Positions 1 to 64,000 of a stretch of DNA of 64,000 nucleotides are shown in pieces (position 1 is the first letter of the stretch; the number at the start of each line of letters is the position of its first letter). The DNA is from Microcoleus sp. FACHB-68 (GTDB lineage Bacteria; Cyanobacteriota; Cyanobacteriia; Cyanobacteriales; Oscillatoriaceae), in assembly GCF_014695715.1 (NCBI RefSeq), contig NZ_JACJOT010000006.1, forward strand, positions 310,001 to 374,000. Direction: 5' to 3'. The position numbers and the translations under genes were made by a program. The notes below the pieces were generated by a model. The model saw only the letters and a list, made by a program, of their open reading frames with translations, was not told the origin of the DNA and did not search any database.

Positions 1-688
1 TGCTTTCAATGCCGGCTTTGCTCGCTTCAGGTAGTGCCACTTTATCAGGACTGTGCGGACTCTTAAAGCTCGCTCTGGCATCATCTTTTTGGCACGCAAC
101 CATTGTTTTCACGTGTTCCATTTCATCATCTCGAATGGCAACAAACACGTCATAGAGTGTCTCAATATGCGGGCGGCGTTCCTCTGGCGGGCGCGTTGTT
201 TGGAATTCATCAAACATATAGAGGTCGCCATTTCTGTAATAACTGAGGGCAATTTGGGGTGGAGCCTGAGTTTTTAGTTCGTCCCCATGCTCTTTGAGAA
301 GCTCATCATAAGTATGGTAAGCGTGTTCTTCCACCAGCTGCATAAAGTGATAAGCAGAACGGGGTGAAAGGATGTACACAGAAACGACAATCCAGTAGTA
401 AACCAAAGCGCCGGCATGGGCAATAAAGCGATCAATCCAGTATTTGTTACCTCCCAATTCTTCACTAATTAGCAGGTGGTGTAGCTCGTTCCAAGACTCA
501 GCAAAGTGAATTTTTAGCCAGTCTGCCTTACGCCACCACCCCATCGTTTCGTAAAGGTGAAGCACTGAAGTATAGGCAAAGTAGGGAACCCGCGCCACCG
601 TTTCTAAAACAAAGAAGCGAGGATAACGGCGATTGCGATAAAAAGTGTTCAGAATCCACTCTAAAACATTGACAAGTAGACGAATCAT
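1..688 (-). CDS. Plastoquinol terminal oxidase (PTOX / alternative oxidase family), 3' end cut by window edge
   Basis: Di-iron membrane-bound oxidase that passes electrons from plastoquinol to oxygen, protecting the photosynthetic chain from over-reduction. The frame begins at an ATG at 686-688 and stays open to base 1, so about 229 residues are present and the C-terminus lies outside. The alternative-oxidase iron ligands are readable in order: LETVARVPYFAY, ESWNELHHLL, VEEHAYHTYDELL and RDDEMEHVKTM, giving the expected two Glu, two ExxH pattern. The PYFAY and AYHTYDE wording is closer to plastid and cyanobacterial PTOX than to mitochondrial AOX. The fragment is near full length for the family. 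The identification rests on motifs only but is very clear. Confidence 0.93.
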   Translation of the reverse strand, partial: MIRLLVNVLEWILNTFYRNRRYPRFFVLETVARVPYFAYTSVLHLYETMGWWRKADWLKIHFAESWNELHHLLISEELGGNKYWIDRFIAHAGALVYYWIVVSVYILSPRSAYHFMQLVEEHAYHTYDELLKEHGDELKTQAPPQIALSYYRNGDLYMFDEFQTTRPPEERRPHIETLYDVFVAIRDDEMEHVKTMVACQKDDARASFKSPHSPDKVALPEASKAGIES

Positions 689-797
689 TTCTAATTTCTC
701 CTAACAAGAGCTGTCAAATTGATTCTTGAAAGTAGATTGAACCTTGACTTACTAAGGATAGTATTTGGAGGGAAAGGCGACTTCTATCTAAAGAGGG

Positions 798-819
798 GGG
801 TACTGTTCAGTCAGTACCC
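798..819 (-). terminator. Candidate hairpin downstream of the 882-1382 gene
   Basis: GGGTACTG and CAGTACCC form a perfect 8-bp stem around a 6-nt loop. It lies 63 nt beyond the stop of the leftward gene at 882 and before the PTOX start. On the minus strand it is followed by a C/T-rich tract rather than a clean U run, so termination is plausible but not certain. Confidence 0.4.
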
Positions 820-881
820 AACCATCATTGGTATAACTTCGCAGCTTGAAGGGTGATGAGGATGCGTAAGTCTGGATATTG

Positions 882-1382
882 TTACGCTTTTACAAGGCGA
901 GATCGCTCCTCTTCACGAGCGGCAACAACGAGAGGTAAGCAAAGTGCTGCGATCGCCTTTTGCCATTTTTGCCGAATTTGCTCGTCTTCTACGCCATCAA
1001 ATGCCGCCACTAAAGGAGCAACCGAACGTTCTAATGCCGGCCTCGGAACGGGACGATGCAATTCAACTAAACGAGTTAAGCTTTCTTGGTTATTAACAAA
1101 CCCAATTACCCATTTAGTTGTGTGAGCTGGACTGTCTGGAACGCGCTGAACTCCTAACTCATTTTTTAACCAATTATAAAAAGGAGGAAGTCTTTCAGCT
1201 AATACACTGGCTGCGGTTGGCAACGTTTCTCTGAGTGTTTGAACATCTAAGCTGTTTAATGCGTCCTTAATTTGCACTGAGTTGAGAAGATCCGTCAAAC
1301 TGAGTGAAAGCACTTCTTCTAACTCAGCAGCAGATAAATTGAGATGTTGGGTAAATACTTCTTGCATCACTTCGTACTTCAA
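882..1382 (-). CDS. Conserved-looking hypothetical protein
   Basis: A 166-residue, largely helical soluble protein with no signal peptide or membrane segment. I do not recognise the family. The N-terminal half carries acidic amphipathic helices (AAELEEVLSLSLTDLLNSV), the middle has the pattern LPPFYNWLKNELGVQRVPDS, and the C-terminus is rich in Arg and Glu. A second in-frame ATG five codons in could be the real start. The gene lies between PTOX and a cupin gene on the same strand. No function is assigned. Confidence 0.6.
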   Translation of the reverse strand: MKYEVMQEVFTQHLNLSAAELEEVLSLSLTDLLNSVQIKDALNSLDVQTLRETLPTAASVLAERLPPFYNWLKNELGVQRVPDSPAHTTKWVIGFVNNQESLTRLVELHRPVPRPALERSVAPLVAAFDGVEDEQIRQKWQKAIAALCLPLVVAAREEERSRLVKA

Positions 1383-1495
1383 AACAACAAACTGAGTTTA
1401 CTTTGCCAAATGAGTTGCTGACTATGAGGTAGCTCATAAATTTGAGAGTTTGATTTAAAATCCCAAATTTACAAAAGAGTTTCCTCAAGTATTGA

Positions 1496-1831
1496 TTAAG
1501 TCGCTTCAGAAAGGGTGAGCAGGAAAGCTAAATCTTCTTCGGCTTTTAAGGCATGGAGCGCATGAGCCGGCATAAAGATAAAAACGCCCGGCTCAAGGTT
1601 AATATCTTTCCCTTCTAAATTCAGAATTCCTCGCCCTTCAATGACATTGACGGTTGCATTCCGAGCCGAAGAATGTTCTGAAATATCGGTGCCGGCAGCT
1701 AGGCAAAATAGGGTGTATTGACAATTTTTATCTTTCACCAGCACTTTGCTGAGGACGCCGGCATGAGGGTATTCGATTTGCTCTTGCAGTCGAATGATTG
1801 AAGATGAGCCGGTTACAGTTGGAGTTGTCAT
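1496..1831 (-). CDS. Small cupin-fold protein
   Basis: This 111-residue single-domain cupin has the pattern SEHSSARNATVNVIEGRG ... GVFIFMPAHALHAL. The second motif carries the usual PxxxxH. In the first motif the canonical HxH pair is reduced to a single His in EHSS, so metal binding may be weak or altered. Such proteins typically bind a metal and a small ligand; no substrate can be inferred. It is transcribed in the same direction as the methyltransferase 68 bp upstream, so co-transcription is likely. The pairing suggests a stress-related or small-molecule detoxification role, which is inference. Confidence 0.8.
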   Translation of the reverse strand: MTTPTVTGSSSIIRLQEQIEYPHAGVLSKVLVKDKNCQYTLFCLAAGTDISEHSSARNATVNVIEGRGILNLEGKDINLEPGVFIFMPAHALHALKAEEDLAFLLTLSEAT

Positions 1832-1898
1832 GGTCTTTTAACCTCTTTAATTGTAGCGAATGCAAAGGTACTGATTTTTATTTCTCAAATGGGCAAGC

Positions 1899-2708
1899 TT
1901 ACTCAGCAATTGCACACTGAATGATGTATCCCAAATCCTGCTGATATTTCTTAAACACGCCGCGCATTGCCAGCACTCGCTGCCGGATCTGAGGGTGAGT
2001 TAACACATTCCACAAAATTTTAGCCGTACTCAACAAGCCTTCATCTTGAATGACTTGCCGCAAATCTAACAATGCCAGCGTCCCGGTTTTTTGCTGCTGA
2101 ACTTGCAAGCCGGCTGCTGTAAAAGCTGCTTTCCAGTTCGTTTCAGATAGCGGTGTCGTATTGCTTCGCACAATTTGTGCTAAATCTTGATGAATTTCTG
2201 CTTCACGAGTTTTGGCGACCATTTCGTGAGAGAGAAACTTGCCACCTGGTTTAAGCCGGCTCTGAATTTCTTTCAAGATTTTAGCTTTTCCCGGTGCAGA
2301 TTGCATGGATAGAATTGCTTCTGCAAAAACCCAATCAAACTGCTCAGAAATGGTATCTAAATGAAAAATATTTCCCTCAATAATTTCGACTTGCCCTTCT
2401 AAGCCGGCAGCCTGAACATTAGCACGGGCACGTTCTACACTTTCTGGATTTTTTTCAACACCGACAACCCGCACGCCAAAACGCTGAGCCAGGGCGATCG
2501 CACTGTAGCCAAAACTAGACGCTAACTCTAGCACTGTTTCTCCAGGCTGAAAATTAGCCCATTGAAATAATTGTTCTGTGGCAGTGCGCCCACCAGGCCG
2601 TAAAATCGTTTTGCCGGCGGCTGCCAGTATTTGATGACCCGATGCTGTTTGGAAATTCAAAGTCGCGTTGCTCATAGCGTTCACCTTGTTGGAGCCGGTG
2701 CTATTCAC
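1899..2708 (-). CDS. Class I SAM-dependent methyltransferase
   Basis: A 269-residue Rossmann-fold methyltransferase. Motif I reads VLELASSFGYSAIALA, in which the usual glycine-rich GxGxG is degenerate. It is followed by the acidic strand end VVGVEKNP, motif II near FDWVFAEAIL, and the post-motif LKPGGKFLSHEMV. The N-terminus GRTATEQLFQWANFQPGETVLEL is typical of small-molecule (UbiE/Cfa-like) methyltransferases. Substrate unknown. The start may be the ATG at codon 12, since the first eleven residues look non-conserved. The downstream partner is the cupin gene. A perfect palindrome lies upstream (2765-2777) and could be its operator. Confidence 0.85.
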   Translation of the reverse strand: MNSTGSNKVNAMSNATLNFQTASGHQILAAAGKTILRPGGRTATEQLFQWANFQPGETVLELASSFGYSAIALAQRFGVRVVGVEKNPESVERARANVQAAGLEGQVEIIEGNIFHLDTISEQFDWVFAEAILSMQSAPGKAKILKEIQSRLKPGGKFLSHEMVAKTREAEIHQDLAQIVRSNTTPLSETNWKAAFTAAGLQVQQQKTGTLALLDLRQVIQDEGLLSTAKILWNVLTHPQIRQRVLAMRGVFKKYQQDLGYIIQCAIAE

Positions 2709-2764
2709 TACAATGGCAAAAATTTCCGCTTCTGACTTTGAGCTAGCTCATAGTTGCCGATATC

Positions 2765-2777
2765 GGTATCTGATACC
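2765..2777. promoter_or_regulatory. Palindrome GGTATC-T-GATACC upstream of the methyltransferase gene
   Basis: Perfect 6-bp inverted repeat with a single-base centre, 57 bp upstream of the methyltransferase start and beside an AT-rich stretch (TTATTATAACC on the minus strand) that could serve as a -10 region. The geometry fits a dimeric repressor operator. No regulator gene is adjacent, so the function is inferred. Confidence 0.35.
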
Positions 2778-2869
2778 AAATCCGGTTATAATAAACTACC
2801 TATAAGTCTGTAAGCGGTCGGGTGTAATGACTGATTGTGCTGCAATGCGGCGCATTATAATCTCTATTG

Positions 2870-3565
2870 TTACGTCAACTCCGGCAAACTGACTTCACCT
2901 TCGTGAATGCCGCTGTCAAGGTACGTCTTATATCCTCGCAGAAGAATCCGGTATCCCAAAGATGTATATGAATACTTGGCTTCTTCTAACAACGTGTCAA
3001 TCTGCTGCTGATTATTGTCTTGTAGGGCTTTGCCTATCTGACGCCAGAGTTCAATTGGTTCATTGATGTTCTGCAACACATATCTGGGGTCCCAATCTGA
3101 GACTTCTTCTGTGCAGTTGACTGCAATAAGTTTCAACGCCAATTGATAGTCTTCCGGCGCAATGCTCCATTTAAGTGAGCGCCATGTGGCTGTGCAACGG
3201 ATTGATGGAGTACCATCCTTCAACTCTGCATCAAGGCGGTCACATTCTCCTGTTCGCCAGATATCCGACAATTCACAACTTGTCCATCCCGTAAAATCTG
3301 TCGGGGTAACGATGCGGATTGAGGGCGTGCAATCTGAGTTAGGAACGCTTGTCTCTCCAGAGTGCATCCAGCCCCAACTTAAATCGTTAGCAACAATTTG
3401 ATTTCGTTTCAGGCATTCTGATACACGTGTCCATGCAGCACTCAAATAAACCTCTGAGATGTTTCGTAAAATTATCTCAAAGCAATCGCCAAGGACAAAT
3501 CCTGCTACATCCAGCCTGCGTCCGCACGTTAGTAGCTGTAAAGGTTCTAGAGCTTTCCATTCCAT
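2870..3565 (-). CDS. Unrecognised protein; may be the 3' part of a frameshifted gene
   Basis: A 231-residue soluble protein without recognised motifs. The last 70 residues look helical (LWRQIGKALQDNNQQQIDTLLEEAKYSY). It starts inside the neighbouring minus-strand frame (3477-3830), overlapping it by 89 nt in another phase, and there is no Shine-Dalgarno before the ATG. In its own frame a TGA lies five codons upstream of that ATG. The C-terminal tail of the upstream ORF after residue ~90 reads like an out-of-phase translation (Arg, Cys and Thr rich). Both facts suggest a single-base indel near 3560-3590 split one original gene of about 320 codons. Confidence 0.5.
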   Translation of the reverse strand: MEWKALEPLQLLTCGRRLDVAGFVLGDCFEIILRNISEVYLSAAWTRVSECLKRNQIVANDLSWGWMHSGETSVPNSDCTPSIRIVTPTDFTGWTSCELSDIWRTGECDRLDAELKDGTPSIRCTATWRSLKWSIAPEDYQLALKLIAVNCTEEVSDWDPRYVLQNINEPIELWRQIGKALQDNNQQQIDTLLEEAKYSYTSLGYRILLRGYKTYLDSGIHEGEVSLPELT

Positions 3566-3830
3566 TTGGTGACGTGCTCACATAGCCATGTACAATAATA
3601 TAAGGCATTTCTAAATTGTGCGCGAAGAAAAGCTGGCTTACAGCACAATTATTAATGGACAGAAAGTTTCCGCCTAAGATCCCATAGTGGGTGGATATGC
3701 AGAATGATTCGGCATAAAACGCCAAATTGGTTGTGTCGCAAAAACTCTTCAATGAAAAACGCTCTACGTCGTTCGTGTTGCTGTAAGCGGTGATTCCAAA
3801 AATTGCTTCAATAAAGTTCCTTTGAGACAC
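3477..3830 (-). CDS. Unrecognised protein; probable 5' part of a frameshifted gene
   Basis: A 117-residue frame whose first ~90 residues look like a folded domain (FGITAYSNTNDVERFSLKSF ... LFFAHNLEMPYIIVHGYVS). The final ~27 residues overlap the next gene in a different phase and have biased composition. No family was recognised. The two frames are offset by one base, so a +1 or -1 shift would join them at the shared AAATGGAATGG segment. If they are truly separate genes, the overlap is unusually long. Confidence 0.45.
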   Translation of the reverse strand: MSQRNFIEAIFGITAYSNTNDVERFSLKSFCDTTNLAFYAESFCISTHYGILGGNFLSINNCAVSQLFFAHNLEMPYIIVHGYVSTSPNGMESSRTFTATNVRTQAGCSRICPWRLL

Positions 3831-3975
3831 ACTGTCCCCTTGATTGATTCCATTCGTACCAAATCCACTTTAGTAAAACTCCTGTCCTCGATACGGAAAC
3901 CTTTGCTAAAAGCAGATTTAGTAAGCTTGTAGGGAGCCTGTCATAATCGGATTTGATATGAGTTACATTGAGATT

Positions 3976-4410
3976 TTAGTCTTCTGGTAGCCAGTCTTCA
4001 TCTAAGACTAGACTCCAAGAATAGGGACACTCTTCTGGAAACACTGAAATATTTAGAGTCGTTTGTTTAGCTGCTTGGCGACGCGCGCGTTGGTAACTCT
4101 CTTCAAGTTGCTCTGCGGGATAATCTTTGAGACTGGGACTATCTTCAATTGATAATTCAATTTGAGTCCGAGCATCAGTTATAGAATCTAGCCAACTATC
4201 CGAACGACGCTGAGGTTGATATTGCCACTTGAGCAAATGTAGTAAAAGGCGAGTTAATTGACTGATAATCGCCCTCCGTTCACTTTTGCCCAAGCCCTCA
4301 ATCTCCTCAATTAGATGCTCTACGTCAATTTCATGCCAGTGACGATCCCGCAATAGCTGGGCTGTTTGGTCAATCCACGCATTGAAATCTGCTAGATACG
4401 TTTCATTCAT
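3976..4410 (-). CDS. DUF29 family protein
   Basis: A 144-residue member of the DUF29 family, which is widespread in cyanobacteria, often multi-copy, and of unknown function. Diagnostic segments are the N-terminal Tyr/Asp-Phe-x-x-Trp motif (YLADFNAWIDQTAQLL), the helix HLIEEIEGLGKSERRAIISQ, the LLLHLLKWQYQPQRRSDSW block and the C-terminal PEECPYSWSLVLDEDWLPED. Length and order match the family. It stands alone between cobB and the split gene at 2870-3830. No sign of disruption. Confidence 0.9.
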   Translation of the reverse strand: MNETYLADFNAWIDQTAQLLRDRHWHEIDVEHLIEEIEGLGKSERRAIISQLTRLLLHLLKWQYQPQRRSDSWLDSITDARTQIELSIEDSPSLKDYPAEQLEESYQRARRQAAKQTTLNISVFPEECPYSWSLVLDEDWLPED

Positions 4411-4490
4411 AGCTCAATCTATAACGTTAACGCTGCATCACTAACCATGCCTATAGCACCTCAATAATAACGCTTTGCTTGAGAGAAAAG

Positions 4491-5978
4491 TTAAATTTTA
4501 TCGACCGAATTTGAAAGAGGATTGAACTGTAAACAATGTTGTAAAAATCGCACCGGCATCTCTGGAAAAGCGCCCCAATGCAGATGAATATAAGAAGCGT
4601 GTAATTGATGGGATATCCAGCCTTCCATTACTCCTGCGCTAGCCGAAAGCTGAGGAGAGATGCCAACAGCCTGATAGAGCGGTGTTGGCATATCAAGAAT
4701 ACTCGCCTCCCCCTCTTTTCCTAAAAGGGTGAGTTCTGAACGGTGGAATTCATGCCCATAAACAGTCTCACCGGCAGCCAGTAGCGCTGTATTTTGCAAG
4801 GCAGTTGCTTGTCGGTATCCTAATGTTAAACGCTTCCCCATCACCGCCCTTGCCGGCAGCGCTCCCACCATCTGCCAAGAATGCCCCTCAAAATCAACAA
4901 TTTTTTCGCATAAATACATTAGTCCGCCGCACTCTGCATAAACCGGCATTCCTGCTGTAATTGCTTGTTTAACTGCCGGCAATACTTGGGAATTTTGACT
5001 TAATTCTTCAGCAAAGACTTCTGGAAACCCGCCCCCAAAATACAATCCTTGTATGTCTGCCGGCAAGCTGTCTTTTAAGGGACTCCAAAATACTAATTCG
5101 GCACCTAAAGATTCGAGGATATCTAAATTATCTTGATAGTAGAAATTGAAGGCGTGATCGTATGCGATACCTAATCGGATTTTTGATTTTGAACCGCAGA
5201 TAAACGCAGATAAACGCAGATGTTTTTCTGGGGTGTTTCTGTGTGTGTCTGTGGTTGATTTTTCTAATAAGGGCAACAAGTGTTCCCAATTAAAGCAGTC
5301 GTTACCAATATGTGCAAGTTTGTCAAGTACAGCATCTAAATCTGTCAGTTCATCTGCCGGCACTAAGCCCAGATGCCGGTCGGGAAGGGTAATATTATCT
5401 TGCCGGCGCAGTACGCCCAGAATCGGTAATTGCAGGGGTTCGATCGCCTCTTCTAGTAGTTGCAAGTGGCGATCGCTACCGACGCGGTTGAGCACGATGC
5501 CGGCAAATTGCAAGCGGGGATCAAGTGAACGATAACCATGAGCGATCGCAGCTACAGAACCAGATAGCCGGCTGCAATCAATCACTAGCAACACCGGCAG
5601 TTGCAGCAGTCTGGCAATGTGGGCGGTACTGGCAAAGTCATTTTTGGGCATTGGGAATGGGGCATGGGGCATTGCTTCGGCTTTGCCAAGGCTTTTCACC
5701 CCATCAAATAAGCCCATTACCCCTTCTACCAGGGCAAATTCTACCGCTTGGGTGTGCTGGGCAAAACACTCCTGCACATAGGCTTCAGAAGTCAGCACCG
5801 CATCTAAATTGCGACAAGGCCGGCCCGTGACATATTGGTGAAACATCGGATCGATATAATCCGGGCCAACTTTAAACGATTGAACATTAAAACCCCGACG
5901 CCTTAAAGACGCCAGTAGGGCAAGCGTTACGGTTGTTTTGCCTACCCCACTGCGTTCGCCGGCAATGACTAAAGCCAT
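4491..5978 (-). CDS. cobB: Cobyrinate a,c-diamide synthase with two in-frame repeat insertions
   Basis: ATP- and glutamine-dependent amidation of corrin side chains a and c in B12 biosynthesis (CbiA/CobB family). The N-terminal synthetase domain shows the P-loop GERSGVGKTT, VGPDYIDPMF and VEGVMGLFDG. The C-terminal class I amidotransferase domain shows YFGGGFPEVF, the nucleophile loop YAECGGLMYL and GHEFHRSEL. I chose the ATG at 5976-5978; a GTG eight codons upstream gives a longer form. Two stretches break the family pattern: about 18 residues after LFDGV, encoded by a GGGGCATTGGG-type repeat, and about 25 residues before KIRLGIAYDHAFNFYY, encoded by a CAGATAAACG repeat. Both keep the frame open and together account for the extra length over typical homologues. 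The product supports B12-dependent NrdJ encoded nearby. Confidence 0.93.
   Translation of the reverse strand: MALVIAGERSGVGKTTVTLALLASLRRRGFNVQSFKVGPDYIDPMFHQYVTGRPCRNLDAVLTSEAYVQECFAQHTQAVEFALVEGVMGLFDGVKSLGKAEAMPHAPFPMPKNDFASTAHIARLLQLPVLLVIDCSRLSGSVAAIAHGYRSLDPRLQFAGIVLNRVGSDRHLQLLEEAIEPLQLPILGVLRRQDNITLPDRHLGLVPADELTDLDAVLDKLAHIGNDCFNWEHLLPLLEKSTTDTHRNTPEKHLRLSAFICGSKSKIRLGIAYDHAFNFYYQDNLDILESLGAELVFWSPLKDSLPADIQGLYFGGGFPEVFAEELSQNSQVLPAVKQAITAGMPVYAECGGLMYLCEKIVDFEGHSWQMVGALPARAVMGKRLTLGYRQATALQNTALLAAGETVYGHEFHRSELTLLGKEGEASILDMPTPLYQAVGISPQLSASAGVMEGWISHQLHASYIHLHWGAFPEMPVRFLQHCLQFNPLSNSVDKI
5192..5256. repeat. CAGATAAACG-type repeat inside cobB
   Basis: Three copies of CGCAGATAAA at the left end and TCTGTGGTT at the right end, so the outer ends (AACCGCAGA and its near-complement) form an inverted repeat. 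The same family occurs between genes at 39292-39325 and, degenerately, near 17752-17800. Here it lies in frame inside a conserved enzyme gene. Confidence 0.75.
5645..5674. repeat. GGGGCATTGGG-type repeat inside cobB
   Basis: Alternating GGGCATTGGG, GGAATG and GGGGCATGGGGCATT words, the same family as the long intergenic tract at 50575-50689. On the minus strand it encodes a Met-Pro-His-Ala-Pro type peptide interrupting the CobB synthetase domain. Confidence 0.75.
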
Positions 5979-6022
5979 AGTTGTTTCCGCTTCACGGTTC
6001 ACTGTTCAAAAGTTTGACGCTA

Positions 6023-6043
6023 ATGAACAATGAACAATGAACA
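6023..6043. repeat. Three tandem ATGAACA heptamers between opcA and cobB
   Basis: Exact triplicate of a 7-bp unit in the 66-bp spacer between opcA and cobB. This is the pattern of the short tandemly repeated repetitive (STRR) heptamers known in filamentous cyanobacteria. Confidence 0.8.
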
Positions 6044-6044
6044 A

Positions 6045-7424
6045 TTAGCCCTCAACGCCCTCAACTAACCTGATAATCTCCGCCGTGACTGCCAGACTTT
6101 CTTCATAAAGCATCTCGCGTCCCCAACGTTGCAACTGCTGACTGAGCAAATACTCAGCCTTTTGATCGCTCATCGGTGCAACTTGCTGAATGCGGCAAGA
6201 CTGGGCACCGCCACCGGCTTCCATCCGCATACAACCCGTTGTTTCAGAGCACAGCACCGTGCAGCAGTCAGCATCTGCATTGGTAGAAGTCAAGCGCAAA
6301 CCGATTAAATCACCGGGAATATCTCCCCAGTCTGCCGTCGGAATTCCCGCCAATTCAGCTTCCACCTCTCGCTGATCTTGGGTTAAGAATTTAATGCGCT
6401 TGATGTCATAATCTCCGCCTTCTTTTTCATAAGAAATCGGTTGCCAATGTAGCCGGCTACCTAGCCAACCCAAGAACATCAGCGCTTGATCGGGGTTGCC
6501 TTTTTCGTAATCAATCGTGACGCGATTAACTTCCTGAAGGGCAGCACGACGTTCGGGTGGATCGAACGCCTCAGCCGTCAACTCTTGCCAAGCAGCCAGC
6601 CGTCGCCAGTTCAAATCAGCAACGGGAATGCCTGACTCTAGAAGGTGTTGCACCTGTAGTAAGTCTGCTTCGGGAGCGGTAAACTGGCAAGAGTCAACAA
6701 TCACACAGTTAGACAGTTCTGCTAGCCGCTTGAACAGACCGTGATTATTGAGATCCGGCGCGGCTTTCCACCACAGGAACTTGGGCAGTTCTCCGATTAA
6801 AAGCGCTGAAATCATCCCCCCCACCCGTTCCAAAGCTTCTACGGTGCCTTTTAGGGTGATGTATTCGCAGCACACCAGCGTGCTTTGACTGTGTTTTTGG
6901 ATGGGGCAATAGGCGGAAACTTGAGCGCTTACACCTTCATCTTCCCCAGATACTGGGCACAGCGCAATAATGCGACAAGGGTTGCGAGAGGCGATCTCAT
7001 CGGCTACCGCGCTTCTCGCATCCAAGGCAGTGGCTCTCCTGTTACTGCCATCTCCGTTTGAGTCTGCCCCACGTTGTTTGAGCCAAGCTTCTCGCAGTTT
7101 ATCTAGTGTTTGTTCGTTTGGTTTGCCCGTCACCGACAGCCCATAAGTTTGCTGGGCTTGCTTAAGCGCTGCTTCCATGCGAGGGCCACCGATGCCATCA
7201 ACTGGGCCGGTGTAAAAGCCTAAGACGGCTAGTAATTGTTGGGTTTCTTCGGGTTCGTAAACCAGCAAGCTAAATGTAGTGGCCCGCGTCGCCGCCGGCA
7301 CATTTCCATCATCGCCAACGGCATTAAAAGCTTGCCAAATTTTACTGAGTTCCGCCTCGATTTCACTAATGGAAACATCTTTAGGCGGCTGTAGGGAAAG
7401 AATTGGAGCCGTTTGTGTTGTCAT
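6045..7424 (-). CDS. opcA: Glucose-6-phosphate dehydrogenase assembly/activator protein OpcA
   Basis: Allosteric activator of Zwf that is needed for full oxidative pentose phosphate flux in cyanobacteria and relays redox control. The 459-residue protein has the cyanobacterial architecture: an N-terminal peptidoglycan-binding-like helical domain (about residues 65-115, LGFYTGPVDGIGGPRMEAALKQ) fused to the OpcA domain proper (CPVSGEDEGVSAQV ... LLIGELPKFLWWKAAPD ... LNWRRLAAWQELTAEAFDP). Several Cys residues in the C-terminal part may be redox-active. It is the last gene of the fbp-tal-zwf-opcA cluster and follows zwf after a 169-bp spacer. Confidence 0.96.
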   Translation of the reverse strand: MTTQTAPILSLQPPKDVSISEIEAELSKIWQAFNAVGDDGNVPAATRATTFSLLVYEPEETQQLLAVLGFYTGPVDGIGGPRMEAALKQAQQTYGLSVTGKPNEQTLDKLREAWLKQRGADSNGDGSNRRATALDARSAVADEIASRNPCRIIALCPVSGEDEGVSAQVSAYCPIQKHSQSTLVCCEYITLKGTVEALERVGGMISALLIGELPKFLWWKAAPDLNNHGLFKRLAELSNCVIVDSCQFTAPEADLLQVQHLLESGIPVADLNWRRLAAWQELTAEAFDPPERRAALQEVNRVTIDYEKGNPDQALMFLGWLGSRLHWQPISYEKEGGDYDIKRIKFLTQDQREVEAELAGIPTADWGDIPGDLIGLRLTSTNADADCCTVLCSETTGCMRMEAGGGAQSCRIQQVAPMSDQKAEYLLSQQLQRWGREMLYEESLAVTAEIIRLVEGVEG

Positions 7425-7503
7425 TTGTCACTTGTCCTTTGTCAAAAGTGTTCTGTTATTTGCGATTGACTGATTACCAATTGCTTGTTCTTCATTGTTG
7501 AGT

Positions 7504-7554
7504 GGCGGTTGGGCAATTGTTTGTAGCTCTCGATACGATTAATCACCAACCGCC
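7504..7554. repeat. Inverted repeat GGCGGTTGG / CCAACCGCC in the zwf-opcA spacer
   Basis: Perfect 9-bp arms separated by 33 bp within the 169-bp zwf-opcA spacer, which also holds the repetitive phrases ATTTGTCACTTGTCCTTTGTC and GCCATTAGCGATTAGCCATT. It could attenuate or stabilise the intercistronic mRNA, but no U run follows. Confidence 0.5.
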
Positions 7555-7593
7555 AACCCCGCAGAAAACGCCATTAGCGATTAGCCATTCACA

Positions 7594-9123
7594 CTACAGT
7601 CTGCGCCACCGCCGGCCATCGCGTTCCATCATCTGTTCGGCTTCTGTTGGCTCCCAGGTGCCCGCCTCGTACTGGGGAATCGTGGCGGGATCAGTGGGCG
7701 ATTCCCAGGCGGTGAGTGCGGGACTGACGACTCGCCAAGCTTCTTCCACTTCATCGCCACGGGTGAACAGTGTTTGATCGCCTAACATACAATCGATCAG
7801 CAGCCGGTCATAAGCATCGCCTGAAGTTTTGCCAAACGTTGAACCGTAGCTAAAATCCATATCTACCGATCGCGTCCGCAAATCTGTTCCTGGCGTCTTC
7901 ACTTCAAAACGCAAGGAAATGCCCTCATTCGGCTGAATTCGCATCGTCAGTACATTCGGGCTTGCCTGTTGGGCGGCTGACTGAAAGATTAAAAATGGCA
8001 CTTCGCGGAACTGAATCGCAATTTCCGTAACTTTTTTCGGTAAGCGTTTGCCGGTTCGCAGATAGAAAGGCACACCTTGCCAGCGCCAGTTATCCACCTG
8101 CAACTTCATAGCGACATAAGTGGGGGTGATCGAGTTGGGGTTGACGCCCGGTTCTTCCCGATATCCCGGTACGGGTTCGCCTTTCATCCAGCCGGCTGAG
8201 TATTGCCCTCGAACCGCTGCGGCTTCCAGGTTGCGGAGATCCGCTAAGTGAGTTGCCTGGAGCACTTTCATTTTTTCTGTGCGGATACTGTCGGCGCTTA
8301 GGGAGTTGGGCGCTTCCATCGCCGTCAGGCAGAACAGTTGCATCAGGTGATTTTGCACCATGTCGCGCAACGCCCCAGAGGTTTCGTAGTAGCCGGCTCG
8401 ATCTTCTACCCCTACGGTTTCTGCGACGGTAATCTGAACGTGATCGACAAATTGCCGGTTCCACAACGGTTCAAAGATGGCATTGGCAAACCGAAACACC
8501 AAAAGGTTTTGGACGGTTTCTTTACCCAAATAGTGGTCGATGCGGTAAATCTGATTTTCTTTGCAGACTTGTTGCACCACCCGGTTGAGAGACTGAGCTG
8601 AACCCAAGTCCCGCCCAAAAGGTTTTTCAATCACCAAGCGGGTTTTCGTCGCATCTGCCAGCATCCCCGAAGTCCCTAGCTGGCGAATGGCTTCTGGGAA
8701 GAATTTGGGGGAAACCGAGAGGTAGAACACTCGGTTGCCGCGCGTCCCCCGTTTGCCGTCCAGTTCGCTTAAAAAAGCTTTGAGTTTTTGGTAGCTTTCC
8801 GGGTTGTCGATGTCACCGGAACAGTAATACAAACCTTCGGAGAAATCTTGCCACAGAGCCTCAGAGCCAATGCCATCGGAAAACTGTTCGACGCCTTCGC
8901 GCATTTGCTCTCGGAAGTAGTCGTGGCTCCAATCGCGCCGTGCAACGCCCACAATGGTCATTTCCGACGGCAGTCGTCTCTCGCGTTTTAGGTGATAAAT
9001 TGCCGGCACGAGTTTACGTTGAGTCAAGTCTCCCGACGCCCCGAAAATAACCAAAATTAAAGGTTCCGGGGTTCGTTCTTGAGTCAATCCTACGCGCAGG
9101 GGATTTTCTAATACTGCTACCAT
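7594..9123 (-). CDS. zwf: Glucose-6-phosphate 1-dehydrogenase
   Basis: Oxidises glucose-6-phosphate to 6-phosphogluconolactone with NADP; this is the entry step of the oxidative pentose phosphate pathway, the main route of sugar breakdown in the dark. The full-length 509-residue protein has the nucleotide-binding [10 protein letters not shown] at residues 28-37 and the catalytic RIDHYLGKE at 194-202. The C-terminal half contains [11 protein letters not shown] and the family end [12 protein letters not shown]. It is preceded directly by the stop codon of a coiled-coil remnant (TAG-ATG, no gap) and lies downstream of fbp and tal. It is followed by its activator gene opcA. Confidence 0.98.
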
Positions 9124-9345
9124 CTACCTTCCTCGTTCTATGACTTCCAGTCTTGCTAATACAGCTTCATATTTTGCCGTCATCTCTTCAAGCTGATGCG
9201 GAACGGTTTGATCTTTTGCCGTCATCTCTTCAAGTTGCTGAGTTTGAGAATTGATTGGCCCCTGATACTCAGTCTTGATTTCAGCCCGAACTTCTTCTGT
9301 TATTTTTGCCCCCTCCAGCCAGCCGGCAGGATACTTCCTAGGGCA
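9124..9345 (-). pseudogene. Remnant of a coiled-coil coding frame upstream of zwf
   Basis: The minus frame ending in TAG at 9126-9124 reads like protein: PAGWLEGAKITEEVRAEIK, then LEEMTAK twice (from two near-identical 25-bp DNA segments at about 9175 and 9217), then KYEAVLARLEVIERGR. The only ATG starts are internal. Farther upstream the coding signal moves to another phase (IRDALGSILPAGW), implying a frameshift. It resembles the charged coiled-coil C-terminus of a larger lost protein. It may also be plain leader DNA of zwf, so confidence is low. Confidence 0.35.
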
Positions 9346-9460
9346 TCGCGAATTAAGGGAGAGAATTGGGTTTGGGAATTGGAAATCGAGGATGGATGAA
9401 GGGCAGCAGACTCGCCACTGCCTAAACTCCTCTTGCCCAATTCCCTACCGTTCCTCTCAC

Positions 9461-10600
9461 TTACACCGGCGCTAACTTGTCCACTTTGTCTTGCAGGGAT
9501 TTTGTCAGGGACTGGAAGGGCGTAACGAATTTATCGATCCCTTCTACTAGAAGTTCTGTCATGACTTCATCAAGATTGATCCCCAACTTCGGCAGTTCTT
9601 CTGCCAGCTTATAAGCCCCTTCCACATCGGTTTCGATGCGGCTGGCGGCGTCGCAGTGATCCGCACAGGCTTCAATGGTTGCCGGCGGCATGGTGTTAAC
9701 GGTGTCAGGGCCGACGAGTTCATCGACGTAGAGGACATCGCTGTAACTGGGGTCTTTGGTGCCGGTGGAAGCCCACAACAGCCGCTGCACTTTTGCGCCT
9801 TTGGCTGCCAAGGCTTTCCAGCGATCAGTTTTGATGATCTCTTTGTATTTCTGGTAAGCGAGCTTGGCATTGGCGATGGCAAATTTGCCTTTCATTTGGC
9901 GTAACCGCTCTTTCTCGGCTTCGTCACTTGCGGCTGCGATCAGCTTGTCCAGACGGGCATCGACATTGATATCAATGCGGCTGATGAAGAAACTGGCAAC
10001 GGATGCGACGTTAGAAATGTCTTGGCCGGCAGCAAGGCGATCTTCTAACCCGCGAATATAGGCCCAGGCACTCTCTACATAACTGTCAACGGAGAACAGT
10101 AAGGTCACGTTAACGTTGATGCCGGCGGCTATGACTTTTTCCACGGCTTTTAAGCCTTCGGGTGTGCCAGGGATTTTAATCATCACGTTTTCCCGACCGA
10201 TGGCTTCGTAATAGCTGTTGGCTGCTTCCAGTGTCTGTTCGCTATTGTGGGCCATGTTGGGCGGCACTTCAATACTCACGTATCCATCTAAACCGTTGGA
10301 CTCGTGATAGACGCCGCGCAAGATATCGCAGGCGTTGCGAATATCTTCAAACACCAGGGATTCATAAATCTGTTGAATCGATTTACCGGCTTTGATCCCG
10401 GCTTCGATATCCGCATCGTAGGCGGCATTGCCGACGATCGCTTTTTCAAAAATCGCTGGGTTGGAGGTGATCCCCATGATGCCGCGCGATTCAATCATCT
10501 CTTTCAGTTCGCCAGATTCGATAATACTGCGGCTCAAATTATCCATCCAGATACTTTGACCGTATTCTTGTCCGATCTGCAATAAAGGATTGTTTGTCAT
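9461..10600 (-). CDS. tal: Transaldolase
   Basis: Transfers a three-carbon dihydroxyacetone unit between sugar phosphates in the non-oxidative pentose phosphate pathway. At 379 residues it belongs to the longer TalB/Tal-like subfamily. Visible motifs are GITSNPAIFEKAI near residue 43 and the Schiff-base lysine in VMIKIPGTPEG (K142). The later block LLWASTGTKDPSYSDVLYVDELVGPDTVNTMPP is highly conserved. It lies between fbp (upstream, 92 bp) and zwf on the same strand, the cyanobacterial arrangement for coordinated dark carbon metabolism. Confidence 0.97.
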   Translation of the reverse strand: MTNNPLLQIGQEYGQSIWMDNLSRSIIESGELKEMIESRGIMGITSNPAIFEKAIVGNAAYDADIEAGIKAGKSIQQIYESLVFEDIRNACDILRGVYHESNGLDGYVSIEVPPNMAHNSEQTLEAANSYYEAIGRENVMIKIPGTPEGLKAVEKVIAAGINVNVTLLFSVDSYVESAWAYIRGLEDRLAAGQDISNVASVASFFISRIDINVDARLDKLIAAASDEAEKERLRQMKGKFAIANAKLAYQKYKEIIKTDRWKALAAKGAKVQRLLWASTGTKDPSYSDVLYVDELVGPDTVNTMPPATIEACADHCDAASRIETDVEGAYKLAEELPKLGINLDEVMTELLVEGIDKFVTPFQSLTKSLQDKVDKLAPV

Positions 10601-10692
10601 TGTTGTTCTCGGTTAAATTTTGACGATTTGTACTGGTTGTATTGTGGAAGCTTTGATGAGTGAATTTGGGATTGTAGATTACCAATCTCAAA

Positions 10693-11763
10693 TTAACTGA
10701 CGGCTGAATGCTGATTTTTACGTGTTTTTTCTTCAGCTCGCTCTTTAATGAACGACTCTACCTGTTCCACATCATCCTGACTGCCGATGATCAGAGGGGT
10801 ACGAGCATGAATTTTTTCCGCCACCACATCTAAGATATCTTGGGTGCCGGTGCTCGCCCGCCCGCCGGCTTGCTCGATTAAAAACGCTAAGGGAGCGGTT
10901 TCGTAGAGCAAGCGCAGTTTGCCTTCCGGTTTTTTGACTGTACCGGGATACAAAAACACGCCGCCTTGAAACAGGATGCGGTGGAAGTCTCCCACCAGTG
11001 CGCCGCCATAGCGGGCAGTATAGCCTTCATGACGGTGGACGTAGCGGATGTAGTCCCGGATCGATTCCTCCCACTGCCAGAAGTTGCCTTCGTTGACGCT
11101 GTAAATGGAACCGTGCTTGGGAACGCGGATGTTTTCATGGGAGAGGATGAATTCACCTAAGCTGGGATCGAGGGTGAAGGCATGAACGCCGGTGCCGATC
11201 GAATAAACCAGCATGGTGCTTGGGCCATAGAGAATGTAGCCGGCGGCAATTTGCTTCCGTCCGTTTTGCAGCAAGTCGAGGGCTTCTCCATTCTCATCGT
11301 TTCCTTCTTGCTGGCGAATGGCGAAGATGGAACCCAGATTCAGATTGATATCTAGATTGGAAGAACCATCTATGGGGTCGTAGAGGAGGGTATAGCGTCC
11401 AATGGGGCAGTTTTCTGGAATGTAGTAGGGTTTTTCCATCTCCTCGGATGCCAAGCGACACACAAGGCCGCTTTGCTTGAATACTGAGATAAAAACCTCA
11501 TTGGCATAGACATCCATTTTTTTGACGGTTTCTCCCTGCACATTCACCTCGCCAGTGAATCCTAGGGCACCTTCAAGTAACCCAGCCCGACTGAGCCGGC
11601 GAGAAATCAGCTTAGCTGCGAGGGCTATGCGATTCATGATGGCGCTGAGATCCTGAGCGTCTGAAGAGAAGCTATGGAGTTGCTCCAAGACGTGACGCGA
11701 TAGCGTCTTACAATCGTGATCCAAAGCGTATTCCTGCGCTACAGGCTGATTGGGTTCTGCCAT
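10693..11763 (-). CDS. fbp: Fructose-1,6-bisphosphatase, class I
   Basis: Hydrolyses fructose-1,6-bisphosphate to fructose-6-phosphate in gluconeogenesis and carbon recycling into the pentose phosphate pathway. The 356-residue protein shows the metal-binding block [24 protein letters not shown] and the substrate-binding stretch [21 protein letters not shown]. The terminal family motif [13 protein letters not shown] is also present. It is the first gene of the fbp-tal-zwf-opcA cluster; the promoter should lie in the long spacer after 11764. Confidence 0.97.
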
Positions 11764-12625
11764 TGTTTTTAATCCTCCCTATCGATAAGCGCACTCGTGT
11801 TGGAGGAAAGCCGCAGCCGGTTGCTTCGCTTGGCCCGCAATGCTCGGTCAGTCCTCACTTACTATCTTAGGGAGGCATTTCAGAACAGGTGGTTAACTTT
11901 AGATGAACTAAAGAAACTTTATCATTCCCTACTTCGGTGAGTCTCTTCGCTTATGCCAGCTCGATTGCTGAATGGGAGACTGAATGGGCAGTGCATCTTC
12001 ACTAAGGAGGAAATCGTTTGGGAATGTGGGTGATATTCATTGCGATACTCAAATCTTTTGGTCGTTAGTGCCGGCACATCCTCAACTCACCCAGGCTGTT
12101 CAGGCGCTTGGGCGTTAATTTCGTCTTATCAATTTACTAGCCGGCATACGTGATAGGGCGGTTCTCAATTAGCTGAAATATTGGGGAAGTCAGAAAGACT
12201 TTGGGGGGAAGCCCCCCAGACCCCCCATTGGGGAGGCAGTATCCTATGTGCTGTGCCATCCCCATAACTGCCGTGGACGGTTGCGTCCCCCAAACCCCCT
12301 CCAAAAGGAGCGATCTGCTGAGTGTCAATACCCTAAAGGGTGATTCTGAATGAGTTATTAGAATTTGAAATTTTAGATTGAACACAAGTGAAAATTGCTG
12401 TATCTGTTTCGCCGGCACTTCAGCAGTTTAAAGTCGTGGCAGCTTTGAAATAAGAGGCCGGTTTAATCGCTCTTGTTAAAATAAAATTCTGTTTAAAGTA
12501 ATATAAATTATAGAAAATTCTCTTTTATATTTTATATTGGGTTTAGTTAGCTGTTAAATAGTGCTTTTTGGCGTTAAATAAAGAGCGAATTAGCTGAACT
12601 AAGCAACAGAGAAAAAATAAAACAA
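11764..12625. other. Long intergenic region upstream of fbp with a G/C-run repeat
   Basis: About 860 bp without a credible complete gene. It must contain the fbp promoter, though no clear consensus was recognised. Around 12020-12118 a short plus-strand frame (VGDIHCDTQIFWSLVPAHP) looks faintly coding and may be a relic. At 12200-12302 there is a repeat rich in G and C runs, including GGGGGG-AAG-CCCCCC, of a kind scattered through large cyanobacterial genomes. The final 200 bp is AT-rich. Confidence 0.5.
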
Positions 12626-12652
12626 AAGGTCTGCCTAGAATTGGCAGACCTT
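12626..12652 (-). terminator. Rho-independent terminator of the 71-residue protein gene
   Basis: Perfect 10-bp stem AAGGTCTGCC / GGCAGACCTT with a 7-nt loop. On the minus strand it is followed by TTGTTTTATTTTTTC. It lies 30 bp past the stop of the gene at 12683. Confidence 0.88.
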
Positions 12653-12682
12653 GCGATTACTCAGTTTAAGTTAAACGAAATG

Positions 12683-12898
12683 TTAGTCAATGGTAATTGA
12701 CTGAGGGCCACTGCTGTTGCCGTTGTTGTCTCTACCGGCAGATGTGTAGGTGGTGGTGCCGGCTTGCTTATCAAGCCAGCTTTTAACCGGCTCATCAGAA
12801 AGGTTAAGCCGGAGAATGCCGGAAAAGAATCCCCCCATGAAAGCAACGGGATTTTGGGCGAGTTCTTTAAAAACTGGTGTCAGTTCGTCAAGGAACAT
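12683..12898 (-). CDS. Small conserved cyanobacterial protein of unknown function
   Basis: A 71-residue protein beginning MFLDELTPVFKELAQNP and continuing VAFMGGFFSGILRLNLSDEPVKSWLD, with a disordered polar tail (TTTYTSAGRDNNGNSSG). The N-terminal 45 residues form an amphipathic or weakly membrane-associated segment with FMGGFFSGI at its centre. It resembles short uncharacterised proteins known from many cyanobacteria. A strong terminator follows it. It is transcribed alone, downstream of nrdJ by 91 bp on the same strand. No function is proposed. Confidence 0.75.
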   Translation of the reverse strand: MFLDELTPVFKELAQNPVAFMGGFFSGILRLNLSDEPVKSWLDKQAGTTTYTSAGRDNNGNSSGPQSITID

Positions 12899-12989
12899 GG
12901 GAAGTCTCCTAATCGTGCCGGTGTGTTTGCGTCCTCTGGTATCCTAGCGCGTTCCTAGGGGGCAGTGGCGGGGGAGTGGCTAATTGTAC

Positions 12990-14060
12990 TTACTCAGGTT
13001 TTTGCTCTGGCATCAGACATTTATCTGAATCACAACCGGCAGGACCGGCATCCGGCATTTCCCCTGAATCATAACGCTTGAGCGCAGCGAGGAAATTATC
13101 GGTTTGGCGACGAATCAGCACTTCTTGCATTAACCGCTCATAGGTTGACTTATCCACCGGCTCAAATGGCAAGCGCGGGAAGGCTTGCAGAGAGTCAAAA
13201 CGCGCCAGAAGTGCGACTGAAATATAACCTTCGTCGTCTCGGATCGCTTCATAAATCTGCGTTCCCAAGGCTTCTATTTCACTCTCGCGCAATTCAATCG
13301 TTGCTGATGTGTTATGTCGCACATAGAATTTTTGAACTTGCATATAAAAGTCCATTTGTGCGAGTGCAGAAAACTGGTTGATGTCGATTTCATCAGCACC
13401 TGGTAAATCAGCCCAAGGGACAGCAACGGGAATTTCTACCAGCCATTCTGAACACCGGGGATCAAACGGATCGTTTAGAAGATTGCCGTTTTCATCTTTG
13501 TCAGATTGTGAAGGAATCACACTGTAACCGTAGTCAATACAAGCCAGTGCAACCGGGTCATTTTTCCGGAATGTAATGCGCCGAATAAATCGTTGCGCTT
13601 TGGGGGGATGCCAACCCGGACTTGCACTTGTCAGTAAGGATTTTGTGCCAGATGGTTGCACAGTCGTGCAGCGATTCGGGCGCTTCAATCCGTGCCGGTC
13701 ACAGTAATCCCACACCACGCGATTCACAATATCTTTCCAGCGAGTGAGATACTCCTGTTCCTGCCGTTTAAACTCCACTCCTTGTGGTGTTGCCGGTCGT
13801 CCTTCTTGCCACCAGCGCAGCCAGTCTACGCCAAAGGCATTCACGAAGAAGTCGAACAAGCCGGTGAAGGAAACTCCTACAATCGGGTCTAATTCCCGGC
13901 TGTATTGATAGCGGGGTTCAATGAATTTGTGATTGAGCAATACCGCGACGGATAATGCGCCGGCGGTAAAGGCGTCCTCAATTTCTTTTTCGTTTTTCGG
14001 ATTAATTTGATTTAAGTGAACCTCCGCAAGATTGCAGTGAAAATTAGAGCCAATAATTTC
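12990..14060 (-). CDS. nrdJ: Class II ribonucleotide reductase, 3' exon
   Basis: Second exon (356 residues) of the intron-split nrdJ gene. It begins with the codon for the active-site Glu: EIIGSNFHCNLAEVHLNQ is the direct continuation of NPCG from the 5' exon. The frame is open through 14060 although no start codon exists before 13940. It includes the conserved TTVQPSGTKSLLTSASPGWHP loop near 13640 and ends near the C-terminal Cys in GCDSDKCLMPEQK, the likely thioredoxin-reactive cysteines. Without splicing this exon has no start signal, so the intron must be removed for a functional enzyme. Confidence 0.93.
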   Translation of the reverse strand, partial: EIIGSNFHCNLAEVHLNQINPKNEKEIEDAFTAGALSVAVLLNHKFIEPRYQYSRELDPIVGVSFTGLFDFFVNAFGVDWLRWWQEGRPATPQGVEFKRQEQEYLTRWKDIVNRVVWDYCDRHGLKRPNRCTTVQPSGTKSLLTSASPGWHPPKAQRFIRRITFRKNDPVALACIDYGYSVIPSQSDKDENGNLLNDPFDPRCSEWLVEIPVAVPWADLPGADEIDINQFSALAQMDFYMQVQKFYVRHNTSATIELRESEIEALGTQIYEAIRDDEGYISVALLARFDSLQAFPRLPFEPVDKSTYERLMQEVLIRRQTDNFLAALKRYDSGEMPDAGPAGCDSDKCLMPEQKPE

Positions 14061-14386
14061 CAGTTTTGTTATCCTAAAGGCTTTTTATCCTTTAGTTCTA
14101 CTGCTTTATTTTTGCAGTAGCTCCGCGTACCTTTTGCGCGTAATTCCTCTAATAATAGAGGAGTGCCTTTCTGTTACATGGTTAACCTGTAACTATCTGG
14201 CATCTTGTTTTCGCGCCCCCACACTCTTGGAGAGATTATATTCTAAATAACTTTTTTTATTGTCATCTAGTTTCACTCTCTACGCTGTACGGTGTCAAAA
14301 GCGTTTTAGTTCTTCTGATTACCACGGGATTAGCATTTCAGCTTTCCCCGTATTTGCGGGGTTTTTAACGTGAGGCAAAATTATCT
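14061..14386 (-). ncRNA. Group I intron (326 nt) in nrdJ
   Basis: The 5' exon ends in U (CCGUGUGGU) and the intron ends in G, as group I splicing requires. The exon end pairs with the internal guide GCCUCACG at 14376-14369: seven of eight positions pair, with the hallmark U·G at the splice site and one U-U mismatch (P1). The 3' exon start GAAAUU pairs with AAUUUU immediately 5' of the guide (P10). A P2-like hairpin CCCCG / CGGGG follows at 14346-14361. The AACUAGAUGAC and AGAUAGUUAC segments could form P7. There is no homing-endonuclease ORF. Group I introns are established in cyanobacterial ribonucleotide reductase genes. Catalytic-core details were not folded by program. Confidence 0.9.
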
Positions 14387-15634
14387 ACCACACGGGTTTA
14401 AGCCCAAACGGGCTAATCGATGCTCTAACTCCTGTTCTGGCATATTCGGATAGCTTGTGTGGAACCATTCCTTAATCGTTCCTTCTTGATAAGCTTTCAG
14501 AAATGCCTTTTTCGTTTCTTGATCCGACAATAAATCATTATTAGCTCTGGCGATGGCTTCACCGGCCCACTGAATTGCACCCTCGCCGGAATAATATTGT
14601 TTCCGCACCGCTTCTGTTGTTTCTTCCAGAGTGGGTTTAGAGTGGAAAACTCTGGTGTGGTTTGCCATCCGCAGCGCATCTCTTTCGGGGTCAATTCGCC
14701 AGTTCCCGTTTTCATCTTGCTGCCAGAGATTCGTTTTAGCGCCGGCAAACAAATCATCCTCGCTTGAACCTTGTCTCATGCCAGCTGATCTTCGCACGTT
14801 GCCGGCCACCACCACCACCGCTGCTTCATCAATCAGCACACAACACTCAACTGAGTTAAGCTGCCGGCCTAATGCTTTATTCAAAATTGCGGCGCAACGC
14901 TCATATAACTCTGGTAACTTAATCGGATTTGCGACCCCACCAAACCCTTTTAAGGGTTCTCCCGCCGGCCTGACATCACTAATATTAATGATGACTTTAA
15001 CTTCGTCTGAAAAACGCTCATCTGTTGACAATTCTAGCAAAGTTTGATAAGACTTTACCCAACCTTGACGAGAATCTCCAACATGAATTAATACCTCGTT
15101 TCCAGTGATTTTGACTTCTGATTTTTCACGGCGATTTTGTGCGGGAGTTAAGCCGATTTCGCCTTGAATTTCAACATTGAGCCGATTGCGAATTGCCGGC
15201 AATTGGTTGATATACTTCGGTTCGAGGACTGCGCCGGTGCCACAACCCATCATTGCCAAATCCATCAGCAGACCAAAGGCACGCCAGTCAGCGATGTTTG
15301 TTGATGAACAGTTGTACGCACCTGAGAAATTTTGGGATTGCTCAATCCATTCGCTGCCCCCAACCCACAGCCAGCGCCCGGAGGTAAGCGCTTTGAGCCG
15401 GCGCTGCATCTGCATCAAAAGTTCAATTTCATCCGGGGTGAGTTTGCCAAGTTTCGCCAACCCCCCCACAGTGCGCTCACACACCTCTTCCCAGGTCTCT
15501 CGACCGGCTGCTGTGCGGCGGCTGTACGTTCTAAAAAATACCGGATTGGCTGCCGGTGCCGTTTCGGGAAACTCGCCGGTTGGGCGTGTGCGCTCTAATT
15601 CTCGAACCATAAGTCTTATCGGGTCAGGACACAT
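14387..15634 (-). CDS. nrdJ: Adenosylcobalamin-dependent (class II) ribonucleoside-triphosphate reductase, 5' exon
   Basis: Reduces ribonucleotides to deoxyribonucleotides using a thiyl radical generated from adenosylcobalamin, needing no oxygen or metal-radical subunit. This exon encodes residues 1-416 of a joined 772-residue protein, the right size for monomeric NrdJ. Recognisable blocks are FFRTYSRR near residue 32, SGAYNCSSTNIADWRAFG (substrate-site Cys), MMGCGTGAVLEPKYI and VRRSAGMRQGSSEDD. It ends with LNPCG. N413 and C415 are the catalytic Asn and radical Cys of the N-x-C-x-E motif. Unspliced translation adds one Arg codon and stops at TAA in the intron. The B12 requirement matches the presence of cobB in the window. 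Confidence 0.95.
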
Positions 15635-16438
15635 CAGTAGATCATGACTATATCAGATATGGGGTTTAAACCTTTTGAAAAGGGTCATTGTGCGCTAGCT
15701 ATAGAGGTTCTGGGGTTGCCGGTTTTTAGGACTAATTCTGTGTAAAGCCAGAGTTCCTTGAGGTATGGTGGAAGGGGCTATTTGATGTCAAGTATTTTAG
15801 TTGACAACATTTATACAAATAGAGTTTTTGCCGGCAAGATTGCGGTCAAATCCTAAGCTAAACCCTGAGAGACAAATCCTGCCCAATTATAGGGACTGAC
15901 AAAGGGCAAGGGTTGCCGGCAAAGTCGTCGTAATCGCAATCGCTGACGCTCAACAATTTCTGTTTGATTTTCTCCCCATTACCAATGAGACAATCGAGAA
16001 AAAAAAGTGATTTTAGACGCCACCGGAAACATTGAAACCGTGATGGGATTTGACCCTCACTTTCAATCTTTTCAGCAGCCGCATGGCAAAATAGAAGTTT
16101 CTCCTAGTCACTCTGCCAGCTTATTTGTGCTTTGGTTTACGCTTCTATTGGCTCAAGCGCTTATGTTTTGGAAGCAAAAAAAGTAAAGAATAGCCTGCAA
16201 AGTTATGCAACAGTGCAAACCTTCAGAGTCGCCAAGCGTTAAAACCAGCTCAATTAGCGAGCATTGTGGTGCCGATGGCGGAACGTTAGTTGTCGCATAA
16301 CTTTTTAAAATTGGTATAATCTCAAGAGCAAAATTGTTGAAAAGCCGGCAGCCCACAATCAAGAGACAGCCTCGGCATCCTGCTCGACTTCTAGATATCT
16401 CTCACCGTCATGATTAGAATAAGAGTAATTTTTGTTCA
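15635..16438. other. Intergenic region between nrdJ and a glycosidase-like gene
   Basis: Divergent promoter space of about 800 bp. TGTCAA and TTGACA at 15786-15806 form an inverted repeat separated by 9 bp and present a TTGACA-type -35 box on both strands; no convincing -10 box was seen. The only coding-like part is the decayed frame at about 15900-16186, listed separately. Confidence 0.5.
16007..16186 (+). pseudogene. Decayed small membrane-protein gene (frameshift at a poly-A run)
   Basis: A 59-codon frame from a GTG reads VILDATGNIETVMGFDPHF and ends with a single hydrophobic helix (LFVLWFTLLLAQALMFW) and KQKK. Directly upstream, another phase reads AQQFLFDFLPITNETIEKKK up to a run of eight A. 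A one-base change in that run would fuse both into one frame beginning near 15900. This pattern suggests a formerly longer protein with a C-terminal membrane anchor and Lys tail. The family is not recognised. Confidence 0.35.
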
Positions 16439-17722
16439 ATGAGATTGAATTTAGTGGCAAAAAAATGGATAATTTTTTGCTTGTGCTTTTTATTGGGCTT
16501 AAAATTAATTGCTGGAAGTAGCACCTATTCGCAAATACCCCCATCTACTGAGTCAGAACTACGCGGCGTTTGGTTAACGAACGTCACCAGTGGCGTTTTG
16601 TTTGTCCCTTGGGGAATCAACCGCGCACTGCACCAACTGTCTCAACTCAACTTCAACACCGTCTATCCCGTCGTCTGGAACCGGGGACATACCTTTTACC
16701 CAAGTGCTGTGGCGCATGATGTGACAGGGCGATCGCAAGAACCCCTGTTAGCAGTGATGCGCCCTTTTGAAGATACTCTGGCGGAAATTCTTAAGCAGGG
16801 ACATCGCCGGCACTTAAAAGTCATCCCCTGGTTTGAGTATGGCTTCATGGCACCGGCACAGTCACAACTTGCCCAGCGTCACCCAGACTGGCTCACGACT
16901 AGGCGCGACAGCAGCAAAAATATTAAAGAAATTCCGGATGAACAGGCAGTTCAAGACGGCGCAAAGCGAACCCCGCAGCAGAATGCCGGCAAGCCTGGTA
17001 TTTTTTCTGCTGCGTCATCTTTCCTGATTCGTAAGCAAGTTTGGCTGAATCCTCTGCATCCAGAAGTGCAGCAGTTTATCCGTGATCTGATTGTGGAAGT
17101 GGTTAGCAATTATGATGTTGATGGCATTCAGCTAGATGATCATTTTGGGATGCCGGTGGAGCTGGGTTATGACCCTTTTACTGTTAAGCTGTACCGGCTC
17201 GAACATCAGGGTCAAAATCCTCCGAATGATTTTCTAGATGAGGAGTGGATGCGCTGGCGTGCCGGCAAAATTACTCATTTCATGCAAGAGTTATTTCACG
17301 CAATCAAAGCTGTTAAGCCCGACGCGATCGTATCTCTTTCTTCTAACTCACAATATTTTGCTTATAGAAAGTATCTCCAAGATTGGCAAACTTGGGTAGA
17401 GCAAGGTTTAGTCGAAGACTTTATCTTGCAGGTATATCGCAATGATTTGAGCAGCTTTCAGGTGGACTTAGAGCAGCCGGCAGTTCAGCTCGCCCGCCGT
17501 AAAATTCCTGTTGGCGTGGGAATCACAACCGGCACCTGGAGAAATCCTGTAGCGATGAAACAGATTCAAAAGCAGGTGGGGCTAGTTCGCGAACGCGGAT
17601 TTTATGGGGTATCCTTCTTCTACTGGGAGAGTTTGTGGAGTTATCTCACCCCAGAGTCGCCACGGCAACGGAGAAAGGGCTTTCAAGCAATTTTTTCTAA
17701 TGCAGTTGTCAAAAGTAAATAA
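16439..17722 (+). CDS. Exported glycosyl hydrolase-like protein (GHL10 / DUF187 type)
   Basis: A 427-residue protein with an N-terminal signal peptide (Lys-Lys then WIIFCLCFLLGLKLIAG). A TIM-barrel domain of the glycosyl-hydrolase-like 10 family starts at ELRGVWLTNVTSG (about residue 40). Family landmarks are LNFNTVYPVVWNRG, the HLKVIPWFEYGFM strand, and the second-half motif VDGIQLDDHFGMP with two acidic residues at the putative active site. It ends with GVSFFYWESLW. It probably acts on extracellular or cell-wall polysaccharide in the periplasm; the substrate is unknown. The larger paralogue lies at 18568, with a membrane gene between them on the same strand. Confidence 0.9.
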   Translation: MRLNLVAKKWIIFCLCFLLGLKLIAGSSTYSQIPPSTESELRGVWLTNVTSGVLFVPWGINRALHQLSQLNFNTVYPVVWNRGHTFYPSAVAHDVTGRSQEPLLAVMRPFEDTLAEILKQGHRRHLKVIPWFEYGFMAPAQSQLAQRHPDWLTTRRDSSKNIKEIPDEQAVQDGAKRTPQQNAGKPGIFSAASSFLIRKQVWLNPLHPEVQQFIRDLIVEVVSNYDVDGIQLDDHFGMPVELGYDPFTVKLYRLEHQGQNPPNDFLDEEWMRWRAGKITHFMQELFHAIKAVKPDAIVSLSSNSQYFAYRKYLQDWQTWVEQGLVEDFILQVYRNDLSSFQVDLEQPAVQLARRKIPVGVGITTGTWRNPVAMKQIQKQVGLVRERGFYGVSFFYWESLWSYLTPESPRQRRKGFQAIFSNAVVKSK

Positions 17723-17751
17723 TTTGCAGGGTGCTGTTTTACAAGATTTTT

Positions 17752-17800
17752 TAACCACAGATGATAACGCATCGTGCCGTTGGGCATACACAGATGGTTA
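17752..17800. repeat. Degenerate CACAGATG repeat flanked by TTAACC/GGTTAA
   Basis: TTAACCACAGATG at the left and CACAGATGGTTAAC at the right bound a short spacer between two genes. The words match the repeat found in cobB and at 39292, in degenerate form. Confidence 0.45.
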
Positions 17801-17835
17801 ACGGTTGGTGTGAAAGATACTGATGTGTAAATTAA

Positions 17836-18420
17836 ATGTGTGTGAGTTCAAAGTTTGTAAAAACAGAATTCTTTGTTTGGTTGCAGTGGGTGCTGCTCAC
17901 GCTTGCGGGTTTTTTAGTAAGTTTACTATTTATTGAAATTGGTGAGAGACCTGATATTGGAGCTTTTCAGGGGGCAATTGGGGGTGCGGCGATCGGGCTA
18001 GCACAATGGTTTTTTCTCAGATCGCGAATTTCTCACCCCTGGCGGTGGGTATTGGCGTGTGTGATCAGTTGGGGATTGCTGGGCTTCAGTGGCTTGGGTG
18101 CACTCGGCTGGTTTGCACCGGCAACCCCGCAAATTCCCCTGAGAATCGTTTATGGGGCGATAAACGGTGAACAGATGGGATTATTAATCGGGTTGGCGCA
18201 GTGGTTGGCGATCTGGAAACAAGTCACCGCAGGTTGGCGGTGGGTACTCACGAGTTCCGTATGCTGGGCGGTGGCGCTGGCTATCGGGTGGACAGTTGGC
18301 GGGTTGTTGAGCCAAGCTACGGGCTTATTCTTGGGAGAGGTGGTGGGTTTGGCTGTGGCATGGATTGTTGCTGCTGCAACCACAGGAATTCCGCTCGTTT
18401 GCTTTTTCGATTCCCATTAA
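17836..18420 (+). CDS. Small polytopic membrane protein with internal duplication
   Basis: A 194-residue inner-membrane protein with about five hydrophobic helices. Two halves repeat the pattern Gly-Ala-x-x-Gly-x-x-x-Gly-x-Ala-Gln-Trp followed by a basic loop and WRWVL (AIGLAQWFFL ... HPWRWVLA and LLIGLAQWLAI ... AGWRWVLTS). Such Gly-zipper plus AQW repeats occur in uncharacterised cyanobacterial membrane proteins. It lies between two secreted GHL10-like genes on the same strand, so a role at the envelope with them is possible but unproven. Confidence 0.75.
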   Translation: MCVSSKFVKTEFFVWLQWVLLTLAGFLVSLLFIEIGERPDIGAFQGAIGGAAIGLAQWFFLRSRISHPWRWVLACVISWGLLGFSGLGALGWFAPATPQIPLRIVYGAINGEQMGLLIGLAQWLAIWKQVTAGWRWVLTSSVCWAVALAIGWTVGGLLSQATGLFLGEVVGLAVAWIVAAATTGIPLVCFFDSH

Positions 18421-18567
18421 AAAGAAATCTTAGCTAAATGTTCAGCCAGCGTTTTTGCTTAAATATGGGTAATAATTGCCTTTGGCTTGGATTTGTGGGG
18501 AGTTAGCTTTCTCCCGCACCTCAAGGCAAGCGATAGCAGTGCGAGATTATACCTGAAAAACTAAAGA

Positions 18568-21360
18568 ATGAAAAAGATATTTTTGGCGTTTCTGATCATT
18601 TCTCTTTCATTTTTTAGGGTTGCATCTAGTCGGGCAGCAGAAATCGTCTTAGGAGTCGTGCGGAGTCCGGATAATGCCCAAGAGTGGGCCGGCATCACCG
18701 AGCGTTTAGATGCAGCAGGAATTGCTTATCGCACTATCGATATCGCGCAAATTAATCGGGCATCGGATCTAGCCGGCACCACAGTTATATTTTTAGCCAA
18801 CATCGAAACCCTAACACCGGCACAAGTCAACGCCCTCGATGCCTGGATGAGCCAAGGTGGTCGAATTATCGCTTCAGGGCCGGTTGGCAGTCGCTCCTCA
18901 GCAGAAGTGCGTCAAGCCTTGCGCTCACTCCTAGGCGCATCCTGGGCGTTTCCCCTGCCCCAGCCTTCCGCAGTTCAAGGGATGCGAATTTGCACCGGCG
19001 ACTGGCGCAACGCCCCGATTGGTGCTAAACCCTGCGACACCTGGGTATCTCCAGAATTAACCGCTACACCCGTTCCTGGAGGCGTCTTAATTCCCGCCGG
19101 CTTATCGAGCCAAACCGCTGCTACCTGGAGTTGCACCGGCACACAACCCTGTCCCAACACCTCATCCCCAGCCGTCGTCACCAGTGAACAAGCCACATTT
19201 TTTGGCTGGCAGTGGGGCAGCAAAGGTGCAGCATCCGCCGAAACTGATACAGCCTGGTTGCAAGCAACCCTCAGCCGTTATGGAGCAATTGAGCTTACTG
19301 ATATGCCGGTGGCGAGGAGAGGGGGCGCAGTTGAATCTAGAAGAGAAGGAGAGGGCGAGCAAAGGCAAGGGGGCGCAGTTGAATCTAGAAGAGGGGGAGA
19401 GGGAGCGCAAAGGCGAGGGGGAGCGGCTGAGCGAGACAATTCTCAACCGGCAATCCCTAAATCCCCAAATCCCTCACAAAACTCTAGCGATCCAGCAGAT
19501 CAAGTCGTGCCGGCACAAAGCGATCCGGCAGATCAAGTCGTGCCGGCACAACAAGAAATCAACCCCGACTCCCAAACCATCACTAGCGCTCAAGGTAACG
19601 CTATGCGCCAGGAACTCGCCGAACTTTTAGGGCGAGTTGAAAGTGCCTTATTATCTGCCAGCGCAGCCAATACTCCAGCAAATCTCGCCACAGAAACTCC
19701 GACAGAAGCCGGCAATAAATCTGCCACTCGTCCTGCGACAAATCAAGGGGCTGCGGAAAAAGCAATCGTTGAGGCGCGGCAAGTGTTGCAAGTATTTCCT
19801 CAACTGTTAGCACAAAAGAATTACACCGAAGCTCGCCGACAATGGGTCGCGGCGCGACGGCTGCTGTGGGAAAATTACCCGACCGATCAGCCTGTGGCTC
19901 AACCAGAAATTCGCGCCATCTGGTTAGATCGCGGCACCATCGTGAGAGCCGGCTCTGAGCGAGGACTGGCTGCGGTTTTTGACCGGCTGGCAGCGGCAGG
20001 CTTTAATACGATTTTCTTTGAAACCGTCAATGCCGGCTATCCCATTTATCCCTCTGAAGTCGCTCCAGAACAGAATCCACAGACGCGCCGGTGGGACCCC
20101 CTCGCTGCTGGGGTGAAATTAGCCCATGAGCGAGGCATGGAACTGCACGCATGGGTGTGGGTGTTCGCTGCCGGCAACCAGCGTCACAATGTACTGCTCA
20201 ACCAGCCGGCGGATTATCCAGGGCCACTGATTAGTGCCCATCCAGATTGGGCAGGTTACGATCATCGCGGCAAGATGATTCCCACAGGACAAACGAAGCC
20301 GTTTTTAGACCCTGCAAATCCAGAAGTACGGCGCTACTTGCTCAAGCTATTGGATGAAGTTGTCAGCCGGTACGAAGTCGATGGGGTGCAGCTAGACTAC
20401 ATTCGCTATCCCTTTCAAGATCCGGCGCTTGGCAGCAGCTACGGCTATGGCAAAGCAGCACGTCAGCAATTTCGACAACTTGCAGGGGTTGATCCAGCGG
20501 ATATTTCGCCAAGCGATACGGAATTGTGGCGGCAGTGGACGGGGTTCCGCATCCGCCAAATTGACTCTTTTGTTGCCGAGGCATCGAAACTGATTCGCAG
20601 CCGGCGTGCGAATGTGATGGTTTCAGCGGCGGTATTTCCCTTGCCTCGCAACGAACGCCTCAACAAAATCCAGCAGAATTGGGAAGAATGGGCGCATCAG
20701 GGAAATGTGGATTTGGTTGTGCCAATGACTTATGCAATGGATACCGGCGGGTTGCAAAAGTTGGCTGCACCTTGGCTGACTTTAGCGGCTGGAGTCAACA
20801 ACAGCGCACCGGCACTGGGGGCAACTTTGATTTTACCGGCGATTCGGCTGCTGAATTTGCCTGAAGTGGTGGCAGTGGATCAAATTCAGGCATTGCGGGA
20901 TTTGCCGGCACCGGGTTATGCCTTGTTTGCGGCAGAAAATATTAGTAACCGTTTACATGGCATTTTCAGCCGTACTCAAGGATGTGCCGGCGCAAACTGT
21001 ACCGCAGCCGTTCCCTATCGGCAGCCTTTCGCCACTGCCGCCGGACGATTTAAGACATTGCAAAGGCAATGGGATTTTCTGCTGGCAAATAATCAGCTAA
21101 AAATAGCGGAACCGCAGTTAAGTGAGTTCACCGCCAAAACGCAAGCGCTGGAAAGTAGTTTAAACCTACTGGCAACTGAAGCATCTGCCGGTCATTTAGC
21201 CACAGCTCAACAATCGCTTAGCCGTTTTCAAGCAGAATTTGATGGCTGGATGCGCTTGTATTCCTCCGAAAATCCTTACCAAGTCCAAACCTGGAAAAAT
21301 CACTTAGCGACGCTGGAAACCTTGCTGCGCTTCGGAGAGCGAGTAGAATTACCGCGATAA
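18568..21360 (+). CDS. Large exported GHL10-type glycosidase-like protein with low-complexity linker
   Basis: A 930-residue protein. It has a signal peptide (KKIFLAFLIISLSFFRVASSRA), an N-terminal alpha/beta domain of about 220 residues (EIVLGVVRSPDNAQEW ... MSQGGRIIASGP) resembling a glutamine-amidotransferase-like fold, then a linker. A GHL10 TIM barrel runs from about residue 446 (EIRAIWLDRGTI) through WVWVFAAGNQ and VDGVQLDYIRYPF to MTYAMDTGG, followed by a helical C-terminal region. The linker (about residues 248-330) carries GGAVESRR twice and SDPADQVVPAQ twice, from DNA repeats. Probable periplasmic polysaccharide-processing enzyme, substrate unknown. Confidence 0.9.
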   Translation: MKKIFLAFLIISLSFFRVASSRAAEIVLGVVRSPDNAQEWAGITERLDAAGIAYRTIDIAQINRASDLAGTTVIFLANIETLTPAQVNALDAWMSQGGRIIASGPVGSRSSAEVRQALRSLLGASWAFPLPQPSAVQGMRICTGDWRNAPIGAKPCDTWVSPELTATPVPGGVLIPAGLSSQTAATWSCTGTQPCPNTSSPAVVTSEQATFFGWQWGSKGAASAETDTAWLQATLSRYGAIELTDMPVARRGGAVESRREGEGEQRQGGAVESRRGGEGAQRRGGAAERDNSQPAIPKSPNPSQNSSDPADQVVPAQSDPADQVVPAQQEINPDSQTITSAQGNAMRQELAELLGRVESALLSASAANTPANLATETPTEAGNKSATRPATNQGAAEKAIVEARQVLQVFPQLLAQKNYTEARRQWVAARRLLWENYPTDQPVAQPEIRAIWLDRGTIVRAGSERGLAAVFDRLAAAGFNTIFFETVNAGYPIYPSEVAPEQNPQTRRWDPLAAGVKLAHERGMELHAWVWVFAAGNQRHNVLLNQPADYPGPLISAHPDWAGYDHRGKMIPTGQTKPFLDPANPEVRRYLLKLLDEVVSRYEVDGVQLDYIRYPFQDPALGSSYGYGKAARQQFRQLAGVDPADISPSDTELWRQWTGFRIRQIDSFVAEASKLIRSRRANVMVSAAVFPLPRNERLNKIQQNWEEWAHQGNVDLVVPMTYAMDTGGLQKLAAPWLTLAAGVNNSAPALGATLILPAIRLLNLPEVVAVDQIQALRDLPAPGYALFAAENISNRLHGIFSRTQGCAGANCTAAVPYRQPFATAAGRFKTLQRQWDFLLANNQLKIAEPQLSEFTAKTQALESSLNLLATEASAGHLATAQQSLSRFQAEFDGWMRLYSSENPYQVQTWKNHLATLETLLRFGERVELPR
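19316..19556. repeat. Low-complexity and tandem repeats inside the large GHL10 gene
   Basis: A purine-rich GGGGGCGCAGTTGAATCTAG unit occurs twice (19321-19440 region) among GGGAGAGGG-like words. It is followed by a 33-bp unit present twice at about 19490-19555 (encoding SDPADQVVPAQ). The reading frame stays open through both. Confidence 0.8.
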
Positions 21361-21381
21361 TACTGCCACCTTCGTCTCTGC

Positions 21382-21528
21382 CTCAGAGAATGTTTGAAAA
21401 GTCGCAAAACAGATAACCCTTATTCCCCAGGTGGAGGAGAGAGAGTTTCCGGTTCCCTCTCCCACAGGACAGGGTTAGGGTGATGTTGCTTGGGAGTTCG
21501 ATTCTACACTTTTCAAACATCCTCTCAG
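21382..21528. mobile_element. Candidate 147-bp MITE-like element
   Basis: The left end CTCAGAGAATGTTTGAAAAGT and the right end, read in reverse complement, CTGAGAGGATGTTTGAAAAGT form 21-bp terminal inverted repeats with two mismatches and a tiny core. The core contains CCCTCTCCCACAGGACAGGGTTAGGG, a phrase typical of dispersed cyanobacterial repeats. There is no coding capacity. No convincing target duplication was seen. Confidence 0.55.
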
Positions 21529-22198
21529 TTGAGCTATTGTTGGCCGGTATTCACAATTACGCAAAAGCCGAAGAGATAAAACCCTGAGTGATTGTCCGCG
21601 ATCAGTATAAAAATTTATTTTCATCTGGGCGAAACTTTTCAATTGTCAAGAAAATTGCACTGCTTCTGAGCGATAGAAGCGGCAATTTTTTTAACAAAAA
21701 TTTATTAAAATATCTTTTTTTAGCCTAAATTTCCGTACTTTCTCTGTAACTGTAAAAAAGAATAATATGGTATCTGTGGCAGTAATTTTACTGATGAATA
21801 GGCTTGTGTGTCAACAAATCAACGATTGGTAATCAGGCAGTGTGTTATATTGTGTAAAAAATCTTAACGGGCAACTCGCCTTTGACATAGGAAACTCAAA
21901 AGTGAAGGATCTGGTTTAGTTTTTGAGTTTGCCTTTAGCGGTTCCAGGGGAGCTTTCTGCAAATTTCAACTGTTTGTATTAAGCAAGAGATTAAAATTTA
22001 ATATTTTTTCATTCTTAGGGCACATATGAGTTTTTGCGAATATAATTACTCTTAAATTTAATCTATCTAAGGCTAGATTTTTAAGATCAATCAGAACTTA
22101 AAGCTCATAGGGGAATCAGATTAATAGGAGTCTGTTTCTGGGTATTTTAAGCAGGGTGAAATGCTGCCGGCAACAAGAGGTAAAAACAGAGAGTTTAT
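21529..22198. other. AT-rich intergenic region upstream of the sensor kinase
   Basis: About 670 bp without a coding frame. It contains a strong hairpin with U run (listed separately) that is 290 bp from the nearest upstream gene, and a very AT-rich second half that presumably holds the kinase promoter. No riboswitch or protein-binding motif was recognised. Confidence 0.5.
21652..21692 (+). terminator. Orphan intrinsic terminator
   Basis: The outer stem AAATTGC / GCAATTT and inner stem GCTTCT / AGAAGC with loop GAGCGAT are followed by seven T. It is the strongest terminator-like signal in this spacer, but the preceding gene ends 290 bp upstream beyond a MITE-like element. It may end a small RNA starting near 21540 or be a distal terminator of the GHL10 gene. 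Confidence 0.7.
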
Positions 22199-25100
22199 AT
22201 GCAGGAATTTTTGCAAATATTTTTTAGCTCAAGTCCATTTATTCCACACGGGCATTGCTATCTCTGGAAACCAGGGCTAGTTTCACTTCATCTAGCCTCG
22301 GATCTCTTAACAGCGCTTGCTTACTTGTTCGTTGCTGGTGCTATTGTTTACTTCACCAGAAATCGGCAAGATTTACCCACTAAAACTGTCATTTTGCTTG
22401 TCAGCACATTTTTTGTTTTTAGTGGATGCGGGACAATTCACTTGATGGATGTCTTCACCCTGTGGCATCCTGTTTACTGGGTTTCAGGAACGATCAAATT
22501 TCTCAACGCGACATGGTCATCCTATGCCTTTGCATTTCTTTTAGTACCGCTCATCCCCTTAGCACTTGACGCGCCCAGCCCAGCACAGCTAGAAGCGGCT
22601 AATCGGCAATTAGAAGCAGAAATTACTGAACGCCGGCACATTGATGAAAAGCTGCAAAAATCACAACAAATGTTGCAGCTTGTCATGGACAACATCCCAC
22701 AATGTATTTTTTGGAAAGATCGAAATTCAGTATATTTAGGTTGCAATCGCAACTTTGCAATTGTCGCCGACGTTGGCACTCCAGAGAATATCGTTGGCAA
22801 GACAGACTGGGATCTCCCCTGGAAAAAAGAACAGGCTGAATTCTACCTTGAATGCGACGGTCGAGTTATGCAAACAGATACTGCTGAGTATCACATCATC
22901 GAACGCTTGCAACAAGGGGATGGCAAACAATTATGCCTAGATACGAGCAAAGTGCCGCTGCACGATAGTGAAGGCAATGTTGTAGGCATCTTGGGAACTT
23001 TTGAAGATATCACAGAGCGTAAGCAAGCTGAGTCTGCACTTTTGCAAAGCGAAGCCAAGCATCGTGCGCTGCTGAATGCGATTCCCGATGCAATTTTTTG
23101 TATTAGTCAAGAAGGTATTTATTTAGAATATAAGCCGGCAAAAGACTTTAATCTTTTAGTGCCGGCAAGTGAATTTATCGGTAAAAGTGTGTGGGAAGTG
23201 CTGCCGGCACAGATGGCTGAGCAAACAATGCACTACATTCAGCAAACCCTCTGCACTGGCGTTCCTCAAATTTTTGAGTATCAGATAACAATTGATGGCA
23301 ACTCGTACGATTACGAAGCGCGAATTGTTGTTAGCAAAGAATCAGAAGTTATTAGCATTGTCCGCGACATCACCGCCGCCAAGCAGGCAGAAGCCTCCTT
23401 AAAACAAGCAAAAGAAGAGTTAGAAAAAAGTTACAGCCTTTTATATGCTGTGATGGACGGAACACCAGACCCCATCTTTATCAAGGATCTTCAGGGCCGA
23501 TATTTAATGCTCAACCGCGCCCTTCTTCAGATATTTGGCAAAGATTCTGTGGAAGCAGTGATTGGCAAGGATGACACAGAGATATTGCCGGCAGAAACAG
23601 CGCGGCAAATTAGGGAAACTGATCGCCACATCATGAGAGCCGGTCAAACTCAGATCCTTGAGGAAGTTGTTACAGGAAGTGATAATATTACGCGGACGTA
23701 TCTAGCAACAAAAAGCGTCTACCGTGACCCACAAGGAAATATCATCGGTCTTATAGGAATCTCGCGAGACATTAGCGATCGCAAGCAAGCAGAAGAAGCT
23801 TTAAATAAAGAACGAGAGTTTTTAAACGCATTGCTTAATAACCTGGCAGACGGAATTGTTGCGTGCGATGCCAATGGCATTTTAACTTTATTTAATCACG
23901 CCACCCAAGAGTTTCATGGGTTGCCAGAACAACCGATTCTTTTGAAAGAATGGGCGCACCACTTTGATTTGTATCGCTCTGACGGGAAGACACCGATGCA
24001 AAAAGAAGAGATTCCCCTGTTTCGAGCCTTGCAAGGAGAAATGGTTCGGAATACAGAAATGATCATTGCCCCAAAACACGGAAAAGTCCGTACCCTACTT
24101 GCCAGTGGACAAGCAATCTTTGATGGGAATGGCAAAAAATTGGGTGCGGTTGTAGCGATGCAAGATGTCACCGAACGCAAACACGCAGAGGATGCTCTTA
24201 AAAGAGCCAATGAAGAGTTAGAAATCCGTGTCGAGGAGCGTACCGCAGCCTTAAAAAATGCAGTTGAACGATTGCAAAATGAAATGGCTGAGCGCCGGCA
24301 GGTTGAAGCAGCACTACGGGAGAGTGAAGCACTGTTCCGAGCGGCTGCTGAGGGAAGTTTTGATGCTTTCTATGTCTTTAAGAGTGTGCGCGACGAAGCG
24401 GGAAATATTATTGATTTTAAATTCGTCGATCTCAACTCCCAAGGTGCGAAGTTAATTTCGCGCTCTAAGGAAGAAGTGATTGGCGCTCAGCTATGCGAGT
24501 TGTTTCCCATCAATCGCACCGACGGTTTTTTTGACAAGTACAAGCGCGTGGTGGAAACCGGCATTGCCTTAGAAGAAGAGTTTCCCATCTCTGCGCCAGG
24601 AGTCGCTGCCTCATGGCTTCGCCATCAAGTTATTCCCCTCGGCGATGGCATCGCGATTAGTTCAAGCGATATTAGCGATCGCAAGCAAGCAGAAGAAGCG
24701 TTGAAAGAGAGCGAAGCGCGACTACAGGCGATTTTGGATAACTCTCCCTTGTGTATGTATGTCAAGGATTTAGAAGGTAGATATCTTCTGGTTAATCGCC
24801 AGCATGAAAACCTGTTTCACTTTGATCGCGAGCATATTAAAGGCAAAAACGATTACGAAATCTTCCCAGTTGAGTTGGCGGAGGCATTTCGGGCGAACGA
24901 TCAACAGGTTCTTGAAGTTGGAACTGCTTTGCAGTCGGAAGAAGAGGTGCTTCATGACGATGGTTTGCATACATATATTTCGATCAAGTTTCCGCTTTGC
25001 GACACTGCCGGTGTCCCTTATGCAATCTGTGGCATCTCGGCTGATATCACCGACCGCAAGCAGGCAGAGGCCGCAATACGCCAGAGTGAGGAGCGCTATC

Positions 25101-27361
25101 GCTCTTTGATCGTCGCAACTTCGCAGATTGTCTGGACAACAGATGCAGAAGGACAGGTGATTGATATCCCTGATTGGAGAGCTTACACAGGTCAAAGTGT
25201 AGAAGAAGTTAAAGGTTTAGGTTGGGTGGATGCGCTTCATCCAGAGGAGCGGCACAGATCGGGACAGGTTTGGCAAAACGCAGTTCACACCAAAAGTCTT
25301 TATGAAACCGAGTATCGCATCCGGGGGATGGATGGCAGCTATCGCTACTTTTGTGCCAGGGGTGTTCCTGTCTTAGCAGAAGACGGTAGCATCCGCGAAT
25401 GGGTTGGCATCTGTTCTGACATTCACGAGGGCAAACAAGCGGAAGCAGCCTTACGAGAGACAGCCGCAGAGTTGGCGCGTTCTGAGGCAGAACTCAGGCA
25501 AAAAACCGGCATTTTGCAACTGGTACTCGATAGCATGGGCGAAGGCGTCATTGTTGCCGATGAAACTGGGAAATTTGTGATCTTCAACCCCGCTGCCGAG
25601 GAAATATTCGGTTTGGGTGCCACTAATACCACTCCTGACGAATGGTCGGAACAGTACGGTCTGTTTTTAGCGGATCGCCGGACTCCCTTTCCGCCGGCAG
25701 ATTTGCCTCTGACACGGGCGATCCAAGGAGAAGCCCTTGACAGTGCGGAAGTGTTTGTCCGTCATCCGGAGCAGCCGGAGGGTGTTTGGGTGAAAATCAG
25801 CGGCAGACCGCTTAAGGATGAAGCCGGCACACTCAGGGGCGGTGTCGTTGTTTGTCGTAACATTACGGCGGACAAGCAAGCGCAAGAACGCCTGCGGGAG
25901 CAAGCGCTGCGGGAAAACTTGCTGAATCGGCTCGTCAATCAAATCCGTAATTCCCTGGATTTAGAGACCATTTTGGAAACTGGGGTACAAGAAATTCGCA
26001 ACCTGTTACAGCTTGATCGCTGTAGTTTCACTTGGTGCCGGCTTACTGCTGGTGGTGCGGGAGTTGCCGGGGGAACTTGGGAGATCACGAAAGAAGCAAG
26101 TTTACCCCATTTGCCTAGCTTTTTAGGGACATACCCGATCAACCCAGCAGATCCCATTATCGAGCGGATGATCAATCTCCAGATTATTCGGGTTGATGAT
26201 ACTCTAAATTCCCTCGATCCTACAGAGCGTGACTATTTCCAGGTTTGGGGGGCGAAATCGCTGATTATGCTGCCCATTCAAACTCTTAGTGGTGAGATTG
26301 GCTTGTTTAGCTGTGCTCAGGAAAGCGAGGTGCGACCTTGGAGGGAGTGGGAAGTGGAACTGCTACAGGCAGTAACCGCCCAACTGGAGATTGCCATCGA
26401 TCAAGCCGAACTTTATGCTGAAAGCTGTGCCAGAGCTGAACAGTTGGAGCAAGCGATCAAGGAACTGAGATCAACCCAAACTCAACTGATTCAGAGTGAA
26501 AAAATGTCGAGTTTAGGCCAGATGGTTGCCGGTGTGGCGCATGAAATTAATAATCCGGTTAATTTTATTCATGGCAATATCACTCACGCGAATCAGTATG
26601 CGGAAGAACTGCTGCATCTAATCGAGCTTTACCAGCAATATTATCCAGAGCCGGTGCCGGCAATCCAAGCCGAAATTGAAACGTTTGAACTCGATTTTTT
26701 AATCGAAGACTTTCCTAAATTGCTTTCTTCGATGAAGGTCGGAACTGAGCGCATCCGCAATATTGTCCTGAGCTTGCGAAACTTCTCCCGTCTGGATGAA
26801 GCGGACATGAAGCAGGTGGATATTCACGAAGGTCTTGATAACACGCTGATGATCTTGCAAAATCGCTTGAAAGCTAAGCCGGATCGTCCGGGTGTCAAAG
26901 TTATTAAAGAATACGGCAATTTACCACTGGTGGAATGTTATGCCGGTCAGATGAATCAGGTGTTTATGAATATCCTCACGAATGCCATTGATGCGATTGA
27001 TGAGTTGAACAGACAGCGCTCAATTGAAGAAATCGAAAACAATCCCAGTACCATTCGGATTTGCACTGAGGTGGTTAAGAATTTATCCCTTAATGCTGAG
27101 TCGGAAAACTCAACAGTAAACAAGAAACAATTCGTTGTCATCCGCATTGCTGACAGTGGAATTGGTCTAACCCAGGAGGTACAATCCCGATTATTCGATC
27201 CGTTTTTTACCACAAAACCTGTCGGTTCTGGTACGGGTTTAGGAATGTCGATCAGCTATCAAATTATCGAGAAGCATGGCGGTCAGTTGAAGTGTATTTC
27301 ACAAGCCGGTCAGGGAGCGGAGTTTTTAATAGAAATTCCCATTGTGCCGGCAAATAAATAG
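22199..27361 (+). CDS. Multi-PAS sensor histidine kinase with ethylene-receptor-like N-terminal domain
   Basis: A 1720-residue membrane sensor kinase. Residues 1-125 hold three membrane helices that align with the plant ETR1 ethylene-binding domain: D35 and Y42 (spacing as ETR1 D25/Y32), then C77 and H81 (FSGCGTIHL; spacing as C65/H69), the copper/ethylene ligands. Eight PAS domains follow, each closed by a DRKQAE-like linker (for example [24 protein letters not shown]), then a GAF domain (about 1240-1400). The HisKA H-box [12 protein letters not shown] (H1448) and an HATPase domain with [18 protein letters not shown] complete it. No receiver domain is attached, so a separate response regulator is expected. 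Cyanobacterial ethylene-binding kinases are established (Synechocystis Slr1212 type). Confidence 0.95.
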
Positions 27362-27451
27362 CTGCCGATTGATTTAAAAAGTTTTTGGAGTGTATGTAAT
27401 CGAGAAAATAATTACCGGAAACTGAGCTGCCGGTTAAAATACGCCAGAGCA

Positions 27452-28837
27452 TTAAACATCCATCACTGTAATCACATACTGCTTTACAACTGGTAGAAGT
27501 CGGTAAAAATTTGCTTGTTGTTCTATCAAGCACCGCCGCGATAAAGATTGCAGTGCGTTTAGTAAGTCTGCCGGTGGAATTCTGCCATTTTCTAGCAATT
27601 TTGCCAGGTTGATCGCCTCCTTTTCTCTTGCCAATAAGCATAGAACTTGTTTTTCCAGTTCAGATAGGCGATCACACTGTTGTTGTAAAATATCCTTCAA
27701 ATCTTCTGGTAATAATATGGTATCATCTGCTAGTAGGCCAGTTACGCCTCCCCCCAATTCTTGAATCAGAGTTGCCACACTTTTTAACCATAAAGGATTG
27801 CCTTGGTAGCGGTGAATAAGTGCTGAGTAGTTGTCGATTTCTTCTAAACCATAATCTTTTAGGATTTCCTGGCCGGCAGCCATACCTAAACCATGAAGTT
27901 GTAAGGTACGAGTGGGAGTATTTTGGCTTTTCACTTGAGTGATTTCTCTCGGTTGCTCCCAACCAATTACAAGAAAACTACTTTGATGGGATAATTTTTC
28001 TATCTGTTTGAATAAAGAGCGATATTCTTCGTATCCTGGTTTATATTTACCTGCCAATTCGCCGCTATTGAAAAGGTTGTGAATGTCATCTAAGACGACT
28101 AAACAGCGATATTTTTGTAAATATTTAATCAATGATAAGGGTTTTTGGCTAGGTGCCGGCGAATCTAGCTTTTCCGAGTCTGAAAAAAACTGTATCAAGT
28201 TCGCTTCAAATTCAGCGAAAGTAGGGGATGCTTCTAGATTGCACCAAACCACGTACTCAAACTCATCTTTAATTTGTTGAACGAGTTGCACAGCTAGTGT
28301 GGTTTTGCCGATGCCGGTGATGCCGGTGAGCATTATTAAACGACAGCGTTGTTCTAAAATCCAGGTTTTGAGGGTTTCAAGTTCAGAAGTACGATCATAG
28401 AAATCACCCAATGCCGGCATCTCACTTAAATCGTGACGTAGAGTCTGAAGGTGTTGGGTGTTAGATATTTCTTTATTGAACGAGCTTGAGTATTCTATGC
28501 TTTGTGTGTATAAATTTTCTCTACAAATGTTGAAACTACTGCTCACTATAACCTCTTGTTCAAAGTTTAAAATATTAGAGATGTGCAACCTCTCCATTGC
28601 TGCTCGTAAATTTGTTTTACTAACTTCTTCACCTAACTTTTCGGAAAGTATCTGCCATAATTGTGAACCCACTTGCCTAATATTACTTTCCGAACAATCA
28701 AAATCTTTAGCTATTTTTTTATAGGTGTCGCGTTGTATAGTTCCTCGCAGTACCGCTTGTTGTAAATCGTTAAGGTGCTGGCCGGTTTTTGTAAATACTA
28801 TGTGATCAACGAGACTTAATATTTCTTTAAGATTCAT
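27452..28837 (-). CDS. STAND NTPase (NB-ARC) with N-terminal helix-turn-helix-like domain
   Basis: A 461-residue protein. Residues 1-95 form a helical domain like the N-terminal domain seen on many cyanobacterial NB-ARC and WD40 proteins (LRGTIQRDTYKKIAKDFDCSESNIRQVG resembles an HTH). The NB-ARC ATPase follows: Walker A GITGIGKTT (about residue 172), Walker B CLVVLDDIH and a sensor region SSFLVIGWEQP. A winged-helix-like C-terminus ends at RRCLIEQQANFYRLLPVVKQYV. The usual long WD40 or TPR sensor array is absent. Roles of such proteins are signalling, conflict or regulation; the function here is unknown. Its promoter faces that of a LOG gene across a phased repeat. Confidence 0.88.
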   Translation of the reverse strand: MNLKEILSLVDHIVFTKTGQHLNDLQQAVLRGTIQRDTYKKIAKDFDCSESNIRQVGSQLWQILSEKLGEEVSKTNLRAAMERLHISNILNFEQEVIVSSSFNICRENLYTQSIEYSSSFNKEISNTQHLQTLRHDLSEMPALGDFYDRTSELETLKTWILEQRCRLIMLTGITGIGKTTLAVQLVQQIKDEFEYVVWCNLEASPTFAEFEANLIQFFSDSEKLDSPAPSQKPLSLIKYLQKYRCLVVLDDIHNLFNSGELAGKYKPGYEEYRSLFKQIEKLSHQSSFLVIGWEQPREITQVKSQNTPTRTLQLHGLGMAAGQEILKDYGLEEIDNYSALIHRYQGNPLWLKSVATLIQELGGGVTGLLADDTILLPEDLKDILQQQCDRLSELEKQVLCLLAREKEAINLAKLLENGRIPPADLLNALQSLSRRCLIEQQANFYRLLPVVKQYVITVMDV

Positions 28838-28893
28838 GAATCCAAGCGAATGTGATTATTTTATATTTGTAACTCACATTCAACTAACTTTTT

Positions 28894-28921
28894 AGTACAT
28901 TCTAGTACATTTTCGTACAAA
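28894..28921. promoter_or_regulatory. Three phased GTAC repeats between NB-ARC and LOG genes
   Basis: AGTACATT, AGTACATT and CGTACAAA recur with a period of exactly 10 bp (28894, 28904, 28914), i.e. one helical turn. They lie in the divergent promoter region 57 bp from the NB-ARC start. The arrangement suggests cooperative binding of a regulator, possibly the HTH-like domain of the NB-ARC protein itself. This is inference. Confidence 0.5.
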
Positions 28922-29036
28922 ATTTATTTACTTAAAGTGAGAATAAGGAAAATAACCGACAAAATTGAACATTTTTTAACTGGACAAACCTTTGATTTCT
29001 AAGGAATGATGGGAATATTTAGAAAATCGACAAAAG

Positions 29037-29621
29037 TTGATGAAAAGTATTTGTGTTTATTGCGGCTCAAACTTTGGTGTTCGCGATAGTTACCTTGAGG
29101 TCGCACAAAGCCTATGTGTTGAAATGGCAAAGCGTGAAATTGCCCTTGTTTATGGTGGGGGCAACGTAGGGTTGATGGGCGCTGTAGCTGATTTTATGCT
29201 TGCTGCTGGTGGAAAAGTAATTGGGGTAATTCCGCAAGCATTGGTAGATAAGGAAGTTGCACACACTGGATTAAGCGATCTTCGGGTCGTTGGATCGATG
29301 CACGAGCGTAAATCACTAATGGCTGATCTGTCAGATGCATTTATTGCTCTGCCGGGTGGATTAGGAACATTAGAGGAATTTTGTGAAGTTGCAACTTGGA
29401 CTCAACTTGGATTTCATAGGAAAGCCTGTGGACTCTTAAATGTTGAGGGTTTCTATGACAGGCTACTTTCTTTTCTTGACCACGCAATGGAAGAGAAGTT
29501 TATTCGTTCTGAACACAGAGCAATTATTCTGCAAGAAGAAGAGCCAGTGGAATTAATTAAAAAACTAGCTCAATTTGAAGTACCTACGCTCCCTAAATGG
29601 ATTAACCGAGATCAGCATTAG
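29037..29621 (+). CDS. LOG family (TIGR00730) cytokinin riboside 5'-monophosphate phosphoribohydrolase-like protein
   Basis: A 194-residue Rossmann-like enzyme of the LOG family. The family cleaves ribose-5-phosphate from (cytokinin) nucleoside monophosphates; in bacteria AMP can be a substrate. Motifs are VYCGSNFG at the start, YGGGNVGLMG (39-48), MHERK (89-93) and the signature PGGLGTLEE (106-114). Length and motif order are those of a complete enzyme. It is transcribed divergently from the NB-ARC gene. The specific substrate cannot be fixed from sequence. Confidence 0.93.
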   Translation: MMKSICVYCGSNFGVRDSYLEVAQSLCVEMAKREIALVYGGGNVGLMGAVADFMLAAGGKVIGVIPQALVDKEVAHTGLSDLRVVGSMHERKSLMADLSDAFIALPGGLGTLEEFCEVATWTQLGFHRKACGLLNVEGFYDRLLSFLDHAMEEKFIRSEHRAIILQEEEPVELIKKLAQFEVPTLPKWINRDQH

Positions 29622-29955
29622 AGCGACTATTGTTTGAGGATCTTCTTAGCATTAGATAAAAATCCAAGCTCATACTATTGGCATTCATCAGTATTAAGCA
29701 AAGCAGAATTAAGATTATGCATTACATTTCCTTGGCCGAGAATGCAACAGTGCGATACTTGCACAGATAGCGATTGCCTACCGCACGCTTCGTGATCGCA
29801 CCACCAAGCATAAACAGCAATCAATAGTCTTCGAGTTTCCAGCCTGTTGAGTGAAAGGAGAAACACCAGAACCGGCTCCCATTCGCAACTCCAGTTTCTG
29901 AAAACTCACTTAAAATGATGGAACCAGCGAATTTTACTTGACATCAGGCACCATC
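29622..29955. other. Intergenic region without recognised features
   Basis: About 330 bp between the LOG gene and the Met-rich protein gene. No terminator, repeat or coding-like frame was recognised. It presumably contains the promoter for the downstream gene. Confidence 0.4.
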
Positions 29956-30498
29956 ATGGCTTATCAATGCAACTTAGACGCCGGCCAACAGATTATCATC
30001 GACAATCAGGGAGAGCAGACGGCGATCTCTCTGATGAGCAGTGGATCTGGACAGCAGCAAAGTCAGCGCACTAGCTTCACCACCGGCACTTGGACTTCAC
30101 CCCCAGTTTTGTTCCGCACCTCTGCCGGCTTTGTATTGCAATTAACGACATCACAAGGTGATCGATTTGTCAAAATACAAGGCAACAGTATGGGGTTGAT
30201 GAGTGCGGCACCGGCTTTAACCGAGGCGGAAGCGTTGCCGATGCAGCCGGCAGAAGCTTCAACCCAGCAGCCGGTGGAATCGATGAAGCCGATGGAACCG
30301 ATGAAGCCAATGGAACCGATGAACATGGGAAACATGGAGATGGGGATGAAACCGATGGAGATGCGGATGGGTGATATGCAAATGAGTATGGGAAAATCAG
30401 CAGCAGGGGATGCCGGCAAGCGCTTTTGTTCCCAATGTGGCACCGGCGTCAGTTCGAGTGATCGTTTCTGCGCTAACTGCGGACACGGCTTGGTTTAA
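29956..30498 (+). CDS. Methionine-rich protein with C-terminal zinc ribbon
   Basis: A 180-residue cytosolic-looking protein (start chosen at the ATG at 29956; an upstream TTG at 29938 is less likely). Three parts are visible: a beta-rich N-terminal domain (about 1-85, ISLMSSGSGQ ... GDRFVKIQGNSMGLM), a Met/Pro/Glu-rich linker (about 105-155) made from repeated Met-Lys-Pro-Met-Glu-Pro units, and a C-terminal CxxC-x10-CxxC zinc ribbon (FCSQCGTG ... FCANCGHG). The linker DNA is itself a short tandem repeat (ATGGAACCGATGAAGCC). Met-rich stretches can bind Cu(I), but no metal role is shown. It stands alone. Confidence 0.8.
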   Translation: MAYQCNLDAGQQIIIDNQGEQTAISLMSSGSGQQQSQRTSFTTGTWTSPPVLFRTSAGFVLQLTTSQGDRFVKIQGNSMGLMSAAPALTEAEALPMQPAEASTQQPVESMKPMEPMKPMEPMNMGNMEMGMKPMEMRMGDMQMSMGKSAAGDAGKRFCSQCGTGVSSSDRFCANCGHGLV

Positions 30499-30595
30499 TT
30501 TTAGATAGGCAGATTCTCAGGAATCAGTTGATCACTGAGGTAACAATTTGGGCTAAATTAAACTTTAGAATCTGAAATCTAACGTTTTTTATTTT

Positions 30596-31465
30596 ATGTC
30601 TATTAAGGTTGCTCTAAATCATTTAACCGCCTATCGATTTGAGCGACCTGTGTTCTTAGGGCCGCATATCGTGCGGCTGCGACCGGCACCTCGTTGTTAT
30701 ATGCCGGTGAAAAATTATGCGTTTAAAGTTCATACCCCAGAACACAGCCTCTATTGGCAACAAGACCCTTACGGAAACTTTTTAGCGCGGCTAATATTTC
30801 CGCAAGCAACGACTGAAATAAAACTAGAAGTTGATCTAATTGCAGAAATTCAATCTATCAACCCATTTAATTTCTTGGTAGAACCGGATGCCGAACTTTA
30901 TCCCTTCACTTATGATCGGCAACTGGCAAAAGAACTGATTCCATTTTTAGAGATAGCAGAATCCGGGCCATTATTACAAGAATGGATCGCAACCATTAGC
31001 CGGCAAGAAACAGCAATCACCGATTTTATTGTCTCGCTCAACCAGCGTTTAAAACAAGAAATCACCTATTCTCTACGCTTAGAACCTGGTATTCAATCGT
31101 GTGAAGAAACCCTGAGCAAAAAAATGGGTTCCTGCCGAGACAGCGGTTGGTTGTTAGTACAAATTTTGCGTCATTGTGGGCTTGCGGCGCGGTTTGTATC
31201 CGGCTATCTCATTCAGTTAGTGCCTGACGGGAATCCGCCAGATGGGCCAAAAGTCGATAGTGCCGCGCTGCACGCTTGGGCGGAGGTTTACTTGCCTGGA
31301 GCCGGCTGGGTGGGTTTAGATCCCACTTCCGGGTTATTAGCGGCGGAGGGTCATATTCCCCTCGCTTGTACCGCTGATCCGGAAAGGGCGGCACCTGTAA
31401 CCGGCTCAACAGAAGCTTGCGAGACTTACCTGGATTATTCCTTAACTGTTTCTCGGCTTAATTAA
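30596..31465 (+). CDS. Transglutaminase-like cysteine peptidase family protein
   Basis: A 289-residue protein with a bacterial transglutaminase-like N-terminal domain (LNHLTAYRFERPVFLGPHIVRLRPAP) and a transglutaminase core. The catalytic triad is readable: C180 in GSCRDSGWLLVQ, H226 in LHAWAEVYLPGAGW and D242 in LDPTSG. No signal peptide, so probably cytoplasmic. Homologues may act as peptidases or peptide ligases; some are fused to a second domain that is absent here. Substrate unknown. Confidence 0.9.
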   Translation: MSIKVALNHLTAYRFERPVFLGPHIVRLRPAPRCYMPVKNYAFKVHTPEHSLYWQQDPYGNFLARLIFPQATTEIKLEVDLIAEIQSINPFNFLVEPDAELYPFTYDRQLAKELIPFLEIAESGPLLQEWIATISRQETAITDFIVSLNQRLKQEITYSLRLEPGIQSCEETLSKKMGSCRDSGWLLVQILRHCGLAARFVSGYLIQLVPDGNPPDGPKVDSAALHAWAEVYLPGAGWVGLDPTSGLLAAEGHIPLACTADPERAAPVTGSTEACETYLDYSLTVSRLN

Positions 31466-31642
31466 GGGATGCCGGTGAGGCCGGTTTATTGCTACTGCTA
31501 TAATTAGGCACTCTCTGACGAATGCGCGATAACATATTTTAATGTACTGGCAACAACTGACGTCTGGCACCAAAACCGGGCGATATTTGCAGTTGCGCTG
31601 CAGGCAGAATGTTAGAGAAACGAGACGAGTTGGGAAAAATTT

Positions 31643-32923
31643 GTGCTTGATATAAAGCAAATTCGGGAAAATCCACAAGCTGTTCAGGATCGCCTCAACC
31701 GGCGCGGCGGAAATTACGATTTACAGCCGATTTTGCAGCTAGACGCACAGCAGCGAGAACTGGAAACAAAACTATCGCAGCTGAATGCTCGTAGCAATGA
31801 AATTGGCAAATTGGTTGGGCAAAAAATGAAAGCCGGTGCCAAACCCAACGATCCTGAAATTGTCGCCTTAAAAGAAGAAGGCAACGAAATTAAAACCCAG
31901 GTGGGAGAATTTGAACCGCAGGCAAAACACTTAATAGCAGAAATAAGCGCTCAACTGCTATCTTTTCCCAACTTACCTAGCGAGTCAACGCCGATAGGCA
32001 AAAGTGAGGAAGAAAATGTAGAAGTGCGCCGGTGGGGTGATGAATATATCCCTCAAAACGCAAATATTTTGCCTCATTGGGAAATTGGGGAGAAGTTAGG
32101 AATTCTCAATTTTGAGCGTTCGGTAAAAGTCGCGCAAAGCCGATTTGTGACGCTGATTGGTGCCGGCGCGGCTTTGGAACGGGCGCTAATTAGTTTTATG
32201 CTAGATACGCAAATTAAAGCCGGCTATGTTGAAGTAATGCCGCCGGTTTTGGTTAATTCTGACGCGCTTACCGGCACCGGACAATTACCTAAATTTGCGG
32301 ATGAAAGCTTTAAATGTGCTAACGATGATTTATGGTTAGTCCCCACTTCTGAAGTGCCGATGACAAATCTTTATCGGGATGAAATTCTCACAGCAGAAGA
32401 GTTGCCGATTTATCACTGTGCCTATACACCCTGTTTTCGCCGGGAAGCCGGCAGCTATGGCAAGGATACGCGGGGATTGATCAGATTGCATCAATTCAAT
32501 AAAGTTGAACTGGTGAAATTTGTTCACCCTGACACTTCTGAGGAAGAACATCAAAGCCTTGTGCGGAATGCTGAAGCAATTTTGCAAGCCTTAAAACTAC
32601 CTTACCGGGTTTTAGAGTTGTGCAGTGGGGATATCGGTTTCTCGGCAGCAAGATGCTATGACTTAGAAGTGTGGTTGCCTTCTGCCGGCAAATACCGTGA
32701 AATTTCCAGTTGTTCTAATTGCTGGGACTTCCAAGCCAGACGTGCCGGTATTCGTTTTAAGGAAGCCGGTAAAAAAGGCACTCAATTTCTCCACACGCTT
32801 AACGGTTCCGGTTTAGCAGTTGGGCGTACAATGTCTGCAATTCTGGAAAACTATCAGCAACCAGACGGCACGATTCGCATCCCAGAAGTCTTGCAACCTT
32901 ACCTGCATCGTGAAGTGCTGTAA
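31643..32923 (+). CDS. serS: Seryl-tRNA synthetase
   Basis: Class II synthetase that charges tRNA-Ser (and tRNA-Sec) with serine. The 426-residue protein starts at a GTG ([22 protein letters not shown] is the family N-terminus). An antiparallel coiled-coil arm spans about residues 30-105. The catalytic domain has motif 2 [16 protein letters not shown] and motif 3 [18 protein letters not shown]. It is followed by a strong terminator. No anomalies. Confidence 0.98.
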
Positions 32924-32969
32924 GATTCCCTTGATATTATTTCATTACCAGGCTCAGCTTGGAAAAATT

Positions 32970-32992
32970 AGGAGGTTTTGCCTCCTTTTTTT
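32970..32992 (+). terminator. Terminator of serS
   Basis: AGGAGG-TTTTG-CCTCCT followed by a T run, 47 bp after the serS stop. Confidence 0.88.
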
Positions 32993-33126
32993 ATGGGAAA
33001 ATCATTTTAAAATATCAATTTTGTGTCTATTGTTCCCAAATATCTATTCGCTCATGCTTCAACCTTGATCAACACAAACATGAAAGCTAGAAGATGAGGA
33101 TGGGATGTTTCTCCTACTTTAGGAGT

Positions 33127-33549
33127 CTATTCCTTGATTTTGCCTAAAAAATCTTGATACGTTACAATCTCTGTATTTTCAAAAGTCACCAAAATTAATA
33201 AATCCTGATCGCCAGTCATCAAAAAATTAGCTTGACTGTCTTTAGCTAAAGCCAACAAATAATTATCTTTTGCATCTCTACAAATAGAGACTTCTGAGCT
33301 GATTTCTATACATAAGCCGATTACCTTCAACAATTCAATTAATTCCTGTACTTTCGTTCTAGGAAAATATTTTTGTAGTTTAGGTCTTTGGGTAACAAGA
33401 TTGATTTCTTCTAAAATTTGTTCGCAAAAAACAACTTGAATGGTTTTATTAACCATTAATTCTTGGAGATTAACTAATTGTTTTCCAATCAAAAAGCTAA
33501 TCCAAAGATTGGTGTCTATAATTACTTTAATGGGTTGTCTTTCTGGCAT
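33127..33549 (-). CDS. PIN-domain toxin of a type II toxin-antitoxin pair
   Basis: A PIN-fold RNase of about 140 residues, in the family of putative toxin components near COG1569. The acidic active-site residues are visible: IIDTNLWISFL (D near the N-terminus), ICRDAKDNYLLALA and LMTGDQDLL. I chose the ATG at 33547-33549 (MPERQPIKVIIDTN); a start 12 codons upstream exists but overlaps more deeply into the partner gene. It overlaps the antitoxin gene by 23 bp, a typical translational coupling. It likely cleaves RNA when unbound. Confidence 0.85.
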   Translation of the reverse strand: MPERQPIKVIIDTNLWISFLIGKQLVNLQELMVNKTIQVVFCEQILEEINLVTQRPKLQKYFPRTKVQELIELLKVIGLCIEISSEVSICRDAKDNYLLALAKDSQANFLMTGDQDLLILVTFENTEIVTYQDFLGKIKE

Positions 33550-33763
33550 AAATTTCTGTTCGGACTGCCTCCACTTCTTGCTCAATCGTTTCTAAGGAGA
33601 GTTCATCGGTTCTGAACAATTCTAAAAGTTCTGTTAATTTATTGTTTAATGTTTCTTTTTCAAGTTCTTGACTTAATTGTAATTTTTCTGCATAAGGCAG
33701 TTGTTTGACCAAGGCTAAAACTTGCTCAAAATTTAGGGAAAGTTGATAGTTAGCTTGATTCAT
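33527..33763 (-). CDS. Antitoxin partner of the PIN toxin
   Basis: A 78-residue acidic, helical protein (FEQVLALVKQLPYAEKLQLSQELEKETL ... ELSLETIEQEVEAVRTEIYA). It precedes and overlaps the PIN toxin gene, the usual antitoxin-first order. No standard ribbon-helix-helix motif is obvious, so how it binds DNA is unclear. The pairing is the main evidence. Confidence 0.78.
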   Translation of the reverse strand: MNQANYQLSLNFEQVLALVKQLPYAEKLQLSQELEKETLNNKLTELLELFRTDELSLETIEQEVEAVRTEIYARKTTH

Positions 33764-33887
33764 CTTTAGTTACGTTTAGGAATTGTGGATATTTTACCTC
33801 AATTTTTTAGGGGCTGGTTCAGTGATGAGGCAGAGAACCCGCTTCGCTTATAATAGCAATTCTGCAACCTTGACTGTTTTGGCCAAT

Positions 33888-34943
33888 TTAGGGGTTTGTC
33901 TTCAAGTAGAGATAAGTCTCCACCGGCAGGTGATCGGAACCGACAGCCGGTAAAACTTTGCTGTGTTGAGAACTCCAATGCTTTGAATACCAAACATAGT
34001 CAATTCTAACTAAGGGGAAATTTAATTTCCAGTGAAACTTTTTCAAGATAAGGCCAACATCCCAACCATGTGGCCATGTAAAGCCAAAACCAAATCCAGA
34101 AGCTAAAAACGCATCTTTGAGGACTTTCTTGACTGAATCGTAATCCTGAGATTGATCCGTCATATTAAAATCGCCGGCAACAATCATTGGCAGGCTTTCT
34201 TTCTGAAGTCGTTCCACTAAATCTTTAATTTCTTTCGTTCTATCGTAATAAACATAAGTTGGCACAGAGAATAATGAAAAGAATTTGCGGGGACGAATCC
34301 AAGGCGCTGTGACTTGAATGTGGTAAATCATGACATCTTGCTGATTTACTCGAATAATTGCTCGTTGCTGAACTTGTTTATGTCCCGCTAGGTTAAGCCG
34401 TTCAGCGAATTGGATGGGATATTTACTGAAAAAGCTGATAGTTGGCGCATCGACATGATAGGGATAAGAAACTTTTAAAGTAGGAAATGCTTTCTTGGCG
34501 TGAGCTGCATTTGTTTCTTGCAAAAATAATAAATCGGGTTTATGTTGCTCAACTAACTTAATTAAAGCTTGGGGAGTTGTATTATTCCAATAACAATTGA
34601 AAGATAAAATCTTGAGTGAAGGCTGGGAGGCGGTAATCTTGACAGGTTCGGGAGAAAAATATGTTAAATGTAACCAGCTTAATAGCAAAAGACAAGCAAT
34701 AGAGGAAAGAATAAAAAACCAGCGCTTTTTAACAAAGAAGAACCAAAATGGTAAAATCAAAAGAGGCAACAGAATTAAAGGAATCCCAATGCTGACAAAC
34801 GCAACGACCCAAAAACTGTCCCAAAATAAAAATCTGAAAATAAAATAGCAGATAATGAATACTAAGTAAGCGGAAACTAACAGTTGAATAAGCCACTTAA
34901 AAATTTGACAAGGCTTAATCTTAAAGCTAGGGATTTTCTTCAT
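33888..34943 (-). CDS. Membrane-anchored endonuclease/exonuclease/phosphatase family protein
   Basis: A protein of about 351 residues (start chosen at the ATG at 34941-34943). Three N-terminal membrane helices (LIQLLVSAYLVFIICYFIF, VAFVSIGIPLILLPLLI, WFFILSSIACLLLLSWL) are followed by an EEP domain facing outward. Catalytic motifs are LKILSFNCYWNN, DLLFLQETN (metal-binding Glu), IVAGDFNMTD and the terminal IDYVWYS ... VLPAVGSDHLPVE (catalytic Asp-His). These enzymes hydrolyse phosphodiester bonds in nucleic acids or lipids; the substrate is unknown. An upstream in-frame extension of 27 codons is probably not translated. Confidence 0.88.
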   Translation of the reverse strand: MKKIPSFKIKPCQIFKWLIQLLVSAYLVFIICYFIFRFLFWDSFWVVAFVSIGIPLILLPLLILPFWFFFVKKRWFFILSSIACLLLLSWLHLTYFSPEPVKITASQPSLKILSFNCYWNNTTPQALIKLVEQHKPDLLFLQETNAAHAKKAFPTLKVSYPYHVDAPTISFFSKYPIQFAERLNLAGHKQVQQRAIIRVNQQDVMIYHIQVTAPWIRPRKFFSLFSVPTYVYYDRTKEIKDLVERLQKESLPMIVAGDFNMTDQSQDYDSVKKVLKDAFLASGFGFGFTWPHGWDVGLILKKFHWKLNFPLVRIDYVWYSKHWSSQHSKVLPAVGSDHLPVETYLYLKTNP

Positions 34944-34996
34944 AAAAACTGTGTGGAGACTAGATAAGAGCCGCAGAGAGCGACAAAATCCCCACA

Positions 34997-35113
34997 ATGC
35001 TAGCAAAGACGCTGGCGATGACAAGTCAAAGGAATGCGCCCCAACGCACCCAGGCAGCTCAATTTGAGGGGTATTTACGCCGGCATATCCTAGAGCTTGG
35101 TGCGGCGCTGTAG
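34997..35113 (+). CDS. Possible 38-residue ORF upstream of rseP
   Basis: A short plus-strand frame reading MLAKTLAMTSQRNAPQRTQ and ending EGYLRRHILELGAAL, 58 bp before rseP. The C-terminal half has a plausible amphipathic helix. It overlaps only the doubtful N-terminal extension of the EEP gene. It could be a leader peptide or chance. Confidence 0.25.
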   Translation: MLAKTLAMTSQRNAPQRTQAAQFEGYLRRHILELGAAL

Positions 35114-35171
35114 CTTCCCCACAACGTAGAATAGAAAAAAGTCAAGCCCGGAATTTCACTCTTATTACTTC

Positions 35172-36266
35172 ATGCCAGTCTTCGCAGCGATCGCAGTCCT
35201 AGCCCTCCTAATAGTGGTACACGAACTAGGCCACTTTATGGCAGCTCGGCTTCAAGGCATTCATGTCAACCGCTTTTCCATCGGGTTTGGCCCGGTTTTG
35301 TGGAAATATCAAGGGCCAGAAACAGAGTATGCGCTTCGGGCGTTTCCTTTGGGAGGCTATGTGGGTTTCCCTGATGATGACCCTGAAGCCAGCAACATCC
35401 CTGAAAATGACCCTAATCTGTTACGCAATCGGCCTGTTTTAGATCGAGCAATTGTGATTAGTGCCGGGGTCATTGCCAATTTGATCTTTGCCTATCTAGT
35501 GTTGGTTCTTCAGTTCGGCGGTTTTGGGGTGCCGGATGGAATTAACTATCAACCAGGGGTTTTAGTGCCCCAAGTTGTTTCGCAGGACTCTGCCGCAGCC
35601 GTTGCCGGCATTAAATCAGGCGATATCATTCTCGCAATCGATGGCAAGGAATTGGGGGCCTCCGAGCAGGCAATCCCAGCCTTAAAACAGGCGATCGAAT
35701 CGCATCCGAACCAACCCCTGAAATTAACAATTCAGCGTGACACCGAAACGTTCCCTGTTAGGGTAACACCAGTCGCCAGCGCAGATGGAACAGGTCGCAT
35801 CGGTGTGCAATTGGCCCCCAGTGGCACCGTCAAATACCGGCCCTCCAAAGGCATTGGCGAGGTGTTTAGCCTTGCCGCAAATCGGTTTGAGGCGATTTTC
35901 GTGGGAACCGTTCAAGGGTTTTACCAGTTAATTACCAACTTTGGCGACACTGTTGGTCAAATCGCAGGGCCGGTGAAGATTGTCGAGCAAGGTGCTAAAG
36001 TTGCCCAATCAGACTCGGCTAACTTGTTTCTGTTTGCGGCAATTATCAGCATTAACTTGGCTGTGATCAATACGTTGCCCCTGCCGGCACTCGATGGCGG
36101 ACAATTAGCGTTTTTGCTGATTGAAGCAATGCGTGGTAAACCACTGCCCACCCACATTCAAGATGGAGTCATGCAGACCGGATTAATGCTGCTCTTAGGT
36201 TTAGGCATTTTTCTGATTATCCGCGATACGACTCAGCTAGAGGTAATTCAGAGGCTATTCCAATAA
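35172..36266 (+). CDS. rseP: Intramembrane zinc metalloprotease RseP (site-2 protease)
   Basis: Site-2 protease that cleaves membrane-bound regulators such as anti-sigma factors within the bilayer. At 364 residues it has the zinc motif HELGH at 17-21 in the first membrane helix. A PDZ domain follows in the middle (VVSQDSAAAVAGIKSGDIILAIDGK). The second active-site motif is LPLPALDGGQL near the C-terminus, followed by a final hydrophobic helix. It is followed after 32 bp by nth on the same strand, so the two may be co-transcribed. Confidence 0.96.
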   Translation: MPVFAAIAVLALLIVVHELGHFMAARLQGIHVNRFSIGFGPVLWKYQGPETEYALRAFPLGGYVGFPDDDPEASNIPENDPNLLRNRPVLDRAIVISAGVIANLIFAYLVLVLQFGGFGVPDGINYQPGVLVPQVVSQDSAAAVAGIKSGDIILAIDGKELGASEQAIPALKQAIESHPNQPLKLTIQRDTETFPVRVTPVASADGTGRIGVQLAPSGTVKYRPSKGIGEVFSLAANRFEAIFVGTVQGFYQLITNFGDTVGQIAGPVKIVEQGAKVAQSDSANLFLFAAIISINLAVINTLPLPALDGGQLAFLLIEAMRGKPLPTHIQDGVMQTGLMLLLGLGIFLIIRDTTQLEVIQRLFQ

Positions 36267-36298
36267 GCAATTAATTGGTAATATCCACTTCCCTACCC

Positions 36299-37015
36299 AT
36301 GAGCATCACACGTAAATGGTCAGCCACTCAGCAACGGGCGCTCGAAATTTTGATTCGCTTAAAGCGTCTTTATCCAGATGCCAAATGCACGCTTAATTAT
36401 GAGACGCCGGTGCAGTTGCTGGTGGCAACGATCCTCTCCGCACAATGCACAGATGAGCGGGTGAATAAGGTGACACCGGCACTATTTAGCCGGTTTCCTG
36501 ATGCACCCGCCTTTGCCGGTGCGGATTTAGAAGAACTCGAAACTTTAGTACGTTCCACCGGCTTCTATCGCAACAAGGCCAAAAATATTAAGGGCGCTTG
36601 TCGCATGATCGGAGAAAAATTTCAAGGTAAAGTGCCGAAGCGGATGGAACTGCTGCTGGAGTTGCCGGGAGTTGCCAGAAAAACCGCCAATGTGGTTTTA
36701 GCCCATGCCTACGGCATCAATCAAGGCGTTACGGTGGATACCCACGTCAGCCGGCTCAGCCGCCGGTTGGGCTTGACTGAACACACCGATGCGGTGCGCG
36801 TCGAGCGAGATTTAATTCGTCTACTGCCCCAGGAAGATTGGGAAAATTGGTCAATTCGGCTAATTTATCACGGACGTGCGATTTGTAATGCCCGCAAACC
36901 TTTGTGCGATGCCTGCGCCCTTGCGGATCTGTGCCCTTCTGCGAATCTCCCTCAACCCTTGATGCCGGCAGATGTTGATGCCGGTGTTGTTGATGCCGGT
37001 GTTGGGAGTGCCTGA
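36299..37015 (+). CDS. nth: Endonuclease III (DNA glycosylase/AP lyase)
   Basis: Base-excision repair enzyme removing oxidised pyrimidines and nicking abasic sites. I chose the ATG at 36299 (MSITRKWSATQQRALEIL). The helix-hairpin-helix LLELPGVARKTANVVL carries the catalytic Lys, and VTVDTHVSRL the catalytic Asp. The iron-sulphur loop has the canonical C-x6-C-x2-C-x5-C spacing (CNARKPLCDACALADLC). The last ~16 residues (DVDAGVVDAGVGSA) come from a GATGCCGGTGTTG repeat and are not family sequence. Confidence 0.97.
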   Translation: MSITRKWSATQQRALEILIRLKRLYPDAKCTLNYETPVQLLVATILSAQCTDERVNKVTPALFSRFPDAPAFAGADLEELETLVRSTGFYRNKAKNIKGACRMIGEKFQGKVPKRMELLLELPGVARKTANVVLAHAYGINQGVTVDTHVSRLSRRLGLTEHTDAVRVERDLIRLLPQEDWENWSIRLIYHGRAICNARKPLCDACALADLCPSANLPQPLMPADVDAGVVDAGVGSA

Positions 37016-37060
37016 AGCGTTTGACTTAATATACAAATCTGTTAAGTACACCGATAGCTC

Positions 37061-37090
37061 TTGGCCGGCTCAAGCTCGATCAGATACAAT
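37061..37090 (+). promoter_or_regulatory. Candidate rpsN promoter
   Basis: TTGGCC and TACAAT separated by 18 bp, about 40 bp before the rpsN ATG. A reasonable sigma-70 type match, judged by eye. Confidence 0.4.
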
Positions 37091-37129
37091 GGGAAATAGT
37101 GTCTTTATTTGGGGATAAGAGAATCGTTC

Positions 37130-37432
37130 ATGGCCAAGAAGAGCATGATTGAGCGGGAAAAGAAACGCCAGCGTCTAGTGGATAAGTACGCTGATAGACG
37201 AGAAGAGTTAAAAGAAGAGTTTGCCAATGCCACGACGCCGGCAGCCAAAATAGAAGTTCACCGGCAACTGCAACAGCTGCCGCGTAACAGCGCTCCTACC
37301 CGGCTCCGCAATCGTTGCTGGCTCACAGGTCGCTCCAGAGGTTACTATCGTGACTTTGGCTTGTCTCGCCACGTTATTCGAGAAATGGCTCACACAGGAT
37401 TGCTACCGGGCGTGGTTAAGTCCAGCTGGTAG
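37130..37432 (+). CDS. rpsN: 30S ribosomal protein S14
   Basis: A 100-residue S14 of the long, zinc-free type (no CxxC pairs), binding 16S rRNA in the 30S head. The start at [17 protein letters not shown] is standard. The C-terminal signature [29 protein letters not shown] is intact. It is a single isolated gene, as usual in cyanobacteria, followed by a hairpin repeat that can serve as terminator. Confidence 0.98.
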
Positions 37433-37448
37433 TCGTTATCGGATTTTG

Positions 37449-37487
37449 GATTTTAGATTTTGCATGGAAACGCTAAAATCTAAAATC
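37449..37487. terminator. GATTTTAGATTTT inverted repeat between convergent genes
   Basis: Perfect 13-bp arms GATTTTAGATTTT / AAAATCTAAAATC with a 13-nt loop, placed between rpsN and the convergent gene at 37495. A further AAAATCT copy follows. The word is a common dispersed repeat in cyanobacteria and may act as a bidirectional terminator. Confidence 0.6.
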
Positions 37488-37494
37488 TAAAATC

Positions 37495-37824
37495 TTACTG
37501 TCCGCAGCATCGATTGATTCCCAAACTCTCTAGTAGTAAGTCGCTAACCGCGTTGGCAACGGCAAACTCTCCATAAAAGCTTTTAGAAAAATCAAACGCT
37601 TGCATTTCGGTAACGAGAGCGATCACGAGAGAACCCACATCATTCTCGCCTTCCATTCGCTGTCGGACGAAAATTTGGGCAGCTCTTTGGGCGATCTCCT
37701 GATTGACCGGCTCTGGGATAAACTGTTCGTCTAGCCATTTATGCAAAGCAGTTTGCAACCATTCGCCTTCCTGATGAGGATTTTGAACGGGAGGTAACGT
37801 GATCGGTGAAATCGGCTCAGACAT
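37495..37824 (-). CDS. Conserved hypothetical protein
   Basis: A 109-residue soluble helical protein (EGEWLQTALHKWLDEQFIPEP ... NQEIAQRAAQIFVRQRMEG ... DVGSLVIALVTEMQAFDFSKSFYGEF) ending in a CC pair near the C-terminus. I do not recognise the family, but composition and regular helices look like a real gene. It is convergent with rpsN and divergent from aat. Confidence 0.75.
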   Translation of the reverse strand: MSEPISPITLPPVQNPHQEGEWLQTALHKWLDEQFIPEPVNQEIAQRAAQIFVRQRMEGENDVGSLVIALVTEMQAFDFSKSFYGEFAVANAVSDLLLESLGINRCCGQ

Positions 37825-37952
37825 TAGCTCTAAATATGGCAGCTGTTTCTAACCATCTTAGGTTGACACCGGCTCAGTAAACAACTTGCCACAGTTGGCG
37901 ATCCTACATAAAATTGTCGGGCAACTGTCTAAACCTTTGCCCAGCTTCTCTG

Positions 37953-38534
37953 ATGAAATTTGATATTCCTGCGATTATCCAGGGGTACGCTCAAGGCTAC
38001 TTCCTGATGGCCAATGATGGGGAAGATGGTAGCTTGGGGTGGTATTCCAGCCGGCAACGAGCGTTAATTCCCCTAGATGGGCGTTTTCGCTACCCCCGTT
38101 CATTGCAACGCTTTCTCAATCAAGAACGCTTTACAGCAGCCATTAACCGCGATTTTCAGGGCGTGATCGCCGGTTGTGCTAACCGAGAAACAACCTGGAT
38201 TTCCTCACAACTGCAAGAGATTTACTGGGAATTGTATCAAGCCGGCTGGGCTTATAGTTTTGAAACCTGGCAAGGAGATGAACTAGCCGGCGGCATTTTA
38301 GGAATTGCTATCGGGGGAGCTTTTATTGGAGAATCCATGTTTTATAGAATTCCCGAAGGCTCAAAAGTCGCAATGGTCAAATTAGTCGAACACCTGCAAA
38401 CGCAACAGTTCCTATTATTTGACGCGCAAATGATGAACCCCCATTTAGAACGATTTGGAGCCTATACCGTTAGCGAACAAGAGTATGAACCCCTGCTCCA
38501 AAAAGCTGTGCGACGCCAGTGTTCTTTTCAGTAA
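37953..38534 (+). CDS. aat: Leucyl/phenylalanyl-tRNA-protein transferase
   Basis: Adds Leu or Phe from aminoacyl-tRNA to N-terminal Arg or Lys of proteins, marking them for ClpS/ClpAP degradation (N-end rule). I chose the ATG at 37953 (MKFDIPAIIQGYAQGYFLMA), giving 193 residues. Family blocks are WYSSRQRALIPLD, GGILGIAIGGAFIGESMFYR and LLFDAQMMNPHLERFGA. It is slightly shorter than the enterobacterial enzyme, as usual in cyanobacteria. Complete. Confidence 0.95.
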   Translation: MKFDIPAIIQGYAQGYFLMANDGEDGSLGWYSSRQRALIPLDGRFRYPRSLQRFLNQERFTAAINRDFQGVIAGCANRETTWISSQLQEIYWELYQAGWAYSFETWQGDELAGGILGIAIGGAFIGESMFYRIPEGSKVAMVKLVEHLQTQQFLLFDAQMMNPHLERFGAYTVSEQEYEPLLQKAVRRQCSFQ

Positions 38535-38620
38535 TTTAAACTTGTAACTTTTTCTAAGCAGAGAAAATAAAAATGCAATTAATGAATAAGAAACTTTCAG
38601 AAAATAACTGAGCAAGTTTC

Positions 38621-39250
38621 CTAATTTACGGCTACAAAAATTTCTTGAGCCGTTAGTCGTAATTCTGGGAAAATTGAAGACACGAGCAAATCGTTTCCCC
38701 GAAATAATTGCTTTTGATATTCATCCTCAACCAAGGTACAAATTGTAATTGCCGGCTGTTTAGGTTTGCCAATATACTCTCTGCCGCCAACACCCAGATA
38801 GTCCACAATCCAATATTCAGGAACCCCTAAAATTGCCTAGTCCTCAACCGTTCGGGCGTAATCATTCTGCCAGTTTGTACTTACAACTTCAACCACAAGT
38901 TTGATTGAAGCGCCTAATGTAATTACCGGCTCCTGTTTCCATAAAGGTTCATTTACCAGTTGAGATTGGTCTAAAACAATGACATCAGGACGAAAAGCCG
39001 TCTCTGTTCCTAATAGTTTAATAAGACATCGATAGGGAATAAAATAAGCAGTATTCTAGCGCTCAATCTCCACATTTAGCTTTCGCCCAATCATCGCAGC
39101 GACTTGCTCGTGTAATCCTGTTGGTTCTATATTAATTAATTCGCCATCAATTAATTCATAGCGATCATCCTCGCCGTATCGTTTAATAAATTCATCGCTG
39201 GTAAGAAGTTGTGGGACTAATTGAACCATGTTGTGTTCCTCACTTAGCAA
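38621..39250 (-). pseudogene. Uma2-family (DUF820) endonuclease-like gene with two in-frame TAG stops
   Basis: One continuous 210-codon minus frame encodes a whole Uma2-type protein: MVQLVPQLLTSDEFIKRYGEDDRYELIDGELI at the N-terminus, the metal-site block TAFRPDVIVLDQ, IKLVVEVVSTNWQNDY, then VPEYWIVDYLGVGGREYI. It is interrupted by TAG at 39056-39058 (after NVEIER) and TAG at 38837-38839, where the family normally has Tyr before AILGVPEYW. No frameshift is needed. Uma2 genes are numerous and poorly characterised in cyanobacteria, so loss of one copy is unsurprising. Confidence 0.88.
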
Positions 39251-39291
39251 CCATCTGCATCAATGACTAGAGATAATTCAACACGAATAAA

Positions 39292-39325
39292 TTATCTGTG
39301 TTTATCTGTGTTTATCAGTGGTTGA
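39292..39325. repeat. Intergenic CAGATAAACA-type repeat
   Basis: TTATCTGTGTTTATCTGTGTTTATCAGTGGTT, the reverse complement of the family seen inside cobB (CAGATAAACGCAGATAAACG), here in its ordinary intergenic setting. Confidence 0.75.
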
Positions 39326-39343
39326 ATTTAAACTTTTACAATT

Positions 39344-40195
39344 TTAATTAATTTTCCGCTCAGTAACTAGCGTCAAACTCACCCATTCACCCTTATCACT
39401 GTAGCGGCGAATTAAACGCTGACGCAAATCCGGCTGAATTAACCAACCGGCTTCTAAAAAGAACGACTGACGCAGTTGAACAGATTGAAGACAAGTAGAA
39501 GACGCGCCATCGGGTAACATCAACACTTGCACCGGCACAGAACCTTCATCAAAAAGGATAGTTTTCCCTTCAACTCGACCTTTAGAAGTAAAACCCTGGA
39601 TACCTGCGCCGGCACCAAAACTCAGTTGTTGCACCACACGATCAGCACCGTCTTTTTGTAATCTCAACGTCGTTGAAAATTGATCGGGTGAACGCCAATC
39701 GGGATAAAGCGTGTGCGCCTCTCCCTGCCATTCTCCCAGCAATTGATCTAAAGTCAAAGGAGGGCGTTCTACAACCTCTGTCCCCGCCCGCATTTCCCGG
39801 ATTAGCGTCAATTTATCCAGCTTGCCATCCTGGTTAAATAACTGCACTAAGCGCAGCCGATTGTTATTAGCAATAAACCCAAATTCTGCCCCAAATTCCG
39901 CGTAAGGTGCTAATTGGATGCTGCCTTGAGAAAATGCTCCATTCTCAAAAAACAAAATATCTCGCCCTAGAGAACTATACTCCCGCACCATCTCCTGAAC
40001 ATTGGTTTCCTCTAAACCTCCAGAATCTGGAGCAAACCGGCGCAGTCTGAGGCGAACTTTTTGGTTATCCTCTAACCCTTCTAAAAAAAGCACGCTGGGA
40101 GTCATATTGATCAGTTCACCGGCAGGGGAAAGTTGAGTAAATGAACCTTGCCACTGTCCGAGATTTTGCAAAAAGTTATTCCATTGAGAAGACAT
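39344..40195 (-). CDS. DUF3598 family protein
   Basis: A 283-residue protein resembling the DUF3598 family of cyanobacteria and algae, thought to form lipocalin-like beta barrels related in fold to phycobilin lyases. The N-terminal WNNFLQNLGQWQGSFTQLSP and the repeated second-half start LLGEWQGEAHTLYPDW indicate two barrel halves. The terminal LEAGWLIQPDLRQRLIRRY is also typical. No signal peptide. Ligand and function unknown; a bilin- or carotenoid-related role is only a guess from fold. Confidence 0.85.
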   Translation of the reverse strand: MSSQWNNFLQNLGQWQGSFTQLSPAGELINMTPSVLFLEGLEDNQKVRLRLRRFAPDSGGLEETNVQEMVREYSSLGRDILFFENGAFSQGSIQLAPYAEFGAEFGFIANNNRLRLVQLFNQDGKLDKLTLIREMRAGTEVVERPPLTLDQLLGEWQGEAHTLYPDWRSPDQFSTTLRLQKDGADRVVQQLSFGAGAGIQGFTSKGRVEGKTILFDEGSVPVQVLMLPDGASSTCLQSVQLRQSFFLEAGWLIQPDLRQRLIRRYSDKGEWVSLTLVTERKIN

Positions 40196-40360
40196 AATTC
40201 AAGGGTTTAATTTTGAAGATTAAATAGGGCAAAAAAAGATTGAGACCTAACTTCTCGAACCTTTCCTTATTCTAAATTGTTTCCTGCCGGCCTCAAAAAT
40301 TCAGATTCCATAATGCCGGCAACTTTCCCATCTTATTTAGAGATAACAACCTTCTCCACC

Positions 40361-42622
40361 TTAAACCACCTGGTAAATAAAACTCAGCGTCGCCCAAGCA
40401 TTCACATCAAAAGCAAACGCATCGCTTGATATCCCAGCCAGTTGAGCACTGCCGGCACTCGCTTCGTGTAAATCTTGCAAAAGTGCTTGCGCCACCGGCA
40501 AAGGATTTGACAGCACACCAATAGGCTGAGCTTCTCCCCTTGAAGGCATTGCCGCTGCCAGCGCCGCACTTGTCCGAGTGAAGGGAGAAGTCGAGCAAAT
40601 CACTTGCGCTTCCGTCATCCCACCGGCACCGCGCACGATCCAGGCAGACTGAGACGCAGCCGAGGGAATTGTCACGCTTTCTCCTGGGGCGATCGCATTT
40701 TGCTGCACAGCCGGTTGGGTTTGAGCAACTTCTGTAGAACCGGCAGGCTGGACAGCACAAAGCGCAACGGCTTCGCAAACACCGCCGGCATAGGCTCGTC
40801 CCCGGTGATCTAAACCCAGCAGAATATAATAAACCGGGCGATCACTGTCATTTCTCAGCCGGTACTGGATACGGCTGCCGGCAGATAAATTCAAAACGCC
40901 TAAATCTGCGTCCTGGTGAGCCGCGCGGTGTGTTGCTTTATTGCTTTGTTCTCGCAAGGTTTGGCGTTCAAGCAGTACCCGTTGTTCAGTGCCCTCCACC
41001 TGTTCGAGAGTGGCTGTAATCCCCAAACGAGAAGATCCTTCATTTGCGGTTAAGCGCCATAACTTAGCTGCCAAAAGCGTTTGTAGTTGTGGCGTTAACC
41101 GGCGCACCGCTGCCTTCACGGCTTCCCCACCTTCGCCGATTGTATTGGGAATTAAATCTTGCGCCAAGGAAAACAAGCCGTAGCTGCCTTGTGCGAGGGT
41201 GGGTAAAGCAGATGTTGGGGTTTGGGCGAGTAAAGTTTCTCGCACGCGCCCAAATAAACAATCAGCCGGTTGTTCACCCGCCACCACCGCCGAGACATGA
41301 GAAATCGTGGAAAAAGCGCTCGTTGCATCCACCCGCTCGATTCTGTCTAAACCGGCTTCTAAAGCCACCGTCAAGGTGATATTTCGCGGCAACACTCGGA
41401 CGGCTTCTTGAACGAACTGTCCCACCTTTAGGGGCGTAACAGCCGCCCCATTCGCTGATAAAAGTTGGGCTTGCGCCGTCAAACCGCTGCGAGAGCGAGT
41501 TTGGAGCAACGTGGCATTTTCTCCGGCTGCCGGTTCTTGGGGAACGATTCTCAGCAGAGAATTGACGCCATAAGATTCTAAAACCCGTGCCGGCAGTCCT
41601 GCCAACCACACCTGAGCGGTTTTACCATCATCCGCCACCGACATCACCGCCCCATCTGCCCCAACTGGGGACACCGGCACTGGTAACGTATTTTTTTTGC
41701 TGGTTTCGTGAAGGATTTGGGGCTGCTGATCTTTCCCTGCCAGTTGCTTGAGGGTGCAGGCTGCCCGTTGCAGGTTGAAGTTTAGCGTGGTTGCCGGTGT
41801 TGCCCCCCACAAACTTTGGGTAAGGGCGTAAGTAAATAAGCCGGCGCTAAATCCATTCCACTGCATCTCAGCCGCTTGCCGGTCGGGTGCGGCTGCTGTC
41901 AGAATCACTCCAGGCACCCCAGAGGCGCGTTTTTGAGTCATTCCTTCCCGCAGTTGTTGCTGAAAATTCAGTTCATCAGAGTCGGTTGCATCTGCCATCG
42001 GGGTTGGGCGAGAGCGAATCCGCAAATTTCCCTGTAAGGCGTTGCCGGGATAGGTGTAGCTGGTATCGAGCACTGCCAAAACGCGTTCTGTTTGCAGTGA
42101 GCGTATGAGCAGCAGCAGTGTTTCTTCTAATAAATCATTAACCAAGGTGGTATCGGAGCCAAGGATACCATCGACCGGCACGAAAGAATTTTGGAGTTTA
42201 GCCGTTGAATTGGGTGCCGGTTCAGACTCACCGCCGGCATGAATGCGACGCCCATAGCCGCTGAAGTGGAAAACCACGACATCATCAGCACTTGCCTGTT
42301 CCTTCAAATGGCTGACGAAGGCATTTTCAATATTATTGCGAGTGGCGAGACTGTCGGTGAGCGTCAAAACATCTGCCGGTTGGAAGCCAAAGCGGTGAAT
42401 GAGCAGTTCTCGTTGCAGATCCACATCCGTTACACAGCCGTTGAGGGTGTTGCCGGTGCCATACTGGTTAATGCCAACGAGCAGCGCCAACTTCCGAGCG
42501 TTTGGCTGTGCCAGGGCTTGATAGTAGCGATCGCCCATTCGCCCCAGCAATGCTTCACTCATTCCCAAACCTGCCAGCAAGCTGCCGGCTCGTTGCAAAA
42601 ATTCCCGCCTTTTCAGTCCCAT
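40361..42622 (-). CDS. Tat-exported caspase-fold protein with substituted catalytic dyad
   Basis: A 753-residue protein with a twin-arginine signal (LKRREFLQRAGSLLAGLGM) and a p20 caspase domain (about 43-270: KLALLVGINQYG, VVVFHFSGYG, RVLAVLDTSYTYPG). The long C-terminal part is beta-rich, with a DUF4384-like segment near RIQYRLRNDSDRPVYYILLGLD. The catalytic His of HFSGHG is replaced by Y123, and the Cys of the D-x-C motif by S188. This is the YS-type substitution described for cyanobacterial orthocaspases, so it is probably not a peptidase. It may instead bind or scaffold at the periplasmic side. Confidence 0.9.
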   Translation of the reverse strand: MGLKRREFLQRAGSLLAGLGMSEALLGRMGDRYYQALAQPNARKLALLVGINQYGTGNTLNGCVTDVDLQRELLIHRFGFQPADVLTLTDSLATRNNIENAFVSHLKEQASADDVVVFHFSGYGRRIHAGGESEPAPNSTAKLQNSFVPVDGILGSDTTLVNDLLEETLLLLIRSLQTERVLAVLDTSYTYPGNALQGNLRIRSRPTPMADATDSDELNFQQQLREGMTQKRASGVPGVILTAAAPDRQAAEMQWNGFSAGLFTYALTQSLWGATPATTLNFNLQRAACTLKQLAGKDQQPQILHETSKKNTLPVPVSPVGADGAVMSVADDGKTAQVWLAGLPARVLESYGVNSLLRIVPQEPAAGENATLLQTRSRSGLTAQAQLLSANGAAVTPLKVGQFVQEAVRVLPRNITLTVALEAGLDRIERVDATSAFSTISHVSAVVAGEQPADCLFGRVRETLLAQTPTSALPTLAQGSYGLFSLAQDLIPNTIGEGGEAVKAAVRRLTPQLQTLLAAKLWRLTANEGSSRLGITATLEQVEGTEQRVLLERQTLREQSNKATHRAAHQDADLGVLNLSAGSRIQYRLRNDSDRPVYYILLGLDHRGRAYAGGVCEAVALCAVQPAGSTEVAQTQPAVQQNAIAPGESVTIPSAASQSAWIVRGAGGMTEAQVICSTSPFTRTSAALAAAMPSRGEAQPIGVLSNPLPVAQALLQDLHEASAGSAQLAGISSDAFAFDVNAWATLSFIYQVV

Positions 42623-43001
42623 TCGCTCTTCCTTGGCTCTTACTTTTAGTTTAAATTTTCAGGTGGCTGGGGTGACCTCGATTACGCCTTTCACGCATTG
42701 GGGTGGCGGTTCCGTAAACGTGCGGGAATGAAGTGAGCAAACTGCTGTGGGGCTTTGCTTTGCAGTCCTGGTCAATTTGCATATTATCATATCAGCCGCA
42801 CACACTCATAACCTAACCGGAGTTATTTAACTATTTAATTTAAGTCTTTAAAGGTAGCAAACTTGCTTTTTATTCTTCACCTTCTCAGTGTTTATCCTCT
42901 ACTTTGTAATCTCCTATACATAAACATCTAGACATTCCGCGAGTCATATTTCTCTCTTTGCAGCCGTGATTCCTCGATTGTGACGAGGTTACAATAATCA
43001 G
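42623..43001. other. Intergenic region upstream of the caspase-like gene
   Basis: About 380 bp between divergent units. The second half is AT-rich. No terminator or recognisable operator; nothing else was identified. Confidence 0.4.
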
Positions 43002-43275
43002 ATGAAGTTTGATTGAGACGAAAATAAAGCAATAAGAAACCTCTCAAAGCACGGGATTTCGTTTGAGGAAGCCAAAACCGTTTTTCCCCGATCCGCTCTA
43101 TGTTGACTTCTACGCTCCAGATCACTCAGAAGACGAGGAACGATACCTGATTGTGGGAGAGTCAAACCGGCAGCGATTGTTAATTGTCTCCTACACAGAA
43201 CGAGGAAATTCTATTCGTCTTATTAGTGCTAGAGAAGTAACGCAAGCGGAGCGAGAAGCTTATGAACAGGGATAA
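43002..43275 (+). pseudogene. BrnT-type toxin gene with a nonsense codon and a frameshift
   Basis: From ATG 43002 the frame reads MKFD-stop-DENKAIRNLSKHGISFEEAKTVF. The TGA stands where BrnT has Trp (F-x-W-D-x-x-K). At a CCCC run (about 43083) the phase shifts and continues DPLYVDFYAPDHSEDEERYLIVGES ... LLIVSYTERGNSIRLISAREVTQAERE, the classic BrnT end. Total length (274 nt) is one base over a multiple of three. BrnT is a ribonuclease toxin; this copy should be dead. The last 14 bases overlap brnA. Confidence 0.88.
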
Positions 43276-43523
43276 GTCAGACAGGGAAGATGAGCTTCGA
43301 TCAGAGTATGACTTAAAGAGCTTGCGAGTCAGAAGATTAGGTTCTGGGCGCAAGAATTTTGCTGACAACTGTACGTTTAGAACCTGATGTTGCAGAGATA
43401 TTTCTTAATGCTGATGCAGTCAATGAAGCTTTACGGGTTCTAATCAGAATTATGCAGGAAAATCCAGCGATTGTTCCCAAAGTGCCGGCTAATACAGCGT
43501 TGGATATGACCGACGAAAAATGA
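43262..43523 (+). pseudogene. BrnA-type antitoxin gene with a frameshift
   Basis: It starts MNRDKSDREDELRSEYDLKSL and continues RVRRLGSGRKNFAD, then runs into a stop at 43385-43387. One base removed restores TVRLEPDVAEIFLNADAVNEALRVLIRIM, the BrnA ribbon-helix-helix C-terminus, through to TGA at 43521-43523. Total 262 nt is also one base over a multiple of three. It overlaps brnT, the normal brnTA arrangement. Both partners are broken, consistent with a decayed toxin-antitoxin module. Confidence 0.85.
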
Positions 43524-43764
43524 GCTGTGAAATATAAAAGTTATTTGAGAGCATCGCACGTTTCTGAAAAAGGCAACTAAAATTCAGAGGAACACAGACT
43601 CAAAACACTGTCACAGGCTATCAAACTCCGCGCCGGCAGACTTGATTTTTGTAGCCGTCTTAGCGAAGCGCCCTTGCCAGCAATTTTCAATCGCCTGGTA
43701 TATTTGTTGTAACCTCATTTCAATTTGGGAACACTACAAATGAACATCAATATGAGGCTATTTT

Positions 43765-44388
43765 ATGGAACCTGTGCTCAATAAAGGTCAACTGACAACC
43801 TGGAAAGATGATAAAGGTTTTGGCTTCATCAAGCCAGAAGATGGCGGTAAAGAAGTTTTCTTGCATATCAGTGCGCTGAAGAGAGCAGATCGCCGGCCAC
43901 AAGTCGGAGATACGATTTTCTACGAGCGAGTTGCTGAACCAGACGGGAAGGTACGTGCTGCTAAAGCTTCAATTCAAGGTGTTGCAGATCAATCTTTGCA
44001 AACCAAGCAGGAAGCAAGGAAACAAGGCGGTGCAGCTCGACCTTTGCAAACCAAGCCGGCACCAAGGAAACAGGGTTTACTTAAAAGTGTTGTTAGCCTT
44101 GGAGCTCTGGCTGTCATTGCGCTTTTTACGACCCTTAGTCCTACTCGTTCTGCCCCTCCAATTAGAGCTACCCCAACACCAGCCGGTTCTGCCTCTCCAA
44201 TGAGAGCCGTCACAAACCAAGAATGTGTTATCAAAGGCAATATCTCGATTAGTACCGGCGATAAGCTTTATCACCTTCCGGGTATGGAAGATTACGAAGC
44301 AACAAGAATCGATCCAACAAAGGGAGAAAGGTGGTTTTGTACAGAGTCAGAGGCGATCGCAAATGGTTGGCGTAAAGCACCGAAGTAG
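43765..44388 (+). CDS. Cold-shock domain protein with membrane helix and C-terminal small domain
   Basis: A 207-residue protein. An N-terminal cold-shock domain (1-70) has RNP1 KGFGFI and RNP2 EVFLHIS, which binds single-stranded RNA or DNA. A basic linker with the repeated phrase QTKxxxRKQG (about 78-108) precedes one membrane helix ([19 protein letters not shown]) and a Pro/Ala-rich stretch. The C-terminal domain [29 protein letters not shown] ... [17 protein letters not shown] resembles the small sunset or nuclease-tail domain with two Cys. CSD-TM-domain fusions occur in bacteria; the usual DUF1294 partner is missing. It would tether a nucleic-acid-binding domain to the membrane. Confidence 0.9.
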
Positions 44389-44550
44389 CCGCAGCAGCCC
44401 AATACTTTAGGGCAGCGGATGATTGAAACCTGCTGGTGAAGTTGCCGAGGTTAACTGCCGGCGCTGGCTTTTGCCGTTAGGCTGCTTCACCTGACAGGTG
44501 GGATAATTAGGATTTAGTCGTTGTCAAATTGTTTATATCAGTTGAAAGTA

Positions 44551-44835
44551 ATGTCAAAATTTATTGTCCAAGTTCGCACCCGAAATAACTTGCTTGAACT
44601 GATTGCTAAAGAGGAATCTCAGGCATGGATCATTGCTGAAGATAAAGTTCAGCAAATCACTCACGTTCAAATAGTCAATTTTGAGGGAACACAAATGATC
44701 GAGGGCATTTTTGACCGAAGTGCAAGTTGGCGAAGAGACGATAATCGGCTTGTTTTGAAGTTTCAGCAGGGACGGATTGTGAATTGCCAAGTAAAGTTCG
44801 ATGGGCAAAATCCTGTCCGCTATCTTGAGGAGTAA
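44551..44835 (+). CDS. Hypothetical protein
   Basis: A protein of about 94 residues starting MSKFIVQVRTRNNLLELIA (an upstream TTG in frame is less likely). Mixed alpha/beta, with an aromatic and charged end (FDRSASWRRDDNRLVLKFQQGRIVN). No known motif recognised. It is transcribed in the same direction as the cold-shock gene 160 bp upstream. No function proposed. Confidence 0.55.
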   Translation: MSKFIVQVRTRNNLLELIAKEESQAWIIAEDKVQQITHVQIVNFEGTQMIEGIFDRSASWRRDDNRLVLKFQQGRIVNCQVKFDGQNPVRYLEE

Positions 44836-45179
44836 TTACACTAACCGTTTGACGCAGATAAATTAAAGCGAATTCATATTCTTGCAGAAGCGTTAAATGC
44901 CGGTGATGATCTTTCGTCTTTAAAACTCTTAAATTTATTATAGAGAACAGAAGATGCAAACTTAATTAAGATGCGTTTATGCTGAGGAAGAAGGGAAGCA
45001 AAAAAGATAATTTTGAATGCAGGAAATTTGAATTTTTCATTCAAAATGGGAACTAACTATTCAAAAATAATTCTTTAAAACTTCCCCATGCCGCTAGAGT
45101 CTTTGAGTAAAAGTATTCACGCCTAAAACGTTTCCGTAATCGACGAGAAAATCCCATAATTCCCTAATACCGGCAATCG
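44836..45179. other. Intergenic region with a short coding-like relic
   Basis: Plus frame at about 44850-44943 reads DADKLKRIHILAEALNAGD and ends LLNLL-stop, with no start codon, likely the tail of a lost gene. The rest is AT-rich and shows nothing recognisable. Convergent with sat; no strong terminator was seen. Confidence 0.4.
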
Positions 45180-46361
45180 CTAAAAAGATTCCATCGGCAC
45201 TCGCATCGCACGGGCTAGTTCAGCGGCAACCTCTGGACGCGAAAACTCTGGCGGCGGTAACTGGCCGGCACGTAACATCTCCCGCACCTTCGTTCCTGAC
45301 AGGTGAACACGCTGATCCGGGTTACTCGGACTGGTTTTTGAAGTCGCCATTCCCTGTGTGAGTTTGCAATAGAAAGCGTGTTCAAACTTCATTGGCGAAA
45401 TGCCCAATTCACCCGGCTCAAATTCATCAAAGATATATTGAGCGTCGTAGGTGCCATAGTAATTACCCACACCGGCATGATCGCGCCCAACAATAAAGTG
45501 AGTGCAGCCGTAATTCTTCCGCACTAGGGCATGGAAAATCGCTTCACGCGGGCCGGCATAACGCATCGCCGCCGGGTTAATCGCCATGATGACCCGGTCT
45601 TTGGGATAGTAATGTTCCAGCAGAATTTCGTAGCAACGCATCCGCACATCAGCGGGAATATCATCGCTTTTTGTTGCACCCACTAAAGGATGCAAGAACA
45701 AACCATCAACGGTTTCGAGAGCGCATTTTTGAATGTATTCATGTGCGCGGTGAATGGGGTTGCGGGTTTGGAAACCAACTACAGTTTTCCAACCCTTTTC
45801 CTTAAACAGCTTCCTAGATGCGGCTGGATCAATCTGGTATTTGGGAAACTGGGGGTGAGGATCGCGCTGGAACAACCATACAGGGCCGGCTAAATTAATT
45901 GGCCCTTGCTCGTAAACGACTTTCACACCCGGATGCTTTTCATCATCGGTGCGATAGACGTTAATCACCTCATGGGCTTTGTTATAGCGATATTTTTGCG
46001 TCAGTTCGAGAACACCCACAAACCTGCCGGTGGGGTCATCTAAGCGCACCCAACTGCCTTCTTTCAGGGGTTCTGCAACTTCCTCGCTCACAGACAGCGT
46101 AATTGGAATTGACCAAGGCAGTCCATTCGCCAAGCGCATATCAGATACAACCGGCTCATAGTCTTTTTGCTCCATAAAGCCGGTGAGTGGACTAAACCCA
46201 CCAATCGCGATTAGTTCCAGATCGGAAAGAGACCTTTCATCGAGTCGCACGCGGGGTAAAACGTCCGCTTGTTCTAGAAATTCCTGCCCTTCGGCAGATG
46301 TAGCAATACGATTGATTAGGTAGCCGCCGTGGGGGGCAATACCGTCTAGATGCTGACTCAA
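45180..46361 (-). CDS. sat: Sulfate adenylyltransferase (ATP sulfurylase)
   Basis: First step of sulfate assimilation: ATP plus sulfate to adenosine 5'-phosphosulfate. At 393 residues it is the monofunctional bacterial/algal Sat type. Landmarks are the N-terminal PUA-like domain, the catalytic [14 protein letters not shown] (HxxH), [18 protein letters not shown], the ATP-binding [17 protein letters not shown], and the C-terminal [24 protein letters not shown]. Stands alone. Complete. Confidence 0.97.
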
Positions 46362-46637
46362 AACAATCCCTCTCTGCGTTGACTGAAATTGGTTGGAATG
46401 ATCCTGTTTTCCTCATTTATCCTACTTCGCGAGGGAGCACAGGGGAAGCAGGGTTCCTGGAAGTGTGAAGGGGAAGAGCCGGCTGACTTCCTTCCCACTC
46501 CAAGAATACCGATGGAGAAGCAGGGGGGCTAGGAAGAAAGAATAACGGATATTGGTAATTTTATTTTGGAAGGAAATGCAATGATTTTGTCTGTCCCGTG
46601 CTTTTGATTTTTTATGTTGCTGGTAGCATCAAATAAC

Positions 46638-47624
46638 TCAACTACCTGGGTGTAACCAACCTTTGATAGCAGCTTTCACGACTTTAAGATACTTATTTTC
46701 CAGAATGAACTCGTCAATTGCTGTTTCACTACTTGCTTGAAGCGCACCAGCGGCACGGCGCTTGAAACTGGGAGTAGTTTCATCGTTAACATAAGCCACT
46801 TTTTCTTGCTCAGTTGCAGTCGGATTCGTTTGCTCTAACTGCTTCAGGAGTTGTTGAATCTCCTCGGCTGCTTCCGCAAGAGTTTTTCTCGCTTCGGATA
46901 AATGAATATGCTGATTTGCTTGCTGTCTTGCATTACCCGAAACTTGGTTTGCAAAATTAGCAACGTTAGCTCCACGAAGGTCATTTTTGAAGGAGTCCGA
47001 GTTTGATTGACTTTCTGATGAGGAATTTTGCATCTGTGACTGTCCTATATTAATCTCAATTAAACAACTGTAATTATGTCTAGCAGCGATCTGTTGCTCT
47101 TCCATAGAAAAGACCATCCCTTCGCCTGTGATTCCATCCTCTTCCAACTTTAAAGCCCATTGAAGAATCACATCTCTGACAGATTCCACAATCCTTTTTA
47201 CACTTGCTCGGCAAATACTAAGTTTTACTGAAGTACCCACCCTAGAAGCCAAAAAGGACTCTATTGTAGGTGGCAGTTGCATCTGTAGTTCGTCATCTGT
47301 ATCCTCAATCAAAGCAGATAGCTCACTCATTGATTGCCCAATTCAGCAATTGCAAATGTTTTCAAGATCCTCTAAAAACTCTTGATCATCTGTAACTATT
47401 GGACACCATCCATTATAACAATTCCATCCTCTTAATTTCCCTCTAATAGAGCGATATTGAGGTATAGAATGCCCGTTATATCCCTTTAGTTCTAACTCAA
47501 TCCATGCCTCAAATTCCTTGATCTTTAGCTTTCTAGCAACCACAAGAGCTCTACGGAGAACAGTTAAAACAGAAATAGAGGGGTCAAGTGCATCTCTTTG
47601 TAGTTGCAAAACTATTGAATTCAC
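46638..47624 (-). pseudogene. AbiTii-domain gene interrupted by one in-frame TGA
   Basis: A single 329-codon minus frame. The N-terminal part carries the AbiTii-like domain: VLTVLRRALVVARKLKIKEFEAWIELELKGYNG, IPQYRSIRGKLRGWNCYNGW. A TGA follows at 47343-47345 in NICNC-stop-IGQSMSEL. The same frame continues with LPPTIESFLAS ... VRDVILQWALKLEEDGITGEGMVFS, the standard continuation of AbiTii proteins, and an Asn/Gln/Ser-rich then coiled-coil C-terminus. The lower part could still be translated from the ATG at 47330. AbiTii domains are linked to abortive phage resistance. Confidence 0.75.
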
Positions 47625-47729
47625 AAGTGTTACTCCTCATTCTAGCCTTGAAATATTACTATTAAGCCCAATCAAACTTAATGAATACACAGTGCTTTGC
47701 CAGAAATAGATTTCATAGAGACTACTCAA

Positions 47730-47945
47730 TTAACTGTTTTTCAAACGATGTTCATTATCAATGCGCCTTGACCAAAAACCACTTAATTCGTATTTCAGAG
47801 GCTCAGGTTTACCTAATCCTTCAAACGGTGAGCGGTCTATGTCCTTAATTAGTTCGACAATTTTGCGATAGATTTTTTTGTCTAACTTTGCCCATTTGCT
47901 AAAGTCTGCAAAAGCAGATGATTCAAAAATAATTCTTCTGCTCAT
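47730..47945 (-). CDS. YoeB/Txe-type toxin, truncated at the C-terminus
   Basis: A 71-residue protein starting MSRRIIFESSAFADFSKWAK and containing LIKDIDRSPFEGLGKPEPLKYELSGFWSRRIDNEHRL, a near-perfect YoeB/Txe sequence. It then ends KNS-stop. The family normally continues about 14 residues with a strand and the catalytic C-terminal His-Tyr (as in R-x-H-Y), which are missing, so mRNA cleavage is probably lost. It overlaps its antitoxin gene by 4 bp. Treat as a likely inactive toxin. Confidence 0.85.
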   Translation of the reverse strand: MSRRIIFESSAFADFSKWAKLDKKIYRKIVELIKDIDRSPFEGLGKPEPLKYELSGFWSRRIDNEHRLKNS

Positions 47946-48166
47946 TGCAAATCCTGTAAGTTAACCTCAACTAAATTTTGCTTTTTTTTAACATTTTCAA
48001 TTGCTTTCAAAAGTTTATTTTTATTACTTTCTGATTTTAAAAGATATTCGGTTTCATCAAATTCAGCAATAATAATTTCAATCTCTTTATCCCCAAAAAT
48101 GGCTTTGATTTCTTCTAAAAAATTACGATCTAGTTCGCTAGCTTTTAAGCGATAAACTGCTGACAT
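47942..48166 (-). CDS. Antitoxin partner of the YoeB-like toxin
   Basis: A 74-residue acidic and lysine-rich protein (YRLKASELDRNFLEEIKAIFGDKEIEIIIAEFDETEYLLKS). It precedes and overlaps by 4 bp the YoeB-like gene, as is standard for such modules. The N-terminal half fits small antitoxins of the RelN/Phd-like kind, which bind DNA, while the C-terminal helix would wrap the toxin. It looks intact despite the truncated toxin. Confidence 0.8.
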   Translation of the reverse strand: MSAVYRLKASELDRNFLEEIKAIFGDKEIEIIIAEFDETEYLLKSESNKNKLLKAIENVKKKQNLVEVNLQDLQ

Positions 48167-48366
48167 CGCTTTTACCTATTTTGAGTTTTAACAATTAGAG
48201 AATATGGCGTAGACTGTGAAGCAAGTAGGGGTAAAGTTTCATAACAAAAATCGCCTCTGTAGTAGGAAGAAACATAACACTTGCCGGATGGATAAAGTGA
48301 GACGAATAATTCGGGCTTCGCTTTACCCATCCTACAAATAATCAGGTTTTGCGCCCTCATGCTTTA

Positions 48367-49419
48367 CTATTCGGGAGTAATGACGCCACCGCCTAATAAA
48401 ACATCACCGGCATACCAAACAGCCGCTTGTCCGGGAGTAATCCCGAACTGCGGTTCATCAAAAACCAGACGAACACCGGCATCTTCTAAAGGAATCACGG
48501 TTGCCGGCATTGCAGGGGTACGGTAACGAACTTGGGCGAGTGCCTTGATGGGGGTTGCCGGCTGCGCCATAGACACCCAATTAACGCCGTGTACCGTGCA
48601 TTCCGATTGATGAACACTGGCGCGATTTCCCACAATTACCTGATTTCGACCGGCATCTAGGGCAACCACATACAGCGGTTCACTGGCAGCGATCCCAATT
48701 CCCTTACGCTGACCGATCGTATAGTGATGGATGCCATCGTGATGTCCCAACACTTTGCCGGTTGTGTCAACAATTTCGCCTTTTTGCGGCGCGAGATATT
48801 TATCTAGAAATGCCCGCATGGAACCATTGGCTTCTACTAAGCACAAATCCTGACTTTCCGGCTTATCGGCAGTCTTCAAGCCAAATTCAGCCGCGAGACG
48901 ACGGGTTTCCGCTTTCGTATGTTCGCCCAAAGGAAACACGCACCCAGCTAGCACTTCCTGGGATAAATCATACAAGAAGTAAGATTGATCCTTGTTGAGG
49001 TCTAAAGCCCGCAGCAGTTGATAGCGCCCGCTAGCAGAGTCGTAATTAACCCGCGCATAATGGCCGGTTGCGATTTTATCAATGCCCAATTCTTCACGGG
49101 CGTAGCGCTGCATGGGGCCAAACTTGACCGTTTTGTTGCACTGAGAGCAAGGCAGCGGCGTCACACCGGCACTGTAGCCGGCGACCAAATAATCCACAAT
49201 ATTGCTCTGGAAAACTTCACGAATATCGACAACGTGATGGGGAACGCCTAATTGTTCGCAAATATAGGCAGCATCAACCATCCCCTCCGTGCAACACTGA
49301 CCTTTACCCTTCATCAGCCAAAGGGTCAGTCCCACAACTTCATATCCTTGATGGTGGAGGGTTGCCGCTGCAACTGAACTATCGACTCCACCGGAGAGGC
49401 CCACCACTACTTTGTTCAT
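48367..49419 (-). CDS. mnmA: tRNA-specific 2-thiouridylase MnmA
   Basis: Adds sulfur at uridine 34 of Glu, Gln and Lys tRNAs. At 350 residues (start chosen at [15 protein letters not shown]; a start six codons upstream is possible), it has the PP-loop GLSGGVDSS, the first catalytic Cys in [14 protein letters not shown], and ATGHYARV. The second catalytic Cys is in ESQDLCLVE, and [13 protein letters not shown] begins the C-terminal domains. Complete and typical. Confidence 0.97.
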
Positions 49420-49779
49420 GATCTTGAACAACTGCAAAAAATTACCTATTACTCTAAGCTAACACCGGCAGGGGAAGAGTGGGAGCCAGAGGGAGTGCCC
49501 AGTTCTAAGTTCTGAGTGCTGAGTGGGAGTTTTGAGCGGGAGATGGGGTGTGTTGAGAGGGAGATGGGAGAGATTGAAAGAGATTGAAAGAGCTGGGGTT
49601 GCGTGTGGTAGACTGAGCGCAAATTTTGTCCGAGACTACAGAGTAGAGCATTGTGGGGAAACCGGCATGAGTGTAAATCAGCAACATCAACCCAGCAGCA
49701 ATAACAACAGCAGGGATGCCGGTGATAACCGTCCGAGTTGTGTTGCCTCCTTGCAAAAAGTAGGGCTGTTTCATTCTTC

Positions 49780-49850
49780 CCAAACCTGCCAGGGGTTAAA
49801 ACCCCCGGCTAATAGCAAAAGTCGGTTAAAACCGACTGAAAGACTATTTG
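49780..49850. repeat. Two adjacent palindromic repeats upstream of the SPOR gene
   Basis: GGGGTTAAAACCCC and AGTCGGTTAAAACCGACT, both near-perfect palindromes around TTAAAA, separated by about 18 bp. These words are common dispersed repeats in cyanobacterial genomes. They lie inside the open N-terminal extension of the SPOR frame, which argues that this extension is not real coding sequence. Confidence 0.7.
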
Positions 49851-49879
49851 ATAGTTGGATTCTGACGACTTTCGCTATT

Positions 49880-50563
49880 GTGTCCCATTCGCACTCCATT
49901 GCCTTGCAAAAAGCATTAGTGCTCACCGGCTGTTTGCTGATGGCGTGTCAAAGCCCTGCTGGGGCAGAATCTTGGAATTTATCAGATGTGCCAACCTCCC
50001 AGTTACTTGCACAAGTATCCAGGCAATATTTGGTTTATGTGAGAGGGGAGAGTAACGAAATGCTCGAACAAGTCCGCCGAGTCGCACCGGATGCGTATAT
50101 TGATCAGTACAAAGGACGCAGGGTGATCAAAGCCGGCACTTTTTATGATCGACAATTGGCAAAGCGGCGAGAGCGAGAGATTGAAGCGCTGTATATTCGG
50201 GCTGAAGTCGCCCGGATAGAGGGTCGATATAACCCTAGGACAGATGCCTATTTCCCCAACTCATCCAGAATAGAGGGTCGAGCTAATCCTAGCACCGGCT
50301 ATTTCACAGGCTCATCAGCGACGAGGAGAACGAGCGACAATGATTATTTTGTCGCCATTCCCGCACCGGAAAGAGATTTGCCGGTGATTGCAGAACAAGT
50401 GCGCGTACTCGGTGTGCCGGCAGAAGGTGTGGAAGATCGAGACAAACCTCGCGGCTACCACGTCTTAGTTGGGCCATTCGCAGATAGAGGCACAGCAGAA
50501 CGCTGGAACCGCTATTTAATAGATTTGGGGCTGGAGAATGCGCGGGTTTACTATGGTCGGTAG
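49880..50563 (+). CDS. Exported SPOR-domain protein
   Basis: The frame is open back to 49523 and has an ATG at 49667, but the leader there is made of dispersed repeats. The GTG at 49880 places a Sec or lipoprotein signal (IALQKALVLTGCLLMACQSPAGA) at the N-terminus, so I prefer it. The mature part has two SPOR-like halves: QYLVYVRGESNEMLEQVRRVAPDAY and RGYHVLVGPFADRGTAERWNRYL. Between them lies a tandem RIEGR(Y/A)NPxT(D/G)YF unit. SPOR domains bind denuded glycan at division sites, so a periplasmic peptidoglycan role is expected. Length about 228 residues from this start. Confidence 0.8.
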   Translation: MSHSHSIALQKALVLTGCLLMACQSPAGAESWNLSDVPTSQLLAQVSRQYLVYVRGESNEMLEQVRRVAPDAYIDQYKGRRVIKAGTFYDRQLAKRREREIEALYIRAEVARIEGRYNPRTDAYFPNSSRIEGRANPSTGYFTGSSATRRTSDNDYFVAIPAPERDLPVIAEQVRVLGVPAEGVEDRDKPRGYHVLVGPFADRGTAERWNRYLIDLGLENARVYYGR

Positions 50564-50574
50564 GGGATTGGGAT

Positions 50575-50689
50575 TGGGAATGGGGCATGGGGCATTGGGC
50601 ATGGGGCATTGGGCATGGGGCAAGGCTGCGCCAACCTAAAGGTATGGGCATGGGGCATTGGGCATGGGGCATTGGGCATTGGGGATAGG
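50575..50689. repeat. GGGGCATTGGGCAT tandem repeat tract
   Basis: About 115 bp of alternating GGGGCATT and GGGCATGG words with one interruption (AAGGCTGCGCCAACCTAAAGGTA). Same family as the insertion inside cobB at 5645. Confidence 0.85.
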
Positions 50690-50731
50690 AGTTAGAGATT
50701 GACTTAGGATTAGAAGCTAGGAGAGAGCGTT

Positions 50732-52300
50732 TTGGTAGGGATTGAACACCGGCAAGAACAGATTCAGCAAATTGCAGTGACGGCTGAACAAATGCGTGCG
50801 ATTGAGGCGCGAGTGTTTGACGCTGGGATGCCGGTGGCAGCTTTGATGGAAAAGGTGGCTGGACTGATTATCCGCCGCATTCAAACGCTTTATCCGATGC
50901 CGGTGCGAGTGGGGGTGTTAGTTGGCCCTGGCCATAATGGCGGCGATGCCTTGGTGATTGCAAGAGAATTGCATTTCAAAGGTTATGAAGTTTCGATTTA
51001 TCGGGCTTTTTCTGAGCTGAAGGAACTGACGGATCAGCACGCTCATTATGCAACGCGATTAGGGATTCCTTCTTATGAGGTTATTGATGCGCTCAAGGAC
51101 TCTGAAATATTAATAGATGGGTTATTTGGCTTTGGGCTGGAGCGACCCTTAGAAGGCTCTATTGCTGATGCAATTAACCAGATTAATACTTGGGGCAAGC
51201 CGGTGTTGAGTATTGATTTGCCTTCCGGGTTGCATACGGATACCGGCGAGGTATTGGGAACAGCAATTCGGGCGACGCGGACGCTTTGTTTGGGTTTGTG
51301 GAAGTTGGGTTTACTGCAAGACGATGCGTTGCAGTATGCCGGCGAGGTGGAATTGATTGATTTTGATTTGCCTTTGGTGGATATTTTGGCAGTTGTGGGG
51401 CAAGCACCGGCAATTCGTCGCGTCACGCCCTCCGTTGCCCTTGCTCACGTTCCCCTGCCGCGTCCCCAGTCAACCTATAAGTACAAAATGGGGCATCTGC
51501 TGCTGATTGCCGGCTCTCGGAAGTATACCGGCGCGGCAATTTTAACCGGGTTAGGAGCGCGGTGCAGTGGTGTGGGAATGCTGTCTATTGCGGTGCCAGA
51601 GTCGATTAAGCCGCTGTTGAGTGCCCAGCTACCCGAAGCTTTAATCATTGGTTGTCCGGAAACAGATTCTGGGGCGATTGAACAGCTGCCGGTGGGGACT
51701 GATTTGACTTCCTACAGTGCCATCGCCTGCGGCCCAGGTTTGACTTTAGAGGCCGCAGCAGTGGTAGAAATGGTGTTAGAAAGCGATCGCCCGGTTGTTG
51801 TCGATGCGGATGGGTTGAATGTCTTGGCGCAACTGGGCACAATCCCGACTTTGGCGGAACGGCAAGCTTTAACGGTTTTGACGCCCCATGCTGGGGAGTT
51901 TAAGCGGCTGTTTCCCGACATTGAAGACTTGACAAATAATCGAATTCATGCAGTAAAGTCTGCGGCTCAGCAAAGTCAAGCAATTGTTTTGTTAAAAGGC
52001 GCGAGAACCGCGATCGCCCATGCCGATGGTTCAGTTTGGATTAATCCAGAAAGTACGCCGGCGCTGGCAAGGGGTGGCAGTGGGGATGTTTTAACCGGCT
52101 TGATGGGGGGTTTAATTGCCCAGGCGGTTGCGGGAAATATGCCGGTGGAACCGTTAGTCACAACCGCAGTTTGGTGGCACGCAAAAGCCGGCATTTTAGC
52201 AGCCCAGGAACGCACAGAGTTAGGGGTAGATGCCTTTACGCTGACGCAATATTTGCTGCCGATGATGCAATCTTACTTTGCTAAAAACGTGCCGGTTTAG
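50732..52300 (+). CDS. nnr: Bifunctional NAD(P)H-hydrate epimerase / ADP-dependent dehydratase
   Basis: Repairs hydrated NADH and NADPH. At 522 residues, the N-terminal YjeF epimerase domain (ALMEKVAGLIIRRI, LVGPGHNGGDALVIARELH) is joined to the C-terminal ribokinase-fold dehydratase (HLLLIAGSRKYTGAAILTGLGA, ACGPGL, VVDADGLN, LTPHAGEFKRLF and ARGGSGDVLTGLMGGLIAQ). The start is a TTG with a good AGGAGAG 7-8 bp upstream. An internal ATG (MRAIEARVFDAGMP) is an alternative. A complete fusion protein. Confidence 0.96.
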   Translation: MVGIEHRQEQIQQIAVTAEQMRAIEARVFDAGMPVAALMEKVAGLIIRRIQTLYPMPVRVGVLVGPGHNGGDALVIARELHFKGYEVSIYRAFSELKELTDQHAHYATRLGIPSYEVIDALKDSEILIDGLFGFGLERPLEGSIADAINQINTWGKPVLSIDLPSGLHTDTGEVLGTAIRATRTLCLGLWKLGLLQDDALQYAGEVELIDFDLPLVDILAVVGQAPAIRRVTPSVALAHVPLPRPQSTYKYKMGHLLLIAGSRKYTGAAILTGLGARCSGVGMLSIAVPESIKPLLSAQLPEALIIGCPETDSGAIEQLPVGTDLTSYSAIACGPGLTLEAAAVVEMVLESDRPVVVDADGLNVLAQLGTIPTLAERQALTVLTPHAGEFKRLFPDIEDLTNNRIHAVKSAAQQSQAIVLLKGARTAIAHADGSVWINPESTPALARGGSGDVLTGLMGGLIAQAVAGNMPVEPLVTTAVWWHAKAGILAAQERTELGVDAFTLTQYLLPMMQSYFAKNVPV

Positions 52301-52485
52301 TTTTAGGTATTTTCATTGCCAAAATGATGCAGGCATCAATAACAGTTTTTCCTAATTGCTCTAATTTGTAGGAGTGCCGGTTAAAGCGATGAAATTGATT
52401 GAGAGAGTTTAAGCAATACTCATTGAGAAAAATTTGTAAAATTGATGCGATACCAGACAGCAATAAAATTAATGAGGTAAAACCT

Positions 52486-52803
52486 ATGACATTCACAGCT
52501 ACGGAATATAAATATGTGGAACTCGCTGAGGGTAATGTCCCGATAATTGCCGGCACTACGATGAAAGTTGTTGAATTAGTGGAGGCTCATATTGCTTACG
52601 GTTGGAGTCCAGCCGAGTTGCATCTGAACCATCGCTATTTGACAATGAGCCAAATTCATTCGGCATTAGCTTATTATTGGGATTATAAACAGGAGCTTGA
52701 TGCAGATATGGAGCGACGTTTCCAGTATGCTGAAAAGTTACGTCTAGAAGCTGGAGAATCTGCTTTCTCTAAAAAACTTCGCGCTCAAGGATTGATTAAG
52801 TGA
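52486..52803 (+). CDS. DUF433 antitoxin-like protein
   Basis: A 105-residue protein with a DUF433-type HTH core (GNVPIIAGTTMKVVELVEAHIAYGWSPAELHLNHRYLTMSQIHSALAYYWDYKQELDAD). The ATG at 52486 has GAGG upstream. It overlaps the following DUF5615 gene by 4 bp, so they form the known DUF433/DUF5615 putative toxin-antitoxin pair. It probably represses its own operon. Confidence 0.9.
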   Translation: MTFTATEYKYVELAEGNVPIIAGTTMKVVELVEAHIAYGWSPAELHLNHRYLTMSQIHSALAYYWDYKQELDADMERRFQYAEKLRLEAGESAFSKKLRAQGLIK

Positions 52804-53147
52804 GCGTAGCGCTTTATATGGATGAACATATCCATCTAGCAATTACGCTAGGTTTACGTTTGCGGGATGTTGATGTCTTAACAGTTCAAGAAGATAATCG
52901 GAAAGGTACACCAGATCCGATTTTACTTGACCGTGCTACAGAACTTCAGCGCATTATTTTTACACAAGATGAAGATTTTCTAGCTATAGCAAAACGCCGG
53001 CAGAGTGAGGGGGTAAGCTTCTCTGGTGTGATCTACGCTCATCAACGACTTGTTAGCGTTGGGGATTGTGTGCGCGACTTGGAAATCATCGCAAAAACCG
53101 GCACTCCTGAAGATTTTGCTAATTGCGTTCAATATTTGCCTTTGTAG
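52800..53147 (+). CDS. DUF5615 PIN-like toxin
   Basis: A 115-residue PIN-like protein starting at a GTG inside the antitoxin stop. It has the N-terminal YMDEHIHLAITLGLRLRDVDVLTVQED pattern with the acidic pair, IIFTQDEDFLAIA, and FSGVIYAHQR. Diagnostic of DUF5615, the presumed toxin partner of DUF433. It appears intact, unlike the other defence modules in this window. Confidence 0.9.
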   Translation: MSVALYMDEHIHLAITLGLRLRDVDVLTVQEDNRKGTPDPILLDRATELQRIIFTQDEDFLAIAKRRQSEGVSFSGVIYAHQRLVSVGDCVRDLEIIAKTGTPEDFANCVQYLPL

Positions 53148-53400
53148 TTGATGCGATATCTTATTACAAAGTGTTTTTGGTATTGAAAATAACAAATTAG
53201 GATGTGAGCCGGCTTTAACCGGCATTCGCTATTAACCGGCAATTTTAACCTCTGGTGGGTTTGGGGAGAATCAATCAACGCTGCCGGCATCCCGTTCTTT
53301 TTATTGCTACAGTCTAGTTTCCTGATGTCAATGTGGGGATTAAAGAAATCTTATCTGTAAAATTGGTAGGATAATTATTAGACTTTTTCTAGCCCCTCAA

Positions 53401-54642
53401 ATGTTAAACAATATTTGGAATTGTCTTTTTAGAGAGTTTCCGGACTTATTTAGTAACAACGAGCCGCCATCCCCTCCGCCGCCACCGCGTCAAACCCTGA
53501 GTGATGAAGAACTTGAGGCGGTTTTCATGCAGTTACTTGATGGGGTACGTGAGGGGTGGAGTCGGGGATCGGTGAAGGGGTTTTTGATAGCTAAACGGGT
53601 TACAGATGCGGAGTGGATCGCCTGGTTGCGTCGGTTTGAGGAATCGTTGCAAAGTGTGCCGGCGCAGCATGAAGAATTAGCGCGGCGGTTGGTACAGTTT
53701 GGGGAAATTCGTAGGGAGAGATTGGGGGAAGTCGCAGTAGAAATAGGTCGGCACTTACTGGCACAAATACCGCAGCGGCAAGAGATAGAAAATTTAGAGG
53801 AAAATATTGAAGGGGCTGAGGTATGGTTTAATCGAGGCAATGAACAATACAGGAGAGAAGATTTTCTTGCTGCGCTTACTTCCTACAACCGCGCCGTTGA
53901 AATTCAACCCAACTTTCACCTAGCGTGGAATAGCCAGGGAAATTCGCTCGCTGAATTAGAGCAGTATGAAGAGGCGCTCATTTGCTATAATCGCGCCGTT
54001 GAAATTAAACCTGACTTTTACCAAGCTTTGTATAACTGCGGGCTATTGCTTGCTGAATTAGAGCAATATGAAGAGGCGCTCATTTGCTCTAATCGCGCCG
54101 TTGAAATTAAATCTGAATTTTATGAGGCTTGGAATAGCCAAGGGAATATGCTAGCTAGATTAGGCCGGCAAGAAGAAGCACTCACTTCTTTTGCTCGCGC
54201 AATTGAAATTAAGCCTGAATACCACCAGGCTTGGTATAATCGAGGTAATTTACTAAATGATTTAGGTCGATATGAAGAGGCACTTGCTTCTTTCAGCCGC
54301 ACGCTTGAAATTAAACCCGATTACCACAAAACTTGGGTAAAACTGGGCATATCGCTGAATAAATTGGGCCGGTATGAAGAAGCACTCACTTCCTTAAAAC
54401 GTGCCGTTGGAATTAACCGCAACGATCATGAAGCTTGGAAAAATCAAGGAAAAGTGCTAGCTAGATTAGGCCGGCATGAAGAAGCGCTCACTTCCTTCAA
54501 CCGTGTCGTTGAAATTCAACCTAACGATCACGAAGCTTGGTATAGCCGGGGGATGTGTCTAGATTATTTAGGTCACTATGAGGAGGCGCTTACTTCCTAC
54601 AACCGCGCCCTTGAAATTAAACCGGACTTTTACCAAGCTTAG
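53401..54642 (+). CDS. Tetratricopeptide repeat protein, possibly truncated
   Basis: A 413-residue protein. The N-terminal region (1-140) has a Pro run and LSDEELEAVFMQLLDGVREGW, a segment seen on some cyanobacterial TPR proteins. Eight tandem 34-residue TPR units follow from AEVWFNRGNEQYRREDF, each with the YEEALxSYNRAxEIKPD consensus. The frame stops at FYQA just where a ninth unit would begin. Such proteins scaffold other proteins. The near-identical repeat DNA (102-bp units at about 53820-54640) is prone to recombination, which could explain the abrupt end. Confidence 0.88.
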   Translation: MLNNIWNCLFREFPDLFSNNEPPSPPPPPRQTLSDEELEAVFMQLLDGVREGWSRGSVKGFLIAKRVTDAEWIAWLRRFEESLQSVPAQHEELARRLVQFGEIRRERLGEVAVEIGRHLLAQIPQRQEIENLEENIEGAEVWFNRGNEQYRREDFLAALTSYNRAVEIQPNFHLAWNSQGNSLAELEQYEEALICYNRAVEIKPDFYQALYNCGLLLAELEQYEEALICSNRAVEIKSEFYEAWNSQGNMLARLGRQEEALTSFARAIEIKPEYHQAWYNRGNLLNDLGRYEEALASFSRTLEIKPDYHKTWVKLGISLNKLGRYEEALTSLKRAVGINRNDHEAWKNQGKVLARLGRHEEALTSFNRVVEIQPNDHEAWYSRGMCLDYLGHYEEALTSYNRALEIKPDFYQA

Positions 54643-54979
54643 ATGAATTGCAGCATTACAGCCGGCAACATTAGAAACGCGAAGCAACCGCACATTTCTA
54701 TATCTTGCTCGAAATATGCCGGCACAGTCTCAAGGATCATCTTCCTCAAGGCTGCCGGCATCCGGCGCATCAATCACCCCCATTTTCCCCACAACTTATA
54801 ACCTCAGACAGATATCCCACACACCGGCAGACGAGAGAATCTAAAATTTAGCGGTTTCCGCGCAGTCGAGTCTGATAAGTTAATAGATTGATCGCAAATA
54901 CAAATTTTCTGGCATCCCTGACAGCTTAAACGCCGCAGCCGGCCAGGTATTCACAAGCAGCGTTGGTGGGAGAAGTGTT
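54643..54979. other. Intergenic region upstream of lysC
   Basis: About 340 bp with the lysC promoter presumably inside. Several GCCGGC words, but no hairpin, leader peptide or lysine-riboswitch-like elements that I could recognise. Confidence 0.4.
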
Positions 54980-56809
54980 ATGGCGCTAATCGTTCAAAAA
55001 TATGGTGGCAGTTCCGTTGGGTCAGTCGAACGCATTCAAGCAGTGGCTCAACGTGTAATAAACTCGGTGAAAGCCGGCAACTCGGTAGTAGTGGTGGTTT
55101 CTGCAATGGGAAAAACCACCGATGGGTTGGTGAAACTAGCCAATGAAATCTCCTCAAACCCCAGCCGGCGGGAAATGGATATGCTGCTGTCCACCGGCGA
55201 ACAAGTTTCCATCGCCCTCCTCAGCATGGCATTGCAGGAACTCGGACAGCCGGCAATTTCCCTCACCGGCGCACAAGTCGGCATTGTCACGGAAGCGGAA
55301 CACACCCGCGCCCGCATTTTACGCATTGAAACTGATCGGATGCAGCGCCAGCTTGATGCCGGTAAAGTTGTCGTCGTTGCCGGCTTCCAAGGTATCGCCA
55401 GCAGCGCAGACTTAGAAATTACTACCTTGGGGCGCGGCGGTTCCGACACCTCAGCCGTTGCCCTCGCTGCTGCACTCAGGGCAGACTTCTGCGAGATTTA
55501 TACCGATGTCCCCGGTATTTTAACCACCGACCCGCGCCTCGTGCCAGACGCCCAGCTAATGGCAGAAATTACCTGTGATGAAATGCTCGAACTTGCCAGT
55601 TTGGGCGCAAAGGTACTGCATCCCCGCGCGGTAGAAATTGCCCGTAATTACGGCGTTCCCTTAGTGGTACGCTCTAGTTGGACAGATGACCCCGGCACAA
55701 AAGTCATCTCACCGGCACGCGTTCCCCGCCCCCTGAAAGGCTTAGAAATTGTGCATCCGGTTGATGCGGTAGAATTTGACACCGATCAAGCAAAGGTTTC
55801 CCTGCTGCGAGTACCTGATCGTCCCGGTGTAGCAGCGCGTTTATTTGGCGAGATCGGCAAACAAAACCTGGATGTTGACTTAATTATCCAGTCTATTCAC
55901 GAAGGCAATAGCAACGATATCGCCTTTACTGTTACCAAACATTCCCTGAATCAAGCCGAAGCCGTAGCGTCTGCGATCGCCCCCACGCTTCGCAGTCACC
56001 TTGATGCTGCACCCGATGAAGCCGAGGTAATGGTGGAACGGAAAATCGCTAAAGTCAGTATTGCCGGTGCCGGCATGATCGGGCGTCCCGGCGTGGCGGC
56101 GCAGATGTTCCAAACTTTAGCGGATGCCGGTGTGAATATCCAAATGATTTCCACCTCTGAAGTGAAAGTTAGTTGCGTCATCGACGCCGAAGATGGGGAT
56201 CGCGCGATCTCCGCCCTCTGCGAAACCTTTGAAGTCAATAGTTCGCCGGTACGCGAACAATCTTCTCTCCCCCTCGCCCCCTCCCCCTCTCTCCCCCTCC
56301 CGCCCCCGGTACGCGGCGTGGCGCTAGATATGAAACAAGCCCGCCTTGCGATTCGCCATATCCCCGATCGCCCCGGCATGGCAGCGCAGTTATTCGGACT
56401 ATTGGCAAAGCGCAATATCAGTGTTGACACAATCATCCAATCCCAGCGCTGTCGCATTATTAATGGCGTGGCAACGCGGGATATTGCCTTCACCGTAGCC
56501 AGGGCTGATGCAGAGGACGCCCGGATGGCTTTGGCAGCTTTGGCGGCTGAGTGGGGAAGTGTTGAGGTGGTGCTAGATACGGCAATTGCCAAAGTTAGTG
56601 TCGTGGGTTCTGGCATGGTTAACCATCCCGGTATTGCGGCGCAGATGTTTGATGCGCTGGCGAAACAGCAAATCAATATTCAAATGATTGCCACGTCTGA
56701 AATTAAAATTAGCTGTGTGGTGGATGAAGAAAGTGGTGTGCAGGCTTTGCAAGCGATCCACACAGCCTTTGAATTAGCCGGCACTCAAAAAATAGAGGTG
56801 CCGGCTTGA
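54980..56809 (+). CDS. lysC: Aspartate kinase with four ACT domains
   Basis: First step of the lysine, threonine and methionine pathway (aspartate to aspartyl-phosphate). At 609 residues, the kinase domain begins [19 protein letters not shown] and has [17 protein letters not shown] and [17 protein letters not shown]. It is followed by two pairs of ACT domains ([41 protein letters not shown], then [41 protein letters not shown]). The duplicated pair is typical of cyanobacterial LysC and suggests feedback control by amino acids. A Pro/Ser/Leu-rich linker from a CCCTCTCCCC-type tract (56263-56316) joins the pairs. Confidence 0.97.
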
Positions 56810-56835
56810 AGTTGCAGTTGCTTTGAAAAAAGTTG

Positions 56836-56872
56836 GGAAGCGGGGGTGTTTTAGATGCCCCTCGCCCTTTTT
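56836..56872 (+). terminator. Candidate lysC terminator
   Basis: A GC-rich imperfect hairpin (GCGGGGGTG / GCCCCTCGC region) followed by five T, about 30 bp past the lysC stop. Confidence 0.5.
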
Positions 56873-56992
56873 GATCGCGTGAATGAATGATTAAGCAGCC
56901 AAGGACTTCTAAACTAGAAATAGGATTGTTCTGTTAAAAGAACGAGACTAATTCTCGACGATCTAGGAACAGAATTCATCTAGTTACTAACC

Positions 56993-57376
56993 ATGAATCA
57001 AATTTTTGAAGACCTTGCTGCGATTGATGAAGAACTGTCTAAGCGTCACCTCGTTCTCGATCCGGGCGGTTACTTTATTATTTACCTAGATCGCGAATCG
57101 GGGTTAATTTGCGCGAAGCACTTCACCAATGCCATTGATGAACGCGGGTTGGCTGTCGATCCGGAAACCGGCGAAGTTATCCCCGCCAGAGGTAAGGTGG
57201 AACGCACACACGCGACTGAGTTTGCCGGCAGAACCGCTAAAGAACTGTGCGTTAAAATTTTTGAAGAAACTCAGCCCAGTCCCGTGACACTGCTGGATCA
57301 TGCAGCTTATCTGGGGCGGGAATTTGTCCGGGCTGAGATGGCTTTAGTCAATGGCCAAGATTACGTTCAAGATTAA
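56993..57376 (+). CDS. DUF4346 family protein
   Basis: A 127-residue protein typical of the cyanobacterial DUF4346 family. Recognisable stretches are DPGGYFIIYLDRESGLICAKHFTN, ERGLAVDPETGEVIPARG and ATEFAGRTAKELCVKIFE, then LLDHAAYLGREFVRAEMAL. It resembles the C-terminal part of dihydropteroate-synthase-related proteins but stands alone here. No catalytic motif is evident. Function unknown. Confidence 0.88.
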   Translation: MNQIFEDLAAIDEELSKRHLVLDPGGYFIIYLDRESGLICAKHFTNAIDERGLAVDPETGEVIPARGKVERTHATEFAGRTAKELCVKIFEETQPSPVTLLDHAAYLGREFVRAEMALVNGQDYVQD

Positions 57377-57385
57377 GCTAAAAAC

Positions 57386-57450
57386 CATTTAATTTGCATG
57401 ATTTACAGCTTTTGATCAAAAGCAACTTGTAAATTTATGCAGATTAAATG
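57386..57450. terminator. 65-nt imperfect palindrome between convergent genes
   Basis: Nested complementary blocks CATTTAAT ... ATTAAATG, TGCA ... TGCA and TTTACA ... TGTAAA surround the perfect core GCTTTTGATCAAAAGC. It sits between the DUF4346 gene and psb32. The symmetry suggests a bidirectional terminator or a protein-binding site. Confidence 0.6.
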
Positions 57451-57458
57451 TGTAAATT

Positions 57459-58184
57459 TTAGGAAAAACCTTGATAGAAAAAGTAAGTGACCATTGGGAT
57501 AACCGTAGCGGCAATTAAAAGCACAACCACAACAATGGTTGCATTGCCGGTGTTGGTTTCTTCTGCTTTTTTAAACGTGCTTTCAACGTTCGTGGTGTCT
57601 ACCACAACCGGCGCACCCGGATCAGGCTGACCCGATAATACCGCTACAAGGCGATCACCGGCATCTAAAAAGGCTTGATTGTATTTATTGCCTTGCTGCA
57701 AAGGCACAAGCAGGGTTTCCGAAGCCACACTTTGGGCAATTTCATCGGAGAGAACCGTCTTCACTTTATCCCCAGTACGAATCGCTGCGGTGTTAGTAAC
57801 GGTATCGAGTACCAATAAGGCTTGATTTGCTTGTGCTTCTGAGGTGGGAAACCATTTTTCAAACAGCTTATCGGTAAAGCTTTCGATGGTTTCGCCGTAG
57901 TCAAGCCGGTGGATGGTGACAAACCGGACTTCTTTGCCGGTTTGATCGGCTAGCTTCTCCAAGGCGCTGCTGATCCGCCCTTCATTAAGCCGGCTGATGG
58001 CATCATCTTCATCGAGTACCCAAGTGCGCTCACCGGCTGATAAACTCGGCATTTGATAGACGCCGGTGGCGTGTGCCGGTGCCATCACAAATTGCGTTGC
58101 CAAAACGAGCGCCGCTATTGACAAAAGAAGACGGGTATGATATTGAAAAGTGCTGAATATTTGTTTGAGGAGCTGTTTAATCAT
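57459..58184 (-). CDS. psb32: Psb32-like TPM-domain protein
   Basis: A 241-residue protein. The N-terminal signal or anchor (LLLSIAALVLATQFVMAPAHA) is followed by a TPM domain facing the lumen or periplasm. The start TWVLDEDDAISRLNEGRISSALEKLADQTGKEV and RTGDKVKTVLSDEIA are typical, and a C-terminal helix (ATIVVVVLLIAATVIPMVTYFF) closes it. Psb32 protects photosystem II from photodamage and aids its repair. The family also contains acid phosphatase-like members, so the assignment is by architecture and cyanobacterial context. Confidence 0.88.
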   Translation of the reverse strand: MIKQLLKQIFSTFQYHTRLLLSIAALVLATQFVMAPAHATGVYQMPSLSAGERTWVLDEDDAISRLNEGRISSALEKLADQTGKEVRFVTIHRLDYGETIESFTDKLFEKWFPTSEAQANQALLVLDTVTNTAAIRTGDKVKTVLSDEIAQSVASETLLVPLQQGNKYNQAFLDAGDRLVAVLSGQPDPGAPVVVDTTNVESTFKKAEETNTGNATIVVVVLLIAATVIPMVTYFFYQGFS

Positions 58185-58305
58185 AAGAATCCTAAAACAG
58201 ATCGTTTACAAAAAATACTATATAAATTGCCGGTAAAACTAACGGCTTGAGGATTGAAGGTTGAGTTTTGCGCCGGCATTCAGGAATTCGGGGATTTTTT
58301 GATAG

Positions 58306-59391
58306 ATGTCTGACACTGCTGCTTTTTCTCCAGATTACTTTACTGCACGGCATCGCTTTCGTTGCGGGGCGAGTGCTTTCGGATGTTCTGTTGAGGCTTT
58401 TGCGATTGACGAATTCGGGCAAAATGGGGAAGAATTGACGATTGATGTGGCAATTTTGGGATCACTCAACCCCAAGCGTGTGCTGATTGTTTCCAGTGGA
58501 TTGCATGGAGTTGAAGGTTTTTTCGGTTCGGCTGTGCAAGTTGCACTGCTTGAAGGGTATTTTCAGAAGTACAGTTTTCCCCAAGATACTGCTTTAGTTT
58601 TACTTCACGCTTTGAATCCCTATGGCTTTGCGTGGCGACGCCGGTGTAATGAAGAGAATGCCGATCTCAATCGTAATTTTCTGTTAGCCGGCGAAGAGTA
58701 TCACGGCAGTCCAGAAAATTACCCCAAACTCGATGCGTTTTTCAACCCAACTTCACCGCCATCGCAGTTTGAACCTTTTTTAATCAAAGCAATGGCGCTG
58801 ATTTTGCGTTACGGGATGCCGGCTTTAAAAAATACTTTACCTGTGGGGCAATATGACTTTCCCAAAGGGCTATTTTTTGGAGGCAATTCTCCCTCAAAAA
58901 CCCAACAAATTTTAGCAGAAAATCTTCCCCGATGGGTGGGAGAGGCAACAAACGTTGTCCATCTTGATTTTCATACCGGCCTTGGTCGCAAATTTACATA
59001 TAAACTTTTAATTGATGTGCCGGCAGACTCAGAACAAGCCCAACAATTAATTCAAAATTTCGGTTCAGATGTCGTTTCACCCTTGACAACCGAAGGCATG
59101 GCTTACCCCACACGCGGCGGTTTAGGAACCTGGTGTCAAGCAAAATTTCCCCAGACACGCTATGACTTTCTCACTGCAGAATTTGGCACCTATCCGATTA
59201 TCCAAGTTGTTGAAGCCTTGCGGGCAGAAAACCGCGCCCATTGGTGGGGAACGCCCGATGATCCGGCTTGGGAACGGGCAAAGCAGAGATTGGTAGAAAT
59301 TTTCGCGCCGGCAGATCCCCGGTGGCGTGAAATCGCACTATCTCAAGGCATTAATTTAGTTAAACAAGCCTGCAAAATAATATCTCAGTGA
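58306..59391 (+). CDS. DUF2817 family, M14-like carboxypeptidase
   Basis: A 361-residue zinc-peptidase-like protein of the DUF2817 family. Motifs are LIVSSGLHGVEGFFGSAVQV (candidate zinc-site His and Glu), LLHALNPYGFAWRRRCNEENADLNRNFLL and VVHLDFHTGLG (third zinc ligand). The C-terminus carries FLTAEFGTYP (catalytic Glu). No signal peptide. Substrate unknown; peptide or amide hydrolysis is likely. Divergent from psb32. Confidence 0.9.
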   Translation: MSDTAAFSPDYFTARHRFRCGASAFGCSVEAFAIDEFGQNGEELTIDVAILGSLNPKRVLIVSSGLHGVEGFFGSAVQVALLEGYFQKYSFPQDTALVLLHALNPYGFAWRRRCNEENADLNRNFLLAGEEYHGSPENYPKLDAFFNPTSPPSQFEPFLIKAMALILRYGMPALKNTLPVGQYDFPKGLFFGGNSPSKTQQILAENLPRWVGEATNVVHLDFHTGLGRKFTYKLLIDVPADSEQAQQLIQNFGSDVVSPLTTEGMAYPTRGGLGTWCQAKFPQTRYDFLTAEFGTYPIIQVVEALRAENRAHWWGTPDDPAWERAKQRLVEIFAPADPRWREIALSQGINLVKQACKIISQ

Positions 59392-59471
59392 CCAAACATT
59401 AACCTGTACACTGTATTCCATAGCCCGGAAAAATCACACTCCATTACAGCAGCATTGAAGAGGATAAAATC

Positions 59472-60293
59472 ATGAAGATTGCAATTATCGGCTGTGGCTA
59501 CGTTGGCAGTGCAATTGCCCGCCGGTGGCGTGAATTCGGCCATCTGGTGACAGCCACAACAACCACCCAAACGCGCGTGGCGGAACTTGAGGAGATCGCG
59601 CAGCGCGTAGAGGTGATGAAAGGAAATGATGCCGGCGCAATACTTTCTGTGATTCAAGATCAAGATGCAGTGCTTCTGAGTGTGGGTGCACCGGGGGGAG
59701 ATGCTTACCGAGAAAGCTACTTGGAGACGGCAAAAACACTGGTAGAACAGTTAAAGCAGACTTCAAGTGTGAAGCAGCTCATCTACACCGGCAGCTATAG
59801 TGTTTATGGGGATAAAAATGGGGAATGGGTGGATGAAGAAACCCCCGTTGCACCGGCTAATGAAAATGGTGAAATTTTATCGGAGACAGAACAAGTGTTA
59901 TTAGGCGCTGCCGGTGAAAACTTGAAAGTTTGTATCCTCCGTTTAGGCGGAATTTACGGCCCTGATCGGGAACTTGTGAAGATTTTCAGTCGGGCTGCCG
60001 GCACAACTCGTCCGGGTGCCGGTGAAGATAGGACGAATTGGATTCGCTTAGAAGACATTGTGGGGTCAATCGATTTTGCTCTGACAAAGCAATTACAAGG
60101 CATTTACAATCTTGTGCATGATGTTCCACTTACATCCCGCGAAGTCATTGATCGGGTGTGCGAACGTCATAATTTAGAAAAGGTTTCTTGGGATACTTCA
60201 GCCCGCTCGACTCGCCCTTATAACGCACAGGTATCTAATCAGAAAATCAAGGCGGCGGGTTATACGCTAATTTATCCTGAGATGCTGCTTTAA
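59472..60293 (+). CDS. NAD(P)-dependent epimerase/dehydratase-like protein (atypical extended SDR)
   Basis: A 273-residue Rossmann protein starting MKIAIIGCGYVGSAIARRW (GxGxxG). It carries the extended-SDR hallmark YTGSYSVYGDKNGEW with Tyr but without the usual downstream YxxxK Lys, as in the YeeZ-type subgroup. RLGGIYGPDRELVKI and NLVHDVPLTSREVIDRV confirm the family. The substrate, perhaps a nucleotide sugar or a metabolite to be repaired, is unknown. It starts 80 bp after the DUF2817 gene on the same strand. Confidence 0.9.
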   Translation: MKIAIIGCGYVGSAIARRWREFGHLVTATTTTQTRVAELEEIAQRVEVMKGNDAGAILSVIQDQDAVLLSVGAPGGDAYRESYLETAKTLVEQLKQTSSVKQLIYTGSYSVYGDKNGEWVDEETPVAPANENGEILSETEQVLLGAAGENLKVCILRLGGIYGPDRELVKIFSRAAGTTRPGAGEDRTNWIRLEDIVGSIDFALTKQLQGIYNLVHDVPLTSREVIDRVCERHNLEKVSWDTSARSTRPYNAQVSNQKIKAAGYTLIYPEMLL

Positions 60294-60436
60294 AGTATCG
60301 GATTTGGCTTTGGGCACGCGCTGAAGAGGAATGGCACCGAAACTCATGCGATGTAAATCTCTCTTGCCTTAATAATTAGCCTTTATTCCTAATCATTAGC
60401 CAGCCAAAATTGGCGCGTTTACGTTAATAAGCCAGT

Positions 60437-60667
60437 ATGAAACCAGCAGAAACTTACAAACGTTGGATTATCCAAACCCAGCAAGTCTTCTATGTCGAAG
60501 TTTGGGATTCGGATGGTCATCACTACATTGCAGTTCGCAACGCGAAGTCTGAGGATGAAGCAATTGAAATGGCTAAACGCTGGATTGATAAGTATGAAAT
60601 ACAAGCCGACCAATTAAATTGTATTGATGGTTTTGGTGATTTGCTAGATAATGAGTATGAGTTTTGA
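60437..60667 (+). CDS. Small hypothetical protein
   Basis: A 76-residue acidic protein (MKPAETYKRWIIQTQQVFYVEVWDSDGHHYIAVRNAKSEDEAIEMAKRW). It has a plausible alpha/beta fold with a DEAIEMAKRWIDKYEI helix. It stands alone between SDR and gntK. No family recognised. Confidence 0.6.
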   Translation: MKPAETYKRWIIQTQQVFYVEVWDSDGHHYIAVRNAKSEDEAIEMAKRWIDKYEIQADQLNCIDGFGDLLDNEYEF

Positions 60668-60679
60668 GCACAGATGTAT

Positions 60680-61165
60680 TTAGATCCCTAACCGGCTTCT
60701 AATATTTTCAACAAGTGTTGCCGGCGGTTCAGTTACATCTGCATAAATTCCTTCTTTTGGCTCCTCAAGACTATCAAATTGACTTCGCAACAAATCACTT
60801 TTCATAAAGTGATCCGCACGCAAACGCAGCCGTTGCTCAATTGCCTCAAAAGAACCCTTGAGGTAAACAACTTTCATGCGTTCCGGATCTCGCAGAAGTA
60901 ACTGACGGTAGCTCTCTTTAAGGGCTGAACACGCTAGCACCACATTTTTGTCTTCCTGCAACCACCCATCGATAGCCCGTTGCAGTTCTTCGATCCACGG
61001 TTGCCGATCTGCATCGTCTAGGGGAATACCACGGCTCATCTTCTCAACGTTTGCCGGTGGATGAAAAGCGTCGGCATCGCTGAAATGCCAGTTTAAAGAT
61101 TGGGCTAGTAGCAGACCAATTGTGGATTTGCCGGAGCCTGAAACTCCCATTACCAGAAGGATCAT
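60680..61165 (-). CDS. gntK: Gluconokinase
   Basis: Phosphorylates gluconate to 6-phosphogluconate, feeding the same oxidative pentose phosphate pathway whose genes lie near the left of the window. At 161 residues from the ATG at 61163-61165 (an upstream TTG would add seven), it has the P-loop MGVSGSGKSTIG, WHFSDADAFHPPANVEKMSRGIPLDDADRQPW, and the ALKESYRQLLL segment. The later FEAIEQRLRLRADHFMKSDLLRSQFDSLEEP is typical of GntK. Complete. Confidence 0.95.
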   Translation of the reverse strand: MILLVMGVSGSGKSTIGLLLAQSLNWHFSDADAFHPPANVEKMSRGIPLDDADRQPWIEELQRAIDGWLQEDKNVVLACSALKESYRQLLLRDPERMKVVYLKGSFEAIEQRLRLRADHFMKSDLLRSQFDSLEEPKEGIYADVTEPPATLVENIRSRLGI

Positions 61166-61190
61166 CTCAATATTATCTGTTAACAATAAA

Positions 61191-61209
61191 GGCGATCCAA
61201 CGGATCGCC
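61191..61209 (-). terminator. Terminator of the low-complexity secreted protein gene
   Basis: GGCGATCC-AAC-GGATCGCC, a perfect 8-bp stem. On the minus strand it is followed by TTTATTGTT. It lies between the gene at 61244 and the downstream gntK start. Confidence 0.75.
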
Positions 61210-61243
61210 CTTATATCATCATAATTTGAGAAGCTTGCTAAAT

Positions 61244-61885
61244 TCAGCGCGTCCCACTACTAGGTGTTGTTGTGGTGCCATTGGTGGGGACGACTATGTT
61301 GCCATCAGGGGTGACTGTGGTGCCGCCATTGGTGTTCGTGTTTTGAATGGGCGGTGTTCCGTTAGGCAGCACAATGCCGCTAGGGCCACTGGTTGTGCCG
61401 CTCGGAACGTTTAAACTACCGGGAGTGGTGGGTGTAGTGCCGGTGTTGGTATTGGGCGAGTTTGGCGAACCGCTGGGGGTGCTAATGGTTCCTGGCGCAC
61501 CGTTGATATCTCTAGATTCTGTACCACCGGAAGAACTGGGTATGGCGCTGGGAGTGGTGTTTGTACCGGGCGTCACACTGGTGCCGGCAGGCAGGTTATT
61601 AGTATTGTTGTTGGTTGTGCCGGTGGGGTTAACTGTATTACCCGGTACTGTCAATGTGCTGCCACCTGGGGTTGTAATCGTTGTGGAATTGTTGCCGCTA
61701 TTACCGGGGAGAATAATTGTACTGCCAGGAGTTCCTGTGTTGGTGGGAGTTGTCGAAGATCCATCTTGATTGATTGTAGTTTGGGAAATCGCCGGCAGTC
61801 CCATTAAAGAAGTCATGCCGGCTACTCCTACCACGCCGGTAAGCAGTTTCAACAACTTGCTGGAATTAACTCGCTTGTTAAACAT
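61244..61885 (-). CDS. Secreted Thr/Asn/Gly/Pro-rich low-complexity protein
   Basis: A 213-residue protein with a signal peptide (SSKLLKLLTGVVGVAGMTSLMGLPAISQ). The remainder consists of Thr, Asn, Gly, Pro and Ser in irregular short repeats (TPTNTG, NTGTTPTTPG, TTVTPDGN). No folded domain is evident; it may be a cell-surface or sheath component. Its translation should be efficient, since a strong terminator follows. It resembles uncharacterised cyanobacterial surface proteins. The opposite strand is also open over much of it, but has no credible signal. Confidence 0.75.
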   Translation of the reverse strand: MFNKRVNSSKLLKLLTGVVGVAGMTSLMGLPAISQTTINQDGSSTTPTNTGTPGSTIILPGNSGNNSTTITTPGGSTLTVPGNTVNPTGTTNNNTNNLPAGTSVTPGTNTTPSAIPSSSGGTESRDINGAPGTISTPSGSPNSPNTNTGTTPTTPGSLNVPSGTTSGPSGIVLPNGTPPIQNTNTNGGTTVTPDGNIVVPTNGTTTTPSSGTR

Positions 61886-62183
61886 GGTTTCGCCTTCTGA
61901 TAAACTTTTGTAATCGGTTAAATTTCTTACCTCTTCATCCTAGAACTGGTACGAATTCTCTTCACCTATCTATAGTAAGAACCCTAGAAATCTGTGGGTT
62001 AATAATTGCCTATCAATAGGTGTAGAAGCAAGCCGATCTTTTTTCTCAGAAGTTACTCACTCTTGCTAGCTAAACTCACAGAATGAGGGTGAAAGGATAC
62101 CGTCCCTAGAACAATTACTGATCTTTCTGCCGGCACTAAGGGCATAAAAGAGGATTTGCCTGAAAACTAGGGAAATTAGCTGA

Positions 62184-62597
62184 TTATTCAGGAAGATTAG
62201 GCATATAAACCAATTCCAGTTTAATTCCATCAGGATCGGCAAAGAAGACTGCGTAGTAACCCGGTGCGTAATGGTTGTATTCGGCTGGTGGATCGAGAAC
62301 TGTAGCGCCTATCTCGACTATCAGCTTATATAAATTATCGACTTGTTCACGGCTGCCGGCGTTAAAAGCAAGATGGTGCAATCCTGGTGAGTAGCGATCA
62401 TGGATTTTGTTCGGGGAATTCGGGTTGCCGGTGTAAATTAAGATGGCTCCAGCATCCTTTAACCACCACATGATGAACTCATCGGTTTTTTCCACCTGCT
62501 GATAGCCCATGAATCCTAAAATCGCGTTATAAAACGGTTCTGATTTGGATCGATCACTAACCGTTAGGCTTAGGTGATTCACACTACCAAGGGTCAT
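62184..62597 (-). CDS. VOC (glyoxalase/dioxygenase superfamily) protein
   Basis: A 137-residue vicinal-oxygen-chelate protein: VNHLSLTVSDRSKSEPFYNAILGFMG with the first His, then GLHHLAFNAGSREQVDNLY, and finally YAVFFADPDGIKLELVYMP with the metal-binding Glu. Two beta-alpha-beta-beta-beta modules of normal length. It may degrade or isomerise a small toxic metabolite or act as a binding protein; substrate unknown. Confidence 0.9.
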   Translation of the reverse strand: MTLGSVNHLSLTVSDRSKSEPFYNAILGFMGYQQVEKTDEFIMWWLKDAGAILIYTGNPNSPNKIHDRYSPGLHHLAFNAGSREQVDNLYKLIVEIGATVLDPPAEYNHYAPGYYAVFFADPDGIKLELVYMPNLPE

Positions 62598-62825
62598 AAA
62601 ACATTTCCCTCTTCTGGAAGAACTAATATATTATAAACTCCGATTTCTGTTTAAGGCACTCTATATCTTTTAATCTGCTTTTTTATAAAAGATACAATTA
62701 AGTTAAAAATAGAAAAACAACTTAAAAAGGTTTTCTCAAAATATAGGCTGAGGAAATAAGAAATGAGCAAGACTTTTTCTCACCTAAATCTTTCTTACTC
62801 AATCCTCAGCCCTTAATCATCACAA

Positions 62826-63515
62826 CTATTGATCAGCGCTAATGATGTTATACACCAAAACCGCTAAAATTCCTCCAACAATTGGCGCTAAAATAAACAA
62901 CCAAAGCTGTTCTAAAGCCCACCCGCCTTGGAAAATCGCCACACCAATACTTCTGGCTGGATTCACTGAAGTATTGGTTACTGGAATGCCGACTAAATGA
63001 ATGAGAACCAATACTAAACCAATCGGAATACTGGCAAAACCCGATGGAATGTATTTAGGATGGGTGGTTGCCATGACGGCAATTATCAAAAAGAAGGTTA
63101 AGACGATTTCAGTGATGGCTGCTGCAAACAGTCCGTAACCTTCAGGAGAATGCGCTCCATACCCATTCGTCGCAAAACCGGCACTGATATCAAAGCCGGG
63201 TTTTCCTGATGCGATTGCATATAAAATGCCGGCACCCAGTATTGCCCCAACCACTTGAGCGCCAATATAAATTGGCAGCAAAGATTTCTTAACTTTGTTG
63301 GCAAAAACTAAACTGATGCTAACTACTGGATTGACGTGACATCCGGAGATACCGCCAATGGTGTAACACATCACTAATAAAGATAAACCAAAGGCGAGGG
63401 AAACCCCTAAATAGCCTATTTGTTTGCCGGCTAAAACTGCACTGCCACATCCCCCTAAAACTAAAACCATTGTGCCGATCATTTCGGCAATGAAAATTCT
63501 TGCTCTGCTATTCAT
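62826..63515 (-). CDS. aqpZ: Aquaporin of the AqpZ type
   Basis: A major intrinsic protein family water channel of 229 residues. I chose the ATG at 63513-63515 (MNSRARIFIAEMIGTMVLVLGGCGSAVL); an upstream 49-codon extension in frame looks non-homologous. The six-helix architecture is complete, with the two pore loops SGCHVNPVVSISL and NTSVNPARSIGVA. The first asparagine motif reads NPV instead of NPA, an uncommon variation that could alter selectivity. It probably equilibrates water or small solutes across the plasma membrane. Confidence 0.93.
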   Translation of the reverse strand: MNSRARIFIAEMIGTMVLVLGGCGSAVLAGKQIGYLGVSLAFGLSLLVMCYTIGGISGCHVNPVVSISLVFANKVKKSLLPIYIGAQVVGAILGAGILYAIASGKPGFDISAGFATNGYGAHSPEGYGLFAAAITEIVLTFFLIIAVMATTHPKYIPSGFASIPIGLVLVLIHLVGIPVTNTSVNPARSIGVAIFQGGWALEQLWLFILAPIVGGILAVLVYNIISADQ

Positions 63516-63862
63516 AATTCTGTTTATTTCGCCTTTCAACAAGTTTTCTTGCGACGTGTGTTGCTTGTTGCCGGCAAAGCGAATTAACGCTTTTATCAAA
63601 AGTAATACCTTTCTGGATTTTGGCACTACAAATTTAAGGGTAGCCGGTAATGTGAAACTCACCCATTACCAACAACCAATTTGGAGGGCTTAACAGAAAT
63701 GGTATAAAAATTCAATAAGCCAGCAACCAGAAAAAGAGGGACACTGAAAAATCCAAGAGAAGAAATTATAATTTCTTTCTTTTCTCGTCCCGTCTGACTT
63801 CTGAATATTGACTTTTAAATTATTCCCAATAAATTTGTACTAATAACGCACGGGTGAGATGG

Positions 63863-63919
63863 CGAATGCAACAGATAAGTTATTCCTTACAAGTAGAATA
63901 AACTCATCCGTTGCATTTA
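63863..63919 (-). repeat. Long imperfect hairpin downstream of the gene cut at the right edge
   Basis: The arms CGAATGCAACAGATAAGTTATTCC and AGAATAAACTCATCCGTTGCATTT are complementary over about 24 bp with an 8-9-nt loop. The two A/G differences become G·U pairs only in minus-strand RNA. It lies 35 nt past the stop of the minus-strand gene at 63954, suggesting a 3' structure for that mRNA. Confidence 0.55.
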
Positions 63920-63953
63920 TGCGTCTCGCGAGGAGCCGGTGCCACCTTTACTT

Positions 63954-64000
63954 TTAGCTGAGGAATTCGCGGGGATCTGTCACGTAGCCGGTGAGTGCGG
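63954..64000 (-). CDS. C-terminal end of a gene cut by the window edge
   Basis: The minus frame reads ALTGYVTDPREFLS followed by TAA at 63956-63954. The terminal peptide and the hairpin following it suggest a genuine gene end. Fifteen codons are too few to identify the protein. Confidence 0.4.
   Translation of the reverse strand, partial: ALTGYVTDPREFLS

Follow-up and report, generated by a model that had tools for sequence, protein, structure and literature searches.

The split nrdJ gene

The window, i.e., the whole 64-kb stretch of DNA that was analysed, carries on its reverse strand nrdJ, a ribonucleotide reductase gene whose enzyme supplies the building blocks of DNA; it is interrupted by a short group I intron. 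The three parts of the locus, on which the following sections build, are:

14387..15634, reverse strand: nrdJ exon 1, 416 codons, ending N-P-C-G with the catalytic Cys; TIGR02505 positions 13-378
14061..14386, reverse strand: group I intron, 326 nt, no ORF; ends from the exon reading, with U at the 5' and G at the 3' splice site, a match to the relatives' model R1 (below) and covariation
12990..14060, reverse strand: nrdJ exon 2, 356 codons plus stop, beginning E-I-I-G; TIGR02505 positions 379-723 of 724

An earlier note on this DNA had placed the insertion at 14061-14386, precisely between the NPCG and EI codons, and the exon reading and the continuity of TIGR02505 bear this out. As that note also stated, joining 14387-15634 to 12990-14060 gives an uninterrupted NrdJ of 772 codons with NPCG-EI restored. 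TIGR02505 is the NCBIfam model of adenosylcobalamin-dependent ribonucleoside-triphosphate reductase (RTPR type), and since its two pieces (13-378 and 379-723) run on across the gap, the protein neither loses nor doubles anything there. Read on into the intron, the frame of exon 1 adds one R and meets a stop at the second intron codon, and the first listed start codon of exon 2 lies 40 codons in.

The genome from which the window comes is assembled in 19 contigs and is 99.92% complete. TIGR02505 matched these two pieces only, and no match was found in this genome to PF02867 (positive in 11 of 14 control genomes) or to the class III model PF13597 (positive in six of the 14). PF02867, whose coverage of the reductase classes we take from general knowledge, does not match this RTPR gene, yet it matches other reductase large subunits. 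As such, nrdJ is the only ribonucleotide reductase detected in this genome. Given a sole gene and unspliced translation that halts at the second intron codon, the reductase could probably not be made without splicing, and the proposal that a functional enzyme depends on it holds, with the active-site codons split and no other reductase detected.

Splice sites and exon pairing

The last exon base is U and the terminal intron base is G. In the window copy the exon strand CGUGUGGU pairs with the guide GCCUCACG, and a second element aligns the downstream exon:

14369..14394, reverse strand: P1, exon bases 14394-14387 with guide 14376-14369; U.G at the splice site, one U-U mismatch
14377..14382, reverse strand: 5' strand of P10, AAUUUU, pairing over 6 bp with exon 2 bases 14060-14055 (GAAAUU)

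All four signals that had been described, i.e., the U at the 5' splice site, the G at the 3' end, P1 with its U.G wobble and P10, are therefore present, P1 holding a U-U mismatch as well. The U.G at the 5' splice site recurs in all 28 aligned copies, window included, and the G before the 3' splice site is an invariant column of the same alignment, in which 84.0% of cells are paired for the outer three pairs of P10 and 98.8% for the inner three. Among 118 distinct copies, picked by an exon pattern and with a guide pattern that was fully free at the last two bases only (the positions that co-change), CGUGUGGU/GCCUCACG was found in 112. Compensatory changes of exon and guide occur at loci L109, L130 and L237, giving CAUGUGGU/GCCUCAUG in two copies and CUUGUGGU/GCCUCAAG in one, and the guide is changed singly, with the exon unchanged, in three more (extra P1 mismatches or changes are seen in L021, L084 and L123).

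Core structure and covariation

The window sequence served as the template for the structure, which was then counted on a MAFFT alignment of 28 copies, window included. Its elements are as follows:

14217..14361, reverse strand: P3, 14361-14355 with 14223-14217; six of seven pairs changed on both sides
14291..14351, reverse strand: P4-P6a region overall
14351-14346/14329-14324, reverse strand: P4 (P4-P5, 91.5% of cells paired)
14343-14341/14334-14332, reverse strand: P5 (P4-P5, 91.5% of cells paired)
14323-14321/14293-14291, reverse strand: P6 (P6-P6a, 85.0% of cells paired)
14318-14312/14301-14295, reverse strand: P6a (P6-P6a, 85.0% of cells paired)
14124..14287, reverse strand: P7, 14287 and 14285-14281 with 14129-14124; a bulged base; GCGUA/UACGC instead of GACUA/UAGUC
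14280-14276/14234-14230, reverse strand: P7.1, between the 5' strand of P7 and the 3' strand of P3; 98-100% of cells paired, with double changes
14270-14262/14251-14243, reverse strand: P7.2, likewise between P7 5' and P3 3'; 85.0% of cells paired, with double changes
14136..14216, reverse strand: P8, 14216-14212 with 14140-14136, GCGCG/CGCGC; five of five pairs changed on both sides
14098..14120, reverse strand: P9, 14120-14114 with 14104-14098; five of seven pairs changed on both sides
14068..14098, reverse strand: conserved 31-nt 3' motif with P9.1 (14095-14089/14080-14074)

All 78 pairs are standard in the window copy. Over the 28 copies 94.3% of cells are paired, against 73.8% in shuffled alignments and 32-45% when the structure is slid by one to three columns, a share that leans towards the window copy because the structure was drawn on it; the double-change counts lean less, with 414 double-change cells (129.9 shuffled) and 50 of the 78 pairs changed on both sides (41.2 shuffled). 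The covariation score was 0.519 against 0.161, and none of 500 shuffles reached any of these four statistics. The intron has the P3-P8 and P4-P6 core with its P3/P7 pseudoknot. Subgroup IA introns are defined by P7.1 and P7.2 between P7 and P3; both are present here, P2 is absent, and the intron is IA-like. Pairing is weaker at P4, P6-P6a and P7.2, and several pairs of the P4-P6a region have six unpaired cells each, which is the number of Bacilli-type copies in the alignment. The 31-nt motif matched once in the window and in none of 100 shuffles.

P7 is paired in 100% of cells, with three of its six pairs changed on both sides. Its G-C pair, which forms the guanosine site, is kept in 28 of 28 copies while its neighbours covary, and four complementary versions occur, i.e., GCGUA/UACGC (the window), GACUA/UAGUC, GAGUA/UACUC and GCAUA/UAUGC. 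Among the 118 distinct copies the 3' element is recognisable in 115, leaving three without it, and its exact complement lies within positions 70-200, where the 5' strand of P7 is expected, in 110 of these 115 and was not found in the other five.

Covariance model searches

At the gathering score, no Rfam group I or group II model matched the intron in the 64-kb window; a search with RF00028 at E 10 over 651 bases around the intron gave no match, and a whole-genome search at E 0.001 matched two other places, not 14061-14386. The other RF00028 matches in this genome are L002 1501-1708 with 84 bits and L003 1501-1744 with 30.3 bits, the latter score being under the cut-off; judged by eye, they lie in genes resembling tRNA-Leu(UAA) and tRNA-Arg(CCU), where ARAGORN reported no tRNA. 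RF00028 is a detection model and not a defining property of group I introns. When it was run on 20 of the same-site loci described below, one relative (L013) matched with 31.5 bits (cut-off 50; E 3e-4 or 2e-5 depending on search size), and because its alignment fixes P3, P4, P7, P8 and P9 the structure could be transferred to the window copy. An A-U pair at the guanosine site, read by eye, was dropped once L013 had fixed the true P7.

A covariance model built from 14 relatives, with the window copy left out (R1), gave a single match in the 64 kb, at 14049-14398 with 246.7 bits and exact ends, the span including 12 nt of each exon. The Infernal check suggested in the earlier note thus came out divided, with no match of the Rfam group I model to this copy, which is one half of the refuting condition set in that note, and a strong match of the relatives' model, while the folding check succeeded: the intron folds 6.7 standard deviations better than 100 shuffles (z -6.7). 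The assignment to group I made there holds through the relatives, the covariation of 28 copies and the R1 match. The altered P7, with its compensatory substitutions, is probably the reason why RF00028 misses the intron.

Relatives at the same site

The 326 nt were searched at E 10 against 386 drawn cyanobacterial genomes, among them that of the window. Twenty-two loci with E 6e-9 or better were taken on, the weaker matches being mostly chance and left out, and 21 of these (the window's copy plus 20 others) have readable boundaries, all at NPCG/E in nrdJ; L016 was left out, as its 3' boundary escaped the exon pattern. In a draw of 291 genomes of the order, R1 matched 61 with an E of 1e-5 or lower, and 53 of these scored over 100 bits. 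The joined junction peptide matched 150 genomes in a draw of 291; among the matches listed about 30 show no interruption and about 45 are broken at residues 24-26, i.e., at the intron site (one of these, G536, was aligned across a stop). Other alignments begin at 21-22 or 32-33, and in some of these loci inteins are the cause.

Scans with the 31-nt 3' motif reached at least 114 genome stretches and at least 120 viral stretches. A readable intron at NPCG/E was found in 102 of the 114 genome stretches listed, and 12 were not readable, among them L064, L086 and L116, where a cyanobacterial downstream exon is present and the locus showed no upstream one. The distinct copies that have 600 nt or more of upstream exon, pooled from the genome draw and these scans, comprise, among the matches listed, 79 of an EI/EL kind, including the phage contig L237, and 30 of an EQPLAP kind, all from Bacilli except L038 (Arthrobacter). 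The reductase pieces of Metabacillus L110 match NF005991 best, and also TIGR02504 and PF02867, with 19 bits to TIGR02505 for one piece; judged by these pieces, whose NCBIfam scores lie below whole-protein cut-offs, its host gene appears to be a B12-dependent reductase of another kind. Among the viral stretches listed, the exon pattern accepted one of 120, L237; in this contig of 146.5 kb the intron encloses a nuclease gene and is flanked on each side by RTPR-type pieces. Two more viral copies, L219 and L165, were added by eye and by R1 (229.5 and 94.3 bits), the remaining 117 not fitting the pattern, and the host gene of L165 being NrdA-like as judged from ORFs read by eye.

Several of these loci carry further insertions. 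By eye, the catalytic Cys in the viral L219 (8799-8830) and L165 (1540-1580) seems to follow directly on an intein and to precede the intron by two codons, and the guide of L219 apparently fits Cys-Gly together with the codon that ends the intein. An intein-like CVSGDTLLITKD starts at the ninth codon after the intron in L017, L018 and L021, at an NFHC or DFHC motif. L012 has a group II domain V (563-640; RF00029, 59.4 bits) about 0.9 kb before its group I intron, on the same strand and in or next to nrdJ. The same-site intron of a family-mate (G432, L271) is 428 nt long, with a large insert before the 3' strand of P3 by eye and an R1 score of 218.6 bits, and the L023 intron has an insert in P9.

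Taking the first 92 nt from the guide as the intron core, exon and core distances were weakly correlated over 79 loci (Mantel r 0.25; none of 999 permutations as high). Two Tychonema loci, L015 and L004, are 7% apart in their exons and 22% apart in their cores, and the window core differs by 4% from that of L004 across 30% exon divergence; from this mismatch and this likeness, introns seem to have been exchanged at the NPCG/E site. The window core is 3-4% from those of L004, L060 and L136, with exon 1 differing by 30-42%, and in profiles of the flanking exons identity rises only slightly, and non-specifically, towards the junction. A claim that the window's intron was gained recently from the endonuclease-bearing lineage was considered and rejected, since the cores also evolve slowly.

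Remnant of a homing endonuclease gene

One further feature lies inside P8:

14135..14209, reverse strand: homing endonuclease fossil, from the 3' end of the gene, overlapping the 3' strand of P8; 75 nt, with in-frame stops

Intron positions 178-252 match the endonuclease gene carried by L060 and by L004/L062, the last two being one record, with 85.3% identity over 75 nt (E 1.2e-20 when 15 introns are searched); in the frame of that gene they read IVTG*PCNRKALLYY*RNYAQKVRGATAK against IVTGKPCSRKELLYYLREYAQKVRGATAK. The introns of L004/L062 (Tychonema sp. BBK16) and their relatives are 1152-1153 nt long with an ORF in P8, and the product of the L004 ORF has a weak similarity to phage endonuclease I (Pfam PF05367 with E 5e-5, under the cut-off; PDB 2pfj with E 0.0016) and to NUMOD3 (20.3 bits; cut-off 20.4). 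In L004 (1608-2642) and L237 (3545-4405) the endonuclease ORF continues through the 3' core to P9.1, so that the conserved 3' motif also codes the end of the protein, ELEDKKPLG. The nuclease ORF of L110 ends before the 3' core.

Between 14061 and 14386 no ORF reaches 60 codons. The intron had been called ORF-less, which is correct apart from the 75-nt remnant; the compact copy had also been described as looking recent enough to splice, but in view of the fossil its compactness is neither primitive nor fresh. Most simply, given an in-frame remnant of 75 nt, the window lineage had the endonuclease gene and lost about 0.83 kb of it, while the P8 stem was kept. The intron would then, again most simply, descend from a homing intron, and it is probably immobile now. 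We rejected the opposite reading, that the gene was never present here and was inserted into the relatives only, because the fossil aligns with the gene's last codons; a similar stretch, seen by eye in the L110 Bacilli nuclease, also opposes it.

Conservation among genus-mates

The 326-nt copy is common to the window's genome and both genus-mates examined (L269 and L270). Against L269 the intron differs at 12 of its 326 positions, each of them located either in the P7.2 hairpin or in the P8 insert (12/99), with 0/227 changes in the core and 25/500 in the exon flanks. The core differs from the two loop regions with a Fisher p of 4e-7 and from the flanking exon with p 1e-4, where the two loop regions were chosen after the differences had been seen, with limits taken from the structure, and the contrast rests mainly on L269. 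Two of the L269 changes fall on pairs of P7.2, one of which breaks its pair. L270 differs from the window copy at 17 alignment columns; column 315 is outside both loop regions, and at column 273, in the loop of P9, a single base is inserted or deleted. A conserved core with changed loops, as in L269, is what selection on a working ribozyme predicts. The copy had been thought recent, which is not borne out; being present in all three genomes, it probably predates their divergence.

Another intron at the NPCG/E bond

Two family-mates (G443 and G467; L272 and L273) have a 245-nt intron at the same NPCG/E bond in nrdJ. It scores 75 and 77 bits with RF00028 and 21-24 bits with R1, and it has its own guide sequence and, by eye, the canonical P7 GACUA/UAGUC. 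It thus shares its boundary with the window intron and differs from it in P7, guide, length and model scores. Our reading is that two group I lineages occupied one bond independently, the alternative being a very old common origin of both.

Discussion

We hold it to be very probable that the RTPR active-site motif of this gene is interrupted by an IA-like group I intron which splices to restore NPCG-EI, and which is a former homing intron, probably immobile, that has been kept for its splicing. After transcription the RNA would fold, with P1 and its U.G pair setting the 5' splice site. A guanosine bound in P7 would attack there, the freed exon end would then attack at the 3' splice site behind the terminal G, which P10 aligns, and the joining of the exons would restore the motif. 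The endonuclease gene would have been reduced to a fossil in an intron retained because it splices. Splicing in the cell is strongly implied by the sequence, as nrdJ is the only reductase detected and the core is intact and conserved, and the intron may well splice unaided.

It is highly improbable that the intron has instead decayed and no longer splices, with the pieces of the reductase made separately or the gene dead. The absence of an Rfam match to this copy and the fossil state of the homing gene would suit such decay, but all 78 pairs are intact, the core is unchanged where the exons have diverged (0/227 against 25/500 in L269), both exons of the sole reductase detected are open, and separate translation of exon 2 is at odds with a first listed start 40 codons in. 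Even less credence, close to none, can be given to a group II intron or another insertion. The element is compact and has no Rfam group I match, and a group II domain V does lie nearby in the L012 locus of a relative; however, RF00029 found no domain V in the window or in the local stretch, although the same kind of search found that of L012, and we rejected this candidate on that ground. The P3/P7 pseudoknot, the U.G at the 5' splice site and the terminal G are, moreover, group I features.

A different kind of departure would leave splicing in place and make it depend on a host protein, or make it a control point tying dNTP synthesis to GTP or translation. We consider this unlikely. It draws on the sole reductase detected and on the in-frame stop at the second intron codon; such stops are viewed, in the available text of PMC3984707, as stalling ribosomes and thereby helping folding and splicing. 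Against it, about 30 genomes of the order, among the matches listed from 150 matching genomes, have an uninterrupted site, so the intron is dispensable. Only slightly better placed, and still doubtful as a whole, is the joint reading in which the bond between Cys-X and Glu is a hot spot across reductase classes, with at least two unrelated group I lineages, one of them in RTPR, the dimeric B12-dependent NrdJ of Bacilli and a phage NrdA-like gene, in which phages are the likely carriers, and in which an intron in a sole reductase gene is kept as a GTP-dependent dNTP switch.

These findings point to an essential metabolic gene, present in a single detected copy, whose product depends on an RNA enzyme that escapes the standard Rfam model, and automated annotation is likely to call such an nrdJ two fragments. 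Furthermore, the intron family offers a natural series from the full homing intron through partial deletions to the fossil, and at the NPCG/E site introns from different phyla and from phages can be compared with one another and with a second type of group I intron.

The window intron joins a kind that is already known, namely group I introns in cyanobacterial reductase genes, and the statement to that effect in the earlier note agrees with the available text of PMC12702839, PMC1995217 and PMC3984707. Some cyanobacterial nrdE genes carry group I introns according to excerpts of PMC3984707, some introns lack P2 according to those of PMC12702839 (citing Meng, Zhang & Liu 2007, J Bacteriol 189:2150), and over 100 group I introns were curated from reductase entries in RNRdb, as given in PMC2795772. 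In the literature excerpts covered by the search, which took in few subscription papers, no account was found of the P7 variants, the endonuclease fossil, the site shared with Bacilli or the second lineage; for introns at this site in Bacilli, the search was limited and finding none is no proof of absence.

Among the nearest described systems is that of Nostoc punctiforme, whose RIR (reductase) gene carries a group I intron (Meng et al. 2007, as described in parts of the reviews PMC12702839 and PMC1995217). The intron of strain PCC 73102, known here from the reviews' descriptions, likewise lies in a cyanobacterial reductase gene and belongs to group I; the 2007 title names an insertion sequence, whereas the window intron carries an endonuclease fossil. 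The introns of phage Twort nrdE, SPbeta and B. anthracis nrdE are, by their partial descriptions, also similar in lying in reductase genes, some with homing endonucleases. Same-site relatives of the window intron were found in N. punctiforme NIES-2108 (L069), in reductase genes of Bacilli and in three viral contigs (L237, L219 and L165). The T4 td intron, of group IA2, has P7.1 and P7.2 between P7 and P3, as does the window intron, and differs from it in the sequence of P7, the place of the endonuclease gene and the host gene.
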